A stretch of DNA of 64,000 bases from NCBI RefSeq assembly GCF_900631955.1, contig NZ_UZWD01000030.1, positions 1 through 64,000 of the forward strand. The letters are read 5' to 3'. Shown here in pieces: positions 1 through 64,000 of this stretch (positions within the stretch are counted from its first letter, which is position 1; each line of letters opens with the position of its first letter). The translations under genes were made by a program, and so were the position numbers. The DNA is from Devosia equisanguinis. GTDB taxonomy: Bacteria > Pseudomonadota > Alphaproteobacteria > Rhizobiales > Devosiaceae. The notes beneath the pieces were generated by a model that saw nothing but the letters and a program-made list of their open reading frames with translations, had not been told where the DNA came from and did not search any database.

Positions 1-43
1 GGGTGGAGCCGGAGAATGGCCCACCGTGAACGGAACAAAGGCC

Positions 44-1897
44 TTAGCCGCGCGGTTTGCGGGGGCCGGTGGGACGGCCGGAGCTGGGGCGGGGACCGCC
101 GGAGGCTGGACGTCCACCGGTGGGGCGACCACCCGTGGGTCGGGCGCCGCCGGGCTTGCCGGCGAAAGGCTTGCCACCGGGGCGGCCATTCTGGGGACGG
201 TCACCAAAGCTCTTGCCGGCTGGACGACCGCCCTGGGGCCGATCACCGAATGACTTGCCGCCGGGGCGACCGCCTTGCGGACGATCGCCATAGGGCTTGT
301 CGGGGCGCGGGCCGCGCGTCGGCTTGTCGCCGAACGAGCGCTGCGGGCGGTCGCCATAGTCGCGCTTCGGACGATCCTCGAAGCGGCCCTCGGGCCGGGG
401 GCCACGGGCGGGACGCTCGCTGAAACCGCCGCGTGCGGGCTTGTCCCCATAGGGGCGTTGCGGCCGGTCGCCATAATCGCGCTTCGGACGATCCTGGAAC
501 CCACCTTCCGGGCGCGGGCCGCGAGCAGGACGATCCCCACCGAAACCACCACGGGCGGGTTTATCGCCATACGGGCGCTGCGGGCGATCACCGAAATCAC
601 GCTTGGGCTTGTCACCAAAACCGCCACGCGCCGGCTTGTCACCGAAGGCACGCTGGGGACGATCGGAGAAATCGCGCTTCGGACGGTCGTTGAAACCACC
701 GCGCGCGGGACGATCGCCAAAGTCACGCTTGGGCTTGTCGGCGAAGCTGCCGCGTTCCGGGCGGTCGCCGTCACGATGGGGCGGACGGTCGCCGAAATCG
801 CGCTTGGGCTTGTCGCCAAAGGGCTTGCCACCCTCGGGGCGGTCACCACGCGCTGCGGGCTTGCCGAAGGAGCGGGCGGGCTGGTCGTCGCGGTCGACGC
901 GCTTGCGCTCGGGCGCCCTGGGCACATAGGCCTCGGGGGCGCGGCCATCCTCGTCCTCGAAATGGACGCGGCGCGGGCGGCCCATGGGGCGTTCTTCCTC
1001 GCCGCTGTCAAAGCCGGGACGGCGGGTGGCGCCACGGGCCGGATTGGGCCGGGCATGATCGCGGTCGCGCGGGGAGCGGACGCGGAAGGTTTCATCGCGC
1101 TGCGGCTCGAAATCGGGCATTTCGCTTTCGAAATCCACACCGGCGGATTCAGCCAGCTTCTTGCCGAGCTGATCCCGCAGCATGCGGGCCTTGACCATTT
1201 CCACGCCGCCCTCGGCCAGGTCGCCGAGCTGGAAGGGACCATAGGAGACGCGGATCAGGCGGTTCACCTCAAGGCCGAGGGAACCCAGGACATTCTTGAC
1301 CTCGCGGTTCTTGCCTTCGCGCAGGCCGAGCACGATCCATACATTGGAGCCCTGCTCGCGCTCCAGCGTGGCCGTGATCGGGCCATAGGAAATGCCATCG
1401 ACGGTAATGCCGTTCTTGAGCGCGTCGAGCTGGACCTGGGTGACCGAGCCATAGGCGCGCACGCGATAGCGGCGCAGCCAGCCGGTGGCGGGCAGTTCGA
1501 GCACGCGCTTGAGGCCGCCATCATTGGTGAGCAGCAACAGGCCTTCGGTGTTGATATCGAGCCGGCCGACGGTGAGGACGCGCGGCAGGCCCATGCGCTC
1601 CAGCGCCTCGAAAATGGTGGGGCGGCCTTCGGGGTCCTTCTCGGTGACCACGAGCCCGGCGGGCTTGTGGTAGAGCCAGACGCGCGTGCCTTGGCGCGCC
1701 GCCAGCGGCAGGCCATCGACCTCGATCTTGTCCCGCGAGGTGACGTTGAAGGCAGGGGTCAGCACCTTCTTGCCGTTGACGGCAACGCGGCCATCGGCAA
1801 TCCAGCCTTCGGCATCGCGGCGGGAGCAGAGACCGGCGCGGGCAATGACCTTGGCAAGACGGTCGGCCATTTCGGGCTGGGTGGGTTTGTCGCTCAT
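44..1897 (-). CDS. rluB: RluB/RsuA-family 23S rRNA pseudouridine synthase with long repetitive basic tail
   Basis: 617 aa. The N-terminus is an S4 RNA-binding domain (about residues 8-60, LAKVIARAGLCSRRDAE), followed by an RsuA/RluB catalytic domain with the motif GRLDINTEG (about residues 110-118), whose Asp is the expected nucleophile for uridine isomerisation. From about residue 250 to the end the protein is low-complexity: dozens of DRP, KRDFGDRP and ARGGF units rich in Arg, Gly, Asp and Pro, likely a disordered RNA-binding tail. A related tail is known in rhizobial homologues but its length here is large. Start ATG at 1897 is chosen because the preceding 27 codons look non-coding; an ATG 5 codons upstream is possible. 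Bacterial RluB acts on helix 89 of 23S rRNA; RluB versus a paralogue is inferred. Confidence 0.88.
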   Translation of the reverse strand: MSDKPTQPEMADRLAKVIARAGLCSRRDAEGWIADGRVAVNGKKVLTPAFNVTSRDKIEVDGLPLAARQGTRVWLYHKPAGLVVTEKDPEGRPTIFEALERMGLPRVLTVGRLDINTEGLLLLTNDGGLKRVLELPATGWLRRYRVRAYGSVTQVQLDALKNGITVDGISYGPITATLEREQGSNVWIVLGLREGKNREVKNVLGSLGLEVNRLIRVSYGPFQLGDLAEGGVEMVKARMLRDQLGKKLAESAGVDFESEMPDFEPQRDETFRVRSPRDRDHARPNPARGATRRPGFDSGEEERPMGRPRRVHFEDEDGRAPEAYVPRAPERKRVDRDDQPARSFGKPAARGDRPEGGKPFGDKPKRDFGDRPPHRDGDRPERGSFADKPKRDFGDRPARGGFNDRPKRDFSDRPQRAFGDKPARGGFGDKPKRDFGDRPQRPYGDKPARGGFGGDRPARGPRPEGGFQDRPKRDYGDRPQRPYGDKPARGGFSERPARGPRPEGRFEDRPKRDYGDRPQRSFGDKPTRGPRPDKPYGDRPQGGRPGGKSFGDRPQGGRPAGKSFGDRPQNGRPGGKPFAGKPGGARPTGGRPTGGRPASGGPRPSSGRPTGPRKPRG

Positions 1898-2002
1898 GGC
1901 GGACACTTTCATAACATGCGGGACCCGGAAGGGGCGGCGCGGATAAAGCGAAAGCGGCCGGATAGGCTCCGGCCGCAAAACAGATTCGACGGTGAGACCA
2001 GG

Positions 2003-2707
2003 CTAGGGGTTGAGCTTGGTCTCGGAGGCGCTCAGCTTGCCACCGGGGGTTGCGGTGCTGGCACCGACCATGGGACCACGTGTCCCGATGGCCTTGCGTA
2101 CTTCTTCAGGGCAGCGGGCATCGCGGACCGAGACCAGATCGCCCTGGGGCGTACGACAGACCAGCTCGGCATCGCCGACGCGGGTGAAATATTCGTCAGG
2201 CGGCAGGTAAAGCGGACGGTTGCCCGAGACATTGACCTGCATATTGGCCGCCTTCATGCGGGCGGTAAGCGCCCTGGCTTCGGTCTCGGTCAGCGGGCGG
2301 CCCGAAAGCGAGCGCAGATCGACGACGCGGGCATTGCGCAGGCGCTGCAGGTCGGCCTCAGAGAGATTGGAGGTATCGATCTGCACCGTATTGCTGTTGG
2401 CCGGCAGTTGGGCGGCGGCAACATTGGTGGTCGGCGCGGGCAGATTGCCGGTATCGCGCGGCAAAGCAAGCGGGGCGCGCGCCTGGGTCAGGTCGGCCTT
2501 GGGGGCCTGGCCGGGGATGAGGCCGACGCCGCGGGCGGTATCGTTGAGCACTTCGCGCTCGAAGGTGCCGAAATCGGTCAGGGCATTGGTGCCTTCCACC
2601 GTGGTGCAGGCCGCCAGAGCCAAGGTCGCGATCAAACCCAGCGCCGCGAGGCCCGCCCGGGAGGCGGTCGAAAGAGCAGCCATGTGCCCGGTCAATCCAT
2701 TACGCAT
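2003..2707 (-). CDS. Predicted outer-membrane lipoprotein of unknown function
   Basis: 234 aa. A signal peptide with hydrophobic core GLAALGLIATLAL ends in lipobox LAAC (Cys about residue 29), so the mature protein should be lipid-anchored. The rest is Pro/Ala/Leu-rich and probably extended in its first half, then has a more ordered C-terminal part with two cysteines (VCRTPQ and ARCPEE) that could form a disulfide. Start ATG at 2707 has AAGGGA upstream. It lies just downstream of lspA on the same strand, a fitting neighbour for a lipoprotein because LspA would process it. The position and Pro-Leu rich segment recall the alphaproteobacterial DUF3035/BamF lipoproteins, but I cannot confirm that from the sequence. 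Confidence 0.75.
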   Translation of the reverse strand: MRNGLTGHMAALSTASRAGLAALGLIATLALAACTTVEGTNALTDFGTFEREVLNDTARGVGLIPGQAPKADLTQARAPLALPRDTGNLPAPTTNVAAAQLPANSNTVQIDTSNLSEADLQRLRNARVVDLRSLSGRPLTETEARALTARMKAANMQVNVSGNRPLYLPPDEYFTRVGDAELVCRTPQGDLVSVRDARCPEEVRKAIGTRGPMVGASTATPGGKLSASETKLNP

Positions 2708-2792
2708 GCAACGTCCCTTACCATATCGGCGGCGCTTATAACCTATTCCTGCCCCTAAGGCCAGATTCTGGCAGCACCTTGTCCGTGTCGTA

Positions 2793-3359
2793 TCACGCCG
2801 GCTTGTTCGGGCGCTTGCGCCCCAGTCCGACAAGATCACCCAGAAGCAGAATGACCCCCAGCGTGATCGCCACATCCGCCAGATTGAAGATATAGAACGA
2901 CCAGCTTCCCCAATAAAAGTGAAAGAAGTCGGCAACGGCGCCATAAAGCAGGCGATCCAGCGCATTGGAAAGCGCGCCGCCAATGCAGAGCGCCAGGCCC
3001 ATGCGCACCAGCCGCGCATCGCTGCGCCACCACCAGACCGACAGCGCCGCTATGGCCACCAGCATGATGACCCCAAGCGCCCAGACCGGCAGACCATCGA
3101 GCAGGCCATAGGAAATGCCGGTGTTCCACACCAGAACATAGTCGAAGAAGGGCGTCACCGGCAGCACCTCGCCGCCACGCCAGCCGGTGAGGACAAGCGG
3201 ATGATAGGCCGAAAACACCTCCACGCACGCCGCCTGGCCGATGGCATAACACTCAGCGGCAATGTGAAAGCCCTTCTGCGCCCGGTCGATGCCGAAGGCC
3301 AGAATGGCCAGCATGAGGGAGGCGAGAATGGTGGGGGTGCGGGGGGGATGGGTGTTCAT
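2793..3359 (-). CDS. lspA: Lipoprotein signal peptidase (signal peptidase II)
   Basis: 188 aa, four predicted transmembrane segments. It carries the conserved LspA signatures: WNTGISYGLL (the N-G-SxG region), NALDRLLYG with the first catalytic Asp, and FNLADVAI with the second. Both Asp residues of this membrane aspartyl protease are present. It cleaves the signal peptide of diacylglyceryl-modified prolipoproteins at the inner membrane. It lies downstream of ileS in the same orientation, the widely conserved ileS-lspA order, but here a 167-bp repeat-filled gap separates them. Confidence 0.95.
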   Translation of the reverse strand: MNTHPPRTPTILASLMLAILAFGIDRAQKGFHIAAECYAIGQAACVEVFSAYHPLVLTGWRGGEVLPVTPFFDYVLVWNTGISYGLLDGLPVWALGVIMLVAIAALSVWWWRSDARLVRMGLALCIGGALSNALDRLLYGAVADFFHFYWGSWSFYIFNLADVAITLGVILLLGDLVGLGRKRPNKPA

Positions 3360-3375
3360 GGCCTACTCCATCTTT

Positions 3376-3515
3376 CCTTCTCCCCTTGTGGGAGAAGGTG
3401 GCGCGAAGCGCCGGATGAGGGGTTTGGGATGGTTCAGCGCCATTCGAGCTGCGCTCGAATACCCCTCACCCGCCCTTCGGGCACCCTCTCCTACAGGGGG
3501 AGAGGGGAAGGAGCC
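3376..3515. repeat. Composite palindromic repeat (RIME-like), ileS-lspA gap
   Basis: Three hairpins in a row: CCTTCTCCCC/GGAGAAGG followed by GGCGCGAAGCGCC (unit B, 3376-3424); ATTCGAGC/GCTCGAAT (3442-3461); and CCCTCACCC with CCCTTCGGG and CCTCTCC/GGGGAGAGG (unit A, 3462-3507). The order is B-spacer-A. The same units occur in the order A-spacer-B inside ileS at 5057-5200. No ORF is supported here. The pattern resembles the RIME/ABC-type intergenic mosaics of Rhizobiales. Confidence 0.8.
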
Positions 3516-3526
3516 GATAGTCTGGA

Positions 3527-6500
3527 CTACAACCCCGCAGCCACCCGCTCACGCAATGCCTGGGCGTCGCGGGGGGAGACGTCCGGATAGTCGGGGTCGG
3601 ACCCGACCTCGGGCAGCACCTTCCACGAGCGGGCGCAGCGCTGGCCCTGGGCCAAAGCCGGCACCACGGAGACGCCGGGCACGTCTTCGAGGCGGAAGGC
3701 CTCGGCCGGGCCTTCGTTCTGCTTGATCGCGACCGCCGAGGTGATGGCGATCTCGGCCAGATCCTGGCCTTCCAGCGCCACGATGTAACGGGCGTCGGCG
3801 ACAAAAACCTGGGGTGCGGCCTCAAGCGAAGAGCCGATACGCTTTTCGCGGCGCTCGATCTCCAGCGCACCGGTGACCACACGACGGACGGCGCGGATCA
3901 GCTGCCACTTGGCGGCCAGTTCATCATCGATCCAGTCGGCGGGAATGTCCGGGAACTGGCGCAGATGCACAGATTCACCCTCGCCCGGATGGCGTTCCAG
4001 CCAGCACTCTTCCATGGTGAATACCAGGATGGGCGCGAGCCAGGCGGTGAGCGCGTTGAACAGGTGATCGAGCACGGTCAGCGCCGAGCGGCGCTTGATC
4101 GAGGAGATCGGGTCGCAATAGAGCGTGTCCTTGCGGATGTCGAAATAGAATGCCGACAGCTCGATGTTCATGAAGTTCGACAGCATGGTGACGACCTTGC
4201 GGTAGTCATATTCGGCGAAGGCAGCGCGCACGCCGGCATCGAGCTGGGCCAGCCGATGCAGCATCAGCCGCTCGAGTTCGGGCATGTCGCGCGGGTCGAC
4301 CACGTCTTCGGGCTTGAAATGGGCCAGGTTGCCGAGCAGCCAGCGCATGGTATTGCGCAACTTGCGATAGCTGTCGACCGTGGTCTGGATGATTTCCTTG
4401 CCCAGGCGCAGATCCTCGGAATAGTCGGAGGAGGCGACCCAGAGGCGCAGGATATCGGCGCCGAACTGCTTGATGATGTCCTGCGGGGCAACGGTATTGC
4501 CCAGCGACTTGCTCATTTTGCGGCCCTCGCCATCCATGGTGAAGCCATGGGTGAGGACGCTGTCATAGGGCGCATAGCCATTGGTGGCGCAGGATTCGAG
4601 CAGCGAGGAGTGGAACCAGCCGCGATGCTGGTCGCTGCCTTCGAGATACATCGAGGCCGGGAATTTCAGGTGGGGCCACTTCTGCTTGTTGCGCAGCACG
4701 AAGGAATGGGTCGAGCCGGAATCGAACCAGACGTCGAGTACGTCGCGGACCATTTCGTAGTCTGCGGCATTGAACTCCGCGCCAAGGTAGCGCTCGGCGG
4801 CACCGGGCTTATACCAGGCGTCGGCGCCCTCTTCCTCGAAGGACTGGGCGATGCGGTGATTGACCGCTTCGTCGCGCAGGATTTCGCCGGTCTGCTTGTG
4901 CACAAAGACCGTGATCGGCACGCCCCAGGCGCGCTGGCGGGAGAGGACCCAATCGGGACGATCGGCGATCATGGCGCGCAGGCGGTTTTGGCCGGCGGCG
5001 GGGTAGAAGCGGGTCTTGTCGATGGCGGCAAGGGCGCGGGTGCGCAGGGTGTCGGGAAAAGCCCCCTCACCCGTCTCGGCCTTCGGCCGATCCACCCTCT
5101 CCCCGAGAGGGAGAGGAATAGGGGCTTCGGCGCGCGCGGAACTATTCTTCTCCCCCTCGGGGAGAAGGTGGCCCGCAGGGCCGGATGAGGGGGTGGCTGC
5201 AATCGGCTTGTCCATATAGACGAACCATTGCGGCGTGTTGCGGTAGATCACCGGCTTCTTGGAGCGCCAAGAATGGGGGTATTGGTGCTTTACGCGGCCA
5301 CGGGCGATGATGTTGCCGTGCTCGGCCAGCGCGGCGATGACGCGGTTATTGGCGTCGCCCTTCTTGCCATTGTCGTCGATAACGCGGGCGCCCTCGAAGC
5401 CGGGGGCGTCCTTGGTATAGAAGCCATCGTCGCCCACGACATAGGGGATGGCGGGGTCGATGCCGCGATCCTGCAAGGCGCGGGTGGAATCCATCCAGAT
5501 GCCGAAGTCGTCGAGACCATGGCCCGGCGCGGTGTGCACGAAGCCGGTGCCGGCGTCGTCGGTGACGTGTTCGCCATCGAGGAGCGGGACATCGAAGGTG
5601 TAGCCGCCGCCGAAGCCGCGGAGGGGGTGGGCTGCGGTGATACCGGCAAGTTCAATAGCAGAAACGGCGGCGCGCTTTTTGAAGCCGGTTACCTTGGCCT
5701 TTGCAAAGGTCTCGGCGGCAAGCTTGTCTGCAAGGATGTACTTTTCGCCGACCTTAGCCCAGTTCTCGGCCGGCGCTTCGGTCACTTCATAAAGGCCGTA
5801 TTCGACCTTGGAGGAGAAAGAGATGGCGCGGTTGGCCGGGATCGTCCACGGGGTGGTGGTCCAGATTACTACAGAGGCGCCCTCCAACTGTGGCTGATAG
5901 CCTTCGCCGTGATATCCAGCAGCAGCGCGATCCAGATCGTTCTTAACAACCGGGAACTTCACCCAAATCGTGTCGCTCTCATAGTCGGCATATTCGATTT
6001 CGGCTTCGGCGAGGGCGGTGCGTTCCACGACGGACCACATGACGGGCTTGGAACCGCGATAGAGCTGGCCGGTCATCGAGACCTTCATCAGCTCGCGGGC
6101 GATCTGGGCTTCGGCGTCGAAGCTCATGGTCAAATAGGGATTATCCCACTCGCCCAGGATGCCGAGACGCTTGAATTCCTCGCGCTGGATATCGACCCAT
6201 TGCTCGGCGAAGGACCGGCATTCCTGGCGGAATTCGACCACCGGAACCTCGTTCTTGTCCTTGCCCTTGGCGCGGTACTGCTCTTCGATCTTCCATTCGA
6301 TGGGCAGGCCATGACAATCCCAGCCCGGCACATAGGCCGAGTTGTAGCCGGCCATCTGCTTGGACCGGGAGATCATGTCCTTGAGCGTCTTGTTCAGGGC
6401 ATGACCGATATGGATGTTGCCATTGGCATAGGGCGGGCCGTCATGCAGGGTGAAGAGCGGCCGATCCTTGGCCTGCTCGCGCTGCAGGGCGTAAATGTCC

Positions 6501-6631
6501 ATGTCTTCCCAACGCTTGAGCCAGCCCGGCTCGCGGTCGGGGAGACCAGCGCGCATCGGGAAATTGGTTTCCGGCAGGAAAAGCGTGGCCGAATAGTCTT
6601 TTTCGGTCGCCTCGGGAGCGGTGTCGTTCAT
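3527..6631 (-). CDS. ileS: Isoleucyl-tRNA synthetase with an in-frame repeat-derived insertion
   Basis: 1034 aa class I synthetase that charges tRNA-Ile. The HIGH motif is at residues 74-77 (IHIGH) and KMSKS at 705-709. The editing (CP1) domain and the anticodon-binding domain follow the usual order. Residues about 478-525 (from after MDKPIA to before [17 protein letters not shown]) have no place in the family: they translate a composite palindromic repeat ([14 protein letters not shown] and [13 protein letters not shown]) also found between genes in this window. The C-terminal zinc motif is degenerate ([13 protein letters not shown], with Cys replaced by Ser), as I recall for many alphaproteobacterial enzymes. 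As the only ileS here and open over the full length, it is presumably functional with the insert tolerated in a surface loop. Confidence 0.97.
5057..5200. repeat. Palindromic repeat pair inserted inside ileS coding sequence
   Basis: Unit A (CCCTCACCC, CGGCCTTCGGCCG, CCTCTCCCC/GAGAGGGAGAGG, about 5063-5118), a 28-nt spacer and unit B (CTTCTCCCC/GGGGAGAAG, GGCCCGCAGGGCC, GGATGAGGGGG, about 5147-5192). The outer ends form an imperfect inverted repeat (AGCC..CCCTCA versus TGAGGGGGTGGCT). The insertion keeps the ileS frame and adds about 48 codons. Confidence 0.85.
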
Positions 6632-6723
6632 GGATCGGCAATCAGGTTTGGAAGAAGTGCGCGCCTTTTAGCAAGGCAAGGCGGCCGGGGCAAAGGATGA
6701 TTTTGGGTAGAAAGCCTGGTAAC

Positions 6724-6836
6724 TTCCCCTCCCCTCCTCCCCCTGAAGAAGGGGAGGCGCCTATCGAGCGCGGCCCGTATCTTGACGAAAGCACCGATGC
6801 CACTCCTCCCCCTTCTTTCGGGGGAGGCTGGGTGGC
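6724..6836. repeat. Pair of C/G-rich hairpins between ribF and ileS
   Basis: Two hairpins, CCTCCCCCTGAAGAAGGGGAGG near 6735-6757 and CCTCCCCCTTCTTTCGGGGG near 6804-6825, separated by about 45 bp. They fill most of the 207-bp gap upstream of ileS and belong to the CCTCCCC/GGGGAGG repeat family seen near 7.85, 9.0, 22.95, 24.2, 49.6 and 53.0 kb. Confidence 0.65.
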
Positions 6837-6838
6837 GC

Positions 6839-7810
6839 TCAGCCGAAGAAACCGAGTTTGTGGTCTAGGGCGCTCAGCGGGGCGGCGGTGGCGATCAGGG
6901 TGCGGGCTTTTTTGGAGTCGCGATCCATGGCGGCGATGAGTTCGTCGAGGCCGGAGAACACTTCCTGGCCGCGGATATGGGCGATGAGGGCGACCGAGAT
7001 GGACTGGTCGTAAATGTCCTCATCGAAATCGAAGAGGTGGGTCTCGAAGGGCGGGCGGTGGTTGTTGAACATCGGCTTGCCATAGGCGGCAACGCCGTCG
7101 AGCAGGCGGTTGCCGAGGCGGGCGCGCACGGCATAGACGCCCTGGGCCAGCTGGAACCCGGTGGGCGTGGTGGTGTTGGCGGTGGGGTAGCCCAGTTCGC
7201 GGCCGCGCTGGTCGCCCTTGACCACGCAGCCTTCGAAAAACCAGTGATAGCCGAGCAGGCGATTGGCGGCGACCACGGCGCCTTCGGACAAGGCGGCGCG
7301 AATGCGCGAGGAGGAGATGACCTCGTCGCCCTCGTCCATGAGATCGAGCGTTTCCACCGCGAAACCCAGACGCTCGCCGGCGGCCTTGAGGAAAAGCGGG
7401 GTGCCGCGACGCTGGCGGCCGAAATGGAAATCGGCGCCGGTGATGACGCCGCGGGCGTCCAGGGCATCGACGATGACCTTTTCGACGAAATCCTCGGCCT
7501 CGATCTGCGAGAACGGCTGGTCAAAAGGCAGAATGACGATGCCATCAAGCCCCATCGCTTCGGCCAGACGGGCCTTGGTGTCGCCCTGGGTCAGGCGGAA
7601 CATGAAGGGCGCGGGCGCGAAGACATCGCGCGGGTGCGGCTCGAAGGTGAGCATGAGCGCCGGGGCTCCGGCGGCGCGAGCCCGCTGCAACAGCGCGGCG
7701 ATGATGGTCTGGTGACCGCGATGCAGGCCATCGAAATTGCCGATGGCGACATAGGCGCCACGCAGGCTTTCGGGCAGATCGGTGAGACTGGAGAGGCGAA
7801 TGAAGGTCAC
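6839..7810 (-). CDS. ribF: Bifunctional riboflavin kinase / FAD synthetase
   Basis: 323 aa. The N-terminal FAD synthetase (nucleotidyltransferase) domain has GNFDGLHRGHQ (about residues 23-33), and the C-terminal riboflavin kinase domain has LGYPTANT and the expected following segments. The enzyme phosphorylates riboflavin to FMN and adenylates FMN to FAD. Length matches the family (about 310-330 aa). The start is a GTG at 7810 with no strong ribosome binding site; the frame is open further upstream but has no better start. It lies between the HAD phosphatase gene and ileS, all on the minus strand, an order common in Hyphomicrobiales. Confidence 0.95.
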   Translation of the reverse strand: MTFIRLSSLTDLPESLRGAYVAIGNFDGLHRGHQTIIAALLQRARAAGAPALMLTFEPHPRDVFAPAPFMFRLTQGDTKARLAEAMGLDGIVILPFDQPFSQIEAEDFVEKVIVDALDARGVITGADFHFGRQRRGTPLFLKAAGERLGFAVETLDLMDEGDEVISSSRIRAALSEGAVVAANRLLGYHWFFEGCVVKGDQRGRELGYPTANTTTPTGFQLAQGVYAVRARLGNRLLDGVAAYGKPMFNNHRPPFETHLFDFDEDIYDQSISVALIAHIRGQEVFSGLDELIAAMDRDSKKARTLIATAAPLSALDHKLGFFG

Positions 7811-7837
7811 GGGCGGACACCATGGGCTGGCTGGTGG

Positions 7838-7892
7838 ACCCCCTCCCCGGCCCTCCCCGAGGCGGGGAGAGTGCGAAGGAGCCGATGCGTTG
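7838..7892. repeat. Degenerate GC-rich palindromic repeat
   Basis: The segment CCCCTCCCCGGCCCTCCCC followed by GAGGCGGGGAGAG and the tail GCGAAGGAGCCGATG. The tail recurs as GGAAGGAGCCGATAG at the end of the ileS-lspA repeat, which links the two copies. No coding potential. Confidence 0.5.
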
Positions 7893-7927
7893 GGGTTTAC
7901 TGCTGTTTCCGGCGGAAGGACAAGAGC

Positions 7928-8794
7928 CTACCAGCTGAGACGCGGCAGGAAGCCGGCCACATGGGCGCGGCTGGGCGCCAGCAGATCGGCAATGGTCTGC
8001 GGATCGGGCTTGCCGAACGCATCGAGCTCGGCGGCATGGATGGAGCCGGTGATGAAGAGGAGATCGACGCCGAACTGGGCGGCGCCGGTGGCATCGGTGC
8101 GCACGCTGTCGCCCACGGCCAGGACGCGGGATTTTTCCAGCGGCTTGCCGGCAGCGGCTTCGGCGAGACGGAAGCACTCCTCGTAGATCGGCTGATAGGG
8201 CTTGCCGGCCATGAGCACGATGCCGCCCATTGCTGCATAGAGATCGCCCAGGGCGCCGCCGCAATAAATGATCTTGTTGCCATGCTCGACCACGCGGTCG
8301 GGATTGGCACAGATCATGGGCAGCTTGCGCTTGAGCCAAAGCTCGGCGCGGCTGCGGTACATTTCGGGCGTATCGTCGTCGTGGTCGAGATCGGTGACGA
8401 CAACCACTTCGGCCTCGTCGGCGCCAGTGCGCCTGACATCGAGCCCCTCATAGAGCAGGTCATCTTCGGTGGGCGGGCCGACATGGTGGATGGCGCGGCC
8501 GCGATATTTGGCGATCATGGAGCGGGTGGCATCGCCCGAGGAGACGATGGCGTCATAGGTGTCGCGCGGCACGCCCAGGCGATCGAGCATGTCGATAATG
8601 GGCTGGGACGGGCGCGGCGCATTGGTGATCAGCACCACCCGGCCGCCGTCCTGGCGAAAACGGCGCAGCGCATCGACCGCCTCGGGAAAGGCGGCGACGC
8701 CATTATGGATGACGCCCCAGACATCGCTGAGCACCGCATCGTAGCGGCCGCTGAGATCGGAGAGCCCTGAAATGATCGGCAGGGGGGAGGACAT
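7928..8794 (-). CDS. HAD-superfamily (IIA) hydrolase, TIGR01459-type
   Basis: 288 aa. N-terminal HAD motif I is DVWGVIHNG (about residues 22-30), with Asp as the expected nucleophile; the C-terminal part carries the second Asp-rich motif (AVGDSVRTDATGA). The family is related to NagD and p-nitrophenyl phosphatases and is regularly found beside ribF in Hyphomicrobiales. The substrate is not known. The start chosen is ATG 8794 (MSSPLPIIS), preceded by purine-poor sequence; an alternative in-frame start lies 8 codons upstream. Confidence 0.88.
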   Translation of the reverse strand: MSSPLPIISGLSDLSGRYDAVLSDVWGVIHNGVAAFPEAVDALRRFRQDGGRVVLITNAPRPSQPIIDMLDRLGVPRDTYDAIVSSGDATRSMIAKYRGRAIHHVGPPTEDDLLYEGLDVRRTGADEAEVVVVTDLDHDDDTPEMYRSRAELWLKRKLPMICANPDRVVEHGNKIIYCGGALGDLYAAMGGIVLMAGKPYQPIYEECFRLAEAAAGKPLEKSRVLAVGDSVRTDATGAAQFGVDLLFITGSIHAAELDAFGKPDPQTIADLLAPSRAHVAGFLPRLSW

Positions 8795-9121
8795 GGCCAG
8801 GCTCCGCAACACAAACACTGCCCGCCCTATGAGCCTCTTTTGCCGGGGGGATCAAGCAAAACCTTGTTCCGCCGCCGAGGCAGGGCGGAACGGTGGTTGA
8901 GCGAGGCCTATGGGGTATGGAGGCACTTTCGCCCCCCTCGCCCGTTGGGGCACCGGTATCGCATATAGGTTTGAGCGTGCTGCACACCCCCTCCCAGCCT
9001 CCCCCGTCAAGGGGGAGGAGCCGCATCGAGTGACTGGTGAGATATTGCCAAAAGCGCTGCCCGAACCTCTCTAGGGCTAGGGAAGCGAAAGGGCGCTGAG
9101 TCCGTATCGGTTTGAAGTGAT
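8795..9121. other. Gene-free intergenic region with repeat
   Basis: 327 bp between the HAD gene start and the EAL gene stop. It contains one CCTCCCC-family palindrome (about 8984-9020, CCTCCCCCGTCAAGGGGGAGG) and a tail GGTTTGAAGTGATCTAA at 9109-9125. A near copy of that tail, AGTTTGAAATGATCTAA, ends the repeat near 49650, so the repeat unit extends beyond the hairpin and seems to supply the stop codon of the EAL gene. I see no ORF or RNA gene. Confidence 0.5.
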
Positions 9122-10381
9122 CTAAAGCTCGGCGCGGCGGAGTTTGGGGGCGGTGGTGCGGGCGGATTCGAGGACGAGGTCGGGGCGGATGGGGCCGGCG
9201 GGGGCCAGATGGTCGCCCTTGACCAGAAGGATTTCGTTGTCCAGCAGCTCGATGATTTCGCGCTCGCCGGACACGCCAATGGCGATCAGGGCGATGTCGA
9301 AGCGGCCGAGATAGCTGGCGATATCGGAGAGGTGGAAGTCGGTATAGGCTTCGGGATTGGCGATGAAGCGGTTGGCGTTGACGCGCAGGGAGCGCACGCC
9401 CATGGCGGCGAGATCGGCGGCGTCGACCCGCAATGAGCGCACATCGGTGAGCGAGAAACCGGCGCCCTTGCGCGCCATGGTCTCGGCAACGGTGCGCTCG
9501 GGACCGGACATGGCGTTCCACTGGCTTTCCGACATCAGGAAGATCAGCCCCGGCGCGATGGCCCGGTTGGCGTCGAGCGTTGCCAGCACCTGCTCGGCGG
9601 TGGAGGAATCGCCGAGCGAGGCCAGCGAGAACGGAATATAGAGCGTCACCGGCTGGCCAGTGGCGCGGGAGCGGCGGGCGATGGCGATGGCTTCGAACAA
9701 GGCCGTGCCCTCGATATCGCGCACCACGTCCTCGCCGCCCCGCACCGGCATGAAATCGGCCTCCTCGGCCAGATCGCCATTTTCCAGCGTCAGCCGCGGC
9801 AGGAGATCGTAGCCGGCGGGCCGGCGCTGCGGCAGGCGGACGACGGGTTGGATATGAAAAGTCAGGCGGTGATCGGCGACGGCCTGGCGCAGGACGGGCA
9901 GCGGAATGACCGGCTGGCTGGGCATGGCGGTGAATTTGGGGGCCACCGGCTCGGGCACGGGCGCCGGCATATAGTCGCCCATGGCGCTGGCGTTGCGCTT
10001 GGCGGGACGATCGACGCGCTCCTCTACCTCGGCCACGGCCTCGGCGACCTGGCGGATAACCGTGCCGAGCACGGAAATATCGGCCTCGAGCATGTCGATG
10101 CGCTGGCCCAGCTTGAGATCGGTCAGGGCATTGATGCGCTGGCCGAGCACGGCGCCGGCCTGGGCGTCGGTGGCGAGCAGCCGGGAAAGTTCCTGGATGG
10201 CCTGTTCGAGGCGGCGCTCGGCGCGCTGGCGCAACTGGCGCTCGACGACGACGAAGCAGACGCAGCCGACGACGACCACCACCAGCACCGCATTGGCCGG
10301 GGTGAAGGCGAGCGCAAAATAGGCCAAGGCGCCCATGGCGGCGGCGGCAAGCGCGATGAACGAATAGACCAGAGCCTGCAC
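9122..10381 (-). CDS. Membrane-anchored EAL-like protein with degenerate catalytic motifs
   Basis: 419 aa. Two hydrophobic segments near the N-terminus (LVYSFIALAAAAMGALAYFAL and NAVLVVVVVGCVCFVVV) are followed by a coiled-coil-like region (RQLRQRAERRLEQAIQELSR to about residue 120), a Pro-rich linker and an EAL-type fold from about residue 165. The EAL signature is replaced by DLLPR, the metal-binding Asn (I-N-x-S) by Pro (LYIPFSLASL), and the DDFG motif by TDVRS, so c-di-GMP hydrolysis is unlikely. It may instead bind nucleotide or protein. The GTG start at 10381 precedes the first membrane helix; the region further upstream is antisense to the divergent regulator. The 298-bp gap to that regulator presumably holds both promoters. 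Confidence 0.8.
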   Translation of the reverse strand: MQALVYSFIALAAAAMGALAYFALAFTPANAVLVVVVVGCVCFVVVERQLRQRAERRLEQAIQELSRLLATDAQAGAVLGQRINALTDLKLGQRIDMLEADISVLGTVIRQVAEAVAEVEERVDRPAKRNASAMGDYMPAPVPEPVAPKFTAMPSQPVIPLPVLRQAVADHRLTFHIQPVVRLPQRRPAGYDLLPRLTLENGDLAEEADFMPVRGGEDVVRDIEGTALFEAIAIARRSRATGQPVTLYIPFSLASLGDSSTAEQVLATLDANRAIAPGLIFLMSESQWNAMSGPERTVAETMARKGAGFSLTDVRSLRVDAADLAAMGVRSLRVNANRFIANPEAYTDFHLSDIASYLGRFDIALIAIGVSGEREIIELLDNEILLVKGDHLAPAGPIRPDLVLESARTTAPKLRRAEL

Positions 10382-10679
10382 GGGCGAACCTGCACCCCTT
10401 CTGATGCGCCGGGATTCGGCCTTGTTTTCATAACACCGCACCCACAGCGGCAAAAGCGCCACGCGGCCCTCTCCCGGGCTATTTCGGGCCAAAACAGGCG
10501 GAAAAGCGCCGATTTTTGGGTCCGGCTCGCTAAATCTGCGCCAAGGCGGGGCAAATGCAGGCAACAGACAGGCGCGGAACTGGAACGGAATATTTACCCT
10601 AATTGGGGAACTATCGGGGGGATCGACAGGCCGCCAGGACCATTTGGCGGCCACGTGAGACCGGGGCAAGTAGACCGAT

Positions 10680-12110
10680 ATGACCATGACGACGGGCAGC
10701 GAAGTCGCACTCAGCGGACAGGTTCTGCTCATTGATCGCGACGGCAGTTCCGCGCGAGTGATCGGCGCCTCGCTGCGCGAATCGATGCTGGTGACACCCG
10801 AGGTGACGGTGGTGGAAGCCGGACGCGCCGCAGCGGAACTGCTGCGCCAGACGCGGTTCGACGTGGTCATTGCCGATCTCAGCAGCCTGCTCGACCTGGC
10901 GACGAGCGTCGAGGATGCGGTGACGCGACTGGTCAAGCTGGCTGAGGGCGCGCTGTTGCTGGCAGTGGCCGATGGCAGCTCGGTCAGCGCCGCACTGGGC
11001 GCCATGCGCGCCGGTGCGCATGATTATGTGGCCAAGCCGATCGATGGCACCGCGCTGGCAGCGCGAATCGGTGAACTGGCGCAGCGCCATGGCCGCCCGC
11101 GCTCGCTGGGGGCGGAATGCGGCACCGGCCCGGTGGTAGCGGACTATGCCGGTTTCGTCGGCGCTTCGAGCGCCATGCAGTTTCTTTATGAGCAGATCGG
11201 TCGCGTCGCGACCTCGTCGGCGCCGGTCTTCATCACCGGGGAAAGCGGCACCGGCAAGGATGTGTGCGCCGAGGCGCTGCATGCCAAGGGACCGCGCGCC
11301 GACCGGCGGTTTGTGGCCATCAATTGCGCCGCCATTCCCCGTGATCTGATGGAAAGCGAGCTGTTCGGGGTGACGCGCGGCGCTTTTACCGGCGCGCATG
11401 AAGATCGCAAGGGCGCCACCGAACTGGCGGATGGCGGCACGCTGTTCCTCGACGAAATTGGGGAAATGGACCTCTCCCTGCAATCGAAACTCCTGCGGTT
11501 CCTGCAGACGGGCGCGATCAGCCGGGTGGGCGAAACGGCGGCGCGCAAGGTGGATGTGCGGGTGATCTGCGCCACCAATCGCAATCCCATGCAGATGATC
11601 GCCGAGCGGCAATTCCGCGAGGACCTGTTCTATCGCCTGCATGTCCTGCCCATTCACCTGCCGCCGCTGCGCCAGCGGCCGACCGATATCATGGTGCTGG
11701 CCCGCCATTTCCTCGGTCGCTATGCGCGCGAGGAGCACAAGAGTTTCGTCGGCTTCGCGCCCGACGCCGCCCAACAGCTGACGGCGGCCGACTGGCCCGG
11801 CAATGTCCGGCAATTGCAGAACCTGATCCGCCGCATGGTGGTGATGTTCGACGGCGGGGAAATCAGCGCCGGCATGCTCAGCGCTGCCGATATCGAATCG
11901 CAGGTCAGTTTCCCCGCGCCGGTGGAAGCGCCGCGCTCGGAAGGCAAGCGGCCGGTACTGCCGATGTGGCAGCAGGAACAGCGGATCATCGAAGACGCTA
12001 TCGCCGCCTATGGCGGCAATATCTCGATGGCCGCCGCCGCGCTGGAGATCAGCCCGTCGACGATCTATCGCAAGCGGCAAGGCTGGGCGGAAATGGCCGC
12101 GGCGAGCTGA
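10680..12110 (+). CDS. Sigma-54-dependent response regulator (NtrC family)
   Basis: 476 aa with three domains: receiver (about 12-125, phospho-acceptor Asp in DVVIADLSS and conserved Lys in YVAKP), AAA+ sigma-54 interaction domain (about 155-390; Walker A GESGTGKD, GAFTGA loop, Walker B TLFLDEIGEM) and a C-terminal Fis-type helix-turn-helix (NISMAAAALEISPSTIYRKR). It should bind upstream enhancers and drive sigma-54 RNA polymerase when phosphorylated. The receiver lacks the usual tandem acidic residues near its start (LLIDRDGSSA keeps only D-R-D), so regulation may be atypical. No histidine kinase gene is adjacent. Target genes are not evident; it is divergent from the degenerate EAL protein, a candidate partner. 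Confidence 0.92.
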   Translation: MTMTTGSEVALSGQVLLIDRDGSSARVIGASLRESMLVTPEVTVVEAGRAAAELLRQTRFDVVIADLSSLLDLATSVEDAVTRLVKLAEGALLLAVADGSSVSAALGAMRAGAHDYVAKPIDGTALAARIGELAQRHGRPRSLGAECGTGPVVADYAGFVGASSAMQFLYEQIGRVATSSAPVFITGESGTGKDVCAEALHAKGPRADRRFVAINCAAIPRDLMESELFGVTRGAFTGAHEDRKGATELADGGTLFLDEIGEMDLSLQSKLLRFLQTGAISRVGETAARKVDVRVICATNRNPMQMIAERQFREDLFYRLHVLPIHLPPLRQRPTDIMVLARHFLGRYAREEHKSFVGFAPDAAQQLTAADWPGNVRQLQNLIRRMVVMFDGGEISAGMLSAADIESQVSFPAPVEAPRSEGKRPVLPMWQQEQRIIEDAIAAYGGNISMAAAALEISPSTIYRKRQGWAEMAAAS

Positions 12111-12314
12111 GGGGGAACCCATTTCTGCGCTAATAAGAGCTTTGACCGTCCGAAAGAAGCGGGCAGCCTCATTTCGCCTATCAAGAATTACCAACTCTTT
12201 GGTGACCGGTTGGTTTCCGGCGTGTGTGGCCAGTGTCTCTAAATCGACAACAGCTGTATCCACTGTGGCTGAGAAGTCGGACGCCTAGTCCGGTCATCGG
12301 CAACGCTGATTGGG

Positions 12315-13223
12315 TCAGTCCTCCAGCGCCGCTTTCTGCGCAGAGAGCATGTCAATAAGCTTTTGAATTTCTTTTGCGCCGATATCGGTTTCACCGCGAT
12401 AGGAAATCAAAATCTGCTTGTCTGGCCCTACCTTCGCACGAAACCATTCCTCGAACCCTTGCGTCGCCTTCTGTTCTTCGAACTCGAATGTGGGCGGCTT
12501 GTGCTCTTGGCTGGGGGCGGGAGTGTCGACAATCACTTCGCTCATTGGGATTCCTGTCTTGCTTCCTTCCACAGCTACCCAATTGCCATCATCTGACACC
12601 ATTCGGACCCTCAGAGGCTTTGGAAATTGAAGCGCACCCTGACTTTCCCATTGAACAAGATCGCCTACACGCGCCCCGCCGAAAGTGGCTACGCCACCGC
12701 CAGGCACCTCTAAATCTGTCTTGCCAGATGACTGATTTCCATGACTTTCGCTTGCGCCTTCTTGCTCGATGTATCGCATGGTTTCGAGAAACGCCTTAGC
12801 CGCTGGTCCCACAGCCGAATTGTTGAACCCCTCCCTCTCAAGATATGTTCTCACCCCATTTTCAGGGGGAACTGGAATGTCAGGAAACCTCGCTCGAATA
12901 TCTTGAAACAAGCGCGGCAGCATCGCAGCCTCAAGAAGCGCTGCGCCTCTCTCATTATCGTCGTTGGGATGCAAAATTGTCCTGGCGAGAGTCGTAACGC
13001 GCATAGCGCCTTTACCCGCGCGCTCAACGAGCCCGAATGAAGCTAGCGCTGCAAGTGCCTTTGCGGCTGGGCCGCTCATAGTTGAATACCCGATCAGTTT
13101 TGCCCCGTTTTCCCGGTCAACTGGCGAAGAGCGGTAGTCTTTTTCGATTTTGGCTACCGCCACAATCGCATCCTCTAACGACATGCTGGGGTACGACGGG
13201 CTACGCACTGGCTTGGCATCCAT
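12315..13223 (-). CDS. Unknown protein with putative winged-helix and SH3-like segments
   Basis: 302 aa, family not recognised. Residues 1-75 look like a DNA-binding winged helix (SGPAAKALAALASFGLVERAGKGAMRVTTLAR), residues about 75-145 are helical, and a later segment (ARVGDLVQWESQGALQFPKPLRVRM) looks like a small beta-barrel. The C-terminus (GETDIGAKEIQKLIDMLSAQKAALED) is helical. The start is ATG 13223, with GGAGG 5 nt upstream; that motif overlaps an earlier GTG and decides against it. Codon use and base composition are clearly less GC-rich than neighbours, suggesting transfer. A 6-bp inverted repeat sits right upstream of the start and could be an autoregulatory operator. No partner gene is obvious. 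Confidence 0.75.
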   Translation of the reverse strand: MDAKPVRSPSYPSMSLEDAIVAVAKIEKDYRSSPVDRENGAKLIGYSTMSGPAAKALAALASFGLVERAGKGAMRVTTLARTILHPNDDNERGAALLEAAMLPRLFQDIRARFPDIPVPPENGVRTYLEREGFNNSAVGPAAKAFLETMRYIEQEGASESHGNQSSGKTDLEVPGGGVATFGGARVGDLVQWESQGALQFPKPLRVRMVSDDGNWVAVEGSKTGIPMSEVIVDTPAPSQEHKPPTFEFEEQKATQGFEEWFRAKVGPDKQILISYRGETDIGAKEIQKLIDMLSAQKAALED

Positions 13224-13239
13224 AGGGGCCTCCACTCGA

Positions 13240-13256
13240 TATCTAAATGATAGATA
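13240..13256. promoter_or_regulatory. Inverted repeat TATCTA-N5-TAGATA, candidate operator
   Basis: A perfect 6-bp inverted repeat with a 5-nt spacer, 16 bp upstream of the ATG of the unknown winged-helix-like gene. Its position over the presumed promoter or leader and the AT-rich arms fit autorepression; no protein is known to bind it. Confidence 0.4.
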
Positions 13257-13824
13257 GCGCGCTTACTCCACAAAAGCAACGCCCGTTACTCCGATGACTT
13301 GAACGTCACCTTGAAGTCGTGCAATATGATTCTCGCCGGGGGATGAATCCCCGGCGACACACATGATTGGAAAGTAGATGGGGCCCATATGACGACTTCC
13401 CGGCCTAACGAGGTCTTGCACACCTGGTTAAGTTGGCAGCCGCTTGCAGGGCGGTAGGGGTCGGGGCTCAGCCCCGACTCCGCACTATCCCGGAATCGGT
13501 CCGGGCAGAAGTGTGTCGCCGAAAGGCCAACACGCAGCATGCGACTCTGATTCATTTATGGAATCAGGTCAACGGCTATTTTGGCCGCACCCTTTCAGGA
13601 AAGGGAATGGGCAACCTCGTCACCGCTGAAATTGCGGCGATTATGAAGACTGCTCGCGCGCCGAGGGCACAGGCAGCGCGGATATGTTCTTCGGAAGGCG
13701 CGGTCTACCGAATGCCCCATCACTCTCCATTGACTGCAATAACGACACTGAACTTGGCGCCGCGTGCTCAGGGCGACACCTACCGAGCACTAGGTTCCAC
13801 GTAAGCCGCCACTCCCCCCCACCC
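13257..13824. other. Gene-free accessory stretch with three hairpins
   Basis: 568 bp without a gene I can support. It contains hairpins CGCCGGGG/CCCCGGCG (13334-13356), GTCGGGGC/GCCCCGAC with a TCA loop (13460-13478) and CTGATTC/GAATCAG (about 13546-13566). None is followed by a T-run. A plus-strand reading frame (13433-13804) is open but has no ribosome binding site and no recognisable family; it may be a gene remnant. The segment could also encode a structured RNA. Confidence 0.4.
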
Positions 13825-14793
13825 CTAAGGCGTGCTGGCTTCCTTGGCGCGGGTGCGTTCCAGGCCGAGCCAACGTTCGCGCAGGATGACGGCGATGCCG
13901 GCGGCGACGATGATGGTGCTGCCGATGAGCATGGGCACGGTGGGGATATCGGCGAAGATGATGAAGCCGATGATGATGGTCAGCAGCAGCGACACATATT
14001 CGAAGGGCGCGATCACCGACATGTCGGCGTAACGGTAGCATGAGGTCAGCAACAACTGGCCGATGCCGCCGAAGAACCCGGCGCCGACCAGCAGCGCCGC
14101 CTGTTGCGGGGTGGGCCAGACCCAGCCGAAGGGCAGACTGAAGAGGCTGAGCACGCTGGCGCTGATGAAAAAATAGGTGACGATGGCCTCGGTGCGCTCG
14201 GTCTGCACCAGGGTGCGGACCTGCAGCATGGCGAAGGCCGACAGGAAGGCGGCGGCCAATGCTGCCAAGGCGCCGATGGTGGTGCCATCGACCGGTTGTG
14301 CGCCGCCGGAAAAGACGGTGAGGCGGGGAAAGAGGATGATCAACACACCCACGAGACCGACGAGCACTGTGGTCCAGCGGAAGACATAGACCTTTTCGCG
14401 CAGCAGCAGCGCGGAGAGAATGACGATGATCAGCGGAGAGGCATAGCCGATGGCGGTGGCCTCGGGCAGCGGCAGGCGCGTCAGCGCGAAGAAGCCCAAG
14501 CCCATCGAAGCGACGCCGACCAGGCCCCGGACCACATGGCCAAGCGGGCGCCTGGTGGTAAAGGCATAGGCCAGATGACCCGTCCAGGCCAGCCAGGCCA
14601 GAACCGGCAATAGCGCAAAGAATGAACGGAAGAACACCATCTGGCCCGCAGGAATGGTCTGCGTGGCCTTGAGCATGGTGGCCATGACCACGAAGCAGCA
14701 GACCGAAGCGACCTTGAGGGCGATGCCACGCAGCGGGCCGCCGCTCCTGATGGACGGCGAGGCAGCCTCTCGTGCAGCGGCGGGCGTGGTCAC
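13825..14793 (-). CDS. EamA-family (DMT superfamily) transporter
   Basis: 322 aa with ten predicted transmembrane helices arranged as two five-helix EamA repeats; typical signatures are FFRSFFALLPVLAW in the first half and a similar ALVETYFFISAS-like region in the second. Such permeases of the drug/metabolite superfamily export or import small metabolites (amino acids, S-adenosylmethionine and others); the substrate cannot be told from sequence. The GTG start at 14793 has GGAT about 8 nt upstream. The small gene 14817-15011 lies just upstream on the same strand, 23 bp away, so the two may be cotranscribed. Confidence 0.88.
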   Translation of the reverse strand: MTTPAAAREAASPSIRSGGPLRGIALKVASVCCFVVMATMLKATQTIPAGQMVFFRSFFALLPVLAWLAWTGHLAYAFTTRRPLGHVVRGLVGVASMGLGFFALTRLPLPEATAIGYASPLIIVILSALLLREKVYVFRWTTVLVGLVGVLIILFPRLTVFSGGAQPVDGTTIGALAALAAAFLSAFAMLQVRTLVQTERTEAIVTYFFISASVLSLFSLPFGWVWPTPQQAALLVGAGFFGGIGQLLLTSCYRYADMSVIAPFEYVSLLLTIIIGFIIFADIPTVPMLIGSTIIVAAGIAVILRERWLGLERTRAKEASTP

Positions 14794-14816
14794 GTCGATC
14801 CTATCCGGGCCGGGCC

Positions 14817-15011
14817 TTACTTGCCGGCCGCAGCTTCCAGCTTTTCCTTGGCAATACGGGCGGTGGCGAAAGCCTTGTGCTCTTCGCCCACGGCGCTGCC
14901 GGACTTGAGGACCTTGCCCTCAGCGTCCTGCACTTCCCAGTGCCAGTTGGAATTGGGACCGACGCCGCCTTTGCGGCGCAACTTGATCTGAAGGGAGGAT
15001 TGTTCGCTCAT
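14817..15011 (-). CDS. Small conserved-looking hypothetical protein
   Basis: 64 aa. Basic N-terminus (LQIKLRRKGG), then a compact beta-type segment NSNWHWEVQDAEGKVLKSG and a C-terminal Ala/Lys-rich helix (FATARIAKEKLEAAAGK). The layout is faintly like the YegP/DUF1508 fold (sequence pattern of query-like beta strands then helix) but the match is too weak to assign. The start ATG 15011 has AAGGCAG upstream. It is probably cotranscribed with the EamA transporter gene. Confidence 0.65.
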   Translation of the reverse strand: MSEQSSLQIKLRRKGGVGPNSNWHWEVQDAEGKVLKSGSAVGEEHKAFATARIAKEKLEAAAGK

Positions 15012-15197
15012 GGTCTGCCTTATGGCTCACTCTGGTGACGGAAGGAAGGGGCCGCGTGCATTTCGATGCCGCGGCGCGTGGATAGAGGGGACTCTATTCA
15101 AAAATGAATGTGCAACCTCGTAAAATCGAGAATTTCGAATAGGGGTGGCGAAGACTAGATAGGGCGCATCAACAACAGACCAGCACGGAGAGAAGGA

Positions 15198-15617
15198 TTG
15201 GATAGCAAGGCAATGCAAGGCGCAGTGATCGGCGCGCCCCGCATGATCGTTCGGAGCGAAGGCGCGGCTTTGTTTGTGGCGGCCAGCGTGCTGTATTTTA
15301 TGCTCGGTGGGCCGTGGTGGCTGTTTGCGGTGCTGCTGTTCGCGCCGGACCTGTCGTTTCTGGGCTATGCGGCCGGCAGCCGAACCGGCGCGGTGGTCTA
15401 TAATCTGGCGCACACTTTTGTCGTACCACTGGCGCTGGGGCTGATCGCCGTGGTGCTGAAGATCGAGCTGCTGCAGCATCTGGCGCTGATCCATCTGGCC
15501 CATATCGGGCTCGATCGCGCGCTGGGCTATGGGCTCAAATATGCCAGCGGTTTCAAGGATACGCATTTGGGGCGGCTGAAGGGTGGGAAGCAGAAGGGGC
15601 GACAAGGGACGAGTTGA
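15198..15617 (+). CDS. DUF4260 family membrane protein
   Basis: 139 aa, about four hydrophobic segments. It carries the family signatures PWWLFAVLLFAPDLSFLGY, VYNLAHTFVVP and LAHIGLDRALGYGLKY, ending in FKDTHLGRL. DUF4260 proteins are small integral membrane proteins of unknown function in diverse bacteria. A TTG start at 15198 is chosen because GGAGAGAAGG lies just before it; ATG 15213 is an alternative with a weaker site. It stands alone on the plus strand between minus-strand genes. Confidence 0.85.
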   Translation: MDSKAMQGAVIGAPRMIVRSEGAALFVAASVLYFMLGGPWWLFAVLLFAPDLSFLGYAAGSRTGAVVYNLAHTFVVPLALGLIAVVLKIELLQHLALIHLAHIGLDRALGYGLKYASGFKDTHLGRLKGGKQKGRQGTS

Positions 15618-15645
15618 ACGTCTTGGCACCCCAGTCACCGCCGCG

Positions 15646-15666
15646 CCCTCGGGTCGAGCCCGAGGG
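15646..15666. repeat. CCCTCGGG palindrome (family C)
   Basis: CCCTCGGG-N5-CCCGAGGG. The same palindrome, with GTGACG nearby, recurs at 33631-33651, 33681-33701, 63187-63207 and 63253-63273. It lies in the convergent gap between the DUF4260 gene and the DUF427 gene and may act as a bidirectional terminator. Confidence 0.7.
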
Positions 15667-15741
15667 TGACGAGCGGTGGTTGGGTAGAGGCCGGTGGTTG
15701 GGAGGGCCGTGGGGTCGTCGGCCCTAACAGGGAAAAGCCGG

Positions 15742-16101
15742 TCAGACCTCGGTGACTTCGACCTTGAGGCGGGCACCGGCAAAGGTGAGGAGGTCGCGGA
15801 TGGGTTCGAAGCGACCTTCGGCATAGGGATAGTACCAGGCCTCGTCGGCACCATCGGCGGTCAGGGTCTTGATGGTGTAAAAATGCGCTTCGCCCGGGCC
15901 GGCATCGGTGCGGCGGGTGTCCGAGGCTTCGAGAATGCCGGGATGGATATCCTCGAGCGGCAGGAAATAGAGCGGGTCCGCGCCGGGGGCATCGAGACGC
16001 AAGGCCCTGATGGAGCTTGCAATCTCGGCATCGTCGAAAATGATGTGCACGCGCCCCGAAACCGGCGCAATGCTGGCGGAAGAGAAATCGGTATTGGCCA
16101 T
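15742..16101 (-). CDS. DUF427 domain protein
   Basis: 119 aa. It matches the DUF427 pattern: RVHIIFDDAEIASSIRALRL, then YFLPLEDIHPGILEASDTRR and a C-terminal ADEAWYYPYAEGRFEPIRDLLTF. Function is unknown; the family has a small beta-barrel-like fold. The start ATG 16101 is preceded by GAGGG. It lies divergent from groESL, whose promoter region follows directly upstream. Confidence 0.8.
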   Translation of the reverse strand: MANTDFSSASIAPVSGRVHIIFDDAEIASSIRALRLDAPGADPLYFLPLEDIHPGILEASDTRRTDAGPGEAHFYTIKTLTADGADEAWYYPYAEGRFEPIRDLLTFAGARLKVEVTEV

Positions 16102-16171
16102 GGTCGGTGCCCTCGTTTCTGCAAATGGGATCAAACCCATAACGCGCCAGCAAAAACTCCGTTCACGCGCC

Positions 16172-16201
16172 CTTGACTCTTCTGACACCCCGTTCCTATA
16201 T
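16172..16201 (+). promoter_or_regulatory. groESL promoter, housekeeping type
   Basis: -35 CTTGAC (16172-16177) and -10 CTATAT (16196-16201) with 17 bp between TTGACT and CTATAT. This is close to the alphaproteobacterial housekeeping/heat-shock-type consensus. The start point would fall at about 16208, just before the CIRCE element. Confidence 0.8.
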
Positions 16202-16213
16202 CCCAGCTGCCTG

Positions 16214-16240
16214 TTAGCACTCCTCCTTGTTGAGTGCTAA
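16214..16240 (+). promoter_or_regulatory. CIRCE element, HrcA operator
   Basis: TTAGCACTC-N9-GAGTGCTAA, a perfect 9-bp inverted repeat matching the CIRCE consensus. It overlaps the predicted transcription start of groES, so HrcA would repress groESL at normal temperature. hrcA itself is not in the window. Confidence 0.97.
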
Positions 16241-16287
16241 CAGCACCGAAATTGCATTCAGAAATGATGCCAAGAGGAACTGAAATC

Positions 16288-16578
16288 ATGGGCTTCCGTC
16301 CCCTGCATGACCGCGTGGTCGTCCGTCGCGTCGACAGTGAAGAAAAGACCAAGGGCGGGATCATCATCCCCGACACCGCCAAGGAAAAGCCCTCCGAGGG
16401 CGTCGTCGTTTCCGTGGGCCCCGGCGCTCGCGACGAGAACGGCAAGATCAATGCGCTCGACGTCAAGGCCGGCGATCGCGTGCTCTTCGGCAAGTGGAGC
16501 GGCACCGAGGTGAAGCTCAACGGCGAAGACCTGATCATCATGAAGGAAAGCGACATCATGGGCGTGATCGAGGCCTAA
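16288..16578 (+). CDS. groS: Co-chaperonin GroES
   Basis: 96 aa, the usual length. Typical GroES sequence: [20 protein letters not shown] at the N-terminus, mobile loop [19 protein letters not shown], and C-terminal [15 protein letters not shown]. It forms a heptameric cap on GroEL for ATP-driven folding in the cytoplasm. ATG 16288 has AAGAGGAAC upstream; an upstream in-frame ATG at 16234 lies in the CIRCE region and is rejected. groEL follows after 48 bp. Confidence 0.98.
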
Positions 16579-16614
16579 GGCTTCGCACCCATCCTGTCGT
16601 TCAACCCACTTTAA

Positions 16615-18267
<1,653 letters not shown>

Positions 18268-18324
18268 TTCGCGACAGCGAACTAAGCTTCAAGGATCGTT
18301 TCTTCCCAGTCACGATCTTTGTGG

Positions 18325-18358
18325 AAGGCCTCGGTGGAAACACCGGGGCCTTTTTTGT
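18325..18358 (+). terminator. Rho-independent terminator of groESL
   Basis: Stem GGCCTCGGTG/CACCGGGGCC with GAAA loop, then TTTTTT. A classic intrinsic terminator 58 bp after the groEL stop. Confidence 0.92.
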
Positions 18359-18434
18359 GTCCAGAGCACAGTCAAGGCGAGCCCTTGCGCCTGATCCTGG
18401 GTTTGGCCCAGAGTGTGTCGAGGCAGGATGTCGC

Positions 18435-18471
18435 TTGGTTGAATTCATCAAGAATGTGTATTATTTTACAC
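18435..18471 (+). promoter_or_regulatory. hicAB promoter with palindromic operator
   Basis: Proposed -35 TTGGTT (18435-18440) and -10 TATTAT (18459-18464), spacer 18. The -10 is embedded in the palindrome GTGTATTATTTTACAC (18456-18471), 11 bp before hicA. Autorepression by HicB binding such a palindrome is the known mode of control in the family; this exact site is inferred. Confidence 0.6.
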
Positions 18472-18481
18472 GGAAGCGAGA

Positions 18482-18676
18482 ATGGTTGAGCAGAACAGTC
18501 GCAAACTGATTGCCGCCATTCAGCGTGAAGGCTGGGTGCTGGTCGGCACGACGGGATCGCATCACCATTTCAAGCATCCGACGCGACCGGGCAAGCTGAC
18601 CATACCGCATCCCAAGCGGGAACTGCCTCTGGGCACCGTACGGGCGATTTTGAAACAGGCGGGACTATTGGAGTAG
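18482..18676 (+). CDS. hicA: HicA-family mRNA interferase toxin
   Basis: 64 aa, short dsRBD-like HicA fold. The catalytic His lies in GSHHHFKHP (about residues 24-32), and the ending PKRELPLGTVRAILKQAGL is the family C-terminus. It cleaves mRNA independently of or with the ribosome and is neutralised by HicB. hicB follows after 7 bp. ATG 18482 has GGAAGCGAG upstream. All key residues are intact, so the toxin is probably active when free. Confidence 0.93.
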   Translation: MVEQNSRKLIAAIQREGWVLVGTTGSHHHFKHPTRPGKLTIPHPKRELPLGTVRAILKQAGLLE

Positions 18677-18683
18677 CCGAGTT

Positions 18684-19085
18684 TTGCGTTTCATTGCCAT
18701 GATCCACAAAGATCCCGACAGCGCATTTGGTGTGCAGTTTCCGGACGTGCCAGGATGCTTTTCTGCTGGCGAGACATTGGAAGAAGCCTCGCAAAATGCC
18801 GTCGAAGCGCTGGGTTCGCATATCCGCATGCTGGAAGCGGATGGAGATGCAATTCCCCAGCCCCGTTCGCTCGACGCCATTGTCGATGATGAGAGCCTGA
18901 ACGAGGCGCGCGCTGACGCCATACTGGTTTCCGTTCCGCTGGTTCGAGACCTTGGATCGACGACGCGCATCAATGTGTCGCTCGATCTCGGGCTGTTGCA
19001 GGCGATCGACGATGAAGCTCGATCTCGCGGCCAAACCCGCTCGGCATTCATCGCGTCTGCTGTGCGTCGGGAGCTTGCGGACTAA
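18684..19085 (+). CDS. hicB: HicB-family antitoxin with ribbon-helix-helix DNA-binding domain
   Basis: 133 aa. The N-terminal partial RNase H-like HicB domain (FGVQFPDVPGCFSAGETLEEA) binds HicA; the C-terminus (TTRINVSLDLGLLQAIDDEA, then SRGQTRSAFIASAVRREL) is a ribbon-helix-helix DNA-binding domain that would bind the palindrome upstream of hicA. The start is a TTG at 18684: the family N-terminus MRFIAMIHKD aligns exactly there and the next ATG, six codons later, would cut it. Confidence 0.92.
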   Translation: MRFIAMIHKDPDSAFGVQFPDVPGCFSAGETLEEASQNAVEALGSHIRMLEADGDAIPQPRSLDAIVDDESLNEARADAILVSVPLVRDLGSTTRINVSLDLGLLQAIDDEARSRGQTRSAFIASAVRRELAD

Positions 19086-19105
19086 GGCCGCTCTGAGACC
19101 GACAA

Positions 19106-19855
19106 CTACGGAAACAGCAGCAGCTTGATGGCGAGGGCGATGGAGACCACGACGACCAGCGGACGGATGATTTTGGCGCCGTAGCGGATGCCGGTGCGGG
19201 CGCCGAGATAGCCGCCGATGATCTGGCCGATGGCCATGACGATAGCGACAGGCCAGACCACGTGGCCGCCGGGAATGAAGATCACCAGAGCGGCGAGGTT
19301 AGAGGTGAAGTTGAGCGCCTTGGTGCTGCCGGTGGCGCGGGTCAGGCCGAGACCGAAGAGCACGACGAAACCCACGGTGAAAAAGGCGCCGGTCCCTGGC
19401 CCGAAAATGCCGTCATAAAAGCCGATGGCAAAGCCCATGGCGGGCACGAACAGGCGGAACGGCAGGCGCGCTGCCTTGTCGGCGTCCGACAATTTCGGCG
19501 CGAAGAGAAAATAGAGCGCGATGGCGATGAGCGCGACCGGCACAGCCACGGTGAGTAGTGAAACATCCACGCGGCTGACGGTGAAGGCGCCCAGCGAAGA
19601 ACCGGCAAAGGTCAGCGCAATAGCGGGCAGCAGGTCGCGCAGGGCGACGAAGCCGCGGCGCCAATAGGTGAATACCGCCATGCCGGTACCGACGACGGAC
19701 TGCATCTTGTTGGTGGCCAGCGCTGCAACTGGCGGCAGGCCAGCCGACAACAGTGCCGGCACGGTGATCATGCCGCCGCCGCCGGCAATGGCATCGACGA
19801 AACCGGCGAGCATGCCGACCGCCATGAGGGCGAGGAGAATAAGGGGATCGAGCAT
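19106..19855 (-). CDS. TSUP (TauE/SafE, YfcA-like) anion transporter
   Basis: 249 aa, eight predicted transmembrane helices in two repeats. The signature FVDAIAGGGGMITVPALL (about residues 18-36) and a second related motif GFYDGIFGPGTGAFFT (about 140-155) are diagnostic. The family exports sulfite/sulfoacetate or other small anions. The substrate is unknown; no sulfur gene is nearby. ATG 19855 is 71 bp from the divergent glycosyltransferase start. Confidence 0.9.
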   Translation of the reverse strand: MLDPLILLALMAVGMLAGFVDAIAGGGGMITVPALLSAGLPPVAALATNKMQSVVGTGMAVFTYWRRGFVALRDLLPAIALTFAGSSLGAFTVSRVDVSLLTVAVPVALIAIALYFLFAPKLSDADKAARLPFRLFVPAMGFAIGFYDGIFGPGTGAFFTVGFVVLFGLGLTRATGSTKALNFTSNLAALVIFIPGGHVVWPVAIVMAIGQIIGGYLGARTGIRYGAKIIRPLVVVVSIALAIKLLLFP

Positions 19856-19926
19856 GAGGGTGCGGCGCCGTTACACTTTTTCGACTTTGTTGAACTAGAT
19901 TTGGCGCGCTCAAGGAGGACGACGGC

Positions 19927-20889
19927 GTGACCAAGCTTTATCGGGGCAATTCTGTAGCTGTGATCCTGCCCTGCTACAACGAGGTTGATGTCATCGCATC
20001 GGTGATTGCGGCATTCAGGGCCGCCCTGCCGGAGGCGGCAGTCTATGTCTTCGACAACAATTCCAGCGACGGCACGGCCGCTGCGGCTTTGGCGGCCGGG
20101 GCAATCGTGCGTCACGTGCCGCAGCGGGGCAAGGGCAATGTGGTGCGCCGCCAATTCGCCGATGTGGACGCCGATGTCTATGTGATGGCCGATGGCGACG
20201 GCACCTATGATGCCAGCCAGAGCCGCATTCTCGTCGATACGCTGCTCGATGGCGGGCTGGACATGGTGGTGGGCACGCGTCGCGCCATCGGCGATGGCGA
20301 GGAATATCGGCCGGGCCATGTGCTGGGTAACAAGGTGCTGACCGGCACCGTCGCCAATATTTTCGGGCGCGGCTTCAGCGACATGCTTTCTGGCTATCGC
20401 GTCTTGTCGCGCCGCTTCGTCAAATCCTTCCCGGCGCTGTCGCGCGGCTTCGAGATCGAAACCGAACTCACCATCCATGCGCTGGAACTGCGCGCGCCCT
20501 ATGCGGAAGTGCCCACCGCGTATGGCAGCCGGATCGAGGGCTCGACGAGCAAGCTCAACACCATTCGCGACGGCTTTTCGATCCTTGAGATGATCTTGCG
20601 GCTGTTTGCGCGCGAACGGCCGCGCCAGCTTTACCTGTCGGTGGGGATTGTCACCGCCATCATCTCGCTGCTGCTCGCCATCCCGGTCTTCATCGACTAT
20701 TTCGAAACCGGCCTCGTACCGCGCTTTCCAACGGCAATCCTTTCCGGTTTGGGGATCATCGCCAGTCTCATCCTCGGCGCCATGGCAGCCATTCTCGACA
20801 GCGTCGTCACCGGCCGCCGCGAAGCCAAGCGTCTGCGGTATCTGGAGATTCCGGCGCCACGCGTAGAAGCACGCCAAGCACAGTCTTGA
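19927..20889 (+). CDS. Family 2 glycosyltransferase with C-terminal membrane helices
   Basis: 320 aa. GT-A fold N-terminus: VAVILPCYNE, VYVFDNNSSDGT and the metal-binding DGDGTYD (DxD motif region, about residues 93-99). Later, YGSRIEGSTSKLNT is a conserved acceptor-side motif. Two transmembrane helices near the C-terminus (LSVGIVTAIISLLLAIPVFI and ILSGLGIIASLILGAMAAIL) anchor it, so it probably transfers sugar to a polyprenyl phosphate carrier or lipid at the inner membrane. The start is GTG 19927, preceded by AAGGAGG. It is a single gene with no surface-polysaccharide cluster around it. Confidence 0.9.
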   Translation: MTKLYRGNSVAVILPCYNEVDVIASVIAAFRAALPEAAVYVFDNNSSDGTAAAALAAGAIVRHVPQRGKGNVVRRQFADVDADVYVMADGDGTYDASQSRILVDTLLDGGLDMVVGTRRAIGDGEEYRPGHVLGNKVLTGTVANIFGRGFSDMLSGYRVLSRRFVKSFPALSRGFEIETELTIHALELRAPYAEVPTAYGSRIEGSTSKLNTIRDGFSILEMILRLFARERPRQLYLSVGIVTAIISLLLAIPVFIDYFETGLVPRFPTAILSGLGIIASLILGAMAAILDSVVTGRREAKRLRYLEIPAPRVEARQAQS

Positions 20890-21048
20890 TAAGGCGATCT
20901 GATCAGGAAAATCATCCAGAACATTTGAAAGCCCCCCTATTGAGGGGTCAACCACGCCTCTGTCGCACAGTAGATTTTGTCCTAATCGGCATCCTTTGTT
21001 CTTCGAGCATTGCAGGGCCGCGCTGGACAAACTTCGGAGGATTTCTTT

Positions 21049-21933
21049 GTGACTACGATAAACATGACCATCGGTGACCTCAAAGGCTTTATCGACCTCA
21101 GCAAGGCGATGGTGGGTGGGTTGGTGATCACCGATTTCGGCGCCTTGTTCGACAAGATAGAGCAGTTGCTGCGCGGCTTCGGCCAGTGGACGCCGGAGCT
21201 TGAAGCCAATATGGCCTTGGCCAAGGAAGCGCTCCTTGCCAATCCGGGCCTGTTCGATATCGGCAAGGCCACCTTTGTATCGTCGGTGGACGAGCTTTTG
21301 GCGAAGTATCCCGCCGACACTCTTCTCAGTGATATCCCTGAGTTTTCCGGCGATGGCGGCGGCACTGGCCTGCCGCCCGTCACCAGCTATGGCGACATCG
21401 ACATTGCCAAGATATTGGCGGTATTCGCCGATGTGAACGTGAACTACGACAAAGCCAGCGGTATAGTCAGTGTCGATGGCGCGGGCTATGCCTATAAACT
21501 ACCGGACGTGGAACGCCTCGAGTTCAATGACGGATTCCTGGCCTTTGACTTTGATGGACCTGCCGGGCAGTTGGTGCGCCTCTACAAGGCTGCTCTTGAC
21601 CGTGACGCCGATTTCGAAGGCCTGGGCTACTGGATCCGCCATCAGGACAACAAGCTATCCTCGCTCGCCGATGTTGCGGACAGCTTCATGGCATCCCCCG
21701 AGTTCCTTGCGCGCTTTCGTACCGAGGCGACGGTGAGCGACGCCGATTTCATCGCCCTGCTCTACAAGCACACGCTGGGCCGCGTGGAAGACAAGGAAGG
21801 CTTCGACTATTGGGTGGGCAAGCTGGAGGCCGGCGAGACCAATCGCAAGGACCTGCTGGTGTTCTTCTCCGAGAGCGATGAGAACAAGGCCAATGCACTC
21901 GAAACCTATGCGGATGGCATCTGGTATCTGTAG
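21049..21933 (+). CDS. DUF4214 domain protein
   Basis: 294 aa, acidic, no classical signal peptide. The first 130 residues are of unknown type (helical, then PEFSGDGGGTGLPPV linker). Two DUF4214-like repeats follow: LVRLYKAALDRDADFEGLGYW (about 180-232) and FIALLYKHTLGRVEDKEGFDYW (about 240-290). DUF4214 proteins are often attached to secreted S-layer, RTX or ice-adhesion modules and may link exported proteins to the envelope. GTG 21049 is chosen because CGGAGGA lies 9 nt upstream, cutting 13 codons off the longest frame. No type I secretion genes are next to it. Confidence 0.75.
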   Translation: MTTINMTIGDLKGFIDLSKAMVGGLVITDFGALFDKIEQLLRGFGQWTPELEANMALAKEALLANPGLFDIGKATFVSSVDELLAKYPADTLLSDIPEFSGDGGGTGLPPVTSYGDIDIAKILAVFADVNVNYDKASGIVSVDGAGYAYKLPDVERLEFNDGFLAFDFDGPAGQLVRLYKAALDRDADFEGLGYWIRHQDNKLSSLADVADSFMASPEFLARFRTEATVSDADFIALLYKHTLGRVEDKEGFDYWVGKLEAGETNRKDLLVFFSESDENKANALETYADGIWYL

Positions 21934-22004
21934 GCGTGTTGGTGGTCGCGCGGGCGCGCGAAAGGGCTGTCATCCCAACCTTTCGCGCCCCTTTCGAAAT
22001 CTCG

Positions 22005-22036
22005 CGATGAACCCCGCCCTCGCCGGGGTGACGCCA
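22005..22036. repeat. CCCCG/CGGGG palindrome (family D)
   Basis: Part of the motif CCCCGCCCTCGCCGGGGTGAC, also present at 46300-46345 as CCCCGGCCTTTGCCGGGGTG. It lies between the DUF4214 gene stop and the small hisG-linked ORF and could terminate both. Confidence 0.55.
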
Positions 22037-22068
22037 GGTGGGTTGGAGCGCGTCGAGCTCGAAACGTC

Positions 22069-22224
22069 CTATTCTGCGGTATCGGTACTTGCCGTCTCGC
22101 CCTCAGCCGCGGGAACTGCGCCGGCAACTTCCGGCCCTGCCTTTTGTATTGGCGGGCGGAGGCCGGCGTAGAGGATGGCGGTGACGCCGACCAGGACGCA
22201 GAGGAGGACGAGGGCAAGTTCCAT
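22069..22224 (-). CDS. Very small membrane protein directly behind hisG
   Basis: 51 aa. Starts ATG 22224, one base after the hisG stop (TAAGATG), with GGGAGAG just before the stop as ribosome binding site, so translation is likely coupled. Residues 2-20 form one hydrophobic helix (ELALVLLCVLVGVTAILYA), followed by an Ala/Pro/Glu-rich, probably periplasmic or cytosolic tail (PEVAGAVPAAEGETASTDTA). No family recognised. It is too short for routine annotation; the coupling and clean start-stop make a real gene likely but unproven. Confidence 0.5.
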   Translation of the reverse strand: MELALVLLCVLVGVTAILYAGLRPPIQKAGPEVAGAVPAAEGETASTDTAE

Positions 22225-22225
22225 C

Positions 22226-22915
22226 TTACTCTCCCAGACGCGACAGCAGATCGTCGAGGATTGGGCGGCGGGCTGACCAGTCGGCGGTGCGGCTGACGAT
22301 GAGATTGGCTTCGCTTTTGAGCATCACGCCGTCTTCGAGCACGCGCAGGCCGTTGGCGGCGAGCGTCGAGCCGGTGGAGGTGATATCGACCACGATGTCA
22401 GCAACCCCCGAGGCAGGCGCCGCTTCGGTGGCGCCGAGGCTTTCCACGATCCGGTATTCGGCGATGCCGGCGCGGGCGAAATGCTGGCGGGTGATGGTGA
22501 TATATTTGGTGGCGATGCGCATCCAGCGGCCGTGGCGGGAGCGGAAATCGGACGCCACGTCGGCCAGGTCATGCATATGGGTGACGTCGATCCAGGCATC
22601 TGGCACGGCAACCACGACATCGGCACCGCCAAAGCCGAGATTGCGCGCGAACTCGACCGAGGCCGGGCCGGTTTCGCTGGTTTCGTGGATGAGGTCGCGG
22701 CCGGTGACGCCGATATCGATGCTGCCGCGGATGAGTTCGCGGGCGATTTCGGAGGCCGGATAGAAGCGCACGGTGATGTCGGGCAAGCCTTCGATGGCGC
22801 CGAGATAGGAACGGGCGCCCCCTGGACGGGTAATGGTGAGGCCGCGCTGGGCAAACCAGTCGCGCGTCAGCTCTTCGAGGCGGCCCTTGGAGGGCACGGC
22901 GAGGGTGAGGGTCAT
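22226..22915 (-). CDS. hisG: ATP phosphoribosyltransferase, catalytic subunit (short form)
   Basis: 229 aa, first step of histidine biosynthesis (ATP + PRPP). Short-form HisG lacks the C-terminal regulatory ACT-like domain and needs HisZ, which is encoded just upstream. Motifs: LAVPSKGRLEEL at the N-terminus, GVTGRDLI and the PRPP-binding DIVVDITSTGSTLAANGL. The start ATG at 22915 is retained from the former overlap with hisZ. A repeat now separates the two genes (see 22912-23080). The small ORF at 22069-22224 follows immediately downstream. Confidence 0.96.
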   Translation of the reverse strand: MTLTLAVPSKGRLEELTRDWFAQRGLTITRPGGARSYLGAIEGLPDITVRFYPASEIARELIRGSIDIGVTGRDLIHETSETGPASVEFARNLGFGGADVVVAVPDAWIDVTHMHDLADVASDFRSRHGRWMRIATKYITITRQHFARAGIAEYRIVESLGATEAAPASGVADIVVDITSTGSTLAANGLRVLEDGVMLKSEANLIVSRTADWSARRPILDDLLSRLGE

Positions 22916-23080
22916 TTCGGCCACTCCGTGGCGGTAGAAGCAACCCCCACCCGGCCTCCCCCTGAAGAAGGGCGAGGAGTAGGCTGGTGAGTTGTCTGAA
23001 ATCTCGTCAACAACGCGACACGGTTCCGCTCCCGTCTTCCGGGGGCGGTAGAGTGTGGCCCCTTCATTTCGGCCACTCCG
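22912..23080. mobile_element. Repeat insertion flanked by 17-bp direct repeats in hisZ-hisG junction
   Basis: The 17-bp sequence TCATTTCGGCCACTCCG occurs exactly at 22912-22928 and again at 23064-23080. The right copy encodes the end of HisZ (EWPK-stop), the left copy holds the hisG ATG. Between them lies a 135-bp segment with CCTCCCC-type palindromes and no ORF. The ATGA in each copy shows that hisZ and hisG formerly overlapped by 4 bases. This is what a target site duplication from insertion of a small non-autonomous element would look like. Confidence 0.75.
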
Positions 23081-24128
23081 CTTCCAGGCGATCGACCCAC
23101 AAGGCGCAGCCGGAGGCGGCGATGGGGGCGGTGGCGCCGAGGCGTTCGAGCAGGCGGTCATATTGGCCGCCGGAGACGAGGATGGTGCCGCCCTGCCCGC
23201 GCATCTCGAAGACGATGCCGGTGTAATAGTCGAGGCGCGGCGAGAAGCTGGCGTCGAAGCTGACGCGGGCATCGCCCAGGCCCTCGAAATGGCGGCGAAT
23301 GGCGCGGATCGGGCCACCGAGGAACAGGCGGTGTTTTTCGCCCAGCGCCTCGATCTGGCGCAAGGCCGTGAGGGCATCCCCCTTGATGGCGAGATAGTCG
23401 CGCAGGAGTTTCAGCGTCGCGGCCGGCACCTGGGCGGCGTCGAGCGCCTGCTGCTCGAGATAACGGTCGGCGATTTCCGCCGGCGAGCGGCCATCGGAGA
23501 GGCTGAGACCGGCCGACACCATGCGCGCGGTCACGTCTTCGACCAGATCGTCGCGCGCGGGCTGTTCGCTGCGCGGCTGGTCGGTGGCGCGTTCGAGCCG
23601 AGTCAACAGGCGATCCATGGCCTCGGGGTGGCCGAAGCGGTGGCGGATGCGGCTGCGCCAGGCGTCGGGCATGTCGGCCTGGGCGAGCAGGGCTTCGAAA
23701 AGGCCGACGCCGCCCAGATGCACCTGCGGCACGATGCCATAGAGCGAGAGCGCGGCGCGGGCGAAGGTCAGCACCTGATCGAGCGCGATGTCACCATCGG
23801 GCTGGGCCAGGAGCTCGATGCCGGCCTGGTCGAATTCGGCCGGGCCGGTTTCGCGCTGGCGGAAGATCGGGCCGAGATAGGAGAAGGCGGCAGGCGCACC
23901 GGCACCCTGAGCGATATAGTCGGTGACGATGGGCAGGGTAAAATCGGGGCGCAGGCAATATTCGGCGCCATTGGTGTCGGTGGTCAACAGCAGGCGGCGG
24001 CCGAACTCTTCCCCGGCGAGATCAAAATAGGGATCGGCCTTGAGCAGCAGCGGCGGGGTGGCGCGGCAGCCGCCCTGGGCTTCGACAAGGGCTTCAAGCT
24101 GAGAGCGGCGATAGGCGGGATTGGTCAT
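23064..24128 (-). CDS. hisZ: ATP phosphoribosyltransferase regulatory subunit
   Basis: 354 aa. A HisRS-like class II synthetase fold without tRNA charging motifs: LRPDFTLPIVTDYIA and FRQRETGPAEFDQAGIELL correspond to synthetase motif 2. HisZ binds histidine and forms an octamer with short HisG to give a feedback-regulated enzyme. Neighbours hisS upstream and hisG downstream fit the rhizobial order. The stop now reads into the inserted repeat segment. Confidence 0.94.
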   Translation of the reverse strand: MTNPAYRRSQLEALVEAQGGCRATPPLLLKADPYFDLAGEEFGRRLLLTTDTNGAEYCLRPDFTLPIVTDYIAQGAGAPAAFSYLGPIFRQRETGPAEFDQAGIELLAQPDGDIALDQVLTFARAALSLYGIVPQVHLGGVGLFEALLAQADMPDAWRSRIRHRFGHPEAMDRLLTRLERATDQPRSEQPARDDLVEDVTARMVSAGLSLSDGRSPAEIADRYLEQQALDAAQVPAATLKLLRDYLAIKGDALTALRQIEALGEKHRLFLGGPIRAIRRHFEGLGDARVSFDASFSPRLDYYTGIVFEMRGQGGTILVSGGQYDRLLERLGATAPIAASGCALWVDRLEAEWPK

Positions 24129-24167
24129 TATAGCCCTGCCTCGCAGTCACGCTGCGCCACCGGCGGG

Positions 24168-24294
24168 TCCATCGCCTCCCTCCCCCTTGAGGAGAGGGAT
24201 TGAGAGTGGGGGTCCGTCAGTGACCCAAAAAACCACCCCCCACCCCGGCCCTCCCCCTCAAGGGGGGAGGGAGCGCAGGGGCAAAGGCGATGGA
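24168..24294. repeat. Palindromic element with 10-bp terminal inverted repeats
   Basis: Ends TCCATCGCCT (24168-24177) and AGGCGATGGA (24285-24294) are perfect inverted repeats. Inside, CCTCCCTCCCCC/AGGGGGGAGGG arms enclose a core with GTGGGGGTCCG and ACCCCCCACCCC. The layout is MITE-like and shares its core words with the copies at 49.5 and 53.0 kb. It lies in the 184-bp gap between hisS and hisZ. Confidence 0.6.
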
Positions 24295-24312
24295 TGATCG
24301 GTGCGCAGTCGC

Positions 24313-25887
24313 TCATTGCTCGCTCAGCAATTTCTGCACAGCGCTGACCAGCTCTTCGCGCTTGATTTCGAACTGGCCGGGGCGGGCGGCCTTCCATTCG
24401 GCATTGTCGGTGATGGCCTGGGCGGCCTGTTTGCCGGCGATCAGGTCCTTGACCTGCAGAATGCCCTGCTCGCGTTCCTGGCTGCCCTCGATGATGACGA
24501 TGGGCGAGTTGCGCTTGTCGGCATAGGCGACCTGCTTGCCGAAATTCTTGGTGGAGCCGAGGAACATTTCGGCGCGGATGCCGGCCTGGCGCAGTTCGGA
24601 GACCATGGCCTGGTAGCGGGCGGTCTGGTCCTTGTCCATGACGAGAACCACGACCGGGCCGACGGGCTCGGTGGCGCCGAGATTGCCGGTGAGTTTGAGC
24701 GCATTGGCGAGGCGAGAGACGCCGATGGAAAAGCCGGTGGCCGGGACCGGTTCACGGCGGAAGCGGGAAACGAGACCATCATAGCGGCCACCGCCGCCGA
24801 CGGAGCCGAAGACTACGTCCTGGCCCTTTTCGTTCTGCACCTTGAAGGTCAGTTCGATCTCGAAGACCGGGCCGGTGTAATATTCGAGGCCGCGGACGAC
24901 GGACGGGTCGATCTTGATCTTGTCGTCTCCATAGCCGGCGGCGCGAGCCAATAGCTCGATGGTCTGGAGTTCGCTGACGCCCTGGCGGAAATTTTCATTG
25001 GCGGCGAAATCGTCCTGCACCTTTCCGAGGGTGAAGGGCTCATCCTTGTGGCCGCCTTCGCCCGGCGTTCCATCGGGGCCGTCCTGGACAACATAGGCAT
25101 GCAGCACCAGGTCGCGATCCTCGTAGCGGGGGTCCAGTCGCTGCCCCGCAGGGACCATCGAATTGAGATAGCTCAGGATGTAGCGGGCCTGGACGGCCCC
25201 AAGGCCGGCTCCGGGCATCCTGGCGCCGCTCTCATCAATACGCCCATGCCGCAAAAGCGCCTCGACACCCTCAAGACCCAGCCGGTCAAACTTGTCGATC
25301 GCGCGCAACACGTTGAGCTTCTGCGCGTCGCTGGTGATGCCGGTGGCCGCGAGCACGCCGTCGAGCACCTTGCGGTTATTGACCTTGACCACGTACTTGC
25401 CCGCCAGACCCAGTGCATCCATGACGTCGGCCATCATCATGCACATTTCGGCATCGGCTTCGGGGCCTGAGGCACCGACGGTGTCGGCGTCGAACTGCAT
25501 GAACTGGCGGAAGCGGCCGGGGCCGGGCTTTTCGTTGCGGAACACATAGCCCTGCCGATAGGAGCGGTACGGCTTGGGCAGGGTTTCGAAATTTTCGGCA
25601 AAGAAGCGGGCGAGCGGCGCGGTGAGATCATAGCGCAGGCTCATCCACTGCTCGTCATCGTCCTGCAGCGAGAACACGCCGGCATTGGGCCGATCGGTAT
25701 CGGGCAGGAACTTGCCAAGCGTCTCGGTATATTCGAACAGCGGGGTTTCGACGGGATCGAAGCCATAGCGCTCATAGACGGCCTTGATCTTGTCGATCAT
25801 GGCGCCCACTGCGGCGATCTCGCCGGGGGTGCGATCTTCGAAACCGCGCGGCAGGCGTGGCGTAATCAGCTTGGGCTTTTCGGACAT
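24313..25887 (-). CDS. hisS: Histidyl-tRNA synthetase, alphaproteobacterial type
   Basis: 524 aa, longer than the typical bacterial enzyme (about 420-450 aa). Class II motif 2 reads [20 protein letters not shown]; the classic bacterial enzymes have RYERPQxGRxREFHQ. The alphaproteobacterial type is known to recognise a tRNA-His lacking G-1, and the matching tRNA is at 29260-29336. The histidine-specific signature [11 protein letters not shown] and the C-terminal anticodon-binding domain are present. An insertion around [17 protein letters not shown] may account for part of the extra length. The enzyme charges tRNA-His in the cytoplasm. Confidence 0.96.
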
Positions 25888-25992
25888 TGTCGAACCTTGG
25901 AAAGTCGTGCCGTTCCTAGCTCATAGGATTTGGCGAGACAACAGCGCTGGGGCGGGAAAGGCGGCCGGGAGGATCCCGACCGCCATGAAAGT

Positions 25993-26256
25993 TCATTGTC
26001 GCTTCCCGTCCTCAAGCCTGGGGACGACCGCAGCCGGGGGCACGGAGAACCATATGAGGGGTTCGTCTGCGGGCGGCAGGCCGACATCTGCACGCAGATA
26101 GTCGGGCACATCGCTATAGCCGCGGGGCGTCTGGGCCCACCAGGCGCTGACGGCAGCGCGCAGTACGGCGAACAGGCCACGATGACGCACAGCGTCGGCA
26201 ATGGAGAATTCGAGACGCAGCACCACGCTGCGCTCGTCGAGCACATTGGAAGACAT
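25993..26256 (-). CDS. Small hypothetical protein, DUF1127-like C-terminal motif
   Basis: 87 aa. The middle and C-terminal part (FAVLRAAVSAWWAQTPRGYS, then DVPDYLRADVGLPPADE) resembles small rhizobial DUF1127-type proteins with a helix and the pattern S-D-x-x-x-x-L-R-D-I-G-L. The assignment is tentative: the family motif is usually shorter and more basic. ATG 26256 has GGAT about 8 nt upstream. It lies just upstream of hisS in the same direction, but 105 bp apart, so not certainly in one operon. Confidence 0.6.
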   Translation of the reverse strand: MSSNVLDERSVVLRLEFSIADAVRHRGLFAVLRAAVSAWWAQTPRGYSDVPDYLRADVGLPPADEPLIWFSVPPAAVVPRLEDGKRQ

Positions 26257-26691
26257 CGGTGTATCCGGCAAGCAAACGCCCACCGGCCTCTGTTGAGTAT
26301 GGATTAAGGGCGGAATCCGGACGCGATACGGCTCGGAGTCAGCGTTTGGAGTGGTTGGATATCCGCAGCCAGGCGATCGTCAGATCGAACGGCGGCCCGC
26401 GACTGGGTGGACAGCAAGTTTCCCAGCATGGCGGAACGAAACAGTATTCATAAAGCGCCTCCCTGGGTTGGCATTTGCGGATATGCGTGGGTAACTCACG
26501 TCCCTGTGAACGGCAAGCGCGGATGTGTCAGGGTGACGCAGCACGCCTTGCAGTGTTGCACGAAAGCCACGACATCCTCCGACATCGAAAGACATTGTTA
26601 ACCGTTCAAGCCAGCCGATTTTTAACCAAGCCGCTTGACGTGTCCTTGGTTGTTCACCGGCACAATCGCGCGATCATTTGCGGGGATCGGC
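26257..26691. other. Gene-free region upstream of the L,D-transpeptidase gene
   Basis: 435 bp with no ORF I can support and no repeat. It is less GC-rich near the right end (TTAACCGTTCAAG and TTTTTAACCAAG), which probably contains the promoter of the transpeptidase gene; a TTGACG at 26635-26640 is a candidate -35, but no clear -10 follows at 17 bp. Confidence 0.5.
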
Positions 26692-27321
26692 ATGATGATT
26701 ACAATTCGATTGAAAAAGGCAGCGCTGTTGCTTGGGGCGGCATTGCTGTCGAGCCTGTTCGCAGCACCGGCACAGGCGCAATATCAGGCGGCGTGGCGGT
26801 TCAACCCGCCGCCGGGCCTGACCGTGACCACCGAAAAGCCGCGGCACGGGCTGATGCTGCAGGCCAATGTCCAGGTGCATCCGGCCTATATCAAGCAGAT
26901 CGTCAACTATCCCACCAGCGAGCGCAGCGGCACGGTCGTGGTCGATACGCGGGCGCATTTCCTTTATTTCGTGCTCGGCGACGGGCGGGCCCTGCGCTAT
27001 GGCATCGGGGTGGCGCGCGACGGTTTTGAATGGTCGGGCACGCATAGGGTAACGCGCAAGGCCGAATGGCCGAGCTGGACGCCGCCGGCGGAAATGCGCA
27101 AACGCCAGCCGGGTCTGCCGGCGCGCATGGATGGTGGCCCCAATAATCCGCTCGGCGCCCGCGCGCTCTATCTCGGCTCGACGCTTTATCGCATTCACGG
27201 CACCAACGAGCCCTGGTCCATCGGCCAGAACGTGTCGTCGGGCTGCATTCGCATGACCAATGCCGATGTCATCGACCTTTACGGCCGGGTGCAGATGAAC
27301 ACCAAGGTCGTGGTGATGTAG
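26692..27321 (+). CDS. L,D-transpeptidase (YkuD family), secreted
   Basis: 209 aa. A Sec signal peptide (LKKAALLLGAALLSSLF, cleavage near APAQA-Q, residue about 30) directs it to the periplasm. The YkuD catalytic region is IHGTNEPWSIGQNVSSGCIRM: His, Gly and catalytic Cys are all present near the C-terminus (about residues 168-188). Such enzymes form 3-3 peptidoglycan cross-links or attach outer membrane proteins to the wall. Of two adjacent ATGs, the first (26692) follows GGGGATC. The next gene is 75 bp downstream on the same strand. Confidence 0.94.
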   Translation: MMITIRLKKAALLLGAALLSSLFAAPAQAQYQAAWRFNPPPGLTVTTEKPRHGLMLQANVQVHPAYIKQIVNYPTSERSGTVVVDTRAHFLYFVLGDGRALRYGIGVARDGFEWSGTHRVTRKAEWPSWTPPAEMRKRQPGLPARMDGGPNNPLGARALYLGSTLYRIHGTNEPWSIGQNVSSGCIRMTNADVIDLYGRVQMNTKVVVM

Positions 27322-27396
27322 GCAGGCCGGCAGCCTGTCCCGGGGCGGCGAAGACTTGCCGCCCGCTTTCGCATTCAGCTCAATCGGAGAGCAGCC

Positions 27397-29223
27397 ATGT
27401 CGGCACCCACAAGCCTCTTGCAGCGTTTCGCGCGCGACGAGCGCGGCGTCTTTGCCGTGATCTTCGGCGTTATGGCGGTGGTGCTGATCGCGCTGGGTGG
27501 CGCGGTGGTTGACTATGTGCGGCTCGAACAGACGCGCCAACGCGCGCAAACGGCCCTGGACGCCGCGGTGCTGGCTTTGCAGCCGGACATCCTGGTCGGC
27601 GGCATGACGGAAACCCGCATCCGCGAGCGCGCGGAGGCGCTGGTGCTCGAGCGCATCGGCGATAGCGAGGTCGAGGCGAGCATCGACACGGTGCGCATGG
27701 ACCCCGCGAACGGCTCGCTATTCATCGATGGACATTTCTCGCTGCCGACCATCTTCGTGCAATTGGTGGGTGTCCCGCAGTTGAGGGCCAATTTCAGGGC
27801 CGAGGCAGTTCGCGGCGCTCTGGACATCGAGGTCGCTGTCGCGCTCGACGTGACCGGCTCGATGCAGGGCCAGAGAATCGTCGACCTGCGCAATTCCATC
27901 ACCGATCTGATGGAGGCGGTGGTTGCCGACGACCAGACGCTCAACTATTCGAAAATGGCCCTGATCCCCTACTCACAGGCCGTCAATGCCGGCAGCTATG
28001 CCGAAGCCGTGCGCGGCCCCATCCGTGCGCCGGTGGAGACCTCGACCTTTTCCTGGTCAACAGGCACGACGAAAACCATCACCGGGGCGACCAAGGCCAA
28101 CCCGGTCACCATCACCTCCAACGGCCATGGCTTTTCCGACGGCGACTGGGTCTATATCTGGAACTCAGGGATGGGCCAGATCAGCAACAAGCCGTTCATG
28201 GTCACCGGCAAGACCGCCAACACATTCCGGCTTTCGGGTATTGACGGCCGCAACTACACAACGTTTTCAGGCACAGCGTCGGTGATCAAATGCCAGGTTG
28301 CCAATTGCAATCTGGTGGTGACCTCGAACAGCCATGGCTTCAACAATGGCGATTACGCCTATTTCACCAATGTCGGCGGATCACACAGCCTCAATGGCAA
28401 CATCTTCCAAGTTTCAAACGTAACGCCAAATAGCCTGGCTTTGCAAAACACTCCGGCAGGCAATGGCGGCACATACACCAACAATACCGGCCTCATGCAT
28501 TGTACCTGGCAGACCGTCGCCGAGGGTTGCACCTATTATCGCTACCAGGGCTCAACGGGGCTCTGGCGGCTCAATCCGGTGACCACCTGCGTGACCGAAC
28601 GGGCCAGCAATGGGCTGACCGATGTCGCCCCGACTGTGTCCTATGTGGGGCGCAATTATCCCCCTGCAGGCAATGGGTGCCTCGCCAATACCATCGTGCC
28701 CCTTACCGCGAACAAGGCCGCACTTCGCACGGCAATCAATGCGCTGGCAGCGGTGGGGTCAACCTCGGGCAGTCTGGGCGTGGTGTGGAGCTGGTTGATG
28801 CTGTCGCCGAATTTCGCCTATGTCTGGCCCTTCGACAGCCGCCCGGCCGCCTACAACACGAACAATCTGCTCAAGGCTGCCGTCATCATGACCGATGGCG
28901 AATTCAACACCGTGCATTGCAATGGCGTGGTGGCGCGCAATTCGACCAGCGGTAGCGGCAGTACAGCTGACCACATCAATTGTAACGCGCCAAATGGCAG
29001 CCCATACGCGCAGGCGCAGGCCTATTGCGATGCGATGAAAGCATCGAACATCACCATCTACACTGTCGGCTTTGCCATCAGCGAAGGCACCTCGGCCGCC
29101 AATGTGCTGCGCTACTGCGCCAGCGGGGCCAGCAACTACTTCCTGGCCTCGAACGGCGCTCAGCTGCGTGAGGCATTCCGCCAGATCGGCGCCAATATCT
29201 CAGCCCTGCGCATCACACGTTGA
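27397..29223 (+). CDS. TadG-like pilus/surface protein with VWA domain and an internal beta-repeat insert
   Basis: 608 aa. The N-terminus is a TadE/G-like prepilin-type helix (FAVIFGVMAVVLIALGGAVVD, about 18-38). A von Willebrand A domain begins at about residue 146 with the MIDAS-type VALDVTGSMQG and resumes at VIMTDGEFNTVHCNG (about 492) and ITIYTVGFAIS (about 552). Between about residues 227 and 364 there are two repeats (TKANPVTITSNGHGFSDGDW and LVVTSNSHGFNNGDYAYF) of the short beta type seen in phage tail and FCCH-like proteins. The insertion therefore lies inside the VWA fold or a lid loop. Likely role: envelope assembly of Flp-type pili; no tad genes are adjacent. Confidence 0.85.
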   Translation: MSAPTSLLQRFARDERGVFAVIFGVMAVVLIALGGAVVDYVRLEQTRQRAQTALDAAVLALQPDILVGGMTETRIRERAEALVLERIGDSEVEASIDTVRMDPANGSLFIDGHFSLPTIFVQLVGVPQLRANFRAEAVRGALDIEVAVALDVTGSMQGQRIVDLRNSITDLMEAVVADDQTLNYSKMALIPYSQAVNAGSYAEAVRGPIRAPVETSTFSWSTGTTKTITGATKANPVTITSNGHGFSDGDWVYIWNSGMGQISNKPFMVTGKTANTFRLSGIDGRNYTTFSGTASVIKCQVANCNLVVTSNSHGFNNGDYAYFTNVGGSHSLNGNIFQVSNVTPNSLALQNTPAGNGGTYTNNTGLMHCTWQTVAEGCTYYRYQGSTGLWRLNPVTTCVTERASNGLTDVAPTVSYVGRNYPPAGNGCLANTIVPLTANKAALRTAINALAAVGSTSGSLGVVWSWLMLSPNFAYVWPFDSRPAAYNTNNLLKAAVIMTDGEFNTVHCNGVVARNSTSGSGSTADHINCNAPNGSPYAQAQAYCDAMKASNITIYTVGFAISEGTSAANVLRYCASGASNYFLASNGAQLREAFRQIGANISALRITR

Positions 29224-29259
29224 GGCGCGGGCGCGACTTCGAAACAGTATTTGGGAGGG

Positions 29260-29336
29260 TGGTACCGCCTCCCCGGATTGAACGGGGGACCTCTAGATCC
29301 ACAATCTAGCGCTCTAACCAACTGAGCTAAGGCGGC
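29260..29336 (-). tRNA. tRNA-His (GTG anticodon)
   Basis: 77 nt including encoded CCA (TGG at 29260-29262 on the plus strand). On the minus strand the acceptor is GCCGCCT paired with AGGCGGT, the anticodon loop TTGTGGA (stem CTAGA/TCTAG), T-loop TTCAATC. There is no G at position -1 and the discriminator is A73, with a G1-U72 wobble. Most bacterial tRNA-His carry G-1:C73; the loss is a known alphaproteobacterial trait. Confidence 0.97.
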
Positions 29337-29498
29337 ATGGGCAAGTCGGGGGCGGCGCAGGCCTGCGCTCCGAAAGCGGGCGGAACATAGGTCGAGATGA
29401 CCGGGATGACAAGACCGTTTTTGCGCTGTGGACATCCTATCGCAAAAGCGGCGCCAGCGCGGCGGAAATGACCAATCCTTAGGACATGGCATTTAACC

Positions 29499-29651
29499 AT
29501 GACCAGCGATGCAGCCAATGCGGACAGCCCGGCGGACTGGATTCGTCGCAACCGTCACGATATTGAAGAACACTTAATGAACTTCGGACAAGTGTTCCGT
29601 AATGATACGGATCGCGTCCGACGCCGCCAGACAAAGGCCGTCCATGGATGA
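29499..29651 (+). CDS. Possible small ORF overlapping the start of the PAS kinase gene
   Basis: 50 aa, hydrophilic and charged (DWIRRNRHDIEEHLMNFGQVF, then a basic RVRRRQTKAVHG end). Its stop overlaps the kinase ATG by 8 bases (ATGGATGA), an arrangement typical of coupled translation, but the ribosome binding site is weak (AGGA about 15 nt upstream). No family recognised. It may be real or a chance frame in the 307-bp gap after tRNA-His. Confidence 0.3.
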   Translation: MTSDAANADSPADWIRRNRHDIEEHLMNFGQVFRNDTDRVRRRQTKAVHG

Positions 29652-32352
29652 CCAGTGGAACACATCGCCGAGTGCCCGCCGCGTGCTGCAGCATGCGGAC
29701 GATGCGCGCCCGGCCTGGCTGTGGTCCCAGGATGGGCAGCGGCTGCTCTGGTCCAATGCGGCGGCGGGGCTGTATCTGGCCAAGCTGAAAAAGCACGGGC
29801 TCAAACGCCTGCCTTTGGCGGTGCCAATCAAGGGACAGGTGCAGCGCATCATTCGGCTGGGTTCGAGCGGCCGCACCAGCCTCGCACGCATCCAGTTCCT
29901 CGCCGGGGACAAGCCGGTTTCCGGCACCTGCGCGACCACGCCGCTGCTCTGGGAACATGACGAGTCGGCGCTGCTGATCGTGCATGTCGATCCGATCGCG
30001 CAGCAGATCATCGAGGCCGCTCAATCCGATCAGCCAAGCGCGGCAGACGAGCCGCCGCGAGCAATGTTGGTGGACGAGGGCGAGACCGAGGTCGAACAGG
30101 ACATAGCCGCGACTGCCGAGCCGAGACAGGATGGCGATGAGGCCGAGGCGGGCGAGCCGGTTCAGGCCATGGACGGCACGCCTATTGGCGCCGATCACAG
30201 CTATGCGCATGAGCTGCAAAGCTGGCAGGAGACCGACGCCGAGACGGTCTATGAGATCGCCGCACCCGAAAGTGCCGTGCCGGAAAGCCATGATGAGCTG
30301 GCCAAGCCGACGCCGGCTGAGGCCGATAGCGGCCCTGAGCCGGAGGCCGCGGCCGAGTCTCACTCGGAAGAGGATGCGAGGGGCGAAGACGCCGAGACCG
30401 AGGCGACGCTGGCGGATGTGTCGCAGCGGCTGAGTTCGCTGGTGGACCGGCTGGCGGCACACGACACGCTTTATACGCCGCTGGGCGAAGACGACGACCT
30501 GCCACCGATCGCGCCGGTCGAAGAACCCGGATCGACGGATGAGTCTGAAGCCAAAGAGGGAGATGATCTTGCCGCGGCGGAGAGCGAGGGTCCGCTCTAT
30601 CGGGTGATCGGGCGCGGTTTTACCCCGCTCGAAGCCACCGAACAGGACGGCGCCGAGGACGAGTTCGCCCATTGGGCCGAGGAGCCGGACGCAACTGCCC
30701 CCGAGGCCAAGCCCGCCGATGCCGAACAGCAGCTGGATACGGCACTGGCGGAAATCGGCGCGACCGATCCCAGCGATGCCGAGGCCATGGAGCGGGTATC
30801 GCGCTACAATTTCGACGAGCTGTCACGGGTGCTCAACGAGCGGGTCGGCGATCGCGGACAGAACCGGGGCCAGGGCCAGGACGGGGAAACTGCGCTGGCG
30901 CCGTTGACGTCAGTTGGACCACAATCGGCGGGATCGCTGGTCAATCTGGGCGGCGAGACGCTGGTGCTCAATCGCCTGCCGCTGGGCATTCTGGTGTTCC
31001 GCGACCAGCAGGTCTTGTTCGCCAATCGCGCCATCACCGAAATGACCGGCTATGACACGGTGGAGCAATTGCGCAGTGCGGGCCTGGCCGCGGTGTTCCC
31101 GGCCACCGGCGCCGATGGTCAGGGCGCGGGTCCGGTCAATCATCTGGTGCAGCGCGACGGCACGCTGGTGCCGGTGACGGCGCGGCTGCAGTCGATTTCC
31201 TGGCAGGGCCGACCGGCGTTGATGCTGTCGGCCAGCGCCACTGAAGTGCGAACCGGCCATGAAGATGCGGTGCGCGCCTTTGCCCAAGCCTTTGCCGAAA
31301 TTCGGGGTGACGGTTTCATCGAAGCCAACCGCAATGGCACGATCAGCGCCGCCAATGGGGTGGCCATATCGCTGCTCGGTTCGAGCACCGTGGTGGGCAC
31401 GCGGCTTTCAAACCTGGTCGGGGAAGCCGATATCGGGGAATTGCAGGCGTTTCTGGAGCGCCCTGCCCGCTTTGCCGAGACGGCGCGGCCATGCCTCTCG
31501 CTTCGCGGGCAGGACGACAAGACCGATATCCTGTTGTTCGCTGTCGGCCAGGCCGGGATTCTCAGCGGCTATTTCGGCTTTGTGCGAGCGCGTGAAGCCG
31601 ATCTGCCGGCGCCTGCAATCGCCCATGAAGCCGATCCGGCGCTGTTGGCGCGGATCAGCCGTGGGGTGCGTCGGCCGCTCAATACCATTGTCGGCTTTTC
31701 CGACCTGATCCGCACCGAGGCCTTCGGGGCGCTCAACAATGAGCGCTATTCCGAATATGCCAAGGATATCTCGCGGGCGGGGCAGGAAATCGCGGCGCTG
31801 GTGGATGAGCTGGACGATTATGCACGACTGCGCGATGGGCGTTACCTGCCGCAGCGCGCGAGCCTCGAACTGACCAGCCTGCTGGAAAGCTGCGTCTTGC
31901 GCATTCGTGAGCAGGCCAATGTCTCCCGCGTCATCGTGCGCAACGCCATTTCGGAATCGCTGCCGCGCGTTACCGCCGACCGGGCCTCGCTGGCGCAGGC
32001 GGTGCTGAACCTGCTGGCCAGCGCCATCGACCAGACCCCGCCAGGCGGCGCCGTAGTCATCTCGGCCCAAGAGATGGACGACAAGGGTATTGCCATCCAT
32101 GTGCGCGACAGCTCCATCACCGCCATGGACATGGCCGACCGTTTCGTGGTGTTCCGCGATGGCGTCGGCAAGGACGGGCAGGCGCTGACCCCGATCCGCT
32201 CCAGCGTCGGGCTGGCGCTGACGCGCTCGCTGCTGGCCGTCAATGCGGTGTCGCTTGCCGTCGATCCGGCCGGGCCGGAGGGGCTGTTGTTTTCACTGCG
32301 CATCCCGGCAGACCTGGTGGAGCGGCGCGACCAGGCAGTTCCACAGCAATAA
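29644..32352 (+). CDS. Large PAS-domain pseudo-histidine kinase (PdhS/DivL-like)
   Basis: 902 aa. N-terminal globular part (about 1-120), a long acidic low-complexity linker (about 130-420), PAS domain (about 440-540, LPLGILVFRDQQVLFANRAI), a second PAS-like region (about 540-650) and C-terminal kinase-like region. In the HisKA helix the phospho-acceptor His is Arg673 (ISRGVRRPLN in place of ISHEIRTPLN). The N box has Ser793 (LLASAIDQ) and the G1 box DxG is VRDSSITAMD, so ATP binding and autophosphorylation should be lost. The layout resembles the PdhS/DivL scaffold kinases that control the CckA-CtrA cell-cycle pathway in Rhizobiales; the exact relationship is inferred. ATG 29644 gives the longest clean reading. 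Confidence 0.8.
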   Translation: MDDQWNTSPSARRVLQHADDARPAWLWSQDGQRLLWSNAAAGLYLAKLKKHGLKRLPLAVPIKGQVQRIIRLGSSGRTSLARIQFLAGDKPVSGTCATTPLLWEHDESALLIVHVDPIAQQIIEAAQSDQPSAADEPPRAMLVDEGETEVEQDIAATAEPRQDGDEAEAGEPVQAMDGTPIGADHSYAHELQSWQETDAETVYEIAAPESAVPESHDELAKPTPAEADSGPEPEAAAESHSEEDARGEDAETEATLADVSQRLSSLVDRLAAHDTLYTPLGEDDDLPPIAPVEEPGSTDESEAKEGDDLAAAESEGPLYRVIGRGFTPLEATEQDGAEDEFAHWAEEPDATAPEAKPADAEQQLDTALAEIGATDPSDAEAMERVSRYNFDELSRVLNERVGDRGQNRGQGQDGETALAPLTSVGPQSAGSLVNLGGETLVLNRLPLGILVFRDQQVLFANRAITEMTGYDTVEQLRSAGLAAVFPATGADGQGAGPVNHLVQRDGTLVPVTARLQSISWQGRPALMLSASATEVRTGHEDAVRAFAQAFAEIRGDGFIEANRNGTISAANGVAISLLGSSTVVGTRLSNLVGEADIGELQAFLERPARFAETARPCLSLRGQDDKTDILLFAVGQAGILSGYFGFVRAREADLPAPAIAHEADPALLARISRGVRRPLNTIVGFSDLIRTEAFGALNNERYSEYAKDISRAGQEIAALVDELDDYARLRDGRYLPQRASLELTSLLESCVLRIREQANVSRVIVRNAISESLPRVTADRASLAQAVLNLLASAIDQTPPGGAVVISAQEMDDKGIAIHVRDSSITAMDMADRFVVFRDGVGKDGQALTPIRSSVGLALTRSLLAVNAVSLAVDPAGPEGLLFSLRIPADLVERRDQAVPQQ

Positions 32353-32410
32353 AAGCGGATTTTTATAATCAGCTAATCACTTGTGTTCATTGACAGATTC
32401 CACTGCTCCC

Positions 32411-32424
32411 TTGAACCGTTCTAA
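32411..32424. promoter_or_regulatory. Weak candidate iron-responsive site (Irr ICE-like)
   Basis: TTGAA-CCG-TTCTAA, an imperfect inverted repeat about 107 bp before the iron-binding protein gene. The right half matches the Irr ICE half-site TTCTAA. The left arm differs by one base (TTGAA for TTAGAA), so the case is thin. Confidence 0.25.
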
Positions 32425-32530
32425 TCTGTAAGCATTTGTTTTTATTAGCTTTATTGACTTTACCTAAGGCACAGGCCATTAAGCGCCCAGTCAACCGGGG
32501 CCTTGACCCCCGATGCAGCAGGAGAAGCAA

Positions 32531-33574
32531 ATGACCAAGACCGCGCGCATTTTCAGCGCCCTTCTGGCGACGACAATGCTGGGCGTTTCCGTCCCGGCCT
32601 TCGCCCAGTCCGGCGAAGTCAATATCTACAGCTATCGCGAGCAGAGCCTGCTGCAGCCGCTTCTCGACAAGTTTACCGCCGAAACCGGCATCAAGGCCAA
32701 TGTGCTCTATGCCGGTGACGGCCTGCTTGACCGCGTCGAAGCCGAAGGCGAACTCTCGCCCGCCGACGTGGTGCTGACCGTCGATATCGGCAATCTGGTG
32801 GGCGCCGAGGAAAAAGGCCTGACCCAGAAGATCACCACGCCGGTGCTCGACGAGCGCGTGCCGGCCGCCTATCGCGACGAGGACGACAACTGGACCGCCC
32901 TGTCGCTGCGCAGCCGCGTGTTCTACGTCGCCAAGGACCGGGTCGATGCCACCGCCCTCACCTATGAGGACCTGGCTTCGGACGAGTGGAAGGGCCGTCT
33001 TTGCACCCGCACCGGCACCCATGCCTACAATATCGGCCTGATCGCCCACTACATCGCCGTCAATGGCGAAGAAAAGGCCCGCGACTGGCTGGGCAAGGTG
33101 CGCGACAACCTGGCTTTTGCCCCGACCGGCAATGACCGCCAGCAGGTCAAGTTCCTGCTCGAAGGCTCGTGCGATCTGGCCATCGTCAACACCTACTATA
33201 TGGGTGCGATGCTGAACAACGAAGCCGAGCCGGAGCAGAAGGATTGGGCGAATGCCGCCCGTATCATCTATCCGGACGCCGAAGGCGCCGGCACCCAGGT
33301 GAACGTGGCCGGCGGCTTCATCGCCAAGCACGCCCCCAATGTCGACAACGCCAATGCGCTGATCGGCTTCCTGCTGTCGGACGAAGCGCAGGCGATCTAT
33401 GCCGATACCAATTACGAATTCCCGGTGGTCCCCGGTGCGCCGATCAACGAGCTGGTCGCCAGCTGGGGCGAGCTCAAGGCCTCGCCGGTGCCGCTGACCC
33501 AGGTCGCTGCCAACCGCGCGCTCGCCGCGCAGCTCGTGGACGAGCTGAAGTTCGACGAAGGCCCGCAGAAGTAA
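32531..33574 (+). CDS. Ferric iron ABC transporter substrate-binding protein (FbpA family)
   Basis: 347 aa. Signal peptide (TKTARIFSALLATTMLGVSV, cleavage near AFAQ-S) then a periplasmic class II binding fold. The iron-binding Tyr pair is in NTYYMGAML (about residue 222), and EVNIYSYREQSLLQPLLDKF begins the mature domain. The protein should bind Fe3+ in the periplasm and deliver it to the permease encoded next. ATG 32531 has GGAG at -10. No ATPase gene follows. Confidence 0.92.
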   Translation: MTKTARIFSALLATTMLGVSVPAFAQSGEVNIYSYREQSLLQPLLDKFTAETGIKANVLYAGDGLLDRVEAEGELSPADVVLTVDIGNLVGAEEKGLTQKITTPVLDERVPAAYRDEDDNWTALSLRSRVFYVAKDRVDATALTYEDLASDEWKGRLCTRTGTHAYNIGLIAHYIAVNGEEKARDWLGKVRDNLAFAPTGNDRQQVKFLLEGSCDLAIVNTYYMGAMLNNEAEPEQKDWANAARIIYPDAEGAGTQVNVAGGFIAKHAPNVDNANALIGFLLSDEAQAIYADTNYEFPVVPGAPINELVASWGELKASPVPLTQVAANRALAAQLVDELKFDEGPQK

Positions 33575-33630
33575 GGCACAGGTCGAGTGGGCCGAGGCAT
33601 TTTGCTGACTTGCCCACTCACCGCACGTCA

Positions 33631-33701
33631 CCCTCGGGCTTGACCCGAGGGCACTTGCCGAACCGACCCTGTGACCAGAACCCTCGGGTCGAGCCCGAGG
33701 G
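33631..33701. repeat. Two CCCTCGGG palindromes in the iron operon gap
   Basis: Copies at 33631-33651 (CCCTCGGGCTTGACCCGAGGG-type) and 33681-33701 (CCCTCGGGTCGAGCCCGAGG). They sit between substrate-binding and permease genes, whose gap is 154 bp, and could attenuate transcription into the permease. Confidence 0.7.
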
Positions 33702-33728
33702 TGACGATCTGTGAATGTTGTTGGGCAG

Positions 33729-35417
33729 ATGACTAAATCGGAGTGGAGAGACGGCATAGCGGTCGAGGCCACACAGAGACGATCTGAGCGGACCGGCAGG
33801 CGTTTTCGCCTGCCGGTCGTTGCGCTTGTGCTGGTCCTGGTGGTCGGGGTGCCGATCATCTGGCTCGCCATTGCGGCGCTGGGGGCGCTGGGCAGCGGCA
33901 GCAATGGACTGACCGCAACCATGTTGCCGACGGCATTGCGCGAAACCGGGCTGCTGATGATCTCGGTGGGGCTGCTGGCGGGCACGGCAGGACTGGTGGC
34001 GGCCTGGCTGGTCACCCATTACGAATTCCCGCTGCGGCGGATCTTCGACTGGGCGCTGGTTCTGCCCCTGGCGGTGCCGACCTATCTCGCCGCCTATTCC
34101 TATGTGGAATTTCTCGACTTTACCGGCCCGATCCAATCGGCGCTGCGGCCGCTGATCGGGGCACAGACGGTGCGGGATTACTGGTTTCCCGACATACGCA
34201 GCCCTTGGGGCGCGGCGCTGGTGCTTTCGGCGGTGCTTTATCCCTATACCTATGTGGCCTGCCGCACCTTCTTTCTGATGCAGTCCACCGCGCTCAGCAT
34301 TGCGGCGCGCACGCTGGGGGCCAATGGCTGGCGCACTTTCCTCGAAGTGGTGCTGCCGGTGTCGCGACCGGCACTGGTGGTCGGCATGACGCTGGCCATG
34401 ATGGAAGTGGTCAACGACCTCGGCGCCGTACAGTATTTCGGCATCAATGCCATCACCGCCGTGATCTATTCGACCTGGATCAACCGTTCCGATTTCGGTG
34501 GCGCAGCGCAGCTGGCGGTGACGGTGGTGCTGGTCATCGGCCTGCTGATCCTGGCCGAGCAGAAGGCAAGACGGAACCGGGTCTATTCGGCACAGCGCGA
34601 CAGCCGGGTACCGCCAGCGCGAGAAGTGCTGACGGGCGCGCGCCGCTGGCTGGCCTTCGGCTTTTGCGGTGGCCTGTTTACGCTCGGCTTCGGCATTCCG
34701 GCGGGCGAGCTCATTTATCTCTCGCTGCGGCTCCATCACCCCGACACCACGGCGCTGGCGTTTTCGGCGCTGTGGCCGACCATCACGCTGGCCGCCATCG
34801 GCGCGGTGGTGACGGTGACGATCGGGCTGCTGGCGGCGCGGATCGGGGAGACCGGTTCAGCGGCGGCGCATGGCATGATCCGCCTGTCGACACTGGGCTA
34901 TGCCATCCCCGGCACGGTTCTGGCGCTGGGTCTGCTGCAGCCGCTTGGGCAGGCCGATCTCTGGTTCAACCGCATGACCATGGCGCTGTTTGAGTGGCGG
35001 CCGGGGCTGATCATTTCCGGGTCGATGGCGGCACTGATCTATGTCTATGCCATCCGGTTTCTCGCCGTCAGCCATTCGACGCTCGACGCGGCGATGCGCA
35101 AGCGCGGCCGCTCGATGCTCGATGCCGGGCGGGCTCTCGGCGGCAGCCGGCTGGCCATATTGTTCCGCATCGACCTGCCGACACTGAGCCCGGCGATCCT
35201 GTCGGCGGCAACGCTGGTATTCGTCGAAATCGTCAAGGAGCTGCCCGCGACGCTGCTGCTGCGGCCGCTTGGGATAGAGACGCTTTCAACCCTGGTCTAT
35301 TCGCGCGCCAATGTAGGCCTGTTCGCGCAGGCGGCACTGCCGGCGCTGATGATCGTGCTGGCGGGCCTCGTCCCGGTCATCCTGGCGTCCTGGGCAGGTG
35401 ATAGGCGGAAAGTTTGA
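33729..35417 (+). CDS. Ferric iron ABC transporter permease (FbpB family, duplicated)
   Basis: 562 aa, about twelve transmembrane helices in two fused permease halves; each half has the EAA-type loop (LGANGWRTFLEVVLPVSRPA and ALGGSRLAILFRIDLPTLSP). The fused form is typical of FbpB/ThiP-type iron permeases. It would pair with the FbpA-like binding protein. No fbpC-type ATPase is in the window, so a shared or distant ATPase is required. Start: ATG 33729 (TKSEWRD), with a second in-frame ATG at 33711. Confidence 0.92.
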   Translation: MTKSEWRDGIAVEATQRRSERTGRRFRLPVVALVLVLVVGVPIIWLAIAALGALGSGSNGLTATMLPTALRETGLLMISVGLLAGTAGLVAAWLVTHYEFPLRRIFDWALVLPLAVPTYLAAYSYVEFLDFTGPIQSALRPLIGAQTVRDYWFPDIRSPWGAALVLSAVLYPYTYVACRTFFLMQSTALSIAARTLGANGWRTFLEVVLPVSRPALVVGMTLAMMEVVNDLGAVQYFGINAITAVIYSTWINRSDFGGAAQLAVTVVLVIGLLILAEQKARRNRVYSAQRDSRVPPAREVLTGARRWLAFGFCGGLFTLGFGIPAGELIYLSLRLHHPDTTALAFSALWPTITLAAIGAVVTVTIGLLAARIGETGSAAAHGMIRLSTLGYAIPGTVLALGLLQPLGQADLWFNRMTMALFEWRPGLIISGSMAALIYVYAIRFLAVSHSTLDAAMRKRGRSMLDAGRALGGSRLAILFRIDLPTLSPAILSAATLVFVEIVKELPATLLLRPLGIETLSTLVYSRANVGLFAQAALPALMIVLAGLVPVILASWAGDRRKV

Positions 35418-35501
35418 CGCGTCAGCGGTACGCGAAGCCCGCACTTTGCTATAGGTAGGGGGTGAGGCAAGGGTCCCATGCCTCGGCTCAAGGAGACCGC
35501 A

Positions 35502-36980
35502 ATGCGAACGACGAAGTCCCTGGCGCTGGCAATGGCCGGCCTGTTGCTGGCCACTACCATGGCCGCGGCGCAGCCGACCGAGATCCGAATCGGGGTGGCG
35601 CTGGAGCCGCCGGCACTGGACCCCACGGCGGGCGCGGCCGAGGCGATCGACGTCGTCGTCTACCAGAACATTTTCGAGGGCCTGACCCGCATCGACCAGA
35701 ACGGGGCGGTGCAGCCGGGCCTGGCCGAGAGCTGGACCATTAGCGAAGATGGGCTGAGCTATCGCTTCAGCCTGCATGACGGCGTCACCTTCCATGATGG
35801 CACCAGTTTCGATGCCGAGGACGTAAAATTCACCTTCGATCGGCTGCTGGCCGAGAACAGCGTCAATGCGCAGAAGGCGCTCTATGCGCCGATCACGGCC
35901 GTGACAGTGATCGATCCGCTGACTGTTGAGTTCACCCTGTCGCGGCCGGACGGGCTGTTCCTGTTCAATCTCGGGCGCGGCGATGCGGTGATCGTGGCGC
36001 CGGAAAGCGCCGATAACAATGCTAGCGAGCCAATCGGCACCGGGCCGTTCGCCTTCCTGCAGTGGGATCGCGGCAGCCGGGTGATCCTCGAACAATACGG
36101 CCCCTATTGGGGCGACAAGCCTTCGCTGACCAAGGCGAGCTATGTTTTCATCTCCGACACCGCGACGATGACCAATGCGCTGTTGGCCGGAGATATCGAC
36201 GGCACCAATAATTTCGCGCCCGAGGCGCTGGCCATTTTCGAGGGCAATCCGCAGTTCAAGGTGCTGGTGGGGTCGACAGAGGGCGAGACCATTCTCGCCA
36301 CCAATAACCGCAAGGCGCCATTCGACAATCTCAAGGTGCGCCAAGCCATCGCCCATGGGCTGGACCGGGCCGAGATCATCGAGGGTGCAACCTATGGCTA
36401 TGGCGTGCCGATCGGCACGCATTTCGCGCCGCACCACCCCTATTATCTCGATCTCACCAATACCTATCCCTATGATCCGGCAGCGGCCAAAGCGCTGCTG
36501 GCCGAGGCGGGTTTTCCAGATGGATTTTCCGCCACGCTGAAGCTGCCGCCAGTGGCCTATGCCCGGCTTTCCGGGCAGATCATTGCCAGCCAACTGGCCC
36601 AGGTGGGCATCAAGCTGGAGCTCATCAATGTGGAGTGGGCGCAGTGGTTGGAAGACGTGTTGACAAACAAGGACTTCGACCTGACCATCGTGAGCCATGT
36701 CGAGCCCTTCGACATTGGCATCTATGCCAATCCCGACTACTACTTCGGCTATAACAATTCCGAAGTTCAGGCCCTGAACGAGACGCTGAATGCGACCACC
36801 GACGAGGCGCAGCGCAAGGCGTTGGCTGGAGAAATCCAGACCATCATCGCCCGCGATGCAGTCAACGGCTATCTGTTTGAGCTGGCCCAGACTGGCGTGT
36901 GGAACGCCAAGCTGGATGGCATGTGGCCGAATGCGCCCGTCGAAGGCGTCGTGCTGCGCGACATTCACTGGACGGAGTAA
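35502..36980 (+). CDS. Peptide ABC transporter substrate-binding protein (SBP family 5)
   Basis: 492 aa. Signal peptide (RTTKSLALAMAGLLLATTM, cleavage near AAAQ-P), then a family 5 periplasmic binding protein: EIRIGVALEPPALDP, NIFEGLTRIDQNGAVQPGLAESW (split) and a long ligand-binding body with PYYWGDKPSLTK-type motifs. ATG 35502 is preceded by AAGGAGACCGC, a near-perfect ribosome binding site. First gene of a four-gene dpp/opp-type operon. Likely ligand: di- or oligopeptides, though family members can bind other solutes such as nickel or glutathione. Confidence 0.92.
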   Translation: MRTTKSLALAMAGLLLATTMAAAQPTEIRIGVALEPPALDPTAGAAEAIDVVVYQNIFEGLTRIDQNGAVQPGLAESWTISEDGLSYRFSLHDGVTFHDGTSFDAEDVKFTFDRLLAENSVNAQKALYAPITAVTVIDPLTVEFTLSRPDGLFLFNLGRGDAVIVAPESADNNASEPIGTGPFAFLQWDRGSRVILEQYGPYWGDKPSLTKASYVFISDTATMTNALLAGDIDGTNNFAPEALAIFEGNPQFKVLVGSTEGETILATNNRKAPFDNLKVRQAIAHGLDRAEIIEGATYGYGVPIGTHFAPHHPYYLDLTNTYPYDPAAAKALLAEAGFPDGFSATLKLPPVAYARLSGQIIASQLAQVGIKLELINVEWAQWLEDVLTNKDFDLTIVSHVEPFDIGIYANPDYYFGYNNSEVQALNETLNATTDEAQRKALAGEIQTIIARDAVNGYLFELAQTGVWNAKLDGMWPNAPVEGVVLRDIHWTE

Positions 36981-37019
36981 GCCCAACCACCGCGCCGACC
37001 GGCCCAGGCTGGTCGGCCT

Positions 37020-37970
37020 ATGAGCGTTTATCTGCTGCGGCGCTTCGGCGGGTTCGTGGTGACGCTGGTCGTGGCTGCGGCCATTATCTTCTTCTTGCTC
37101 GACTTGCTGCCGGGTGACCCTGCCCGCTTCATCCTGGGGATCAATGCCAGCCCGGATGCGGTTGCGGCGCTGCGCCAGCAGATGGGACTCGACGCACCGG
37201 CCGGCCAGCGCTTCCTCGGCTGGATCTGGGGCATGCTGCAGGGCGATTTCGGCGTTTCGCATACCCAGCGCGCGCCCGTCGCCCGACTGATCGCCGAACG
37301 CCTGGCCGTCACCCTGCCGCTGAGCGTGTTTGCCATGATCATTTCGGTGGCGGTGGGTTTGCCCATTGGCATTATCGCGGCGCGTCGGCGTGGAAAATTC
37401 ACCGATACGGCGCTGATGGTGATGGCTCAGACCGGGGTTGCGGTGCCCAATTTCTGGTTCGGCATGCTGCTGACGCTGCTCTTTGCGGTGACATTGCACT
37501 GGCTGCCGACCGGCGGCTTCACGCCCTGGGACGAGGATGTGTGGAAGGCGCTGCGCGGGCTGATCCTGCCCAGCCTGGCGCTGGCTTTGCCGCAGGCTTC
37601 GATCCTGGCGCGGGTGATGCGCACGGCCCTGGTTGATGTGGCGGGGCAGGATTTCATCCGCACCGCGCGCGCCAAGGGCATGACCATGGGCGAGGCGCTG
37701 TGGCGGCACGGCGTGCGCAATGCGCTGCTGCCGGTACTGACCATATTGGGGCTGCAGTTCGGCTATCTGGTCGCCGGCACCATCGTGGTCGAAAACGTGT
37801 TCTTCCTGCCCGGGCTGGGTCGGCTGATCTTCACCGCCATTTCCGAGCGCGACCTGGTGCTGGTGCGCAGCGCGACCATTGTGTTGGTGGTGATGGTCAG
37901 CATCACCATGCTGCTGGTGGACCTGGCCTATACGCTGGTCGATCCGCGCCTGCGGAGGGCTGGCTCATGA
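37020..37970 (+). CDS. Peptide ABC transporter permease, DppB type
   Basis: 316 aa, six transmembrane helices, with the DppB N-terminus (VYLLRRFGGFVVTLVVAAAI-like), GDPARFILG, and the EAA loop RTARAKGMTMGEALWRHGVR. It starts 39 bp after the binding protein stop and ends overlapping the next permease by 4 bases (ATGA). Confidence 0.93.
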   Translation: MSVYLLRRFGGFVVTLVVAAAIIFFLLDLLPGDPARFILGINASPDAVAALRQQMGLDAPAGQRFLGWIWGMLQGDFGVSHTQRAPVARLIAERLAVTLPLSVFAMIISVAVGLPIGIIAARRRGKFTDTALMVMAQTGVAVPNFWFGMLLTLLFAVTLHWLPTGGFTPWDEDVWKALRGLILPSLALALPQASILARVMRTALVDVAGQDFIRTARAKGMTMGEALWRHGVRNALLPVLTILGLQFGYLVAGTIVVENVFFLPGLGRLIFTAISERDLVLVRSATIVLVVMVSITMLLVDLAYTLVDPRLRRAGS

Positions 37971-38815
37971 GCTGGCGGCAGCTGATGCGCCATCCAAGCC
38001 TGGTCATAGGGCTCTTCGTGGCGCTGGTCTTCGCGCTGCTCGGGTTGGTCTCGCTGTGGTGGACACCCTTCCCCATCGAGCAGATCGCCATTGCCCGGCG
38101 CTTTGCCGGTCCGAGCGCCACCCATTGGCTGGGCACCGACCATTTGGGGCGGGACCTGTTGTCGCTGGTGATGAGCGGGACGCTGACCAGCTTCATGGTC
38201 GCGGTGCTGGCAGTGGGCATTGGCATCGGTATCGGGGTGCCCATGGGGCTGGCCGCTGCGGCCTGGGGCGGGATGGTGGAATGGGTGGTGCTGCGCTTCT
38301 CGGACCTGACCTTTGCCTTTCCCTCGGTGATCGTCGCCATCCTGATCACCACGCTGATGGGACCGGGCGAGATCAATGCCATTGTCGCCATCGGCATTTT
38401 CAATATTCCGGTGTTTGCGCGCGTGGCGCGCGGCGGGGCGCTGGCCATTGCCACGCTTGACTATGTGGCGGCGGCGCGGCTGGCCGGATTGGGTAATGCC
38501 GCCATCGCCATGCGGCATCTGTTGCCAAACATCATGAGCCTCATCATCGTCCAGGGCACCATCCAATTGTCGCTCGGCATATTGGCGGAGGCGGGACTCT
38601 CCTATGTGGGGCTGGGCACGCAGCCGCCGGGCACCAGTCTTGGTCTGATGCTGCGCGATGCGCAGAGCCTGTTCCTCATCCATCCCTGGCTGAGCGTGGT
38701 ACCGGGGCTGACCATCGTCTTCATCGTCATTGCGCTCAACATTGCCGGGGACGGGCTGCGCGACGCCATCGATCCGCGCCTGCGGCAGGAGGGGCTGGGC
38801 CATGCCGCTGGTTGA
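37967..38815 (+). CDS. Peptide ABC transporter permease, DppC type
   Basis: 282 aa. DppC hallmark HWLGTDHLGRDLLSLVMSG near residues 52-70, six membrane helices and an EAA loop (AARLAGLGNAAIAMRHLLPN). ATG 37967 overlaps the TGA of dppB-type gene (ATGA) and has GGAGGG upstream, implying translational coupling. Confidence 0.94.
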   Translation: MSWRQLMRHPSLVIGLFVALVFALLGLVSLWWTPFPIEQIAIARRFAGPSATHWLGTDHLGRDLLSLVMSGTLTSFMVAVLAVGIGIGIGVPMGLAAAAWGGMVEWVVLRFSDLTFAFPSVIVAILITTLMGPGEINAIVAIGIFNIPVFARVARGGALAIATLDYVAAARLAGLGNAAIAMRHLLPNIMSLIIVQGTIQLSLGILAEAGLSYVGLGTQPPGTSLGLMLRDAQSLFLIHPWLSVVPGLTIVFIVIALNIAGDGLRDAIDPRLRQEGLGHAAG

Positions 38816-40361
38816 AATCGAGCATCTCACCATTGCCTTTGCCGGCCGCGAGGCGGTGAGCGAGCTGTCGCTGACCATTGGCCGGGGTGACCGGTTCGGC
38901 ATTATCGGGGAGAGCGGATCGGGCAAGTCGCTGACGGCGCTCAGCATTGCCGGGCTGTTGCCGGAAACCGCGACGGCGCGCGGCAGCGTGCGCTTCGATG
39001 GCGCGGATTTACCGACCGACGAATTGACCATGGCGCGGCTGCGCGGCAGGCGCATGGGGATGGTATTCCAAGAGCCGATGACGGCGCTCAATCCGCTGAT
39101 GACCATTGGCGAGCAGATTGCCGAAAGCGTGCGTTTTTCGGGGACGGACAGCCCGCAGATCGAGCTGCCGAGCCTGTTGACCGAGGTTGGTTTGTTGCCG
39201 GTGCATGCGCAGCGTTATCCGCACCAATTGTCGGGCGGGCAGCGCCAGCGCGCCATGATTGCCATGGCGCTGGCCGGCAATGCGGACTTGCTGATCGCCG
39301 ATGAACCGACCTCGGCGCTCGACACCATCACCCAGCGCAAGGTGCTCGACCTGATTGCAGAGATCTGCCAGCGGCGGCGGATGACGCTGTTGTTCATCAG
39401 CCACGACATCCGGGCAGTGCGGGCGCTGTGCACCAGGGTGGCGGTGATGCAGGGGGGCAGGCTGGTTGAGTGCGGGGACGCCGAAGCGGTGCTCTCCACG
39501 CCACAGGCGGACTATACAAGGCGCCTGCTAGAGGCCAGCCGCATCGAAAGACGGCCACGCGCCCATATGCCGCTTGGCGCCCAACCGCTGTTGAGCATCG
39601 ACAATGTCAGCCGGGACTATCGGCAGGACGGGCTGTTCGGCTGGTGGCAGCCTCCGACACGGGCAGTGGACAATGCCAGTTTCAGCGTCGGCGCCGGCGA
39701 ATGCGTGGCGCTGGTGGGACCTTCGGGTTGCGGCAAGACCACGCTGGCGCGCATGGTGGTGGGCCTGGACCGGGTCAGCAGCGGACAAATGGTGCTCGAT
39801 GGCGTGACCTATCATGGCAAGGACCTGCCGGCACGATTGCGGGCCGACATGTCGCTGGTGTTCCAGGACCCGTTCGGCAGTTTCGACCCACGCATGACCA
39901 TCGGCGAGTCGATCGGGGAGCCGCTGCATCTGCTGGGGCAGCGGGCCTCAATGGAGCGGCAGGCCCGGCTGGTAGAGGCGGTGACGGCGGTGGGGCTGGA
40001 TGCGGGCATGCTGGAGCGCTATCCGCACGAATTTTCAGGTGGGCAGCGGCAGCGCCTCGCCATCGCCCGGGCGCTGGTGACGCGGCCGCGCCTGCTGGTT
40101 CTCGACGAGCCGGTATCGGCGCTCGACATGTCGGTGCGGGGCGAGGTGTTGCGTCTGCTGTCGCGGCTGCAGGCCGAGCACGGGCTCACCTATCTCATCA
40201 TCAGCCACGATCTCGATATGGTCGCGGCCATGGCCGATCGGGTGCTGGTGATGGAAGCCGGGCGGATCGTCGAGGAAGGCCCGCCCGAGCGCCTGTTTGC
40301 CGAGCCGCAGCACCAGCTGACCCAGGCGCTGGTGGCAGCACGCTTGCCCGACGCGGCCTGA
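38802..40361 (+). CDS. Fused double ATPase of the peptide ABC importer (DppD-DppF fusion)
   Basis: 519 aa, two complete ABC ATPases in one chain. Domain 1: Walker A GESGSGKS (about residue 38), signature LSGGQRQR, Walker B LLIADEPTS. Domain 2: Walker A GPSGCGKT (about 306), signature FSGGQRQR, Walker B LLVLDEPVS. It energises the two permeases above. ATG 38802 overlaps the previous gene by 14 bases and has GGAGGGG. The fused form is common for these systems in Hyphomicrobiales. Confidence 0.94.
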   Translation: MPLVEIEHLTIAFAGREAVSELSLTIGRGDRFGIIGESGSGKSLTALSIAGLLPETATARGSVRFDGADLPTDELTMARLRGRRMGMVFQEPMTALNPLMTIGEQIAESVRFSGTDSPQIELPSLLTEVGLLPVHAQRYPHQLSGGQRQRAMIAMALAGNADLLIADEPTSALDTITQRKVLDLIAEICQRRRMTLLFISHDIRAVRALCTRVAVMQGGRLVECGDAEAVLSTPQADYTRRLLEASRIERRPRAHMPLGAQPLLSIDNVSRDYRQDGLFGWWQPPTRAVDNASFSVGAGECVALVGPSGCGKTTLARMVVGLDRVSSGQMVLDGVTYHGKDLPARLRADMSLVFQDPFGSFDPRMTIGESIGEPLHLLGQRASMERQARLVEAVTAVGLDAGMLERYPHEFSGGQRQRLAIARALVTRPRLLVLDEPVSALDMSVRGEVLRLLSRLQAEHGLTYLIISHDLDMVAAMADRVLVMEAGRIVEEGPPERLFAEPQHQLTQALVAARLPDAA

Positions 40362-40365
40362 TCGA

Positions 40366-41040
40366 TCAGGCGGCGGCGCCGCAGCAGTGCTTGTACTTCT
40401 TGCCGGAGCCGCAGGTGCAGGGATCGTTGCGGCCGACGCTGACAACGCGCACGGGAGCCGGTTTCTGCAGGCGCGCGTCATAGAGCGCCATGGCCACCAT
40501 GGGGAGCGCATCAGGCACGTCGGCAAGGGCGGTTTCGAGTTCCTTGCGTGCGTCTTCAGACATAGCCTCGTCGCCCAGATCGGCTTCGACCAGGGACATG
40601 GCCATGGTGAGAATTTCCATGGCCCGGGCGGTGTTGTCATCGGGTGGGCTCTTGAGCAGACGCTCCCAGGGCTTGATCCGCAGCACCATGGCCGCCTCGA
40701 AACCCAAAAGCCAAAATTGCCAGACCACCTCGCCGGTATCGTCATCCACTTCGTAGAGCGGCGCATATTCGCCAGCGCCAAGCTCGGTGGCGGTAGTCTC
40801 GGCGCGCTGCAGGATCAGGCGGACCAATTCGTCACGGTCGACGCCGAGCTCGGCAAGATCGACATCGTCATGCCAGACTTCTGCCAACCACTCGTCCTGT
40901 GGAACCGCCTGCGGGCCAACCGTCAGCCCACAGAGGAAACCGTCGAGCTCGGAGAGCGCCATGGCCTCTTCATCGAGCTGGCCGAGCATGGTTTCCAGCC
41001 GGGTGAGGTTCTCGTCGAGGTCAGCAGCTTTGAGCGTCAT
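40366..41040 (-). CDS. YecA/UPF0149 family protein with C-terminal SEC-C motif
   Basis: 224 aa. The N-terminal UPF0149 helical domain starts [15 protein letters not shown], with [12 protein letters not shown]; the C-terminus has the zinc-binding SEC-C motif [21 protein letters not shown] is shared with SecA and binds zinc for protein or ribosome contacts. YecA binds ribosomes/nascent substrates in enterobacteria; the role here is inferred. Convergent with the peptide operon, only 4 bases between stops. Confidence 0.92.
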
Positions 41041-41090
41041 AGGCGGTCTCCCGGCGGGCTTCGAATCGCCCGCCAGACATGTTTACGCGA

Positions 41091-42416
41091 TCAGCGCGTA
41101 TTGTGCAGCAGGCCCTGGAACGAGCGGTAGCTGGCCTTGGGGCTGCGCTTTTGCGTCTGGTAGTCGACATGGACGAGCCCGAAGCGCTTGTTGTAGCCCT
41201 CGGCCCACTCGTAATTGTCGAGCAGCGACCAGGCGAAATAGCCGCGCACATCGGCCCCGGCTTCGCGGGCGGCCAGTACGGCCTTGAGGTGGTCGTCATA
41301 ATATTGGATGCGGCGCGGATCGTCGTCGCCTTCGACCTCGGCCATGCCATTCTCGGTGACGTAGACCGGGATCTTGGTGTAGTCTTTGGAGACGCGCACC
41401 AGGAGGTCGGACAAGCCCTGGGGATAGATTTCCCAGCCGATATCGGTCTTTTCGAGTGGGCCCTTGACCTGCTCGGTGGGGCGACCGGGCACGGTGGAGG
41501 CCTGGTAGAGGCCGCGGGTGTAGTAATTGACGCCCAGCCAATCGAGCGGGCGCGACACCACATCCATATCGGCCTGGTAGTTTTCGGGCAGATAGGGCGC
41601 GAGCCACTCGGTGAGCTCGGCGGGATATTGGCCCTTGAACACTCCGCCAAGATACCAGCGGTTGAACAGGGCATCGCCGAAATTGCAGGCGGCCTTGTCG
41701 GCTTCGCTGTCGCTGGCCGGCTCGGCCTTTTCGAGGTTGAGTACGATGCCAAGGTTCTTGGCGCCGCCGGCGCGCAGCGCATCGATGGCGGTGCCATGGG
41801 CATAAAGCACGTGGTGCATGGCGCGGGCGGCGGCGCGCAGGTCGCGATAGCCGGGGGCATGCACGCCGAGAAAATGGCTGAGGAAAGCGACGCACCAGGG
41901 TTCGTTGATGGTGGCGGTTGCCGTCAGGCGATCGCCGAACTTTTCGGCCACCAGCGTGGCGTAGTCGGCGAACCAGTTGGCGATATCGCGGTTCATCCAG
42001 CCGCCGCGATCCTGCAGGGTCGAGGGCAGGTCCCAGTGATAAAGGGTGGCATAGGGTTTGATGCCCCGCTCCAGCATGCCGTCGATGAGCCGGTCGTAGA
42101 AATCGACGCCGGCCTGGTTGACGGCGCCGGTGCCTTCGGGGATCAGGCGCGGCCAGGCAAAGGAGAAGCGATAGGCGTCAAAACCGCCATCGCGGATCAG
42201 GTCGAGATCGGCTGGCCAGAGCTCGTAGTGATTGCAGGCATCGCGGCCGGTATCGCCATTGTGCACATTGCCCGGCGTGGCGGAGAAGCTGTCCCAGATG
42301 CACTGGCCGCGGCCATCGCCCTGCCCGCCTTCGATCTGATAGGCAGCGGTGGCAACGCCAAAGGTGAAATCGGGGCCGAATGCCCGGCGCTCAAACGAAA
42401 ACAAATTCCCCTCCAT
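41091..42416 (-). CDS. GH1 beta-glucosidase
   Basis: 441 aa, cytosolic family 1 glycoside hydrolase. N-terminal FTFGVATAAYQIEGG is the family signature. The acid/base Glu is in ATINEPW (about residue 168) and the nucleophile Glu in YVTENGMA (about residue 355). It hydrolyses beta-glucosides such as cellobiose and likely supplies glucose. A LacI-family operator lies 54 bp upstream, so the gene is probably induced by sugar. ATG 42416 is the first in frame. Confidence 0.95.
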   Translation of the reverse strand: MEGNLFSFERRAFGPDFTFGVATAAYQIEGGQGDGRGQCIWDSFSATPGNVHNGDTGRDACNHYELWPADLDLIRDGGFDAYRFSFAWPRLIPEGTGAVNQAGVDFYDRLIDGMLERGIKPYATLYHWDLPSTLQDRGGWMNRDIANWFADYATLVAEKFGDRLTATATINEPWCVAFLSHFLGVHAPGYRDLRAAARAMHHVLYAHGTAIDALRAGGAKNLGIVLNLEKAEPASDSEADKAACNFGDALFNRWYLGGVFKGQYPAELTEWLAPYLPENYQADMDVVSRPLDWLGVNYYTRGLYQASTVPGRPTEQVKGPLEKTDIGWEIYPQGLSDLLVRVSKDYTKIPVYVTENGMAEVEGDDDPRRIQYYDDHLKAVLAAREAGADVRGYFAWSLLDNYEWAEGYNKRFGLVHVDYQTQKRSPKASYRSFQGLLHNTR

Positions 42417-42469
42417 GGCGGCATGCGCCGATCAGTGGACAAGCCGGATAGCATCGGAAGAATGGCTAA

Positions 42470-42483
42470 TGCAATCGATTTAA
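42470..42483. promoter_or_regulatory. LacI-family operator upstream of the beta-glucosidase gene
   Basis: TGCAATCGATTTAA, with a central perfect AATCGATT palindrome (42473-42480). It agrees with the LacI-family pattern TGnAAnCGnTTnCA at all but one conserved base. No lacI-type repressor gene is within the window. Confidence 0.55.
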
Positions 42484-42496
42484 CCGAGGAGTCCGG

Positions 42497-42837
42497 TCAA
42501 AGTGCCAGAGTGTTGCGCAGGTAGTTATCCACCTGGTCGAGCAGCGTTGCCGGCAGCTGCCCGATCGGCTCAGCGACTACGGCTTCGACTGTCGCCATTT
42601 TGGCGGTGCGAAAGAGCGACGGCGCCGGCAGCCCAAAGTCAGAATGGCCTTCCACCAGTGCAATATCCCCGGCCAACGACGATTGCCGGCACTGGTGATC
42701 ATCAGCACCCAAAGCAGATGCGAATTCTCGGAGAATGCCTTCGAGGAGACGACCAAAGCAGGGCGAAATTGCTCGATGGGCCGGTTGGTGTAAGGAAATG
42801 GCACCCGGACGATGACGCCGCGCTCAAAGCTTGGCAT
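42497..42837 (-). pseudogene. mazF-type toxin gene with a one-base frameshift
   Basis: The first reading frame gives MPSFERGVIVRVPFPYTN, then PALVVSSKAFSENSHLLW and MITSAGNRRWPG, the MazF/PemK fold start. After WPG the family sequence DIALVEGHSDFGLPAPSLF continues only in another frame, ending LLDQVDNYLRN. The change occurs at the C-run 42667-42670: one G more on the coding strand would restore a frame of about 113 aa. Either a genuine inactivation or a sequencing error in a homopolymer. It follows the antitoxin with 14-base overlap. Confidence 0.8.
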
Positions 42838-43039
42838 AGGCCGCGCGGTCTGCGTCGCTGTCCCATTCGGAAAAGGCAGCAAACGGGTCGTCGGCCGGCA
42901 CGGCATTGGCGCGGCTGATGGTAACGCGGCCATTGCCGATGACGTAGGCAATCTCGTCGCCGACACTGAGCCGCAGCGCCTTGCGCACGGGCTCGGGAAT
43001 GGTCGTTTGGGCTTTATCCGTCATCTTGCTGTTGATCAT
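42824..43039 (-). CDS. MazE/AbrB-type antitoxin
   Basis: 71 aa. AbrB-like swapped-hairpin N-terminus (MTDKAQTTIPEPVRKALRL, then VGDEIAYVIGNGRVTI), with an acidic, toxin-binding C-terminus (DDPFAAFSEWDSDADRAAY). ATG 43039 has GGAGG 8 nt upstream. It would bind DNA and inhibit the MazF partner, which is frameshifted at 42497-42837. Because the partner may be dead, the gene could be an orphan antitoxin. Confidence 0.85.
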   Translation of the reverse strand: MINSKMTDKAQTTIPEPVRKALRLSVGDEIAYVIGNGRVTISRANAVPADDPFAAFSEWDSDADRAAYAKL

Positions 43040-43100
43040 CGCCAAACCTCCAGCAGCAAATCTAGTCAAAACAGGCCGCCCCGCCAAGGGCATCGGCAAT

Positions 43101-44162
43101 TTAGCCCCGGATCAGCGGCAAAAGTCGGCTGGCAATGGCGCGGTAGGCGGCGGCTTCGGGGCCGGTGGGGACAGCGGCGACGGGCGGGGTGCCGGCGTCA
43201 GAGCCTTCGCGGATCGACATGACCAATGGCACCGCGCCGAGGAAAGAAATGTCGAGCTTTTCGGCGGCTTTCTCCGCCCCGCCGGAGCCGAAGATGTCGT
43301 AACGCGCGCCGGTATCCGGGGCGATGAAGTAGCTCATGTTTTCGACCAGGCCCAGCACCGGCACGGCCATGCGGCGCAGCATGTCGATGGCCTTTTGCGC
43401 ATCGATCAAAGCGAGGTCCTGCGGGGTGGAGACGATGACGACGCCATCGACAATGGTCTGCTGGAACAGGGCGATGTGGATATCGCCGGTGCCGGGCGGC
43501 AGATCGATGACCAGGACGTCGAGATCGCCCCAGGCAGTTTCGCGCAGCAATTGGCGGAGGCCCGAAGTGGCCATGGGACCGCGCCAGACCACGGCCTGAC
43601 CGGGCACCAGCATGGAGCCGATGGAAATGGCCTTGAGTCCGAAGGCCTCATGCGGGGCGAAAATCCCGTCATCGCGAATGGCGGGCTGGCCCTCAATGCC
43701 GAGGAGTTTCGGAATGGATGGGCCATAGAGATCGGCATCGAGCACGCCGACCCTGAGCCCCTCGGCGGCGAGGGACAGAGCCAGATTGATGGCAGTGGTT
43801 GATTTGCCGACGCCACCCTTGCCGGAGCCGACGGCGATGATGCGCTTGACCCCGGGCACGCGGGTCTTGCCCTGTGGCTGGGGCGCGCCATGGCCGAACT
43901 TTGGGGCGTTGGATTTTTCGGCGGTGATCGAGACCATCACCTTGCGAGAGCCACCCAATTGCTGCGCCAGTTTCTGGGCGTGCTCGCGGGCCGGGCCGAA
44001 GGCGGCTTCCATTCCCGATGCAACGGCAATGGCAAAGGCGATTGCGCCGGGGGTGACGATGATCTCGGAGAGACCCGCATAGCCCGCGAGGTCGCCGCCG
44101 CCGGGGATTTCCACCTGTGCGAGCGCGGCTTTGATCTGGGCGGAGAGTTCGATGTCGGCCAT
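43101..44162 (-). CDS. mrp: Mrp/ApbC-type P-loop ATPase without the CxxC pair
   Basis: 353 aa. N-terminal DUF59/MIP18-like part (about 1-90), linker, then a ParA-type deviant Walker A SGKGGVGKSTTAINL (about residue 112) and ENMSYFIAPDTGARYDIFGSG. The position where Fe-S carrier family members usually have CxxC (VCPHCG-like) reads IAPDTG, so a bridging cluster ligand set seems lost. Likely still a P-loop ATPase in iron-sulfur assembly. It precedes the mazEF-like pair on the same strand. Confidence 0.93.
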   Translation of the reverse strand: MADIELSAQIKAALAQVEIPGGGDLAGYAGLSEIIVTPGAIAFAIAVASGMEAAFGPAREHAQKLAQQLGGSRKVMVSITAEKSNAPKFGHGAPQPQGKTRVPGVKRIIAVGSGKGGVGKSTTAINLALSLAAEGLRVGVLDADLYGPSIPKLLGIEGQPAIRDDGIFAPHEAFGLKAISIGSMLVPGQAVVWRGPMATSGLRQLLRETAWGDLDVLVIDLPPGTGDIHIALFQQTIVDGVVIVSTPQDLALIDAQKAIDMLRRMAVPVLGLVENMSYFIAPDTGARYDIFGSGGAEKAAEKLDISFLGAVPLVMSIREGSDAGTPPVAAVPTGPEAAAYRAIASRLLPLIRG

Positions 44163-44184
44163 GGCAAGTCTCGAAAGAAGAAGA

Positions 44185-44252
44185 CCTCACCCTTGAGCTT
44201 GTCGAGGGCGAGGTCTTTGTTGTGCCTCAAGGTTCGACAAGCTCACCTTGAG
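44185..44252. repeat. Inverted repeat GAGCTTGTCGA/TCGACAAGCTC
   Basis: Perfect 11-bp arms at 44195-44205 and 44234-44244 with 28 bp between, in the 111-bp gap between mrp and the transaldolase gene. Flanking CCTTGAG words extend the symmetry. It could act as terminator of tal. This is a distinct family from the other repeats. Confidence 0.7.
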
Positions 44253-44273
44253 TTATCTATGTGGGACGAACCC

Positions 44274-44927
44274 TTAGAGGATCGACTGGCCGGTGCCGGC
44301 CCAATCCTTGAGGAAGCCTTCGATGCCCTTGTCGGTCAGCGGGTGGCTGGCCAACTTCTTGATCACGTCGGGCGGAATGGTGGCGACGTCGGCACCGACG
44401 AGCGCAGCCTGGGTCACGTGGTTGGCCGAGCGGATCGAGGCAGCCAGGATCTGGGTGTCGAACTGGTAGTTGTCGTAGATAGTGCGGATGTTCTCGATCA
44501 GCTCCATGCCATCGAGATTGATGTCATCGAGGCGGCCGATAAAGGGCGAGATATAGGTCGCGCCGGCCTTGGCGGCGAGCAGGGCCTGGTTGGCCGAGAA
44601 GCAGAGCGTGACGTTGGTCGCGATGCCCTTGTCGTGGAAATACTTGGTGGCCTTGAGGCCATTGAGCGTCAGCGGCAGCTTGATGACGACATTCTTGGCT
44701 ATCTTGGCCAGGTGCTCGCCTTCGGCAATCATGCCGTCATATTCGAGGCTGGCGACTTCGGCCGACACCGGATCGGGCGTGATGTCGCAGATTTCCTTGA
44801 TGACTTCCTTGAAGTCGCGGCCGGACTTGGCGATCAGCGACGGATTGGTGGTCACGCCGTTGATGAGGCCGGCATCGTTCAGCTCGCGAATGGCGGCGGT
44901 ATCTGCAGTATCGACGAAGAACTTCAT
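44274..44927 (-). CDS. tal: Transaldolase (short, TalC/FSA-type)
   Basis: 217 aa. Starts [16 protein letters not shown] and has [13 protein letters not shown]; the Schiff-base Lys is in [12 protein letters not shown] (about residue 86). The enzyme transfers a dihydroxyacetone unit between sedoheptulose 7-phosphate and glyceraldehyde 3-phosphate in the pentose phosphate pathway; close relatives are fructose-6-phosphate aldolases, and sequence alone does not fully separate them. GGAGG is 5 nt before ATG 44927. Confidence 0.93.
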
Positions 44928-45005
44928 CGTTCCCTCCTAAATAGTCTTCCGAATGGCCGGTCTGGCCAAGGTGTAGCACGGCGGCGCGAGGCCGCAAGCA
45001 TTGGC

Positions 45006-46190
45006 TCAGCGAGTGGCCGAGAGAAAGGCTTCCGCCAGATCGCCGACGCGATCTTCGGGAATGCCGGCGACATTGATGCGACTATCGCCCGTCATATAGA
45101 CCCCGTTTGCGGCCTTGAGATGTTCGACGGCGTCATTTGTGAGACCCAGCAGCGAGAACATGCCGCGGTGGCCGGCGACGAAGTCGAAATCGGTCGAGTT
45201 CGAGCGCTCGCGGATAGCGGCGGACAGCTTCTCGCGCAGCGAGATCATGCGATTGCGCATCGCCGCCAGCTCGGTTTCCCACTCGGCGCGCAGGGCAGCA
45301 TCGTCGAGAATGGTGCGGATGATTTCGGCACCGTGATCAGGCGGCTGCGAATAGGCACCACGGATGATGTTGAGCAGCTGGCTGTTGGTCACCTCAGCCT
45401 GTTCGGCGTTGCGCGCGATCAGGATGGCGGCGCCGACGCGCTCGCGATAGAGGCCGAAATTCTTCGAGCCGGAAAAGGCGATCAGCGCTTCGGGCACCGA
45501 CGAGACGATCTTGCGGGTGCCATAGGCGTCCGGCTCGATGCCGTCGCCGAAACCGAGATAGGCCAGATCAATGAACGGCAGCGCGCCGGTGCGTACGAGG
45601 CTGGCGGCAACCTGGTCCCACTGGGCATCGGTGAGATTGGCGCCGGTCGGGTTATGGCAGCAGCCATGCAGCAGGACGACATCACCGGCGCCGAGCTTGT
45701 CGAGGGCGGCCAGCATCTCATCGAACTTCACGCCACGGGTGGCGGCATCGAAATAGGGATAGGTGGCGACCTTTAGGCCGGAATTGATGGCGATGGGGTT
45801 ATGGTTGGCCCAGGTCGGGTCGGACACATAGACCGTGGCGCCGGGGCGAGCCCGGTTGATGAGCTGCATCAGGACCCAGAGCGAGCCGGTGCCGCCGGGG
45901 GCCTGGGCAATGCGAACGCGGGCACGATCGACGCTCTTGGCCAGCACCAGATCAAGCACGGCATTGCCATAACCCTTGTTACCGGCAATGCCGAGATAGG
46001 TCTTGGTCTTTTCGCTGGACAGAATCCGCTCTTCGGCCTTGCGCACCGAGGTCATGACCGGGGTCACGCCCTTTTCGTCTTTATAGACACCGACGCCGAG
46101 GTCGATCTTGGTGGGACGGGAATCGGCGGCGTATTCGCCCATGAGCGCAAGGATCTTGTCGCCAGGGGCCTTGGTGAGGGATTCGAACAT
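45006..46190 (-). CDS. Aspartate/aromatic amino acid aminotransferase (TyrB/AspC type)
   Basis: 394 aa, PLP fold type I. PLP Lys is in FSGSKNFGLYRERVG (about residue 247); HGCCHNPTGANL holds the Asn that contacts PLP, and a C-terminal Arg (DSRINVAGI) binds the substrate carboxylate. Enzyme exchanges amino groups between aspartate or Phe/Tyr and 2-oxo acids. The frame is open further upstream but ATG 46190 is the family start. Confidence 0.93.
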   Translation of the reverse strand: MFESLTKAPGDKILALMGEYAADSRPTKIDLGVGVYKDEKGVTPVMTSVRKAEERILSSEKTKTYLGIAGNKGYGNAVLDLVLAKSVDRARVRIAQAPGGTGSLWVLMQLINRARPGATVYVSDPTWANHNPIAINSGLKVATYPYFDAATRGVKFDEMLAALDKLGAGDVVLLHGCCHNPTGANLTDAQWDQVAASLVRTGALPFIDLAYLGFGDGIEPDAYGTRKIVSSVPEALIAFSGSKNFGLYRERVGAAILIARNAEQAEVTNSQLLNIIRGAYSQPPDHGAEIIRTILDDAALRAEWETELAAMRNRMISLREKLSAAIRERSNSTDFDFVAGHRGMFSLLGLTNDAVEHLKAANGVYMTGDSRINVAGIPEDRVGDLAEAFLSATR

Positions 46191-46274
46191 GATCTGGAGG
46201 TCCAGTGAGAAGGCGCGGTCTTTATAGGCCGGGTGGGAATATTTGCAATTGCCGGATGGCTCGGCAACCACCGA

Positions 46275-46346
46275 ATGTCATACCGGCAATGGCCGGGATC
46301 CATCAGGTGATCTCAGGATGGGCCCCGGCCTTTGCCGGGGTGACAT
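46275..46346. repeat. CCCCGGC/GCCGGGG family D repeat
   Basis: A GTCATACCGGCAATGGCCGGG-type hairpin and CCCCGGCCTTTGCCGGGGTGAC hairpin in the gap between the aminotransferase start and the etfA stop. Similar to 22005-22036. Confidence 0.6.
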
Positions 46347-46362
46347 CGAGATCGTTTCGGGA

Positions 46363-47286
46363 TCAGCGTTTCAGCCCCTGATTTTCCAGTTCAGCGATCA
46401 GCTGCGGGACAATCTCGAACAAATCGCCGATCAGCACGACATCGGCGATTTTCGCGATGGGGGCTTCGGCGTCGGTATTGATGGCGACGATCTTCTTGGC
46501 ACCCTGGATACCGGCCAGGTGCTGGAGGGCGCCCGAGATACCGACCGCGATGTAGAGGTCGGGCGCGATGATCTTGCCGGTCTGGCCGACTTGCCAGTCA
46601 TTTGGGGCGTAGCCGGCATCGACGGCCGCCCGGGTGGCGCCGACGGCGGCGCCGAGCGTCTTGCCCAGTTGCTCGATGAGCTTGAAGCCGTCAGCGGAGC
46701 CAACGGAGACGCCGCCACCGACCACGATCTGGGCGGTGGCGAGATCGGGGATGTCGCTCTCGGTGCGGTGAGCGGCGATGAAGCGGGCGGCGGAGGCCAC
46801 CGGGGTGCTCAGCGTCTCGACCGGCGCGGCATTGCCGCCGGAAGCGGGGCGGAAGGCGGAAGCGCGGATGGTGAGGACGTGGCGCGGCTGCGGGTCCGAA
46901 ACGGTTTCGAGCGCATTGCCGGCATAGATCGGACGCACGAAGCGGTTGGGGCTTTCGATGGCGACGATATCGGTCACCGGCTGGATATCGAGGCGGGCGG
47001 CGAGGCGCGGCATGACATCCTTGCCCAGCGTCGAGGCGGCGGCGACGAGATAGGTGTAGCTGGGCGCCAGGGTTTCGAGCAGGCCTGAAATAGCGTCGGC
47101 CATGGGTTCGGAGGCTGCGAGGAGCACTTTTTGCACGCCGGCAATGGCGGCGGCAGCCTGAGCAGCGGCGGCATCGCCCAGGACCAGCAGGTCGACGGCG
47201 CCGAGTTCGGCTGATGCGGCGACGATGCGGCCGGTGGCGGGAGACAGGGCGCCGTTGTCCACTTCGGCAAGAACCAGAACGCTCAT
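46363..47286 (-). CDS. etfA: Electron transfer flavoprotein alpha subunit
   Basis: 307 aa. The C-terminal FAD-binding signature is intact: [20 protein letters not shown] (about residues 247-266) and [19 protein letters not shown]. EtfA-EtfB passes electrons from acyl-CoA and amino-acid dehydrogenases to ETF-quinone oxidoreductase. Overlaps etfB stop by one base (TGATG), so coupled. Confidence 0.97.
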
Positions 47287-48044
47287 CAGATCGCCTCCAT
47301 CGCGTTGATTTCGGCGGCGATCACCGCGGCCAGTTCGGAGACGGAGCCAAGGGTGCGGCCGGTGACGCGCTCGGCGGGGGGAGAAACCTTTTCCACGGCG
47401 AGGCGCGGGGTGAGATCGACACCGAAATCGGCGGCAGGGCGCACGGCCAGCGGCTTGGAGCGGGCCTTCATCACCATGGGCAAGGCGGCATTGCGCGGCG
47501 TATTGAGACGCAGATCGGCAGTGACGATGGCCGGGAGCGGCAGGTTGACAGTCTCGCGGCCATAATCGACTTCGCGGGTGACCTCGAGGCGGCCATCCCC
47601 GAGCTTGATCTCGGAGGCAAAAGTGGCCTGGGGACGATTGGTGAGAGCGGCGAGCATCTGGCCGACGTGATTGCTGTCGTCATCCACAGCCTGCTTGCCG
47701 AGCAGCACCAGATCGGGCTGTTCTTCTTCGACTACCTTGGCGAGGAGCTTGGCGATGGCGAGGGTTTCGAGCGATGCGTCGGTTTCGAGCAGAATGCCGC
47801 GCTGCGCGCCCATGGCCAAGGCCGTCAGAATCACGTCGTTGCTGGCTTTGGGGCCGATGGACACCACGACGATTTCGCTGGCCTGACCGGCTTCGGCAAG
47901 CTGCACGGCGGCCTCGACTGCATGCTTGCAGAAGGGGTTCATCGACATGCGCACGCCCGATGTCTCGACGCCCGAGCCATCCGGGCGGACACGAATGCGC
48001 ACGTTGTGATCGACCACGCGCTTCACCGCGACGAGAATTTTCAT
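47286..48044 (-). CDS. etfB: Electron transfer flavoprotein beta subunit
   Basis: 252 aa. Starts MKILVAVKRVVDHNVRIRV and has the family motif VTREVDYGRETVNLPLPAIV (about residue 170). Forms the ETF heterodimer with EtfA and binds AMP. First gene of the pair; the divergent M20 gene starts 221 bp away, and that gap should carry both promoters. Confidence 0.97.
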   Translation of the reverse strand: MKILVAVKRVVDHNVRIRVRPDGSGVETSGVRMSMNPFCKHAVEAAVQLAEAGQASEIVVVSIGPKASNDVILTALAMGAQRGILLETDASLETLAIAKLLAKVVEEEQPDLVLLGKQAVDDDSNHVGQMLAALTNRPQATFASEIKLGDGRLEVTREVDYGRETVNLPLPAIVTADLRLNTPRNAALPMVMKARSKPLAVRPAADFGVDLTPRLAVEKVSPPAERVTGRTLGSVSELAAVIAAEINAMEAI

Positions 48045-48265
48045 AAGCAGCTCCGTCAGGTTGGCGCTTCAATCGCAAAAAGGGGAAGTGCGGACAAGGC
48101 GCGCAGAGGGAATATCGGTTCGATTGCGCTGAATTTGTTGGAAAGGAGTACCGTGCGGCAGGTGCCGTAGCGGGCCGGCTCACGCGTTTGACATGCGCGC
48201 AAAGGTTGACGCCGCCGCTTAGGGCAGCGACATTGTCGCTTCATCCCAAATGCTTCGGACGTTTT

Positions 48266-49435
48266 ATGCCTGTCCTTAACCGTATTGCCGAGTTCCAGCC
48301 CGAAATCGCAGCCTGGCGTCGTGACCTGCACGCGCATCCCGAACTGCTGTTCGACGTGCACAGGACGGCAGGGATCGTGGCGGAGAAGCTGCGGGCCTTC
48401 GGCTGCGACGAAGTGGTGACGGGCCTTGGCCGCACTGGTGTTGTCGGCATCATCAATGGCCGCGGCAATAGCAGCAACCGCACCATCGGGTTGCGCGCCG
48501 ACATGGACGCGCTCTCGATCACCGAAAAGACCGGCGCCGCCTATGCATCGACTGTGGATGGCAAGATGCATGCCTGCGGCCATGACGGGCACACCGCCAT
48601 GTTGCTGGGCGCGGCGAAATATCTGGCCGAGACGCGCAATTTCGATGGCCGTGTCGCCGTGATCTTCCAGCCGGCCGAAGAGGGCGGTGGCGGCGGACGG
48701 GTGATGATCGAGGACGGGCTGATCGACCGCTTCGCCATCACCGAAGTCTATGGCATGCACAATTGGCCGGGGATGCCTGTGGGCCAGTTCGGTATCCGTA
48801 CCGGCGGCATCATGGCGGCGACTGACCGCTTCTATATCGACATCGAGGGACGTGGCGGCCATGCGGCGCGGCCGCAGCAGACCATCGACCCGATCATTGT
48901 CGCCGCGCAGATGGTGACGGCGCTGCAAACCATCGTGTCGCGCAATCTCGACCCGCTGGAAAGCGCGGTGTTGAGCGTGACCATGATCGAAGCGGGCGAG
49001 GCCGATAACGTGATCTCGCGCACCGCCAAGATCACCGGCACGGTGCGGACGCTCGATAGCGGCGTGCAGGATTTCATCGAGCAGCGCCTCGTCGAAATGG
49101 TGCCGCAGTTCGCCGACAGTTTTGGCGCGCGGGCCAGCATCCGCTATGTGCGCGGCTATCCGGTGACGGTCAACGCTCCCGAGCAGACGGCCTTTGCCGC
49201 CGATGTGGCGCGGGAAATCGTCGGCGCGGATCGCGTCGACGACGACACCGTGCCCTCAATGGGCGGGGAAGATTTTTCCTTCATGCTCAATGAGCGGCCG
49301 GGCGCCTATATCTTCATTGGCAACGGCGATTCCACCGAGCTGCACACCGATACCTATGACTTCAACGACGACGCCATTCCCGTCGGGGTCAGCTATTGGG
49401 CGCGACTGGCCGAGCGGGCTCTGCCGATCCGCTAG
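48266..49435 (+). CDS. M20-family amidohydrolase (hippurate hydrolase-like)
   Basis: 389 aa. Dinuclear metallopeptidase with metal ligands in GLRADMDAL, MHACGHDGHT and FQPAEEGGGGG; the bridging Glu in PAEEG and the final ligand in MGGEDFSFML are present. Family acts on N-acyl amino acids, hippurate or indole-acetyl conjugates. Start ATG 48266 (PVLNRIAEFQ) fits the family; the open frame begins earlier but lacks a site. Confidence 0.93.
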   Translation: MPVLNRIAEFQPEIAAWRRDLHAHPELLFDVHRTAGIVAEKLRAFGCDEVVTGLGRTGVVGIINGRGNSSNRTIGLRADMDALSITEKTGAAYASTVDGKMHACGHDGHTAMLLGAAKYLAETRNFDGRVAVIFQPAEEGGGGGRVMIEDGLIDRFAITEVYGMHNWPGMPVGQFGIRTGGIMAATDRFYIDIEGRGGHAARPQQTIDPIIVAAQMVTALQTIVSRNLDPLESAVLSVTMIEAGEADNVISRTAKITGTVRTLDSGVQDFIEQRLVEMVPQFADSFGARASIRYVRGYPVTVNAPEQTAFAADVAREIVGADRVDDDTVPSMGGEDFSFMLNERPGAYIFIGNGDSTELHTDTYDFNDDAIPVGVSYWARLAERALPIR

Positions 49436-49534
49436 CGTTCACGTTCTGGTTGATGCAGCTCCATCCCCCTGCCCTTGCGGGCTCTGAACTGTTCAGAAGG
49501 GTACATCTGTCCAGCGGAGAGATTTTAAGTGAAG

Positions 49535-49616
49535 AGGCCGGGGTGGGGGTGGTCCGGTGACCCGCTGATGGACCCCCTCCCTCAATCCCTCCCCTCAAGG
49601 GGGAGGGAGGCGAAAG
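49535..49616. repeat. Composite CCTCCC/GGGAGG repeat
   Basis: GGTGGGGGTGG then ACCCCCTCCCTC and CCTCCCCTCAAGGGGGAGG. Strongly similar to 53025-53070 (ACCCCCTCCCTCA core). The tail AGTTTGAAATGATCTAA at 49636-49652 also occurs at 9109-9125. Confidence 0.65.
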
Positions 49617-49717
49617 GACCCCGAGCTCAGCTCAGTTTGAAATGATCTAATCGACAGAGATTGACGCGATCGATCAATCTTTTATCGGCGCATCGATTGG
49701 GTTAGGGGAAGCCTGAC

Positions 49718-50794
49718 ATGGTTTCCCTCCCCTCCTCTTTCCACCGCTTACTGCCTTTCGCTTTTACCGTGGCCGTCTCCGCAATGGGCGGGGGCATTGC
49801 CCATGTTCTGGGCCTGCCGGCGGGGTGGCTGATGGGCGGGGCGCTGGCGGTGACCATTGCCGCCATGGCCGGACTGCCGGTCTCGCTTCCCGGACGATGG
49901 CGGGATGTGACCTTCGTGCTCATCGGCATGTCGATGGGCGCCAGCGTGGCGCCGGATTCGCTGTCGCTGCTGGCGAGCTGGCCGATCTCGCTGACCGCCT
50001 TGGCGCTGGAACTGGTTATCATCGTAGCGCTGACCGGCTGGATGCTGGTGCGCGTCTTCGGGCTCGATGTCGGCACGGCCTATCTCAGCTCATTTCCCGG
50101 TCATCTCTCCTTCGTCATGGGCATTGCCGCGACTGGAGTGGGCAATGCGCGGCAGATCGTCATCATCCAGGTGATCCGCATATTGATGCTGACCATCGCT
50201 GTGCCCATCGGCACGCTATTCCTGCCGATCGACCATTTCCCACCGCCACTGCCCAGCGACTTCCTGTCGCCGCTGCAAGTGCTGGTGCTGGCGGGGGCCT
50301 GTATTGCGGGCGGGCTGGTCTTCCTTTGGGCCAAAGTACCAGCGGGCATGGTGCTGGGTGCCATGGCAGTGGCGACAGGGGCGAAGCTGGCGGGGCTTTA
50401 CGAGGCGGCGATGCCGACCCCGCTTGTGACCATCACCTTCATCCTCACCGGAGCGCTGATCGGCTCGCGCTTTGTCGGCATCACCAGGGCGGAGTTTCTC
50501 GCAGCTGCCAAGGGCGGGCTGATCGCCACGGCGATGACCGTGGGGATCGTGACGCTGATGGCGCTGGGCGTGGCGCAATTGGTGGACATGCCATTCGGGC
50601 AGATCTGGCTGGGCCTGTCGCCCGGCGCGCTCGAAGGCATGGGCGCGCTGGGGATTGCGCTGGGCTACGATACCGCCTTCATCGCCGCGCATCATGTCAT
50701 TCGCCTCTTGATGCTGAGCTTTGCCATACCTCTGGTGGTCGTGCTGGTGCGGCGACAGGAAAAGCGGGCACAGGACCGCCGCAATTCGGCGTAA
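49718..50794 (+). CDS. AbrB-family (AbrB duplication) membrane transporter
   Basis: 358 aa, about ten transmembrane helices in two repeats with the AbrB duplication pattern; motifs LPAGWLMGGALAVTIAAMAG in repeat 1 and SRFVGITRAEFLAAAKGG in repeat 2. Despite its name it is unrelated to AbrB transcription factors. Such proteins are proposed regulators/transporters next to ammonia monooxygenase; here substrate unknown. A small secreted protein gene follows 24 bp downstream. Confidence 0.88.
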   Translation: MVSLPSSFHRLLPFAFTVAVSAMGGGIAHVLGLPAGWLMGGALAVTIAAMAGLPVSLPGRWRDVTFVLIGMSMGASVAPDSLSLLASWPISLTALALELVIIVALTGWMLVRVFGLDVGTAYLSSFPGHLSFVMGIAATGVGNARQIVIIQVIRILMLTIAVPIGTLFLPIDHFPPPLPSDFLSPLQVLVLAGACIAGGLVFLWAKVPAGMVLGAMAVATGAKLAGLYEAAMPTPLVTITFILTGALIGSRFVGITRAEFLAAAKGGLIATAMTVGIVTLMALGVAQLVDMPFGQIWLGLSPGALEGMGALGIALGYDTAFIAAHHVIRLLMLSFAIPLVVVLVRRQEKRAQDRRNSA

Positions 50795-50818
50795 GCTGCA
50801 AGCAAAAGGAGAGCCGAA

Positions 50819-51118
50819 ATGATGATGCGCATTCTTTCCGCCGTGGCGCTATGCTTGGCCCTGACCGGCGCGACGCAGGCAGCGGCGAGCTGCTATGTAA
50901 ATCGGCCGGGAGTGGATATCTCCTTCGGCGTCAAGGTCGGCGGCACGTTCACCGAGGCGGACCGCAATGAATTCTACATGCTGCGATTGCGCGGCATGGG
51001 CGTCGATGCGACCAGCGTCGAAATGTGGGGCGGCTGCGTCCGCGCCTTCGTGCGCAAGCCTGGCGGTGGCGAGGAAATGCAGCTGTTCCACCCGCAAAGC
51101 CTCGAGCGTGTCGGCTGA
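50819..51118 (+). CDS. Small secreted hypothetical protein
   Basis: 99 aa. Signal peptide RILSAVALCLALTGATQA with likely cleavage before ASCY. The mature part has two Cys (SCYVNRPG and GGCVRAFV) that could form a disulfide, and a conserved-looking middle (VGGTFTEADRNEFYMLRLRG). No family recognised. 24 bp behind the AbrB-family gene and on the same strand, so probably cotranscribed. Confidence 0.8.
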   Translation: MMMRILSAVALCLALTGATQAAASCYVNRPGVDISFGVKVGGTFTEADRNEFYMLRLRGMGVDATSVEMWGGCVRAFVRKPGGGEEMQLFHPQSLERVG

Positions 51119-51133
51119 GATTCAGACGAACCG

Positions 51134-51952
51134 CTAGCCTGCCTTGGCGATGACGGTCTGGCTGATCTCGCCGACCGGAACCGTGCGCAGGGGACGGGCG
51201 CTGTCGGCATCGAGCCCAACGGCCAGTCGTACATGGGCTTCGACGGGGCAAATCTGCAGGCGTGGATCGAAGCCGATCCAGCCCAGCCCCTCGTCATAGG
51301 CCTCGGCCCAGGCGTGTAGACCCGGTTCGAGCCCCTCCCCTTCCAGCACATAGCCGGTGACGTAGCGCGCCGGGATATCGAGCGCGCGGGCGGCACCGAT
51401 GAAGCTATGAGCATAGTCCGGCACCGATGGCAGCGGCTTGGGCGCGGGCGCATCAGCGTCCTGGCTCTGGGTTTGGGACTGTTCGCCGGTGGCCTGCATC
51501 TGGGTCGGCGCGGTTTCAGGATCGGGTAGGCCAAGGGTTTCCCCCACACGCGCCATCAGCGCGTGCAGCATGTCGATCCGGCTCTCCTTGGCACTGCGAA
51601 ACTTGCCATAGAGCGTGACCGGCGCCTTGGTCAGCGGAGTGACGCGTTTGTAGAGTGCGGGCACCGGTTCGCCGGACGGTTTGCCGAGCACGCCATGGGT
51701 GTCGCGCGTGGTGACAATGCCGCGCGCCCGAAGGACGATATCGCCCTCAGGGCGGCTTTGATTCACCAGATGCACCTGATTGGCATAGGCATCCTGGAAG
51801 CGGCCGGCATTGCCGATCCCCGCCACCTCGACGCTCCAGCTGTCGACGGACTGAGTGGGGCCACTGGACGGTGTGAGCAGGAGGTGCAGCACGGCCTGGC
51901 CGATGCCGGGCGGCAGGGTCAGGTTCAGCGTGTGGTCGATTTCGATACGCAT
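51134..51952 (-). CDS. Transglutaminase-like protein with catalytic Cys replaced
   Basis: 272 aa, N-terminal bacterial transglutaminase-like domain (about 1-85), then the core. Family consensus GVCxDFAH is SVPDYAHSF here (Cys to Pro, about residue 177), while the His (LEPGLHAWAEAY) and Asp (GWIGFDP) of the triad are present. Thiol chemistry is therefore not expected. It is the last gene of a three-gene operon with alpha-E and ATP-grasp genes; such operons are predicted to make peptide-like modifications, and can include inactive transglutaminases. Starts 3 bases after the alpha-E stop. Confidence 0.9.
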   Translation of the reverse strand: MRIEIDHTLNLTLPPGIGQAVLHLLLTPSSGPTQSVDSWSVEVAGIGNAGRFQDAYANQVHLVNQSRPEGDIVLRARGIVTTRDTHGVLGKPSGEPVPALYKRVTPLTKAPVTLYGKFRSAKESRIDMLHALMARVGETLGLPDPETAPTQMQATGEQSQTQSQDADAPAPKPLPSVPDYAHSFIGAARALDIPARYVTGYVLEGEGLEPGLHAWAEAYDEGLGWIGFDPRLQICPVEAHVRLAVGLDADSARPLRTVPVGEISQTVIAKAG

Positions 51953-51955
51953 GGC

Positions 51956-52906
51956 TCAGTAGAAATTGTAGCTTTTCGACAAGGCGTCGGTGACCCGGTT
52001 ATTGCGCGAGATGAACTCGTTGAGGAACTCGTGCAGGCCGTGGGTGAAAATGGTCTCCATATTGGTGTCTTCCACCATGGCCAGGAGATCGGCTGCCGCG
52101 TCGTGGCAGCATTCCTTGCGGCCGTAGAATTCGGACAGCATGTCGAGATTTTGCTGCACGAAGCGGGCGCAGAAAATCAGCGAACGCGGCATTTCCGGCC
52201 TGAGGATCAGGAAATCGGCGATGTTATGAGCCTTGTAGCGGTCGTGGTAGACGTGTCGATAGGCCCGGTGGGCCGAGGCGGCGCGCAGGATCAGCGTCCA
52301 TTGCTGGATGTCGATTTCGCCCCCCACCAACGTCGAGCGCGGCAAGAGGACATAGTATTTCATGTCGAGAATGCGGGCGGTATTGTCAGCCCGTTCGACA
52401 AAATTGCCGGCCTGCAGGAAAGCGAAACCATCGTCCCGCAGGATGGTGCCCAGGAGGGCACCGCGGAATTCATGGCTGCGCTGTTTGACCCATTGCAACA
52501 GGCCCAAGAGCTTTGCGCCCCGCACATCGCGCGGCTTGATCTGGGAATATTCGAGCCAGGCCCCGTTCATGCTTTCCCACATGTCGGTGGTGATGGCGGT
52601 ACGGACCGAGCGGGCATTGGTACGCGCGGCCTCGAGGCACGAATAGACCGAGGAGGAATTGTCGGGGTCGAACATCATGTAATGGGCGACGCTGTCGACA
52701 TCGGCCACGTCATGCTTGGCGGAGAAGCCCTCATCGACCTCGGCGGCCTGCATCATCGAGATCAGATGCTCGCTGGACCCACCTTCGCGGCGGCTGGTGA
52801 GGCTCATGCGGTAGCCCACCTCAAGCAGGCGCGCCATGTTTTCGGCGCGCTCGACATAGCGGGAGAGCCAGAACAGGTTCTGTGCGGTGCGTCCGAGCAT
52901 TCTCAT
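51956..52906 (-). CDS. Alpha-E domain protein (DUF403)
   Basis: 316 aa, all-helical. Typical beginning RMLGRTAQNLFWLSRYVERA with NMARLLEVGYR; C-terminal FVQQNLDMLSEFYGR. Function unknown; it always accompanies the circularly permuted ATP-grasp protein. Middle gene of the operon; 3 bases before the transglutaminase-like gene. The ATP-grasp gene is 211 bp upstream, a gap filled by palindromic repeats. Confidence 0.94.
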   Translation of the reverse strand: MRMLGRTAQNLFWLSRYVERAENMARLLEVGYRMSLTSRREGGSSEHLISMMQAAEVDEGFSAKHDVADVDSVAHYMMFDPDNSSSVYSCLEAARTNARSVRTAITTDMWESMNGAWLEYSQIKPRDVRGAKLLGLLQWVKQRSHEFRGALLGTILRDDGFAFLQAGNFVERADNTARILDMKYYVLLPRSTLVGGEIDIQQWTLILRAASAHRAYRHVYHDRYKAHNIADFLILRPEMPRSLIFCARFVQQNLDMLSEFYGRKECCHDAAADLLAMVEDTNMETIFTHGLHEFLNEFISRNNRVTDALSKSYNFY

Positions 52907-52939
52907 GGGGAGACACTCCCGGTGATCAACTCGGAGGGC

Positions 52940-53075
52940 ATGCCCGCCCTCCCCCTTGAGGGGAGGGTAGCGAACCTAGCCGCCAGGCTTAGCGAAGCTG
53001 CGGAGGGGGTGCTCCTGTGATTCACAGAACGACCCCCTCCCTCATTCCCTCCCCTCAAGGGGGAGGGAGGCGATA
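52940..53075. repeat. Paired CCTCCCC repeats within the ATP-grasp operon
   Basis: First hairpin CCTCCCCCTTGAGGGGAGGG (52948-52967), then GGAGGGGGTGCTC, and last ACCCCCTCCCTCA with CCCCTCAAGGGGGAGGG (53034-53070). The copy separates ATP-grasp and alpha-E genes. Related to 49535-49616. Confidence 0.7.
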
Positions 53076-53117
53076 GAGCCGACACCGGCGAGTGAGGCAA
53101 AAGCTGAAAAACCATCA

Positions 53118-54539
53118 TCAATCTTCCAGCACCCAGGTGTCCTTGGTGCCGCCGCCCTGGGAGGAGTTGACCACCAGCGAGCCTTTTTTCAGCGCTACGC
53201 GGGTGAGGCCGCCGGGGGTGATGCGCACTTCGTCGCCGACCAGCACATAGGGGCGCAGATCGACATGGCGCGGGGCGACGTCACCGTTGATATGGGTGGG
53301 ACAGGTGGAGAGATTAAGCGTCGGCTGGACGATGTAATTGTCCGGGCGGGCCTCGATCTTCTTCTTGAACTCGGCGTGCTGGGCCTTGGTGGAGGTTGGC
53401 CCCACCATCATGCCGTAGCCGCCCGAGCCGTGCACTTCCTTGACCACCAGGTCATGGATGTTCTCGAGCACCCATTTGCGCTGCTCCTCATCGGTGCAGT
53501 TATAGGTAGGCACGTTGCTAAGCAGCGCCTTTTCACCGAGATAGAACTCGATGATCTCGGGCACATAGGTGTAGACGGCCTTGTCGTCGGCAATGCCGGT
53601 GCCCGGCGCGTTGACCAGGGTGACATTGCCGGCGCGGTAGGCGTCGAAGAGGCCGGGCACGCCGAGCATGGAATCGGGCCGGAAGGTCAGCGGGTCGAGA
53701 TAGTCATCATCGATGCGGCGATAGATGACATCGACGCGCTCCGGACCTGTCGTGGTGCGCATATAGACCTTGCCGCCATCAACGAAGAGATCGTGACCCT
53801 CGCAAAGCTGGGCACCCATCTGGTCGGCCAGGAAGGAATGCTCGAAATAGGCGGAATTGTAGATGCCCGGGGTGAGCACGGCGATATTGGGGGTGCCGCG
53901 CGAATTTTCCGGCGCGACGCTTTCTAGCGTGCGGCGCAGATTTTCCGGATAGGTTTCGACCGGAGCCACCTTGGTGCGCTGGAACAGGTCCGGCGCCAGG
54001 ATCATCATCGCTTCGCGGTCTTCCAGCATGTAGGAAACGCCGGAAGGGGTGCGCAGATTGTCCTCGAGCACATAGAATTCGTCGGGCCCGACGCGCACGA
54101 TATCGACGCCGATGATATGGGCATAAACGCCCTTGGCGGGCTCCAGCCCCATCATCTGCGGGCAGAAGGCTTCATTGTTCAAAATGAGCTTTTCCGGCAC
54201 CCGCCCGGCCTTGAGGATCTCCTGGCGGTGATAGATGTCGTACAGGAAGGCGTTGAGCGCCTTGACGCGCTGCTCGATCCCCTTGCTCAGCCGGCGCCAC
54301 TCATTGGCGGCAATGATCCGCGGGATCACGTCGAAGGGAATAACCTTCTCGGTGCCTTCCTCGGACCCGTAAACGGCAAAGGTGATGCCCAGCTTGCGGA
54401 AGATCGCCTCGGCGTCCGTCTGCATCAGCGCCAGGCCCTTATCCGGCTGTTCGGCCAACCACGCGCTCAAAGCGCGGTAAGGTTCGCGGACCGATCCGTC
54501 CGCGTTGTACATTTCGTCAAACGGCGTTTTGTCGCCCAT
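53118..54539 (-). CDS. Circularly permuted ATP-grasp protein (DUF404/DUF407)
   Basis: 473 aa. Family motifs: VIPRIIAANEWRRLSKGIEQ, NEAFCPQMMG, VLEDNLRTPSGVSYMLEDR (ATP-grasp half) and GSGGYGMMVG followed by SSQGGGTKDTWVLED at the C-terminus. The enzyme is predicted to ligate a peptide or amino acid using ATP; substrate unknown. ATG 54539 is chosen with GCGGAG upstream; an earlier open frame begins 13 codons before. First gene of the cluster with alpha-E and transglutaminase-like protein. Confidence 0.95.
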   Translation of the reverse strand: MGDKTPFDEMYNADGSVREPYRALSAWLAEQPDKGLALMQTDAEAIFRKLGITFAVYGSEEGTEKVIPFDVIPRIIAANEWRRLSKGIEQRVKALNAFLYDIYHRQEILKAGRVPEKLILNNEAFCPQMMGLEPAKGVYAHIIGVDIVRVGPDEFYVLEDNLRTPSGVSYMLEDREAMMILAPDLFQRTKVAPVETYPENLRRTLESVAPENSRGTPNIAVLTPGIYNSAYFEHSFLADQMGAQLCEGHDLFVDGGKVYMRTTTGPERVDVIYRRIDDDYLDPLTFRPDSMLGVPGLFDAYRAGNVTLVNAPGTGIADDKAVYTYVPEIIEFYLGEKALLSNVPTYNCTDEEQRKWVLENIHDLVVKEVHGSGGYGMMVGPTSTKAQHAEFKKKIEARPDNYIVQPTLNLSTCPTHINGDVAPRHVDLRPYVLVGDEVRITPGGLTRVALKKGSLVVNSSQGGGTKDTWVLED

Positions 54540-54702
54540 TATGCTCCGCTTGAATAATACGGCTTTCCCATCGCCCAAACATTGCTACACGAATGTTCGC
54601 CGCCGTCCAGACGCTCAAAGCCTGGGCATGCCGCTTTTTCGTGCAGGTCTGACTTGCAGATCAAGCGCCGAACATGCTCTCATTCGCGCCATGTGATTTC
54701 CC

Positions 54703-56535
54703 TCAATTGGCTTTTCCCGACCAAACCAACCGGCGATAGAGCGTCGAGCGGTCGATGCCGAGCGCCCGTGCGGCGGCGGACAGATTACCGCGATTGAGAT
54801 CGACCGCCCGGCGCATGGCGGCCTCAGTCAGCTCTCCCAAATCGCCCGAGGGCATTAGCGGCGCGGACGAGGGCCGCGCCTGAATGATAGCGGTGGGCAG
54901 ATCGGCAAGGGTGACGCGCTGACCGGGATCGGCCAAGGCCGCGGCTGTGCGCAGTGCATTGGCCATTTCTCGCAGATTGCCGGGCCAGTCATAGGATGCC
55001 AGCCGATCGAGCACGGTTTCGGACAGCGGACCATTGCCGGTGTCGAGGCCGGCCCAGAGGCTTTCGATGATGGCATGCCGATCCGGAAGTTCGGCGACGG
55101 AGGGCAGCCGCAGGGTGAATTGGGCGATGCGGAAGTAGAGATCGGCGCGGAAGGTGCCGGCATCGACCATGGCCTTGAGATCGCGATTGGTGGCGCAGAT
55201 GGCGACGAAATCGGCCTTGCGGGCTTGGCCGCCGCCCAGGGGAGCCACTTCCTTGTCCTGCAGCACGCGCAAAAGTCGCGATTGCAGCAGCAGCGGCATG
55301 TCGCCGATTTCGTCGAGGAACAGGATGCCGCCTTCGGCCTGTTGCACGAGCCCCTTGGCGCCCCCCTTGCGCGCACCGGTAAAAGCGCCGGCCTCATAGC
55401 CGAACAGCTCGGATTCGATGAGGCTTTCGGGCAATGCGGCGCAATTGACCGCTACGAAGGGTTTTCCGGCGCGGTTGGATTTCTGCGCCAGGTGCCGGGC
55501 GAAGACTTCCTTGCCCGAACCGGTTTCCCCGGTCACCAAAACCGGGATTTCGGCATTGACCAGCTTGATGGCCTTAGCGAGGCCGAGACGCGCCTCGTCG
55601 GTGAGATAGGGTTCATTCGAGGTCGCGGGGGTTTTGACCACATGGCTGGTGCGGGCGTGGCTTTGATCCGGACGCGCGATGGCGGCGGAGAATTTCTCGC
55701 CGGACACGGAGCGCAGTTCGGTGTCGAGCCGCTCGAACAATTCGTCGCTGCGGGTTTTGCGCAGGGCCTGGCGATCAAGGCCCAGAAGGCTGAGGGCCCG
55801 GCGGTTGCCGGCAATCAGCTGATCACCATCAAAGACCAGAACGCCTTCGCGCGGGGTTCCCAGCATGTCGCCATGGCGGTGGAAACGCATCACTGTCTTG
55901 TCTTCGAAGCCGCGGGCGAAGAAGCGGTGCTCGATCTGCTCGACGGCCAGTCGCACCAGGCCCAGCGCATGGGTGTGTTCGGCAGTGGCATGGCCGGACA
56001 TGTCGAGCACGCCGGCCAGCTTACCGAAGGGATCGAAGATAGGCGAGGCGGCACAATGGAGGATGCCGTGCGGCTCGAAGAAGTGCTCGGCGCCGTGGAC
56101 GGCAATGGCGCGGCGCTCGGCCATGGCTGTGCCGATGGCATTGGTGCCGGTGGACATTTCCGACCAGGCGACACCCGGCTGTAGCGACACCCGCGCAGCC
56201 TCGCCGGCAAATTCGGGACTGCCGACCACATCGAGCACGGTGCCCTTGGCGTCGGTGAGGATGACGACGCTTTCAGTGAGCTTGGCTTCGGAGCGGAGCG
56301 TCGCAAGCTCGGGGCGGCTGAGCAGTCGCAAGGCTTCGTTCTGCTGCTGCAACTGGCGCAATTCGGCGGATGTCAGGGGTTCGGCATGGATGCTGTCGCC
56401 GGCATCGAGCCCTTTTTCGGCGCATCGCTGCCAGCTGCGCAGGATGGGCGCCGGCACTAGCCCGTCTGGCAGGCTGCGTCCGGAGAAGAATTTTTCGCGT
56501 GCCGCAGCTAATACATGGTCAGACGACTGGTTCAT
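54703..56535 (-). CDS. AcoR-type sigma-54-dependent activator
   Basis: 610 aa. N-terminal GAF-like sensory region (about 60-190), PAS-like part (about 205-260), sigma-54 AAA+ domain (GETGSGKEV Walker [15 protein letters not shown] Walker B) and a Fis-type HTH ([20 protein letters not shown]). The architecture equals acetoin/ethanol-responsive AcoR or ExaE-like activators. Start at ATG 56535 has GGAGG 9 nt upstream; ATG 56541 is too close to it. It is divergent from the aldehyde dehydrogenase gene it likely activates. Confidence 0.92.
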
Positions 56536-56565
56536 GCTCATCTTCCTCCCAGTATGTGGCAGTAT

Positions 56566-56615
56566 GCAACAGATGTTGCGTCTGCCATCGGTTCTGGTTG
56601 TTGCAAAGTGTTGCA
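56566..56615. promoter_or_regulatory. Candidate upstream activating sites for the AcoR-type regulator
   Basis: A 14-bp perfect palindrome GCAACA-GA-TGTTGC (56566-56579), followed by two direct copies of TGTTGCA (56599-56605 and 56609-56615) 10 bp apart, hence on one helix face. They lie about 75-125 bp before the sigma-54 promoter, where enhancer sites belong. Confidence 0.6.
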
Positions 56616-56688
56616 CCCATGGATCGACGGCGTAAAGCAAAACCGTGATCACGAAGACTTGGGCAGCAAAATCAAGGTTCTGAGCGAT

Positions 56689-56705
56689 CTGGCACGGCAG
56701 TTGCT
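56689..56705 (+). promoter_or_regulatory. Sigma-54 (-24/-12) promoter
   Basis: CTGGCACGGCAGTTGCT matches the YTGGCACG-N4-TTGCW consensus at every conserved base, with the required 10-bp distance between GG (56691-56692) and GC (56703-56704). It drives the aldehyde dehydrogenase gene starting 37 bp further on. Confidence 0.9.
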
Positions 56706-56741
56706 CCTCTGGCTTCCATTCAAGAACCAAGGGAGGAAGCC

Positions 56742-58262
56742 TTGAACAAACCCCAATTCCTGGACCAGCGCAGCAAGTCGCCGTTCAAAGCCAAGTATGG
56801 CAACTATATCGGTGGGCAATGGGTCGACGCGGCCGATGGCGAGACCTTCGACAATACCTCGCCGGTCACCGGACAGGTGATCTGCAAGGTGGCGCGCGGC
56901 AAAGCCGCCGATATCGAAAAGGCGCTGGATGCCGCCCACAAGGCCGCGCCCGCCTGGGGTCGTACCTCACCCGCCGAGCGCGCCAATATGCTCAACAAGA
57001 TCGCCGATCGGATCGAGGAAAATCTCGACCTGATCGCGCTGGCGGAAACCTGGGACAATGGCAAGCCAATCCGCGAAACCACCGCCGCCGACATTCCGCT
57101 GGCTATCGATCACTTCCGCTATTTTGCCGGCGCCATCCGCGCCCAGGAAGGCGGCATTTCCGAAATCGACCATGACACCGTGGCCTATCACTTCCACGAG
57201 CCGCTGGGCGTGGTCGGGCAGATCATTCCGTGGAACTTCCCGATCCTGATGGCAACCTGGAAGCTGGCCCCTGCCCTGGCGGCCGGCAATGCGGTGGTGC
57301 TCAAGCCCGCCGAACAGACCCCCGCTTCCATCCTCTTGCTGATGGAGCTGATCGAGGACCTGATCCCGCCGGGCGTGCTCAACATCGTCAATGGCTTCGG
57401 TCTCGAAGCCGGCAAGCCGCTGGCCAGCTCCAACCGCATCGCCAAGATCGCCTTTACCGGTGAGACCACGACGGGCCGGCTGATCATGCAATATGCCAGC
57501 CAGAACCTCATTCCGGTGACCCTGGAGCTGGGCGGCAAGTCGCCGAACATCTTCTTCAAGGACGTGATGGACGAGGACGACGATTTCTTCGACAAGGCGC
57601 TCGAAGGCTTCACCATGTTCGCCCTCAACCAGGGCGAGGTGTGCACCTGCCCGAGCCGCGCCCTGATCCAGGAGTCGATCTACGATCGGTTCATGGAACG
57701 GGCCATCAAGCGGGTCGAAGCGATCAAGCAGGGCTCTCCGCTCGATCCCTCCACCATGATCGGCGCCCAGGCCTCGTCCGAACAGCTCGAAAAGATCCTC
57801 TCCTATCTCGATATCGGCAAGCAGGAAGGCGCCAAGGTGCTGACCGGCGGCGAGCGCAATACGTTCGAGGGCGATCTGGCCGGCGGTTATTACGTCAAGC
57901 CAACCGTCTTTGCCGGCAACAACAAGATGCGCGTCTTCCAGGAGGAAATCTTCGGGCCGGTTGTTTCTGTCGCCACCTTCAAGGATGAAGAGGAAGCGAT
58001 GGCGATTGCCAATGACACGCTCTATGGCCTCGGCGCCGGCGTGTGGACCCGCAATGGCAACCGCGCCTACCGCTTCGGTCGCGGCATCCAGGCCGGTCGC
58101 GTCTGGACCAATTGCTACCACGCCTACCCGGCCCATGCGGCCTTTGGTGGCTACAAACAGTCCGGCATCGGCCGCGAAAACCACCGCATGATGCTCGATC
58201 ACTATCAACAGACGAAGAACATGCTGGTCAGCTACAGCCCCAAAAAGCTGGGCTTCTTCTAA
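56742..58262 (+). CDS. Aldehyde dehydrogenase (acetaldehyde-type, ExaC/AcoD-like)
   Basis: 506 aa NAD(P)-dependent enzyme. [16 protein letters not shown] holds the catalytic Glu and [17 protein letters not shown] the catalytic Cys (about residue 302); [16 protein letters not shown] is the cofactor contact. The [11 protein letters not shown] form is typical of the class that oxidises acetaldehyde from ethanol or acetoin breakdown. Start is a TTG at 56742 with GGGAGGAAG upstream. A sigma-54 promoter and an AcoR-type regulator stand directly upstream, and DUF779 is downstream. Confidence 0.95.
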
Positions 58263-58305
58263 GGGCCACGGCAGCTCACTGAGTTACGCGCTCCTCCCTC
58301 GCGCA

Positions 58306-58327
58306 GCCCCCGGGTCCGCCCGGGGGC
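58306..58327. repeat. GCCCCCGGG/CCCGGGGGC palindrome
   Basis: Perfect 9-bp arms around a short loop (GCCCCCGGGTCCGCCCGGGG-type), within the 165-bp gap behind the aldehyde dehydrogenase gene. It could be a partial terminator ahead of the DUF779 gene. Confidence 0.6.
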
Positions 58328-58427
58328 AAGGGATCATTCCGGCGGGCACCGGGCCTTTTCAACCCCATCTCTCCCCCGGCCCGTGGCTCGCTGGAATGAC
58401 ATTTTCTCCATTCAAGCGGAGCCTGAC

Positions 58428-58814
58428 ATGAACCAGTCCGTTCCCCGCGTCATTGCCACCCCGGCGGCCATCGCACTGATCGGCGAGATCACGGCGCGCC
58501 ATGGCGCCATCATGTTCCATCAATCCGGCGGCTGTTGCGACGGCTCATCGCCCATGTGCTATCCGCAGGGCGAATTCATCATCGGCGATCGCGACGTGAA
58601 GATGGGCGAGATCGGCGGCTATCCCTTCTATATGTCGCCCAGCCAGTTCGAATACTGGCAGCACACGCAGCTGATCATTGACGCCATTGCCGGGCGCGGC
58701 GGCATGTTCAGCCTCGATAACGGCACCGAGCGGCGCTTTCTGACGCGATCACGCGTATTCACCGACGAAGAACACGAAAATCGAGCGCCGGTGAGCATTG
58801 GCGCGCAGGGCTGA
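58428..58814 (+). CDS. DUF779 protein
   Basis: 128 aa. Signatures HQSGGCCDGSSPMCYPQG and YMSPSQFEYWQHTQLIID define DUF779. The Cys pair and Cys after Met suggest metal or redox chemistry. Genes of this family sit next to aldehyde dehydrogenases; role unknown. ATG 58428 with GCGGAG upstream. Confidence 0.92.
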   Translation: MNQSVPRVIATPAAIALIGEITARHGAIMFHQSGGCCDGSSPMCYPQGEFIIGDRDVKMGEIGGYPFYMSPSQFEYWQHTQLIIDAIAGRGGMFSLDNGTERRFLTRSRVFTDEEHENRAPVSIGAQG

Positions 58815-58820
58815 ACGCCA

Positions 58821-59579
58821 TCAGCCGACCGCCTTCAGGTTCTTGGAAATTGCAGGCTGTTGGGCGCGCATTCGAATACGAATGCTGCCGCGTTCGGGGT
58901 GCACGAAGTCGAAGCAGTTGGTCTTGCGCACCAGATCGCTGAGCTTGGAAAAGCCATAGCTGCGCGGGTCGAAATCCGGCGACAGATTGGCAAGCCGGCT
59001 GCCAACCTCTCCAAGGTTGGCCCAACCATCATCACCTTCCGCCTGAACAATCGCCTTCCTGAGCAGCGGCACCGCCTTGCTGGGTGGTTGCAGTGGCGTT
59101 GCGGCTGGCAGCACCGCAACCCCAGTAAAAGAATCCGGCAGCAGATTTTCCGTATAGATAAATCGCCGACACGCTTGTCGAAAGCTTTGCGGGGTTTTCT
59201 GTTCGCCGAACCCAAACACATCAACGCCCTGTTCGCGGATGCGCGCAGCCAGACGGGTGAAATCACTGTCCGAAGACACAAGGCAGAAACCGTCGAAGCG
59301 ACCGGTATGCAATAGATCCATGGCATCGATTACCAAGGCAATGTCCGATGCATTCTTCCCGCTGGTCGTGGCGGGCTGTTGCTGCGGGATAATGGCGTAC
59401 CTGGCCAAAACATCGTGCCATGATTTCAATCTCGTGCCAGAAAAATCGCCGTAGATGCGCCGTACACTTGCCTCCCCAATTCGGGCAATCTCTTCAAAAA
59501 GGCCATCGACGATGCGGGACGATGTATTGTCGGCGTCGATCAATACTGCAAGTCGTGCCGATTTTTCTGCGCTCGCCAT
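58821..59579 (-). CDS. NYN-domain putative ribonuclease with LOTUS/OST-HTH domain
   Basis: 252 aa. N-terminal NYN (PIN-like) part: LAVLIDADNTSSRIV, IYGDFSG, SDIALVIDAMDLLHTG and FCLVSSDSDFTRLA, whose acidic residues form the metal site. C-terminal LOTUS/OST-HTH (about residues 180-240, ANLGEVGSRLANLSPDF, YGFSKLSDLVRKT). The pair resembles LabA-type proteins and the eukaryotic RNA regulators of germ granules. Likely RNA cleavage; target unknown. Stop is 6 bases from the DUF779 stop (convergent). Confidence 0.92.
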   Translation of the reverse strand: MASAEKSARLAVLIDADNTSSRIVDGLFEEIARIGEASVRRIYGDFSGTRLKSWHDVLARYAIIPQQQPATTSGKNASDIALVIDAMDLLHTGRFDGFCLVSSDSDFTRLAARIREQGVDVFGFGEQKTPQSFRQACRRFIYTENLLPDSFTGVAVLPAATPLQPPSKAVPLLRKAIVQAEGDDGWANLGEVGSRLANLSPDFDPRSYGFSKLSDLVRKTNCFDFVHPERGSIRIRMRAQQPAISKNLKAVG

Positions 59580-59725
59580 TCCAAATCTCTCCGGTTGCCG
59601 ACGAATGTGCGAAGTCTGGTTTCGTCTCACAAGCTGGCGACTGGTCTTAGGGTAAACACTCTGCTTCGTACTTGGCCTCCACCGCCCGCGCCTTTAGTCT
59701 CGCTGACAAAGGGAGTCGCGCCGCC

Positions 59726-60655
59726 ATGACCATCGAAATTCTACAGACGCATAAGCTGCTTGCCTCCTGCGAGGCGGCGCTGGCCGAGCGCTACACGGTG
59801 CACAAGCTGCACGAGATAGAGCACAAGGCGGGCTGGCTGGCGGCGAACGGCGCCCGTATCCGCGCTCATGCCGGTTCGGGGGTGCAGGCGGATTTGATGG
59901 ACAAGCTGCCCAATCTCGAGATCATCGCCAGTTTCGGGGTCGGCTATGACAATATCGACATTGCCGGTGCCAAGGCTCGGAATATCCGGGTGACCAATAC
60001 GCCCGACGTGCTCAATGACGCGGTGGCGGAATTGACGGTGGGCCTGATGATTTCGCTGGCACGCCGCATTCCGCAATCGGATCAATATGTGCGTCGGGGC
60101 AAGTGGCCGAGCGGCAATTTCGGGTTGTTGAGCGAATTGACCGGCAAGACCGTGGGCATTTTGGGGCTGGGCCGCATCGGCAAGGAAATCGCCACACGGC
60201 TGCAGGCGATGAAGATGCGCGTGGTCTATCATGGCCGCCGGCAGCAGCCACATACGCCCTATATCTATTACGACGATCTCGAAGACATGGCCCGCGATAG
60301 CGACTGGTTGGTGGTAATTGCCCCCGGCGGCAAGGGCACGGAGGGTATCGTGTCGCGACAGGTGCTCGAGGCGTTGGGGCCCGATGGTTATGTGGTCAAT
60401 GTGGCGCGGGGCACATTGATCGACGAGCCGTCCATGCTCGAGCTGTTGCAGAATGGCGGGCTGGGCGGCGCGGCGCTCGATGTGTTCGTCGACGAGCCAG
60501 AGGTGCCCGAAGCCTTCATGCACTTGCAGAATGTGGTGCTGTCACCACATCAAGGCAGCGCCACGCACCAGACCCGCGACGCCATGGGGGCACTGCTGGT
60601 TGCCAATCTGGACCGGCATTTTGCCAGGGAACCGCTGATTTCGGCGGTGGTGTGA
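59726..60655 (+). CDS. D-2-hydroxyacid dehydrogenase, NAD(P)-dependent
   Basis: 309 aa. Rossmann motif GILGLGRIGKEIATRL; catalytic Arg in VVNVARGTLIDE, Glu in VFVDEPEVPE, His in LSPHQGS. Substrates in this family include glyoxylate, hydroxypyruvate and 2-ketogluconate. ATG 59726 follows GGGAG. The next gene overlaps the stop (TGATG). Confidence 0.93.
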   Translation: MTIEILQTHKLLASCEAALAERYTVHKLHEIEHKAGWLAANGARIRAHAGSGVQADLMDKLPNLEIIASFGVGYDNIDIAGAKARNIRVTNTPDVLNDAVAELTVGLMISLARRIPQSDQYVRRGKWPSGNFGLLSELTGKTVGILGLGRIGKEIATRLQAMKMRVVYHGRRQQPHTPYIYYDDLEDMARDSDWLVVIAPGGKGTEGIVSRQVLEALGPDGYVVNVARGTLIDEPSMLELLQNGGLGGAALDVFVDEPEVPEAFMHLQNVVLSPHQGSATHQTRDAMGALLVANLDRHFAREPLISAVV

Positions 60656-60969
60656 TGGACGAGCGCATGGTTCGCATCGCCGAACTGGAGATCGTTCCGG
60701 AACGGCTGGATGAGTATCTGGCCTTTTTGAAAGAGGAAATTGCAGCGTCGCTGGAGCGGGAGGACGGCGTGCTGATGCTGCATGCCGTTTCCGAAAAGGC
60801 CGCGCCGCATCGTATCCGCCTGCTGGAGGTCTATGCGTCCGAGGCCGCCTACCTAACCCATATCCAGACGCCGCATTTCCTCAAATACAAGCAGGGGACG
60901 TTGGCGATGGTGGCATCGCTGAAGCTGATCGATGTCGACCCTGTTCTGCTTGCTGCCAAGCCAGCCTAG
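60655..60969 (+). CDS. ABM-domain small monooxygenase-like protein (YgiN type)
   Basis: 104 aa antibiotic-biosynthesis-monooxygenase-like ferredoxin fold: IAELEIVPERLDEYLAFLKE, EDGVLMLHAVSEKAAP and a C-terminal YLTHIQTPHFLKYKQGTLAM. It may act on aldehydes or quinones or as a small electron/oxidation enzyme; real activity unknown. Start ATG 60655 overlaps the upstream TGA, so it is coupled to the hydroxyacid dehydrogenase. Confidence 0.9.
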   Translation: MDERMVRIAELEIVPERLDEYLAFLKEEIAASLEREDGVLMLHAVSEKAAPHRIRLLEVYASEAAYLTHIQTPHFLKYKQGTLAMVASLKLIDVDPVLLAAKPA

Positions 60970-61445
60970 ACGGTGATGACGTAAACGGCGTGCGCTTCGC
61001 CGTTGAGCGGCACCATTTCCAGCAGCCGCCAGCCATCGGCGTCGAACAGATCCAGCGCTTCTGCCGTCAGTGCGTGGAGCCGGGCGTGACCCAGCCGCTT
61101 TGCCTCGAGCTTGGCGCGGGCCAGAAGCGCCCTGCCGACGCCGCGCCGTCGAAACGCCGGATCGACCACCAGGCCGCCGAGCCAGGGCGAGCGTTCGGTG
61201 ACCAGACCGCCCGAGCCGGCGGTGAGCGCGCAGGTGCCCACCACTGCGCCATCGGCAAAGGCAAGAATGCCGAGCGGCAGGCGATTGCGCTCCAGCCGGT
61301 CGCACAGATCGGCGCGGGCCGAAGCCCCGCGCGGATTGTACCAATCGGGCCATTGCCGCTCCAGCAGCGCGGCCAGGTCGCTGACTGTGGCTTCATGGTC
61401 GATCAGCAATCCGGTGGTGATCACAACTGCATTCCTCGCCTGCAT
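60966..61445 (-). CDS. GNAT-family N-acetyltransferase
   Basis: 159 aa. The acetyl-CoA-binding pyrophosphate loop RRRGVGRALL lies in WLGGLVVDPAFRRRGVGRAL (about residue 97). Substrate unknown. ATG 61445 is preferred over the TTG three codons before. Its stop overlaps the convergent ABM gene stop in CTAG. Confidence 0.92.
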   Translation of the reverse strand: MQARNAVVITTGLLIDHEATVSDLAALLERQWPDWYNPRGASARADLCDRLERNRLPLGILAFADGAVVGTCALTAGSGGLVTERSPWLGGLVVDPAFRRRGVGRALLARAKLEAKRLGHARLHALTAEALDLFDADGWRLLEMVPLNGEAHAVYVITV

Positions 61446-61531
61446 GCTGCCCAATTAACAGCGGACGCACAAATCTATAGCCTCGTGCGCGAATCCGGCC
61501 CGGACATATCACGGCCAACAGGAGCAAATGA

Positions 61532-63163
61532 ATGACCGAATGGTGGCGCGGCGGAGTGATCTATCAGGTCTATCCCCGCTCGTTTCAGGACAGCAATGGT
61601 GACGGCGTCGGCGATCTGGCCGGCATTATCGACCGGCTCGACCATATTGCCAGCCTGGGCGTGGACTGTATCTGGCTCTCGCCCCTCACCCAGTCGCCCC
61701 AGGCCGATATGGGCTATGACGTTTCGGACTATGTGCAGGTCGATCCGCTGTTCGGCACGTTGCAGGACTTCGACCTGTTGATCGAGAAGGCCCATGCGCT
61801 TGGCCTCAAGGTGATCATGGACCAGGTGGTGAGCCATACTTCTTCGCTCCATCCCTGGTTCCTCGAATCCGCCTTCAGCCGCGATAATGCCAAGGCAGAC
61901 TGGTATGTCTGGGCCGACGCCAACCCCGACGGCACCCCGCCCAATAACTGGCTTTCGGTGTTCGGTGGCTCGGCCTGGGAATGGCACACGGCGCGCAAGC
62001 AGTATTACCTGCACAATTTCCTCACCTCCCAGCCCGACCTCAATTTCCATAATCCGGCGGTGCAGGATGCGGTGATCGAGGTCATGCGCTTCTGGCTCGA
62101 TCGCGGGCTGGACGGCTTCCGGCTCGATACGGTCAACTACTATTTCCACGACGCCAAGCTGCGCTCGAACCCGCCACTGCCGGAGCTCAATGGCAAGCCC
62201 GCCACCAATCCTTATGACATGCAGAGCCACAAATTCTCCAAGAGCCAGCCGGAGAACATGGACTGGCTGCGCAAGGTGCGGGCGCTGCTCAATGACTATC
62301 CCGGCACCACCACCGTGGGTGAAGTCGGCGACGACGAGCGCGGGCTGGAGCTGATGAAGCAGTACACATCGGGCAGCGACCTGCTGCATATGTGCTATTC
62401 GTTCGACTTCCTGGGGCCGAAATTCTCGGCGGCGCATTTCCGCTCGAAAGTGGAAGCCTTCTTCGCCGATGGCGCCACCGGCTGGCCGTGCTGGAGCTTT
62501 TCCAACCACGACGTCATTCGCCACATGACCCGCTGGACGCCGTTCAGCGTTTCGTCGGCCGATCTGTCGCGCCAGGCGATCGCATTGATGCTCACGCTCA
62601 AGGGCTCGGCGGGACTCTATCAGGGCGAGGAGCTGGGGCTGCCCGAGGCGGATATCCTATTCGAGGAACTGACCGATCCGCGTGGCAAGCGCTTCTGGCC
62701 GGAAGACAAGGGCCGCGATGGCTGCCGCACGCCGATGCCCTGGCAGCATAATCTGGCGCATGCCGGATTTACCCATGGCAAGCCCTGGCTGCCGGTCAAG
62801 CATGCCGCCGTGGCTCTGAGCGTCGACCTGCAGGAAGCCGATCCGAATTCGTCGCTGCATTATTACCGGCAGATCCTGGCCTGGCGCAAAAATCACCCGG
62901 CGCTCAAGACCGGCGATATCGCCTTTTTCGACTGCGATGAGCCGGTGCTGGCCTATATGCGCACCGATGGCAACAAGGACCTGGTCTGCGTGTTCAACCT
63001 GTCGGCCGAGGCGCGTACTGTCACCGTCGGCGGCGTGGAGCTGGTGCTGGAGCCGGTCAGTCACAATGCCGAATTGTCCGGAACGACGCTGACGCTGGGA
63101 CCGAACGGCTTTGCCATCCTGCCGGCACCGGCGGGAGAGGGCTCGGTGCGTTATCAGGGTTGA
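61532..63163 (+). CDS. GH13 alpha-glucosidase
   Basis: 543 aa. Alpha-amylase family: IYQVYPRSFQDSNGDGVGD at the start, DQVVSHTSS (conserved region I), GFRLDTVNYYFHD with the nucleophile Asp (region II, about residue 205), GEVGDDERGL (acid/base Glu) and FSNHDVIRH (region IV). Cuts alpha-1,4 or alpha-1,6 glucosides such as maltose or trehalose; precise specificity not determined. Start ATG 61532 follows AGGAGCAA. Confidence 0.95.
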   Translation: MTEWWRGGVIYQVYPRSFQDSNGDGVGDLAGIIDRLDHIASLGVDCIWLSPLTQSPQADMGYDVSDYVQVDPLFGTLQDFDLLIEKAHALGLKVIMDQVVSHTSSLHPWFLESAFSRDNAKADWYVWADANPDGTPPNNWLSVFGGSAWEWHTARKQYYLHNFLTSQPDLNFHNPAVQDAVIEVMRFWLDRGLDGFRLDTVNYYFHDAKLRSNPPLPELNGKPATNPYDMQSHKFSKSQPENMDWLRKVRALLNDYPGTTTVGEVGDDERGLELMKQYTSGSDLLHMCYSFDFLGPKFSAAHFRSKVEAFFADGATGWPCWSFSNHDVIRHMTRWTPFSVSSADLSRQAIALMLTLKGSAGLYQGEELGLPEADILFEELTDPRGKRFWPEDKGRDGCRTPMPWQHNLAHAGFTHGKPWLPVKHAAVALSVDLQEADPNSSLHYYRQILAWRKNHPALKTGDIAFFDCDEPVLAYMRTDGNKDLVCVFNLSAEARTVTVGGVELVLEPVSHNAELSGTTLTLGPNGFAILPAPAGEGSVRYQG

Positions 63164-63186
63164 GTGGGTTCAACCACGCAGTACCG

Positions 63187-63273
63187 CCCTCGGGCTTGAC
63201 CCGGGGGCCGGTTGGTGAGGCACAGGCGCTGTAAACCGCAAGCGGCCGATGGCCCTCGGGTCAAGCCCGAGGG
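63187..63273. repeat. Two CCCTCGGG palindromes (family C)
   Basis: 63187-63207 and 63253-63273, in the convergent 176-bp gap between the GH13 gene and the AEC transporter gene. Likely bidirectional terminators. Confidence 0.7.
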
Positions 63274-63339
63274 CGGCGTTGTGGGTGGGGAAAATCGGAG
63301 GTCACCAAGCAGAAGATGTTTGACGTCCTGAGCTTCGGC

Positions 63340-64000
63340 CTAAAGGCTCAAGATGAGCAGCCAGGCGGAGATGGTCAGGGCCGACATGACCGTGGCAATG
63401 AGGATGGTGTTGGTGGCGACGCTGACGCCGCGGTCGTAATAGGTGGCAAAGACATAGATGTTGACGCCGGCCGGCATGGCAGAGAGCAGGATGCCGTAGC
63501 GGGCGATGTCCATCGGCACATGCAAAATCCAGATCATCATCACATAGGCGAGCGCCGGATGGACGATGAGCTTGATGAGCGAGGCCACCAGCGCCGGCTT
63601 CCAGTTTTCCGAGAGCTTGAACTCGTTCAGCGCCCCGCCAATGCCGAAGAGGGCAGCAGGGACCACGGCCTGGCTCATCATGACGAAGAAGGCTTCGGCC
63701 GGCTCGATCAATTGCAGATCGGCCAGTGAACCCAGAATGCCGGCTGCGATGCCCCAGATCAGCGGGTTGGAGACGACGCGGCGCAGGGCGACGACCAAGG
63801 TCTTGGCGAGCGACTGGCCGTCCCGACGCATCAGCTCCATGGTGACCATGCCCAGGGTCAGCAGAATGGCGCCATGCAGGCCGATGATCGAGAGCGTGAC
63901 CGGCATGGCCTGGTCGCCATAGGCCCGCGACATGATCGGCAGGCCAACCAGCACCGTATTGGTGAAGGTGCCGGAAAAGCCGGCAGCAACGCTTTCACCC
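63340..64000 (-). CDS. AEC-family transporter, 5' part missing at window end
   Basis: Partial, 220 residues visible. Several transmembrane helices; the fragment includes GFSGTFTNTVLVGLPIMSRAYG, split here as AGFSGTFTNT and LVGLPIMSRAYG, and AVVPAALFGIGGALNE typical of the auxin efflux carrier (AEC) family of malate/auxin-type exporters. The frame stays open through base 64000, so the start lies outside the window; a GTG at 63954 is internal, because the upstream residues match the family. Confidence 0.9.
   Translation of the reverse strand, partial: GESVAAGFSGTFTNTVLVGLPIMSRAYGDQAMPVTLSIIGLHGAILLTLGMVTMELMRRDGQSLAKTLVVALRRVVSNPLIWGIAAGILGSLADLQLIEPAEAFFVMMSQAVVPAALFGIGGALNEFKLSENWKPALVASLIKLIVHPALAYVMMIWILHVPMDIARYGILLSAMPAGVNIYVFATYYDRGVSVATNTILIATVMSALTISAWLLILSL

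Follow-up and report, generated by a model that had tools for sequence, protein, structure and literature searches.

How does an essential aminoacyl-tRNA synthetase come to carry, within its reading frame, a repeat of a kind that lies mostly between genes, and does its presence record one old event or many? The question is raised by the isoleucyl-tRNA synthetase gene, ileS, in a 64,000-nucleotide stretch at the start of contig NZ_UZWD01000030.1 of Devosia equisanguinis (the window, to which all coordinates refer). An initial annotation made from the letters of the window had described a palindromic repeat pair translated in frame inside IleS, and the description holds: a frame of 1034 residues runs without an internal stop through two units that match R1, a covariance model of 23 units from D. 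equisanguinis and related genomes whose rows include both window ileS units as well as other units of the window. A multicopy palindromic element is translated within an essential isoleucyl-tRNA synthetase. The identity of the gene rests on Pfam PF00133 and Anticodon_1 and on solved IleRS relatives. The features of the locus are as follows.

2793 to 3359, reverse strand: lspA (signal peptidase II; PF01252, 99.5 bits), downstream neighbour of ileS
3374 to 3421, reverse strand: REP-like unit in the ileS-lspA gap (R1, 70.7 bits)
3463 to 3508, forward strand: REP-like unit in the same gap, forming a head-to-head dimer with the unit at 3374 to 3421 (R1, 59.2 bits)
3527 to 6631, reverse strand: ileS, 1034 amino acids, containing the translated palindromic insert
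5051 to 5209, reverse strand: expanded IleS loop, K475 to D527, 53 codons between MD (473-474) and TLR (528-530)
5062 to 5193, unstranded: tail-to-tail REP-like dimer inside ileS, recognised by its inverted arms, its fold and its R1 matches
5064 to 5119, forward strand: second unit in ileS, in opposite orientation (R1, 61.7 bits; about 20 residues on the ileS strand)
5144 to 5191, reverse strand: first unit in the reading direction of ileS, with a CCCTCATCCG head and two hairpins (R1, 71.8 bits; read as 16 residues)
6839 to 7810, reverse strand: ribF (FAD synthetase / riboflavin kinase; PF06574 and PF01687), upstream neighbour of ileS

The loop from K475 to D527 is 53 residues long; in L019, L021 and L023, the nearest relatives, it has 9. 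The insert had been put at about 48 residues; the expanded loop is there, and the net gain over those relatives is slightly smaller, at 44 residues. The corresponding 132 nucleotides bear out the further statement that its length is a multiple of three. The same units were said to fill, in the opposite order, the gap between ileS and lspA (3360-3526) about 1.6 kb away, where we indeed find them head-to-head. On the other side of ileS, the ribF-ileS gap has an imperfect inverted repeat at 6728-6835, which makes ileS flanked by palindromes on both sides; genome G053 likewise has REP units to either side of its ileS.

The dimer inside ileS is built of two nested pairs of inverted arms, the outer 19 nt long and 79% complementary (5062-5080 and 5175-5193), the inner 30 nt long and 90% complementary (5092-5121 and 5142-5171). 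Folded on the ileS strand, the insert reaches -98.2 kcal/mol against a mean of -68.7 for shuffled sequences (z -6.3; 0 of 200 shuffles as good). Each unit is C-rich and forms two hairpins, of about 5 bp and then 8 bp, and the CCCTCAYCCG heads point outward in the ileS dimer. The two helices of the R1 alignment are paired in 94.6% of cells, compared with 86.4% after shuffling (none of 500 shuffles reaches this); four pairs show changes on both sides, a level matched by 15 of 500 shuffles, and extra pair types are fewer than in shuffles, 7 against 9.7. The D. equisanguinis genome has at least 75 R1 hits at E<=0.01, many of them paired, among the 150 of 3745 first-look candidates that were scored. 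With a palindromic unit, a consensus, paired stems, and many mostly intergenic copies in inverted dimers, the family is REP in the broad sense of the term. The GTAG/CGTC superfamilies are marked by a terminal GTAG or CGTC tag, TGTC or CCTC in other cases, beside a single stem; the units here have CCTC within their CCCTCAYCCG start, but two hairpins. No Rfam family matched within 3000-7000 of the window up to E 0.5, and the whole window at gathering scores gave tRNA only.

REPINs and BIMEs are inverted dimers of short palindromes that are spread over a genome and mobilised by RAYT transposases. The Devosia dimers are like them in being inverted and distributed genome-wide, and unlike them in that the D. 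equisanguinis genome (a draft of 79 contigs, 99% complete) has no match to Y1_Tnp (PF01797), in a search whose control was positive in 5 of 14 genomes; the cognate transposase that marks a RAYT-mobilised REPIN was not found in this genome. The insert matches several other dimers over nearly their whole length, and the moving unit is therefore probably the dimer. Among 41 own-genome stretches compared, the closest other full dimer is L109 on contig C62, with 87% identity over 135 nt. Origin as a copy of the neighbouring ileS-lspA dimer is unsupported, the closest sequences being tail-to-tail dimers on other contigs. Nor is a shared CCTTG-like flank plainly encoded by the element: in the 14 bases ahead of 151 unit heads, little consensus is seen apart from the last three. 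Inspection of the window insert by eye revealed no target duplication.

The window holds other repeats as well. A second palindromic family, ACGTCACCCTCGGGCTTGACCCGAGGG-like and with the look of a CGTC-type REP, is distinct from the ileS insert and occurs at 15645-15684, 33613-33717 and 63253-63285. A third, C/G-rich family, CCCCCTCCCTC..CCCTCAAGGGGGAGG-like, occurs at 8978-9018, 24155-24279, 49524-49616 and 52994-53090, and R1 matches it at 24237-24273 (E 5.8e-6). Direct copies of about 108 nt lie at 311-730, at least four in number, partly overlapping and 62-79% identical to the first.

The IleS loop was read in 73 of 75 Devosia genomes, G059 and G069 having no readable loop. It has 9 residues in fifty-nine and 8 in one, bears REP units in eleven, and is long without a REP signal in two (L016 and L073, which were counted in this last class); the loop unit of L026 is degraded (R1 E 0.25) and was counted as REP by its sequence. 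Named carriers are D. crocina, D. oryzisoli, D. elaeis, D. geojensis, a D. ginsengisoli MAG and Devosia sp. Root635; D. enhydra and MAG 337R, placed in other genera in the grouping used, are carriers also. The inserts in Devosia vary in the type, number and orientation of their units. An alignment of orthologues had been proposed to show whether this strain or a clade has the insert, and neither is the case, the same loop being occupied in scattered lineages. On an IleS tree made without the loop (66 rows, a quick LG+G4 tree with SH-aLRT only), the eleven carriers are scattered, with 10 changes. The short-loop label takes 11 changes, of which starred branches force 7; shuffled labels average 12.1, and 105 of 500 shuffles are as low, so that the label is not clearly more clustered than in shuffles.

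That the insert is an assembly artefact, or an ancestral loop that is no repeat at all, seems extremely improbable. The window assembly is a draft, and repeats are prone to misassembly, but the same first unit stands in the same place in separate assemblies (L012 and L027), one-contig genomes (G031 and G053) have inserts, and the inserts are in frame in every loop read. The ancestral loop was rejected on length: the loop is 8-9 residues long in 60 of the 73 Devosia genomes and 7-9 in 64 of 80 named loci, so that the inserts are derived.

Occupation of the loop does not stop at the genus. In other Devosiaceae genera, REP units are at the loop in 8 of 57 matched genomes, of which 17 were read and 40 were judged from unbroken matches of ordinary length. 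Two of these loci, L150 and L160, have two units each at the loop, and in L150 the two are different units side by side. In the order, 257 genomes outside Devosiaceae were matched, and the 17 whose matches were weak or split were examined further; at least four, from two families, have REP units at the loop, three in G317, two each in G413 and G283, and one in G136. A further genome, G252, has a contig break within a palindromic tract at the loop and was not counted. In the class, 375 genomes were matched and 11 followed up, and at least three of these, from two families outside the order, have palindromic dimers of other kinds in this loop: a CGTC-type repeat in G429, a CCTTCGACA-type repeat in G692 and a GCGCGAGGCACGAGG-type repeat in G428, all recognised by sequence and fold. 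The numbers of carriers in the order and the class are lower bounds and do not give frequencies. Across genus, family and order, occupation of this loop is patchy.

Further palindrome copies of the G429 and G428 loci (L283 and L282) were found within the stretches examined around them. The IleS of G429 has a second copy in its editing domain and that of G428 has one before LYLEGSD, and the IleS of G692 (L285) has a further insert of similar look, RHPGLDPGSR..TPDQVRGDD. Long IleS loops without a REP signal occur in L016, L073, L153, L156, L158 and L175-L177; these could be decayed inserts or lineage-specific loops.

We consider it probable that the IleS loop is permissive, that mobile palindromic repeats land there again and again or pass from one such loop to another, and that readings survive when they are in frame and, mostly, non-basic. 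The carriers may not each stem from an insertion of their own, and the near-identical units within two sets of loci speak against recurrent landing: the first unit is almost identical in L001, L012 and L027, and L009, L011, L013 and L053 have another near-identical unit in common. It is rather unlikely that one or a few old insertions in Devosiaceae were followed by the spread of insert alleles through homologous recombination and by repeated loss. Near-identical inserts in separate clades (L011 with L053; L001 and L012 with L027) fit such a history, as does identity over the 100 nt to the left of the insert, which is 0.90-0.96 in shared-insert pairs against 0.883 (sd 0.028) in cross-clade empty pairs. 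However, identity to the right shows no consistent rise (0.77-0.90 in shared-insert pairs against a background of 0.802), and L011 and L012, which have different inserts, also reach 0.96 on the left. Proline is the second loop residue in 11 of 11 Devosia carriers and in 5 of 60 short loops, and a right flank EG(A/S/V)(L/F)PD is common to several carriers; both favour old insertion. Reverse units from several genera end in the flank (G/D)EG(A/S/V)(L/F), which may point to a common ancestry or a common target. Against a history of old insertion and recombination, the short loops resemble outgroup loops, and a single insertion cannot yield different unit types and orientations, the two units of L150, or the palindromes outside the order. 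Part of the carrier pattern may be loop-allele recombination or old descent, and yet the variety of units, together with the other repeats outside the order, requires several insertions.

A loop that was merely permissive predicts REPs in more loops of other proteins, and few were found, a point that weighs against recurrent landing as stated above. In the D. equisanguinis genome, R1 gave 70 hits outside contig C66; six weak ones were dropped and 64 were grouped into 44 clusters, six of which lie at contig edges, leaving 38 for analysis. The in-gene test, a simple codon score trained on IleS genes, was positive for ileS, its positive control, and negative for the ileS-lspA gap, and none of the 38 own-genome clusters was an open in-frame insertion between two coding-like flanks. 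In G053, a carrier whose genome is one contig, 114 units at E<=1e-5 form 75 clusters; every cluster was analysed, and two are open in frame, those in ileS and in a siroheme synthase gene. The latter is CysG-like (L363 10229-12043), and a REP dimer, about 51 codons long and in frame, lies in its NAD-binding domain. In the two genomes surveyed, ileS is thus the sole interrupted gene found (D. equisanguinis) or one of two (G053).

The units also show a regularity of phase. Units in reverse orientation read GGT/GAT-GAG-GGG, with 23 of 23 TGAGGG motifs in one codon phase, while forward units use more than one (6, 3 and 1 motifs), so that phase alone is no strict rule, a further point against the survival of selected readings. 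Of the alternative phases of reverse units, one reads TGA and the third is usually open, and no loop was seen using the third. The net charge of the frame in use is zero or negative in 25 of 26 REP loops when the first three codons are excluded, the exception being L184 at +2; the +1 frame is open in 20 of the 26 and basic in all 26. Both the phase and the charge counts are taken over related sequences and are not independent events. Either basic loops were purged from a tRNA-binding enzyme, or the phase was set by GAG-GGC microhomology of the short loop.

In its full form the latter proposal is that GAG-GGC, often encoded by the short loop, matches the element's GAGGG end and so draws template switching into a single phase, which we regard as distinctly unlikely. 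The uniform phase of the reverse-unit ends agrees with it, as do seven inserts with exactly six codons from the GAG to the loop end, the same as in the 9-residue loop, and the [CT]GA[AG]GG motif held by 33 of 60 short loops. Full TGAGGG, however, is present in just 4 of the 60, the several phases of forward units and the palindromes outside the order are left unexplained by it, and stop avoidance with selection can set the phase as well.

The charge bias bears equally on whether the insert is kept as helpful, as an acidic flexible linker or as a hairpin in the mRNA by which translation is slowed between the editing half and the catalytic half. Use of a zero or negative frame where a basic one is so often open is in its favour, as are the very stable hairpins, the recurrence at a domain boundary, and the occurrence there of further long loops that lack a REP signal. 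We nevertheless find it very unlikely: the insert is absent from 60 of 73 Devosia genomes, REP loops differ in sequence and range from 20 to 79 residues, and the bias could also stem from the purging of basic loops.

An AlphaFold2 model of IleS from a 45-row alignment has a mean pLDDT of 78 and aligns with the solved bacterial IleRS 1qu2 over 886 residues (Z 33.3, rmsd 4.8). Residues 479-523 lie below pLDDT 50 (about 30) and have no secondary structure, between a strand at 468-472 and a helix at 529-539. In a sequence alignment to solved 8c9e, residue 472 corresponds to 414 and residue 530 to 419, with four residues between the aligned stretches. Modelling had been suggested to show whether the insert forms a surface loop; a disordered loop is what the model gives, and from the model and the 8c9e alignment we infer that it is surface-exposed. 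The Rickettsia palindromic elements (RPEs) are in-frame insertions at exposed places; here there are the open frame and, in the model, a disordered loop that may be exposed.

The likeness to RPEs drawn in the initial annotation is sound: here too a multicopy palindrome is read in frame within an essential synthetase. According to PMC3767692, RPE-4, RPE-6 and RPE-7 are in-frame translated palindromes of 68-192 nt at solvent-exposed places, and RPE-7 (144 nt) is in the Rickettsia isoleucyl-tRNA synthetase, the same enzyme as in Devosia. That paper reports an RPE insert at the same site in every aligned Rickettsia orthologue, whereas in Devosia and its relatives short loops are mixed in with the carriers, and the repeats change from one order to another. 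To call such inserts rarely described outside Rickettsia, on the other hand, was too strong. In PMC3733652, REPs are described inside genes of several species, including tRNA synthetases in X. oryzae, E. litoralis and S. alaskensis. The GTAG/CGTC REPs of that paper resemble the Devosia unit as short multicopy palindromes that are often dimers, mostly intergenic and sometimes translated; the Devosia unit is set apart by its C-richness, two hairpins and CCCTCAYCCG head. PMC3733652 also places a REP at about the same site in recB of X. campestris and X. oryzae, and REPs of other genes of the same functional category at different sites, whereas in Devosia one loop is occupied repeatedly. In the literature searched we found no account of repeated occupation of this IleS loop, with the proviso that the gene list of PMC3733652 may include IleS. 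Intragenic REPs were already known from Rickettsia, Xanthomonas and Sphingomonadales, even in Rickettsia IleS; what is new is that one loop of an essential enzyme is occupied repeatedly.

Recurrent landing, the reading that we favour, would proceed as follows. The insert would be a full copy, of about 132-137 nt, of a multicopy, REP-like, non-autonomous element, a dimer of inverted two-hairpin units, moved by machinery acting in trans or by template switching, with no resident RAYT. It would have landed in the loop between WFVYMD, the strand following the editing domain, and TLRTRAL, the helix that comes next in the catalytic domain. Insertion there would be survivable because the element is poor in stops, the loop tolerates length, and a multiple of three keeps the core enzyme intact. 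Insertion would recur at the loop, along with local exchange, selection would retain only in-frame, mostly non-basic readings, and the peptide would serve as a neutral, disordered surface linker. A bolder version, which we find rather doubtful, would make the loop after the editing domain of bacterial-type IleRS a landing pad on which at least four apparently unrelated kinds of palindrome have converged independently across Alphaproteobacteria, in an acidic frame and perhaps as a tunable linker or translational pause.

For the coding palindromes of Rickettsia, one old insertion and repeated insertion at hotspots have been weighed against each other and the matter left unsettled; the authors of PMC3767692 lean to one old insertion. 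In Devosia and its relatives, carriers, short loops and differing repeats meet at a single loop, where insertion, exchange, loss and fitness cost could be measured, and the IleS loops form a series of linker insertions that nature has made in a tRNA synthetase.
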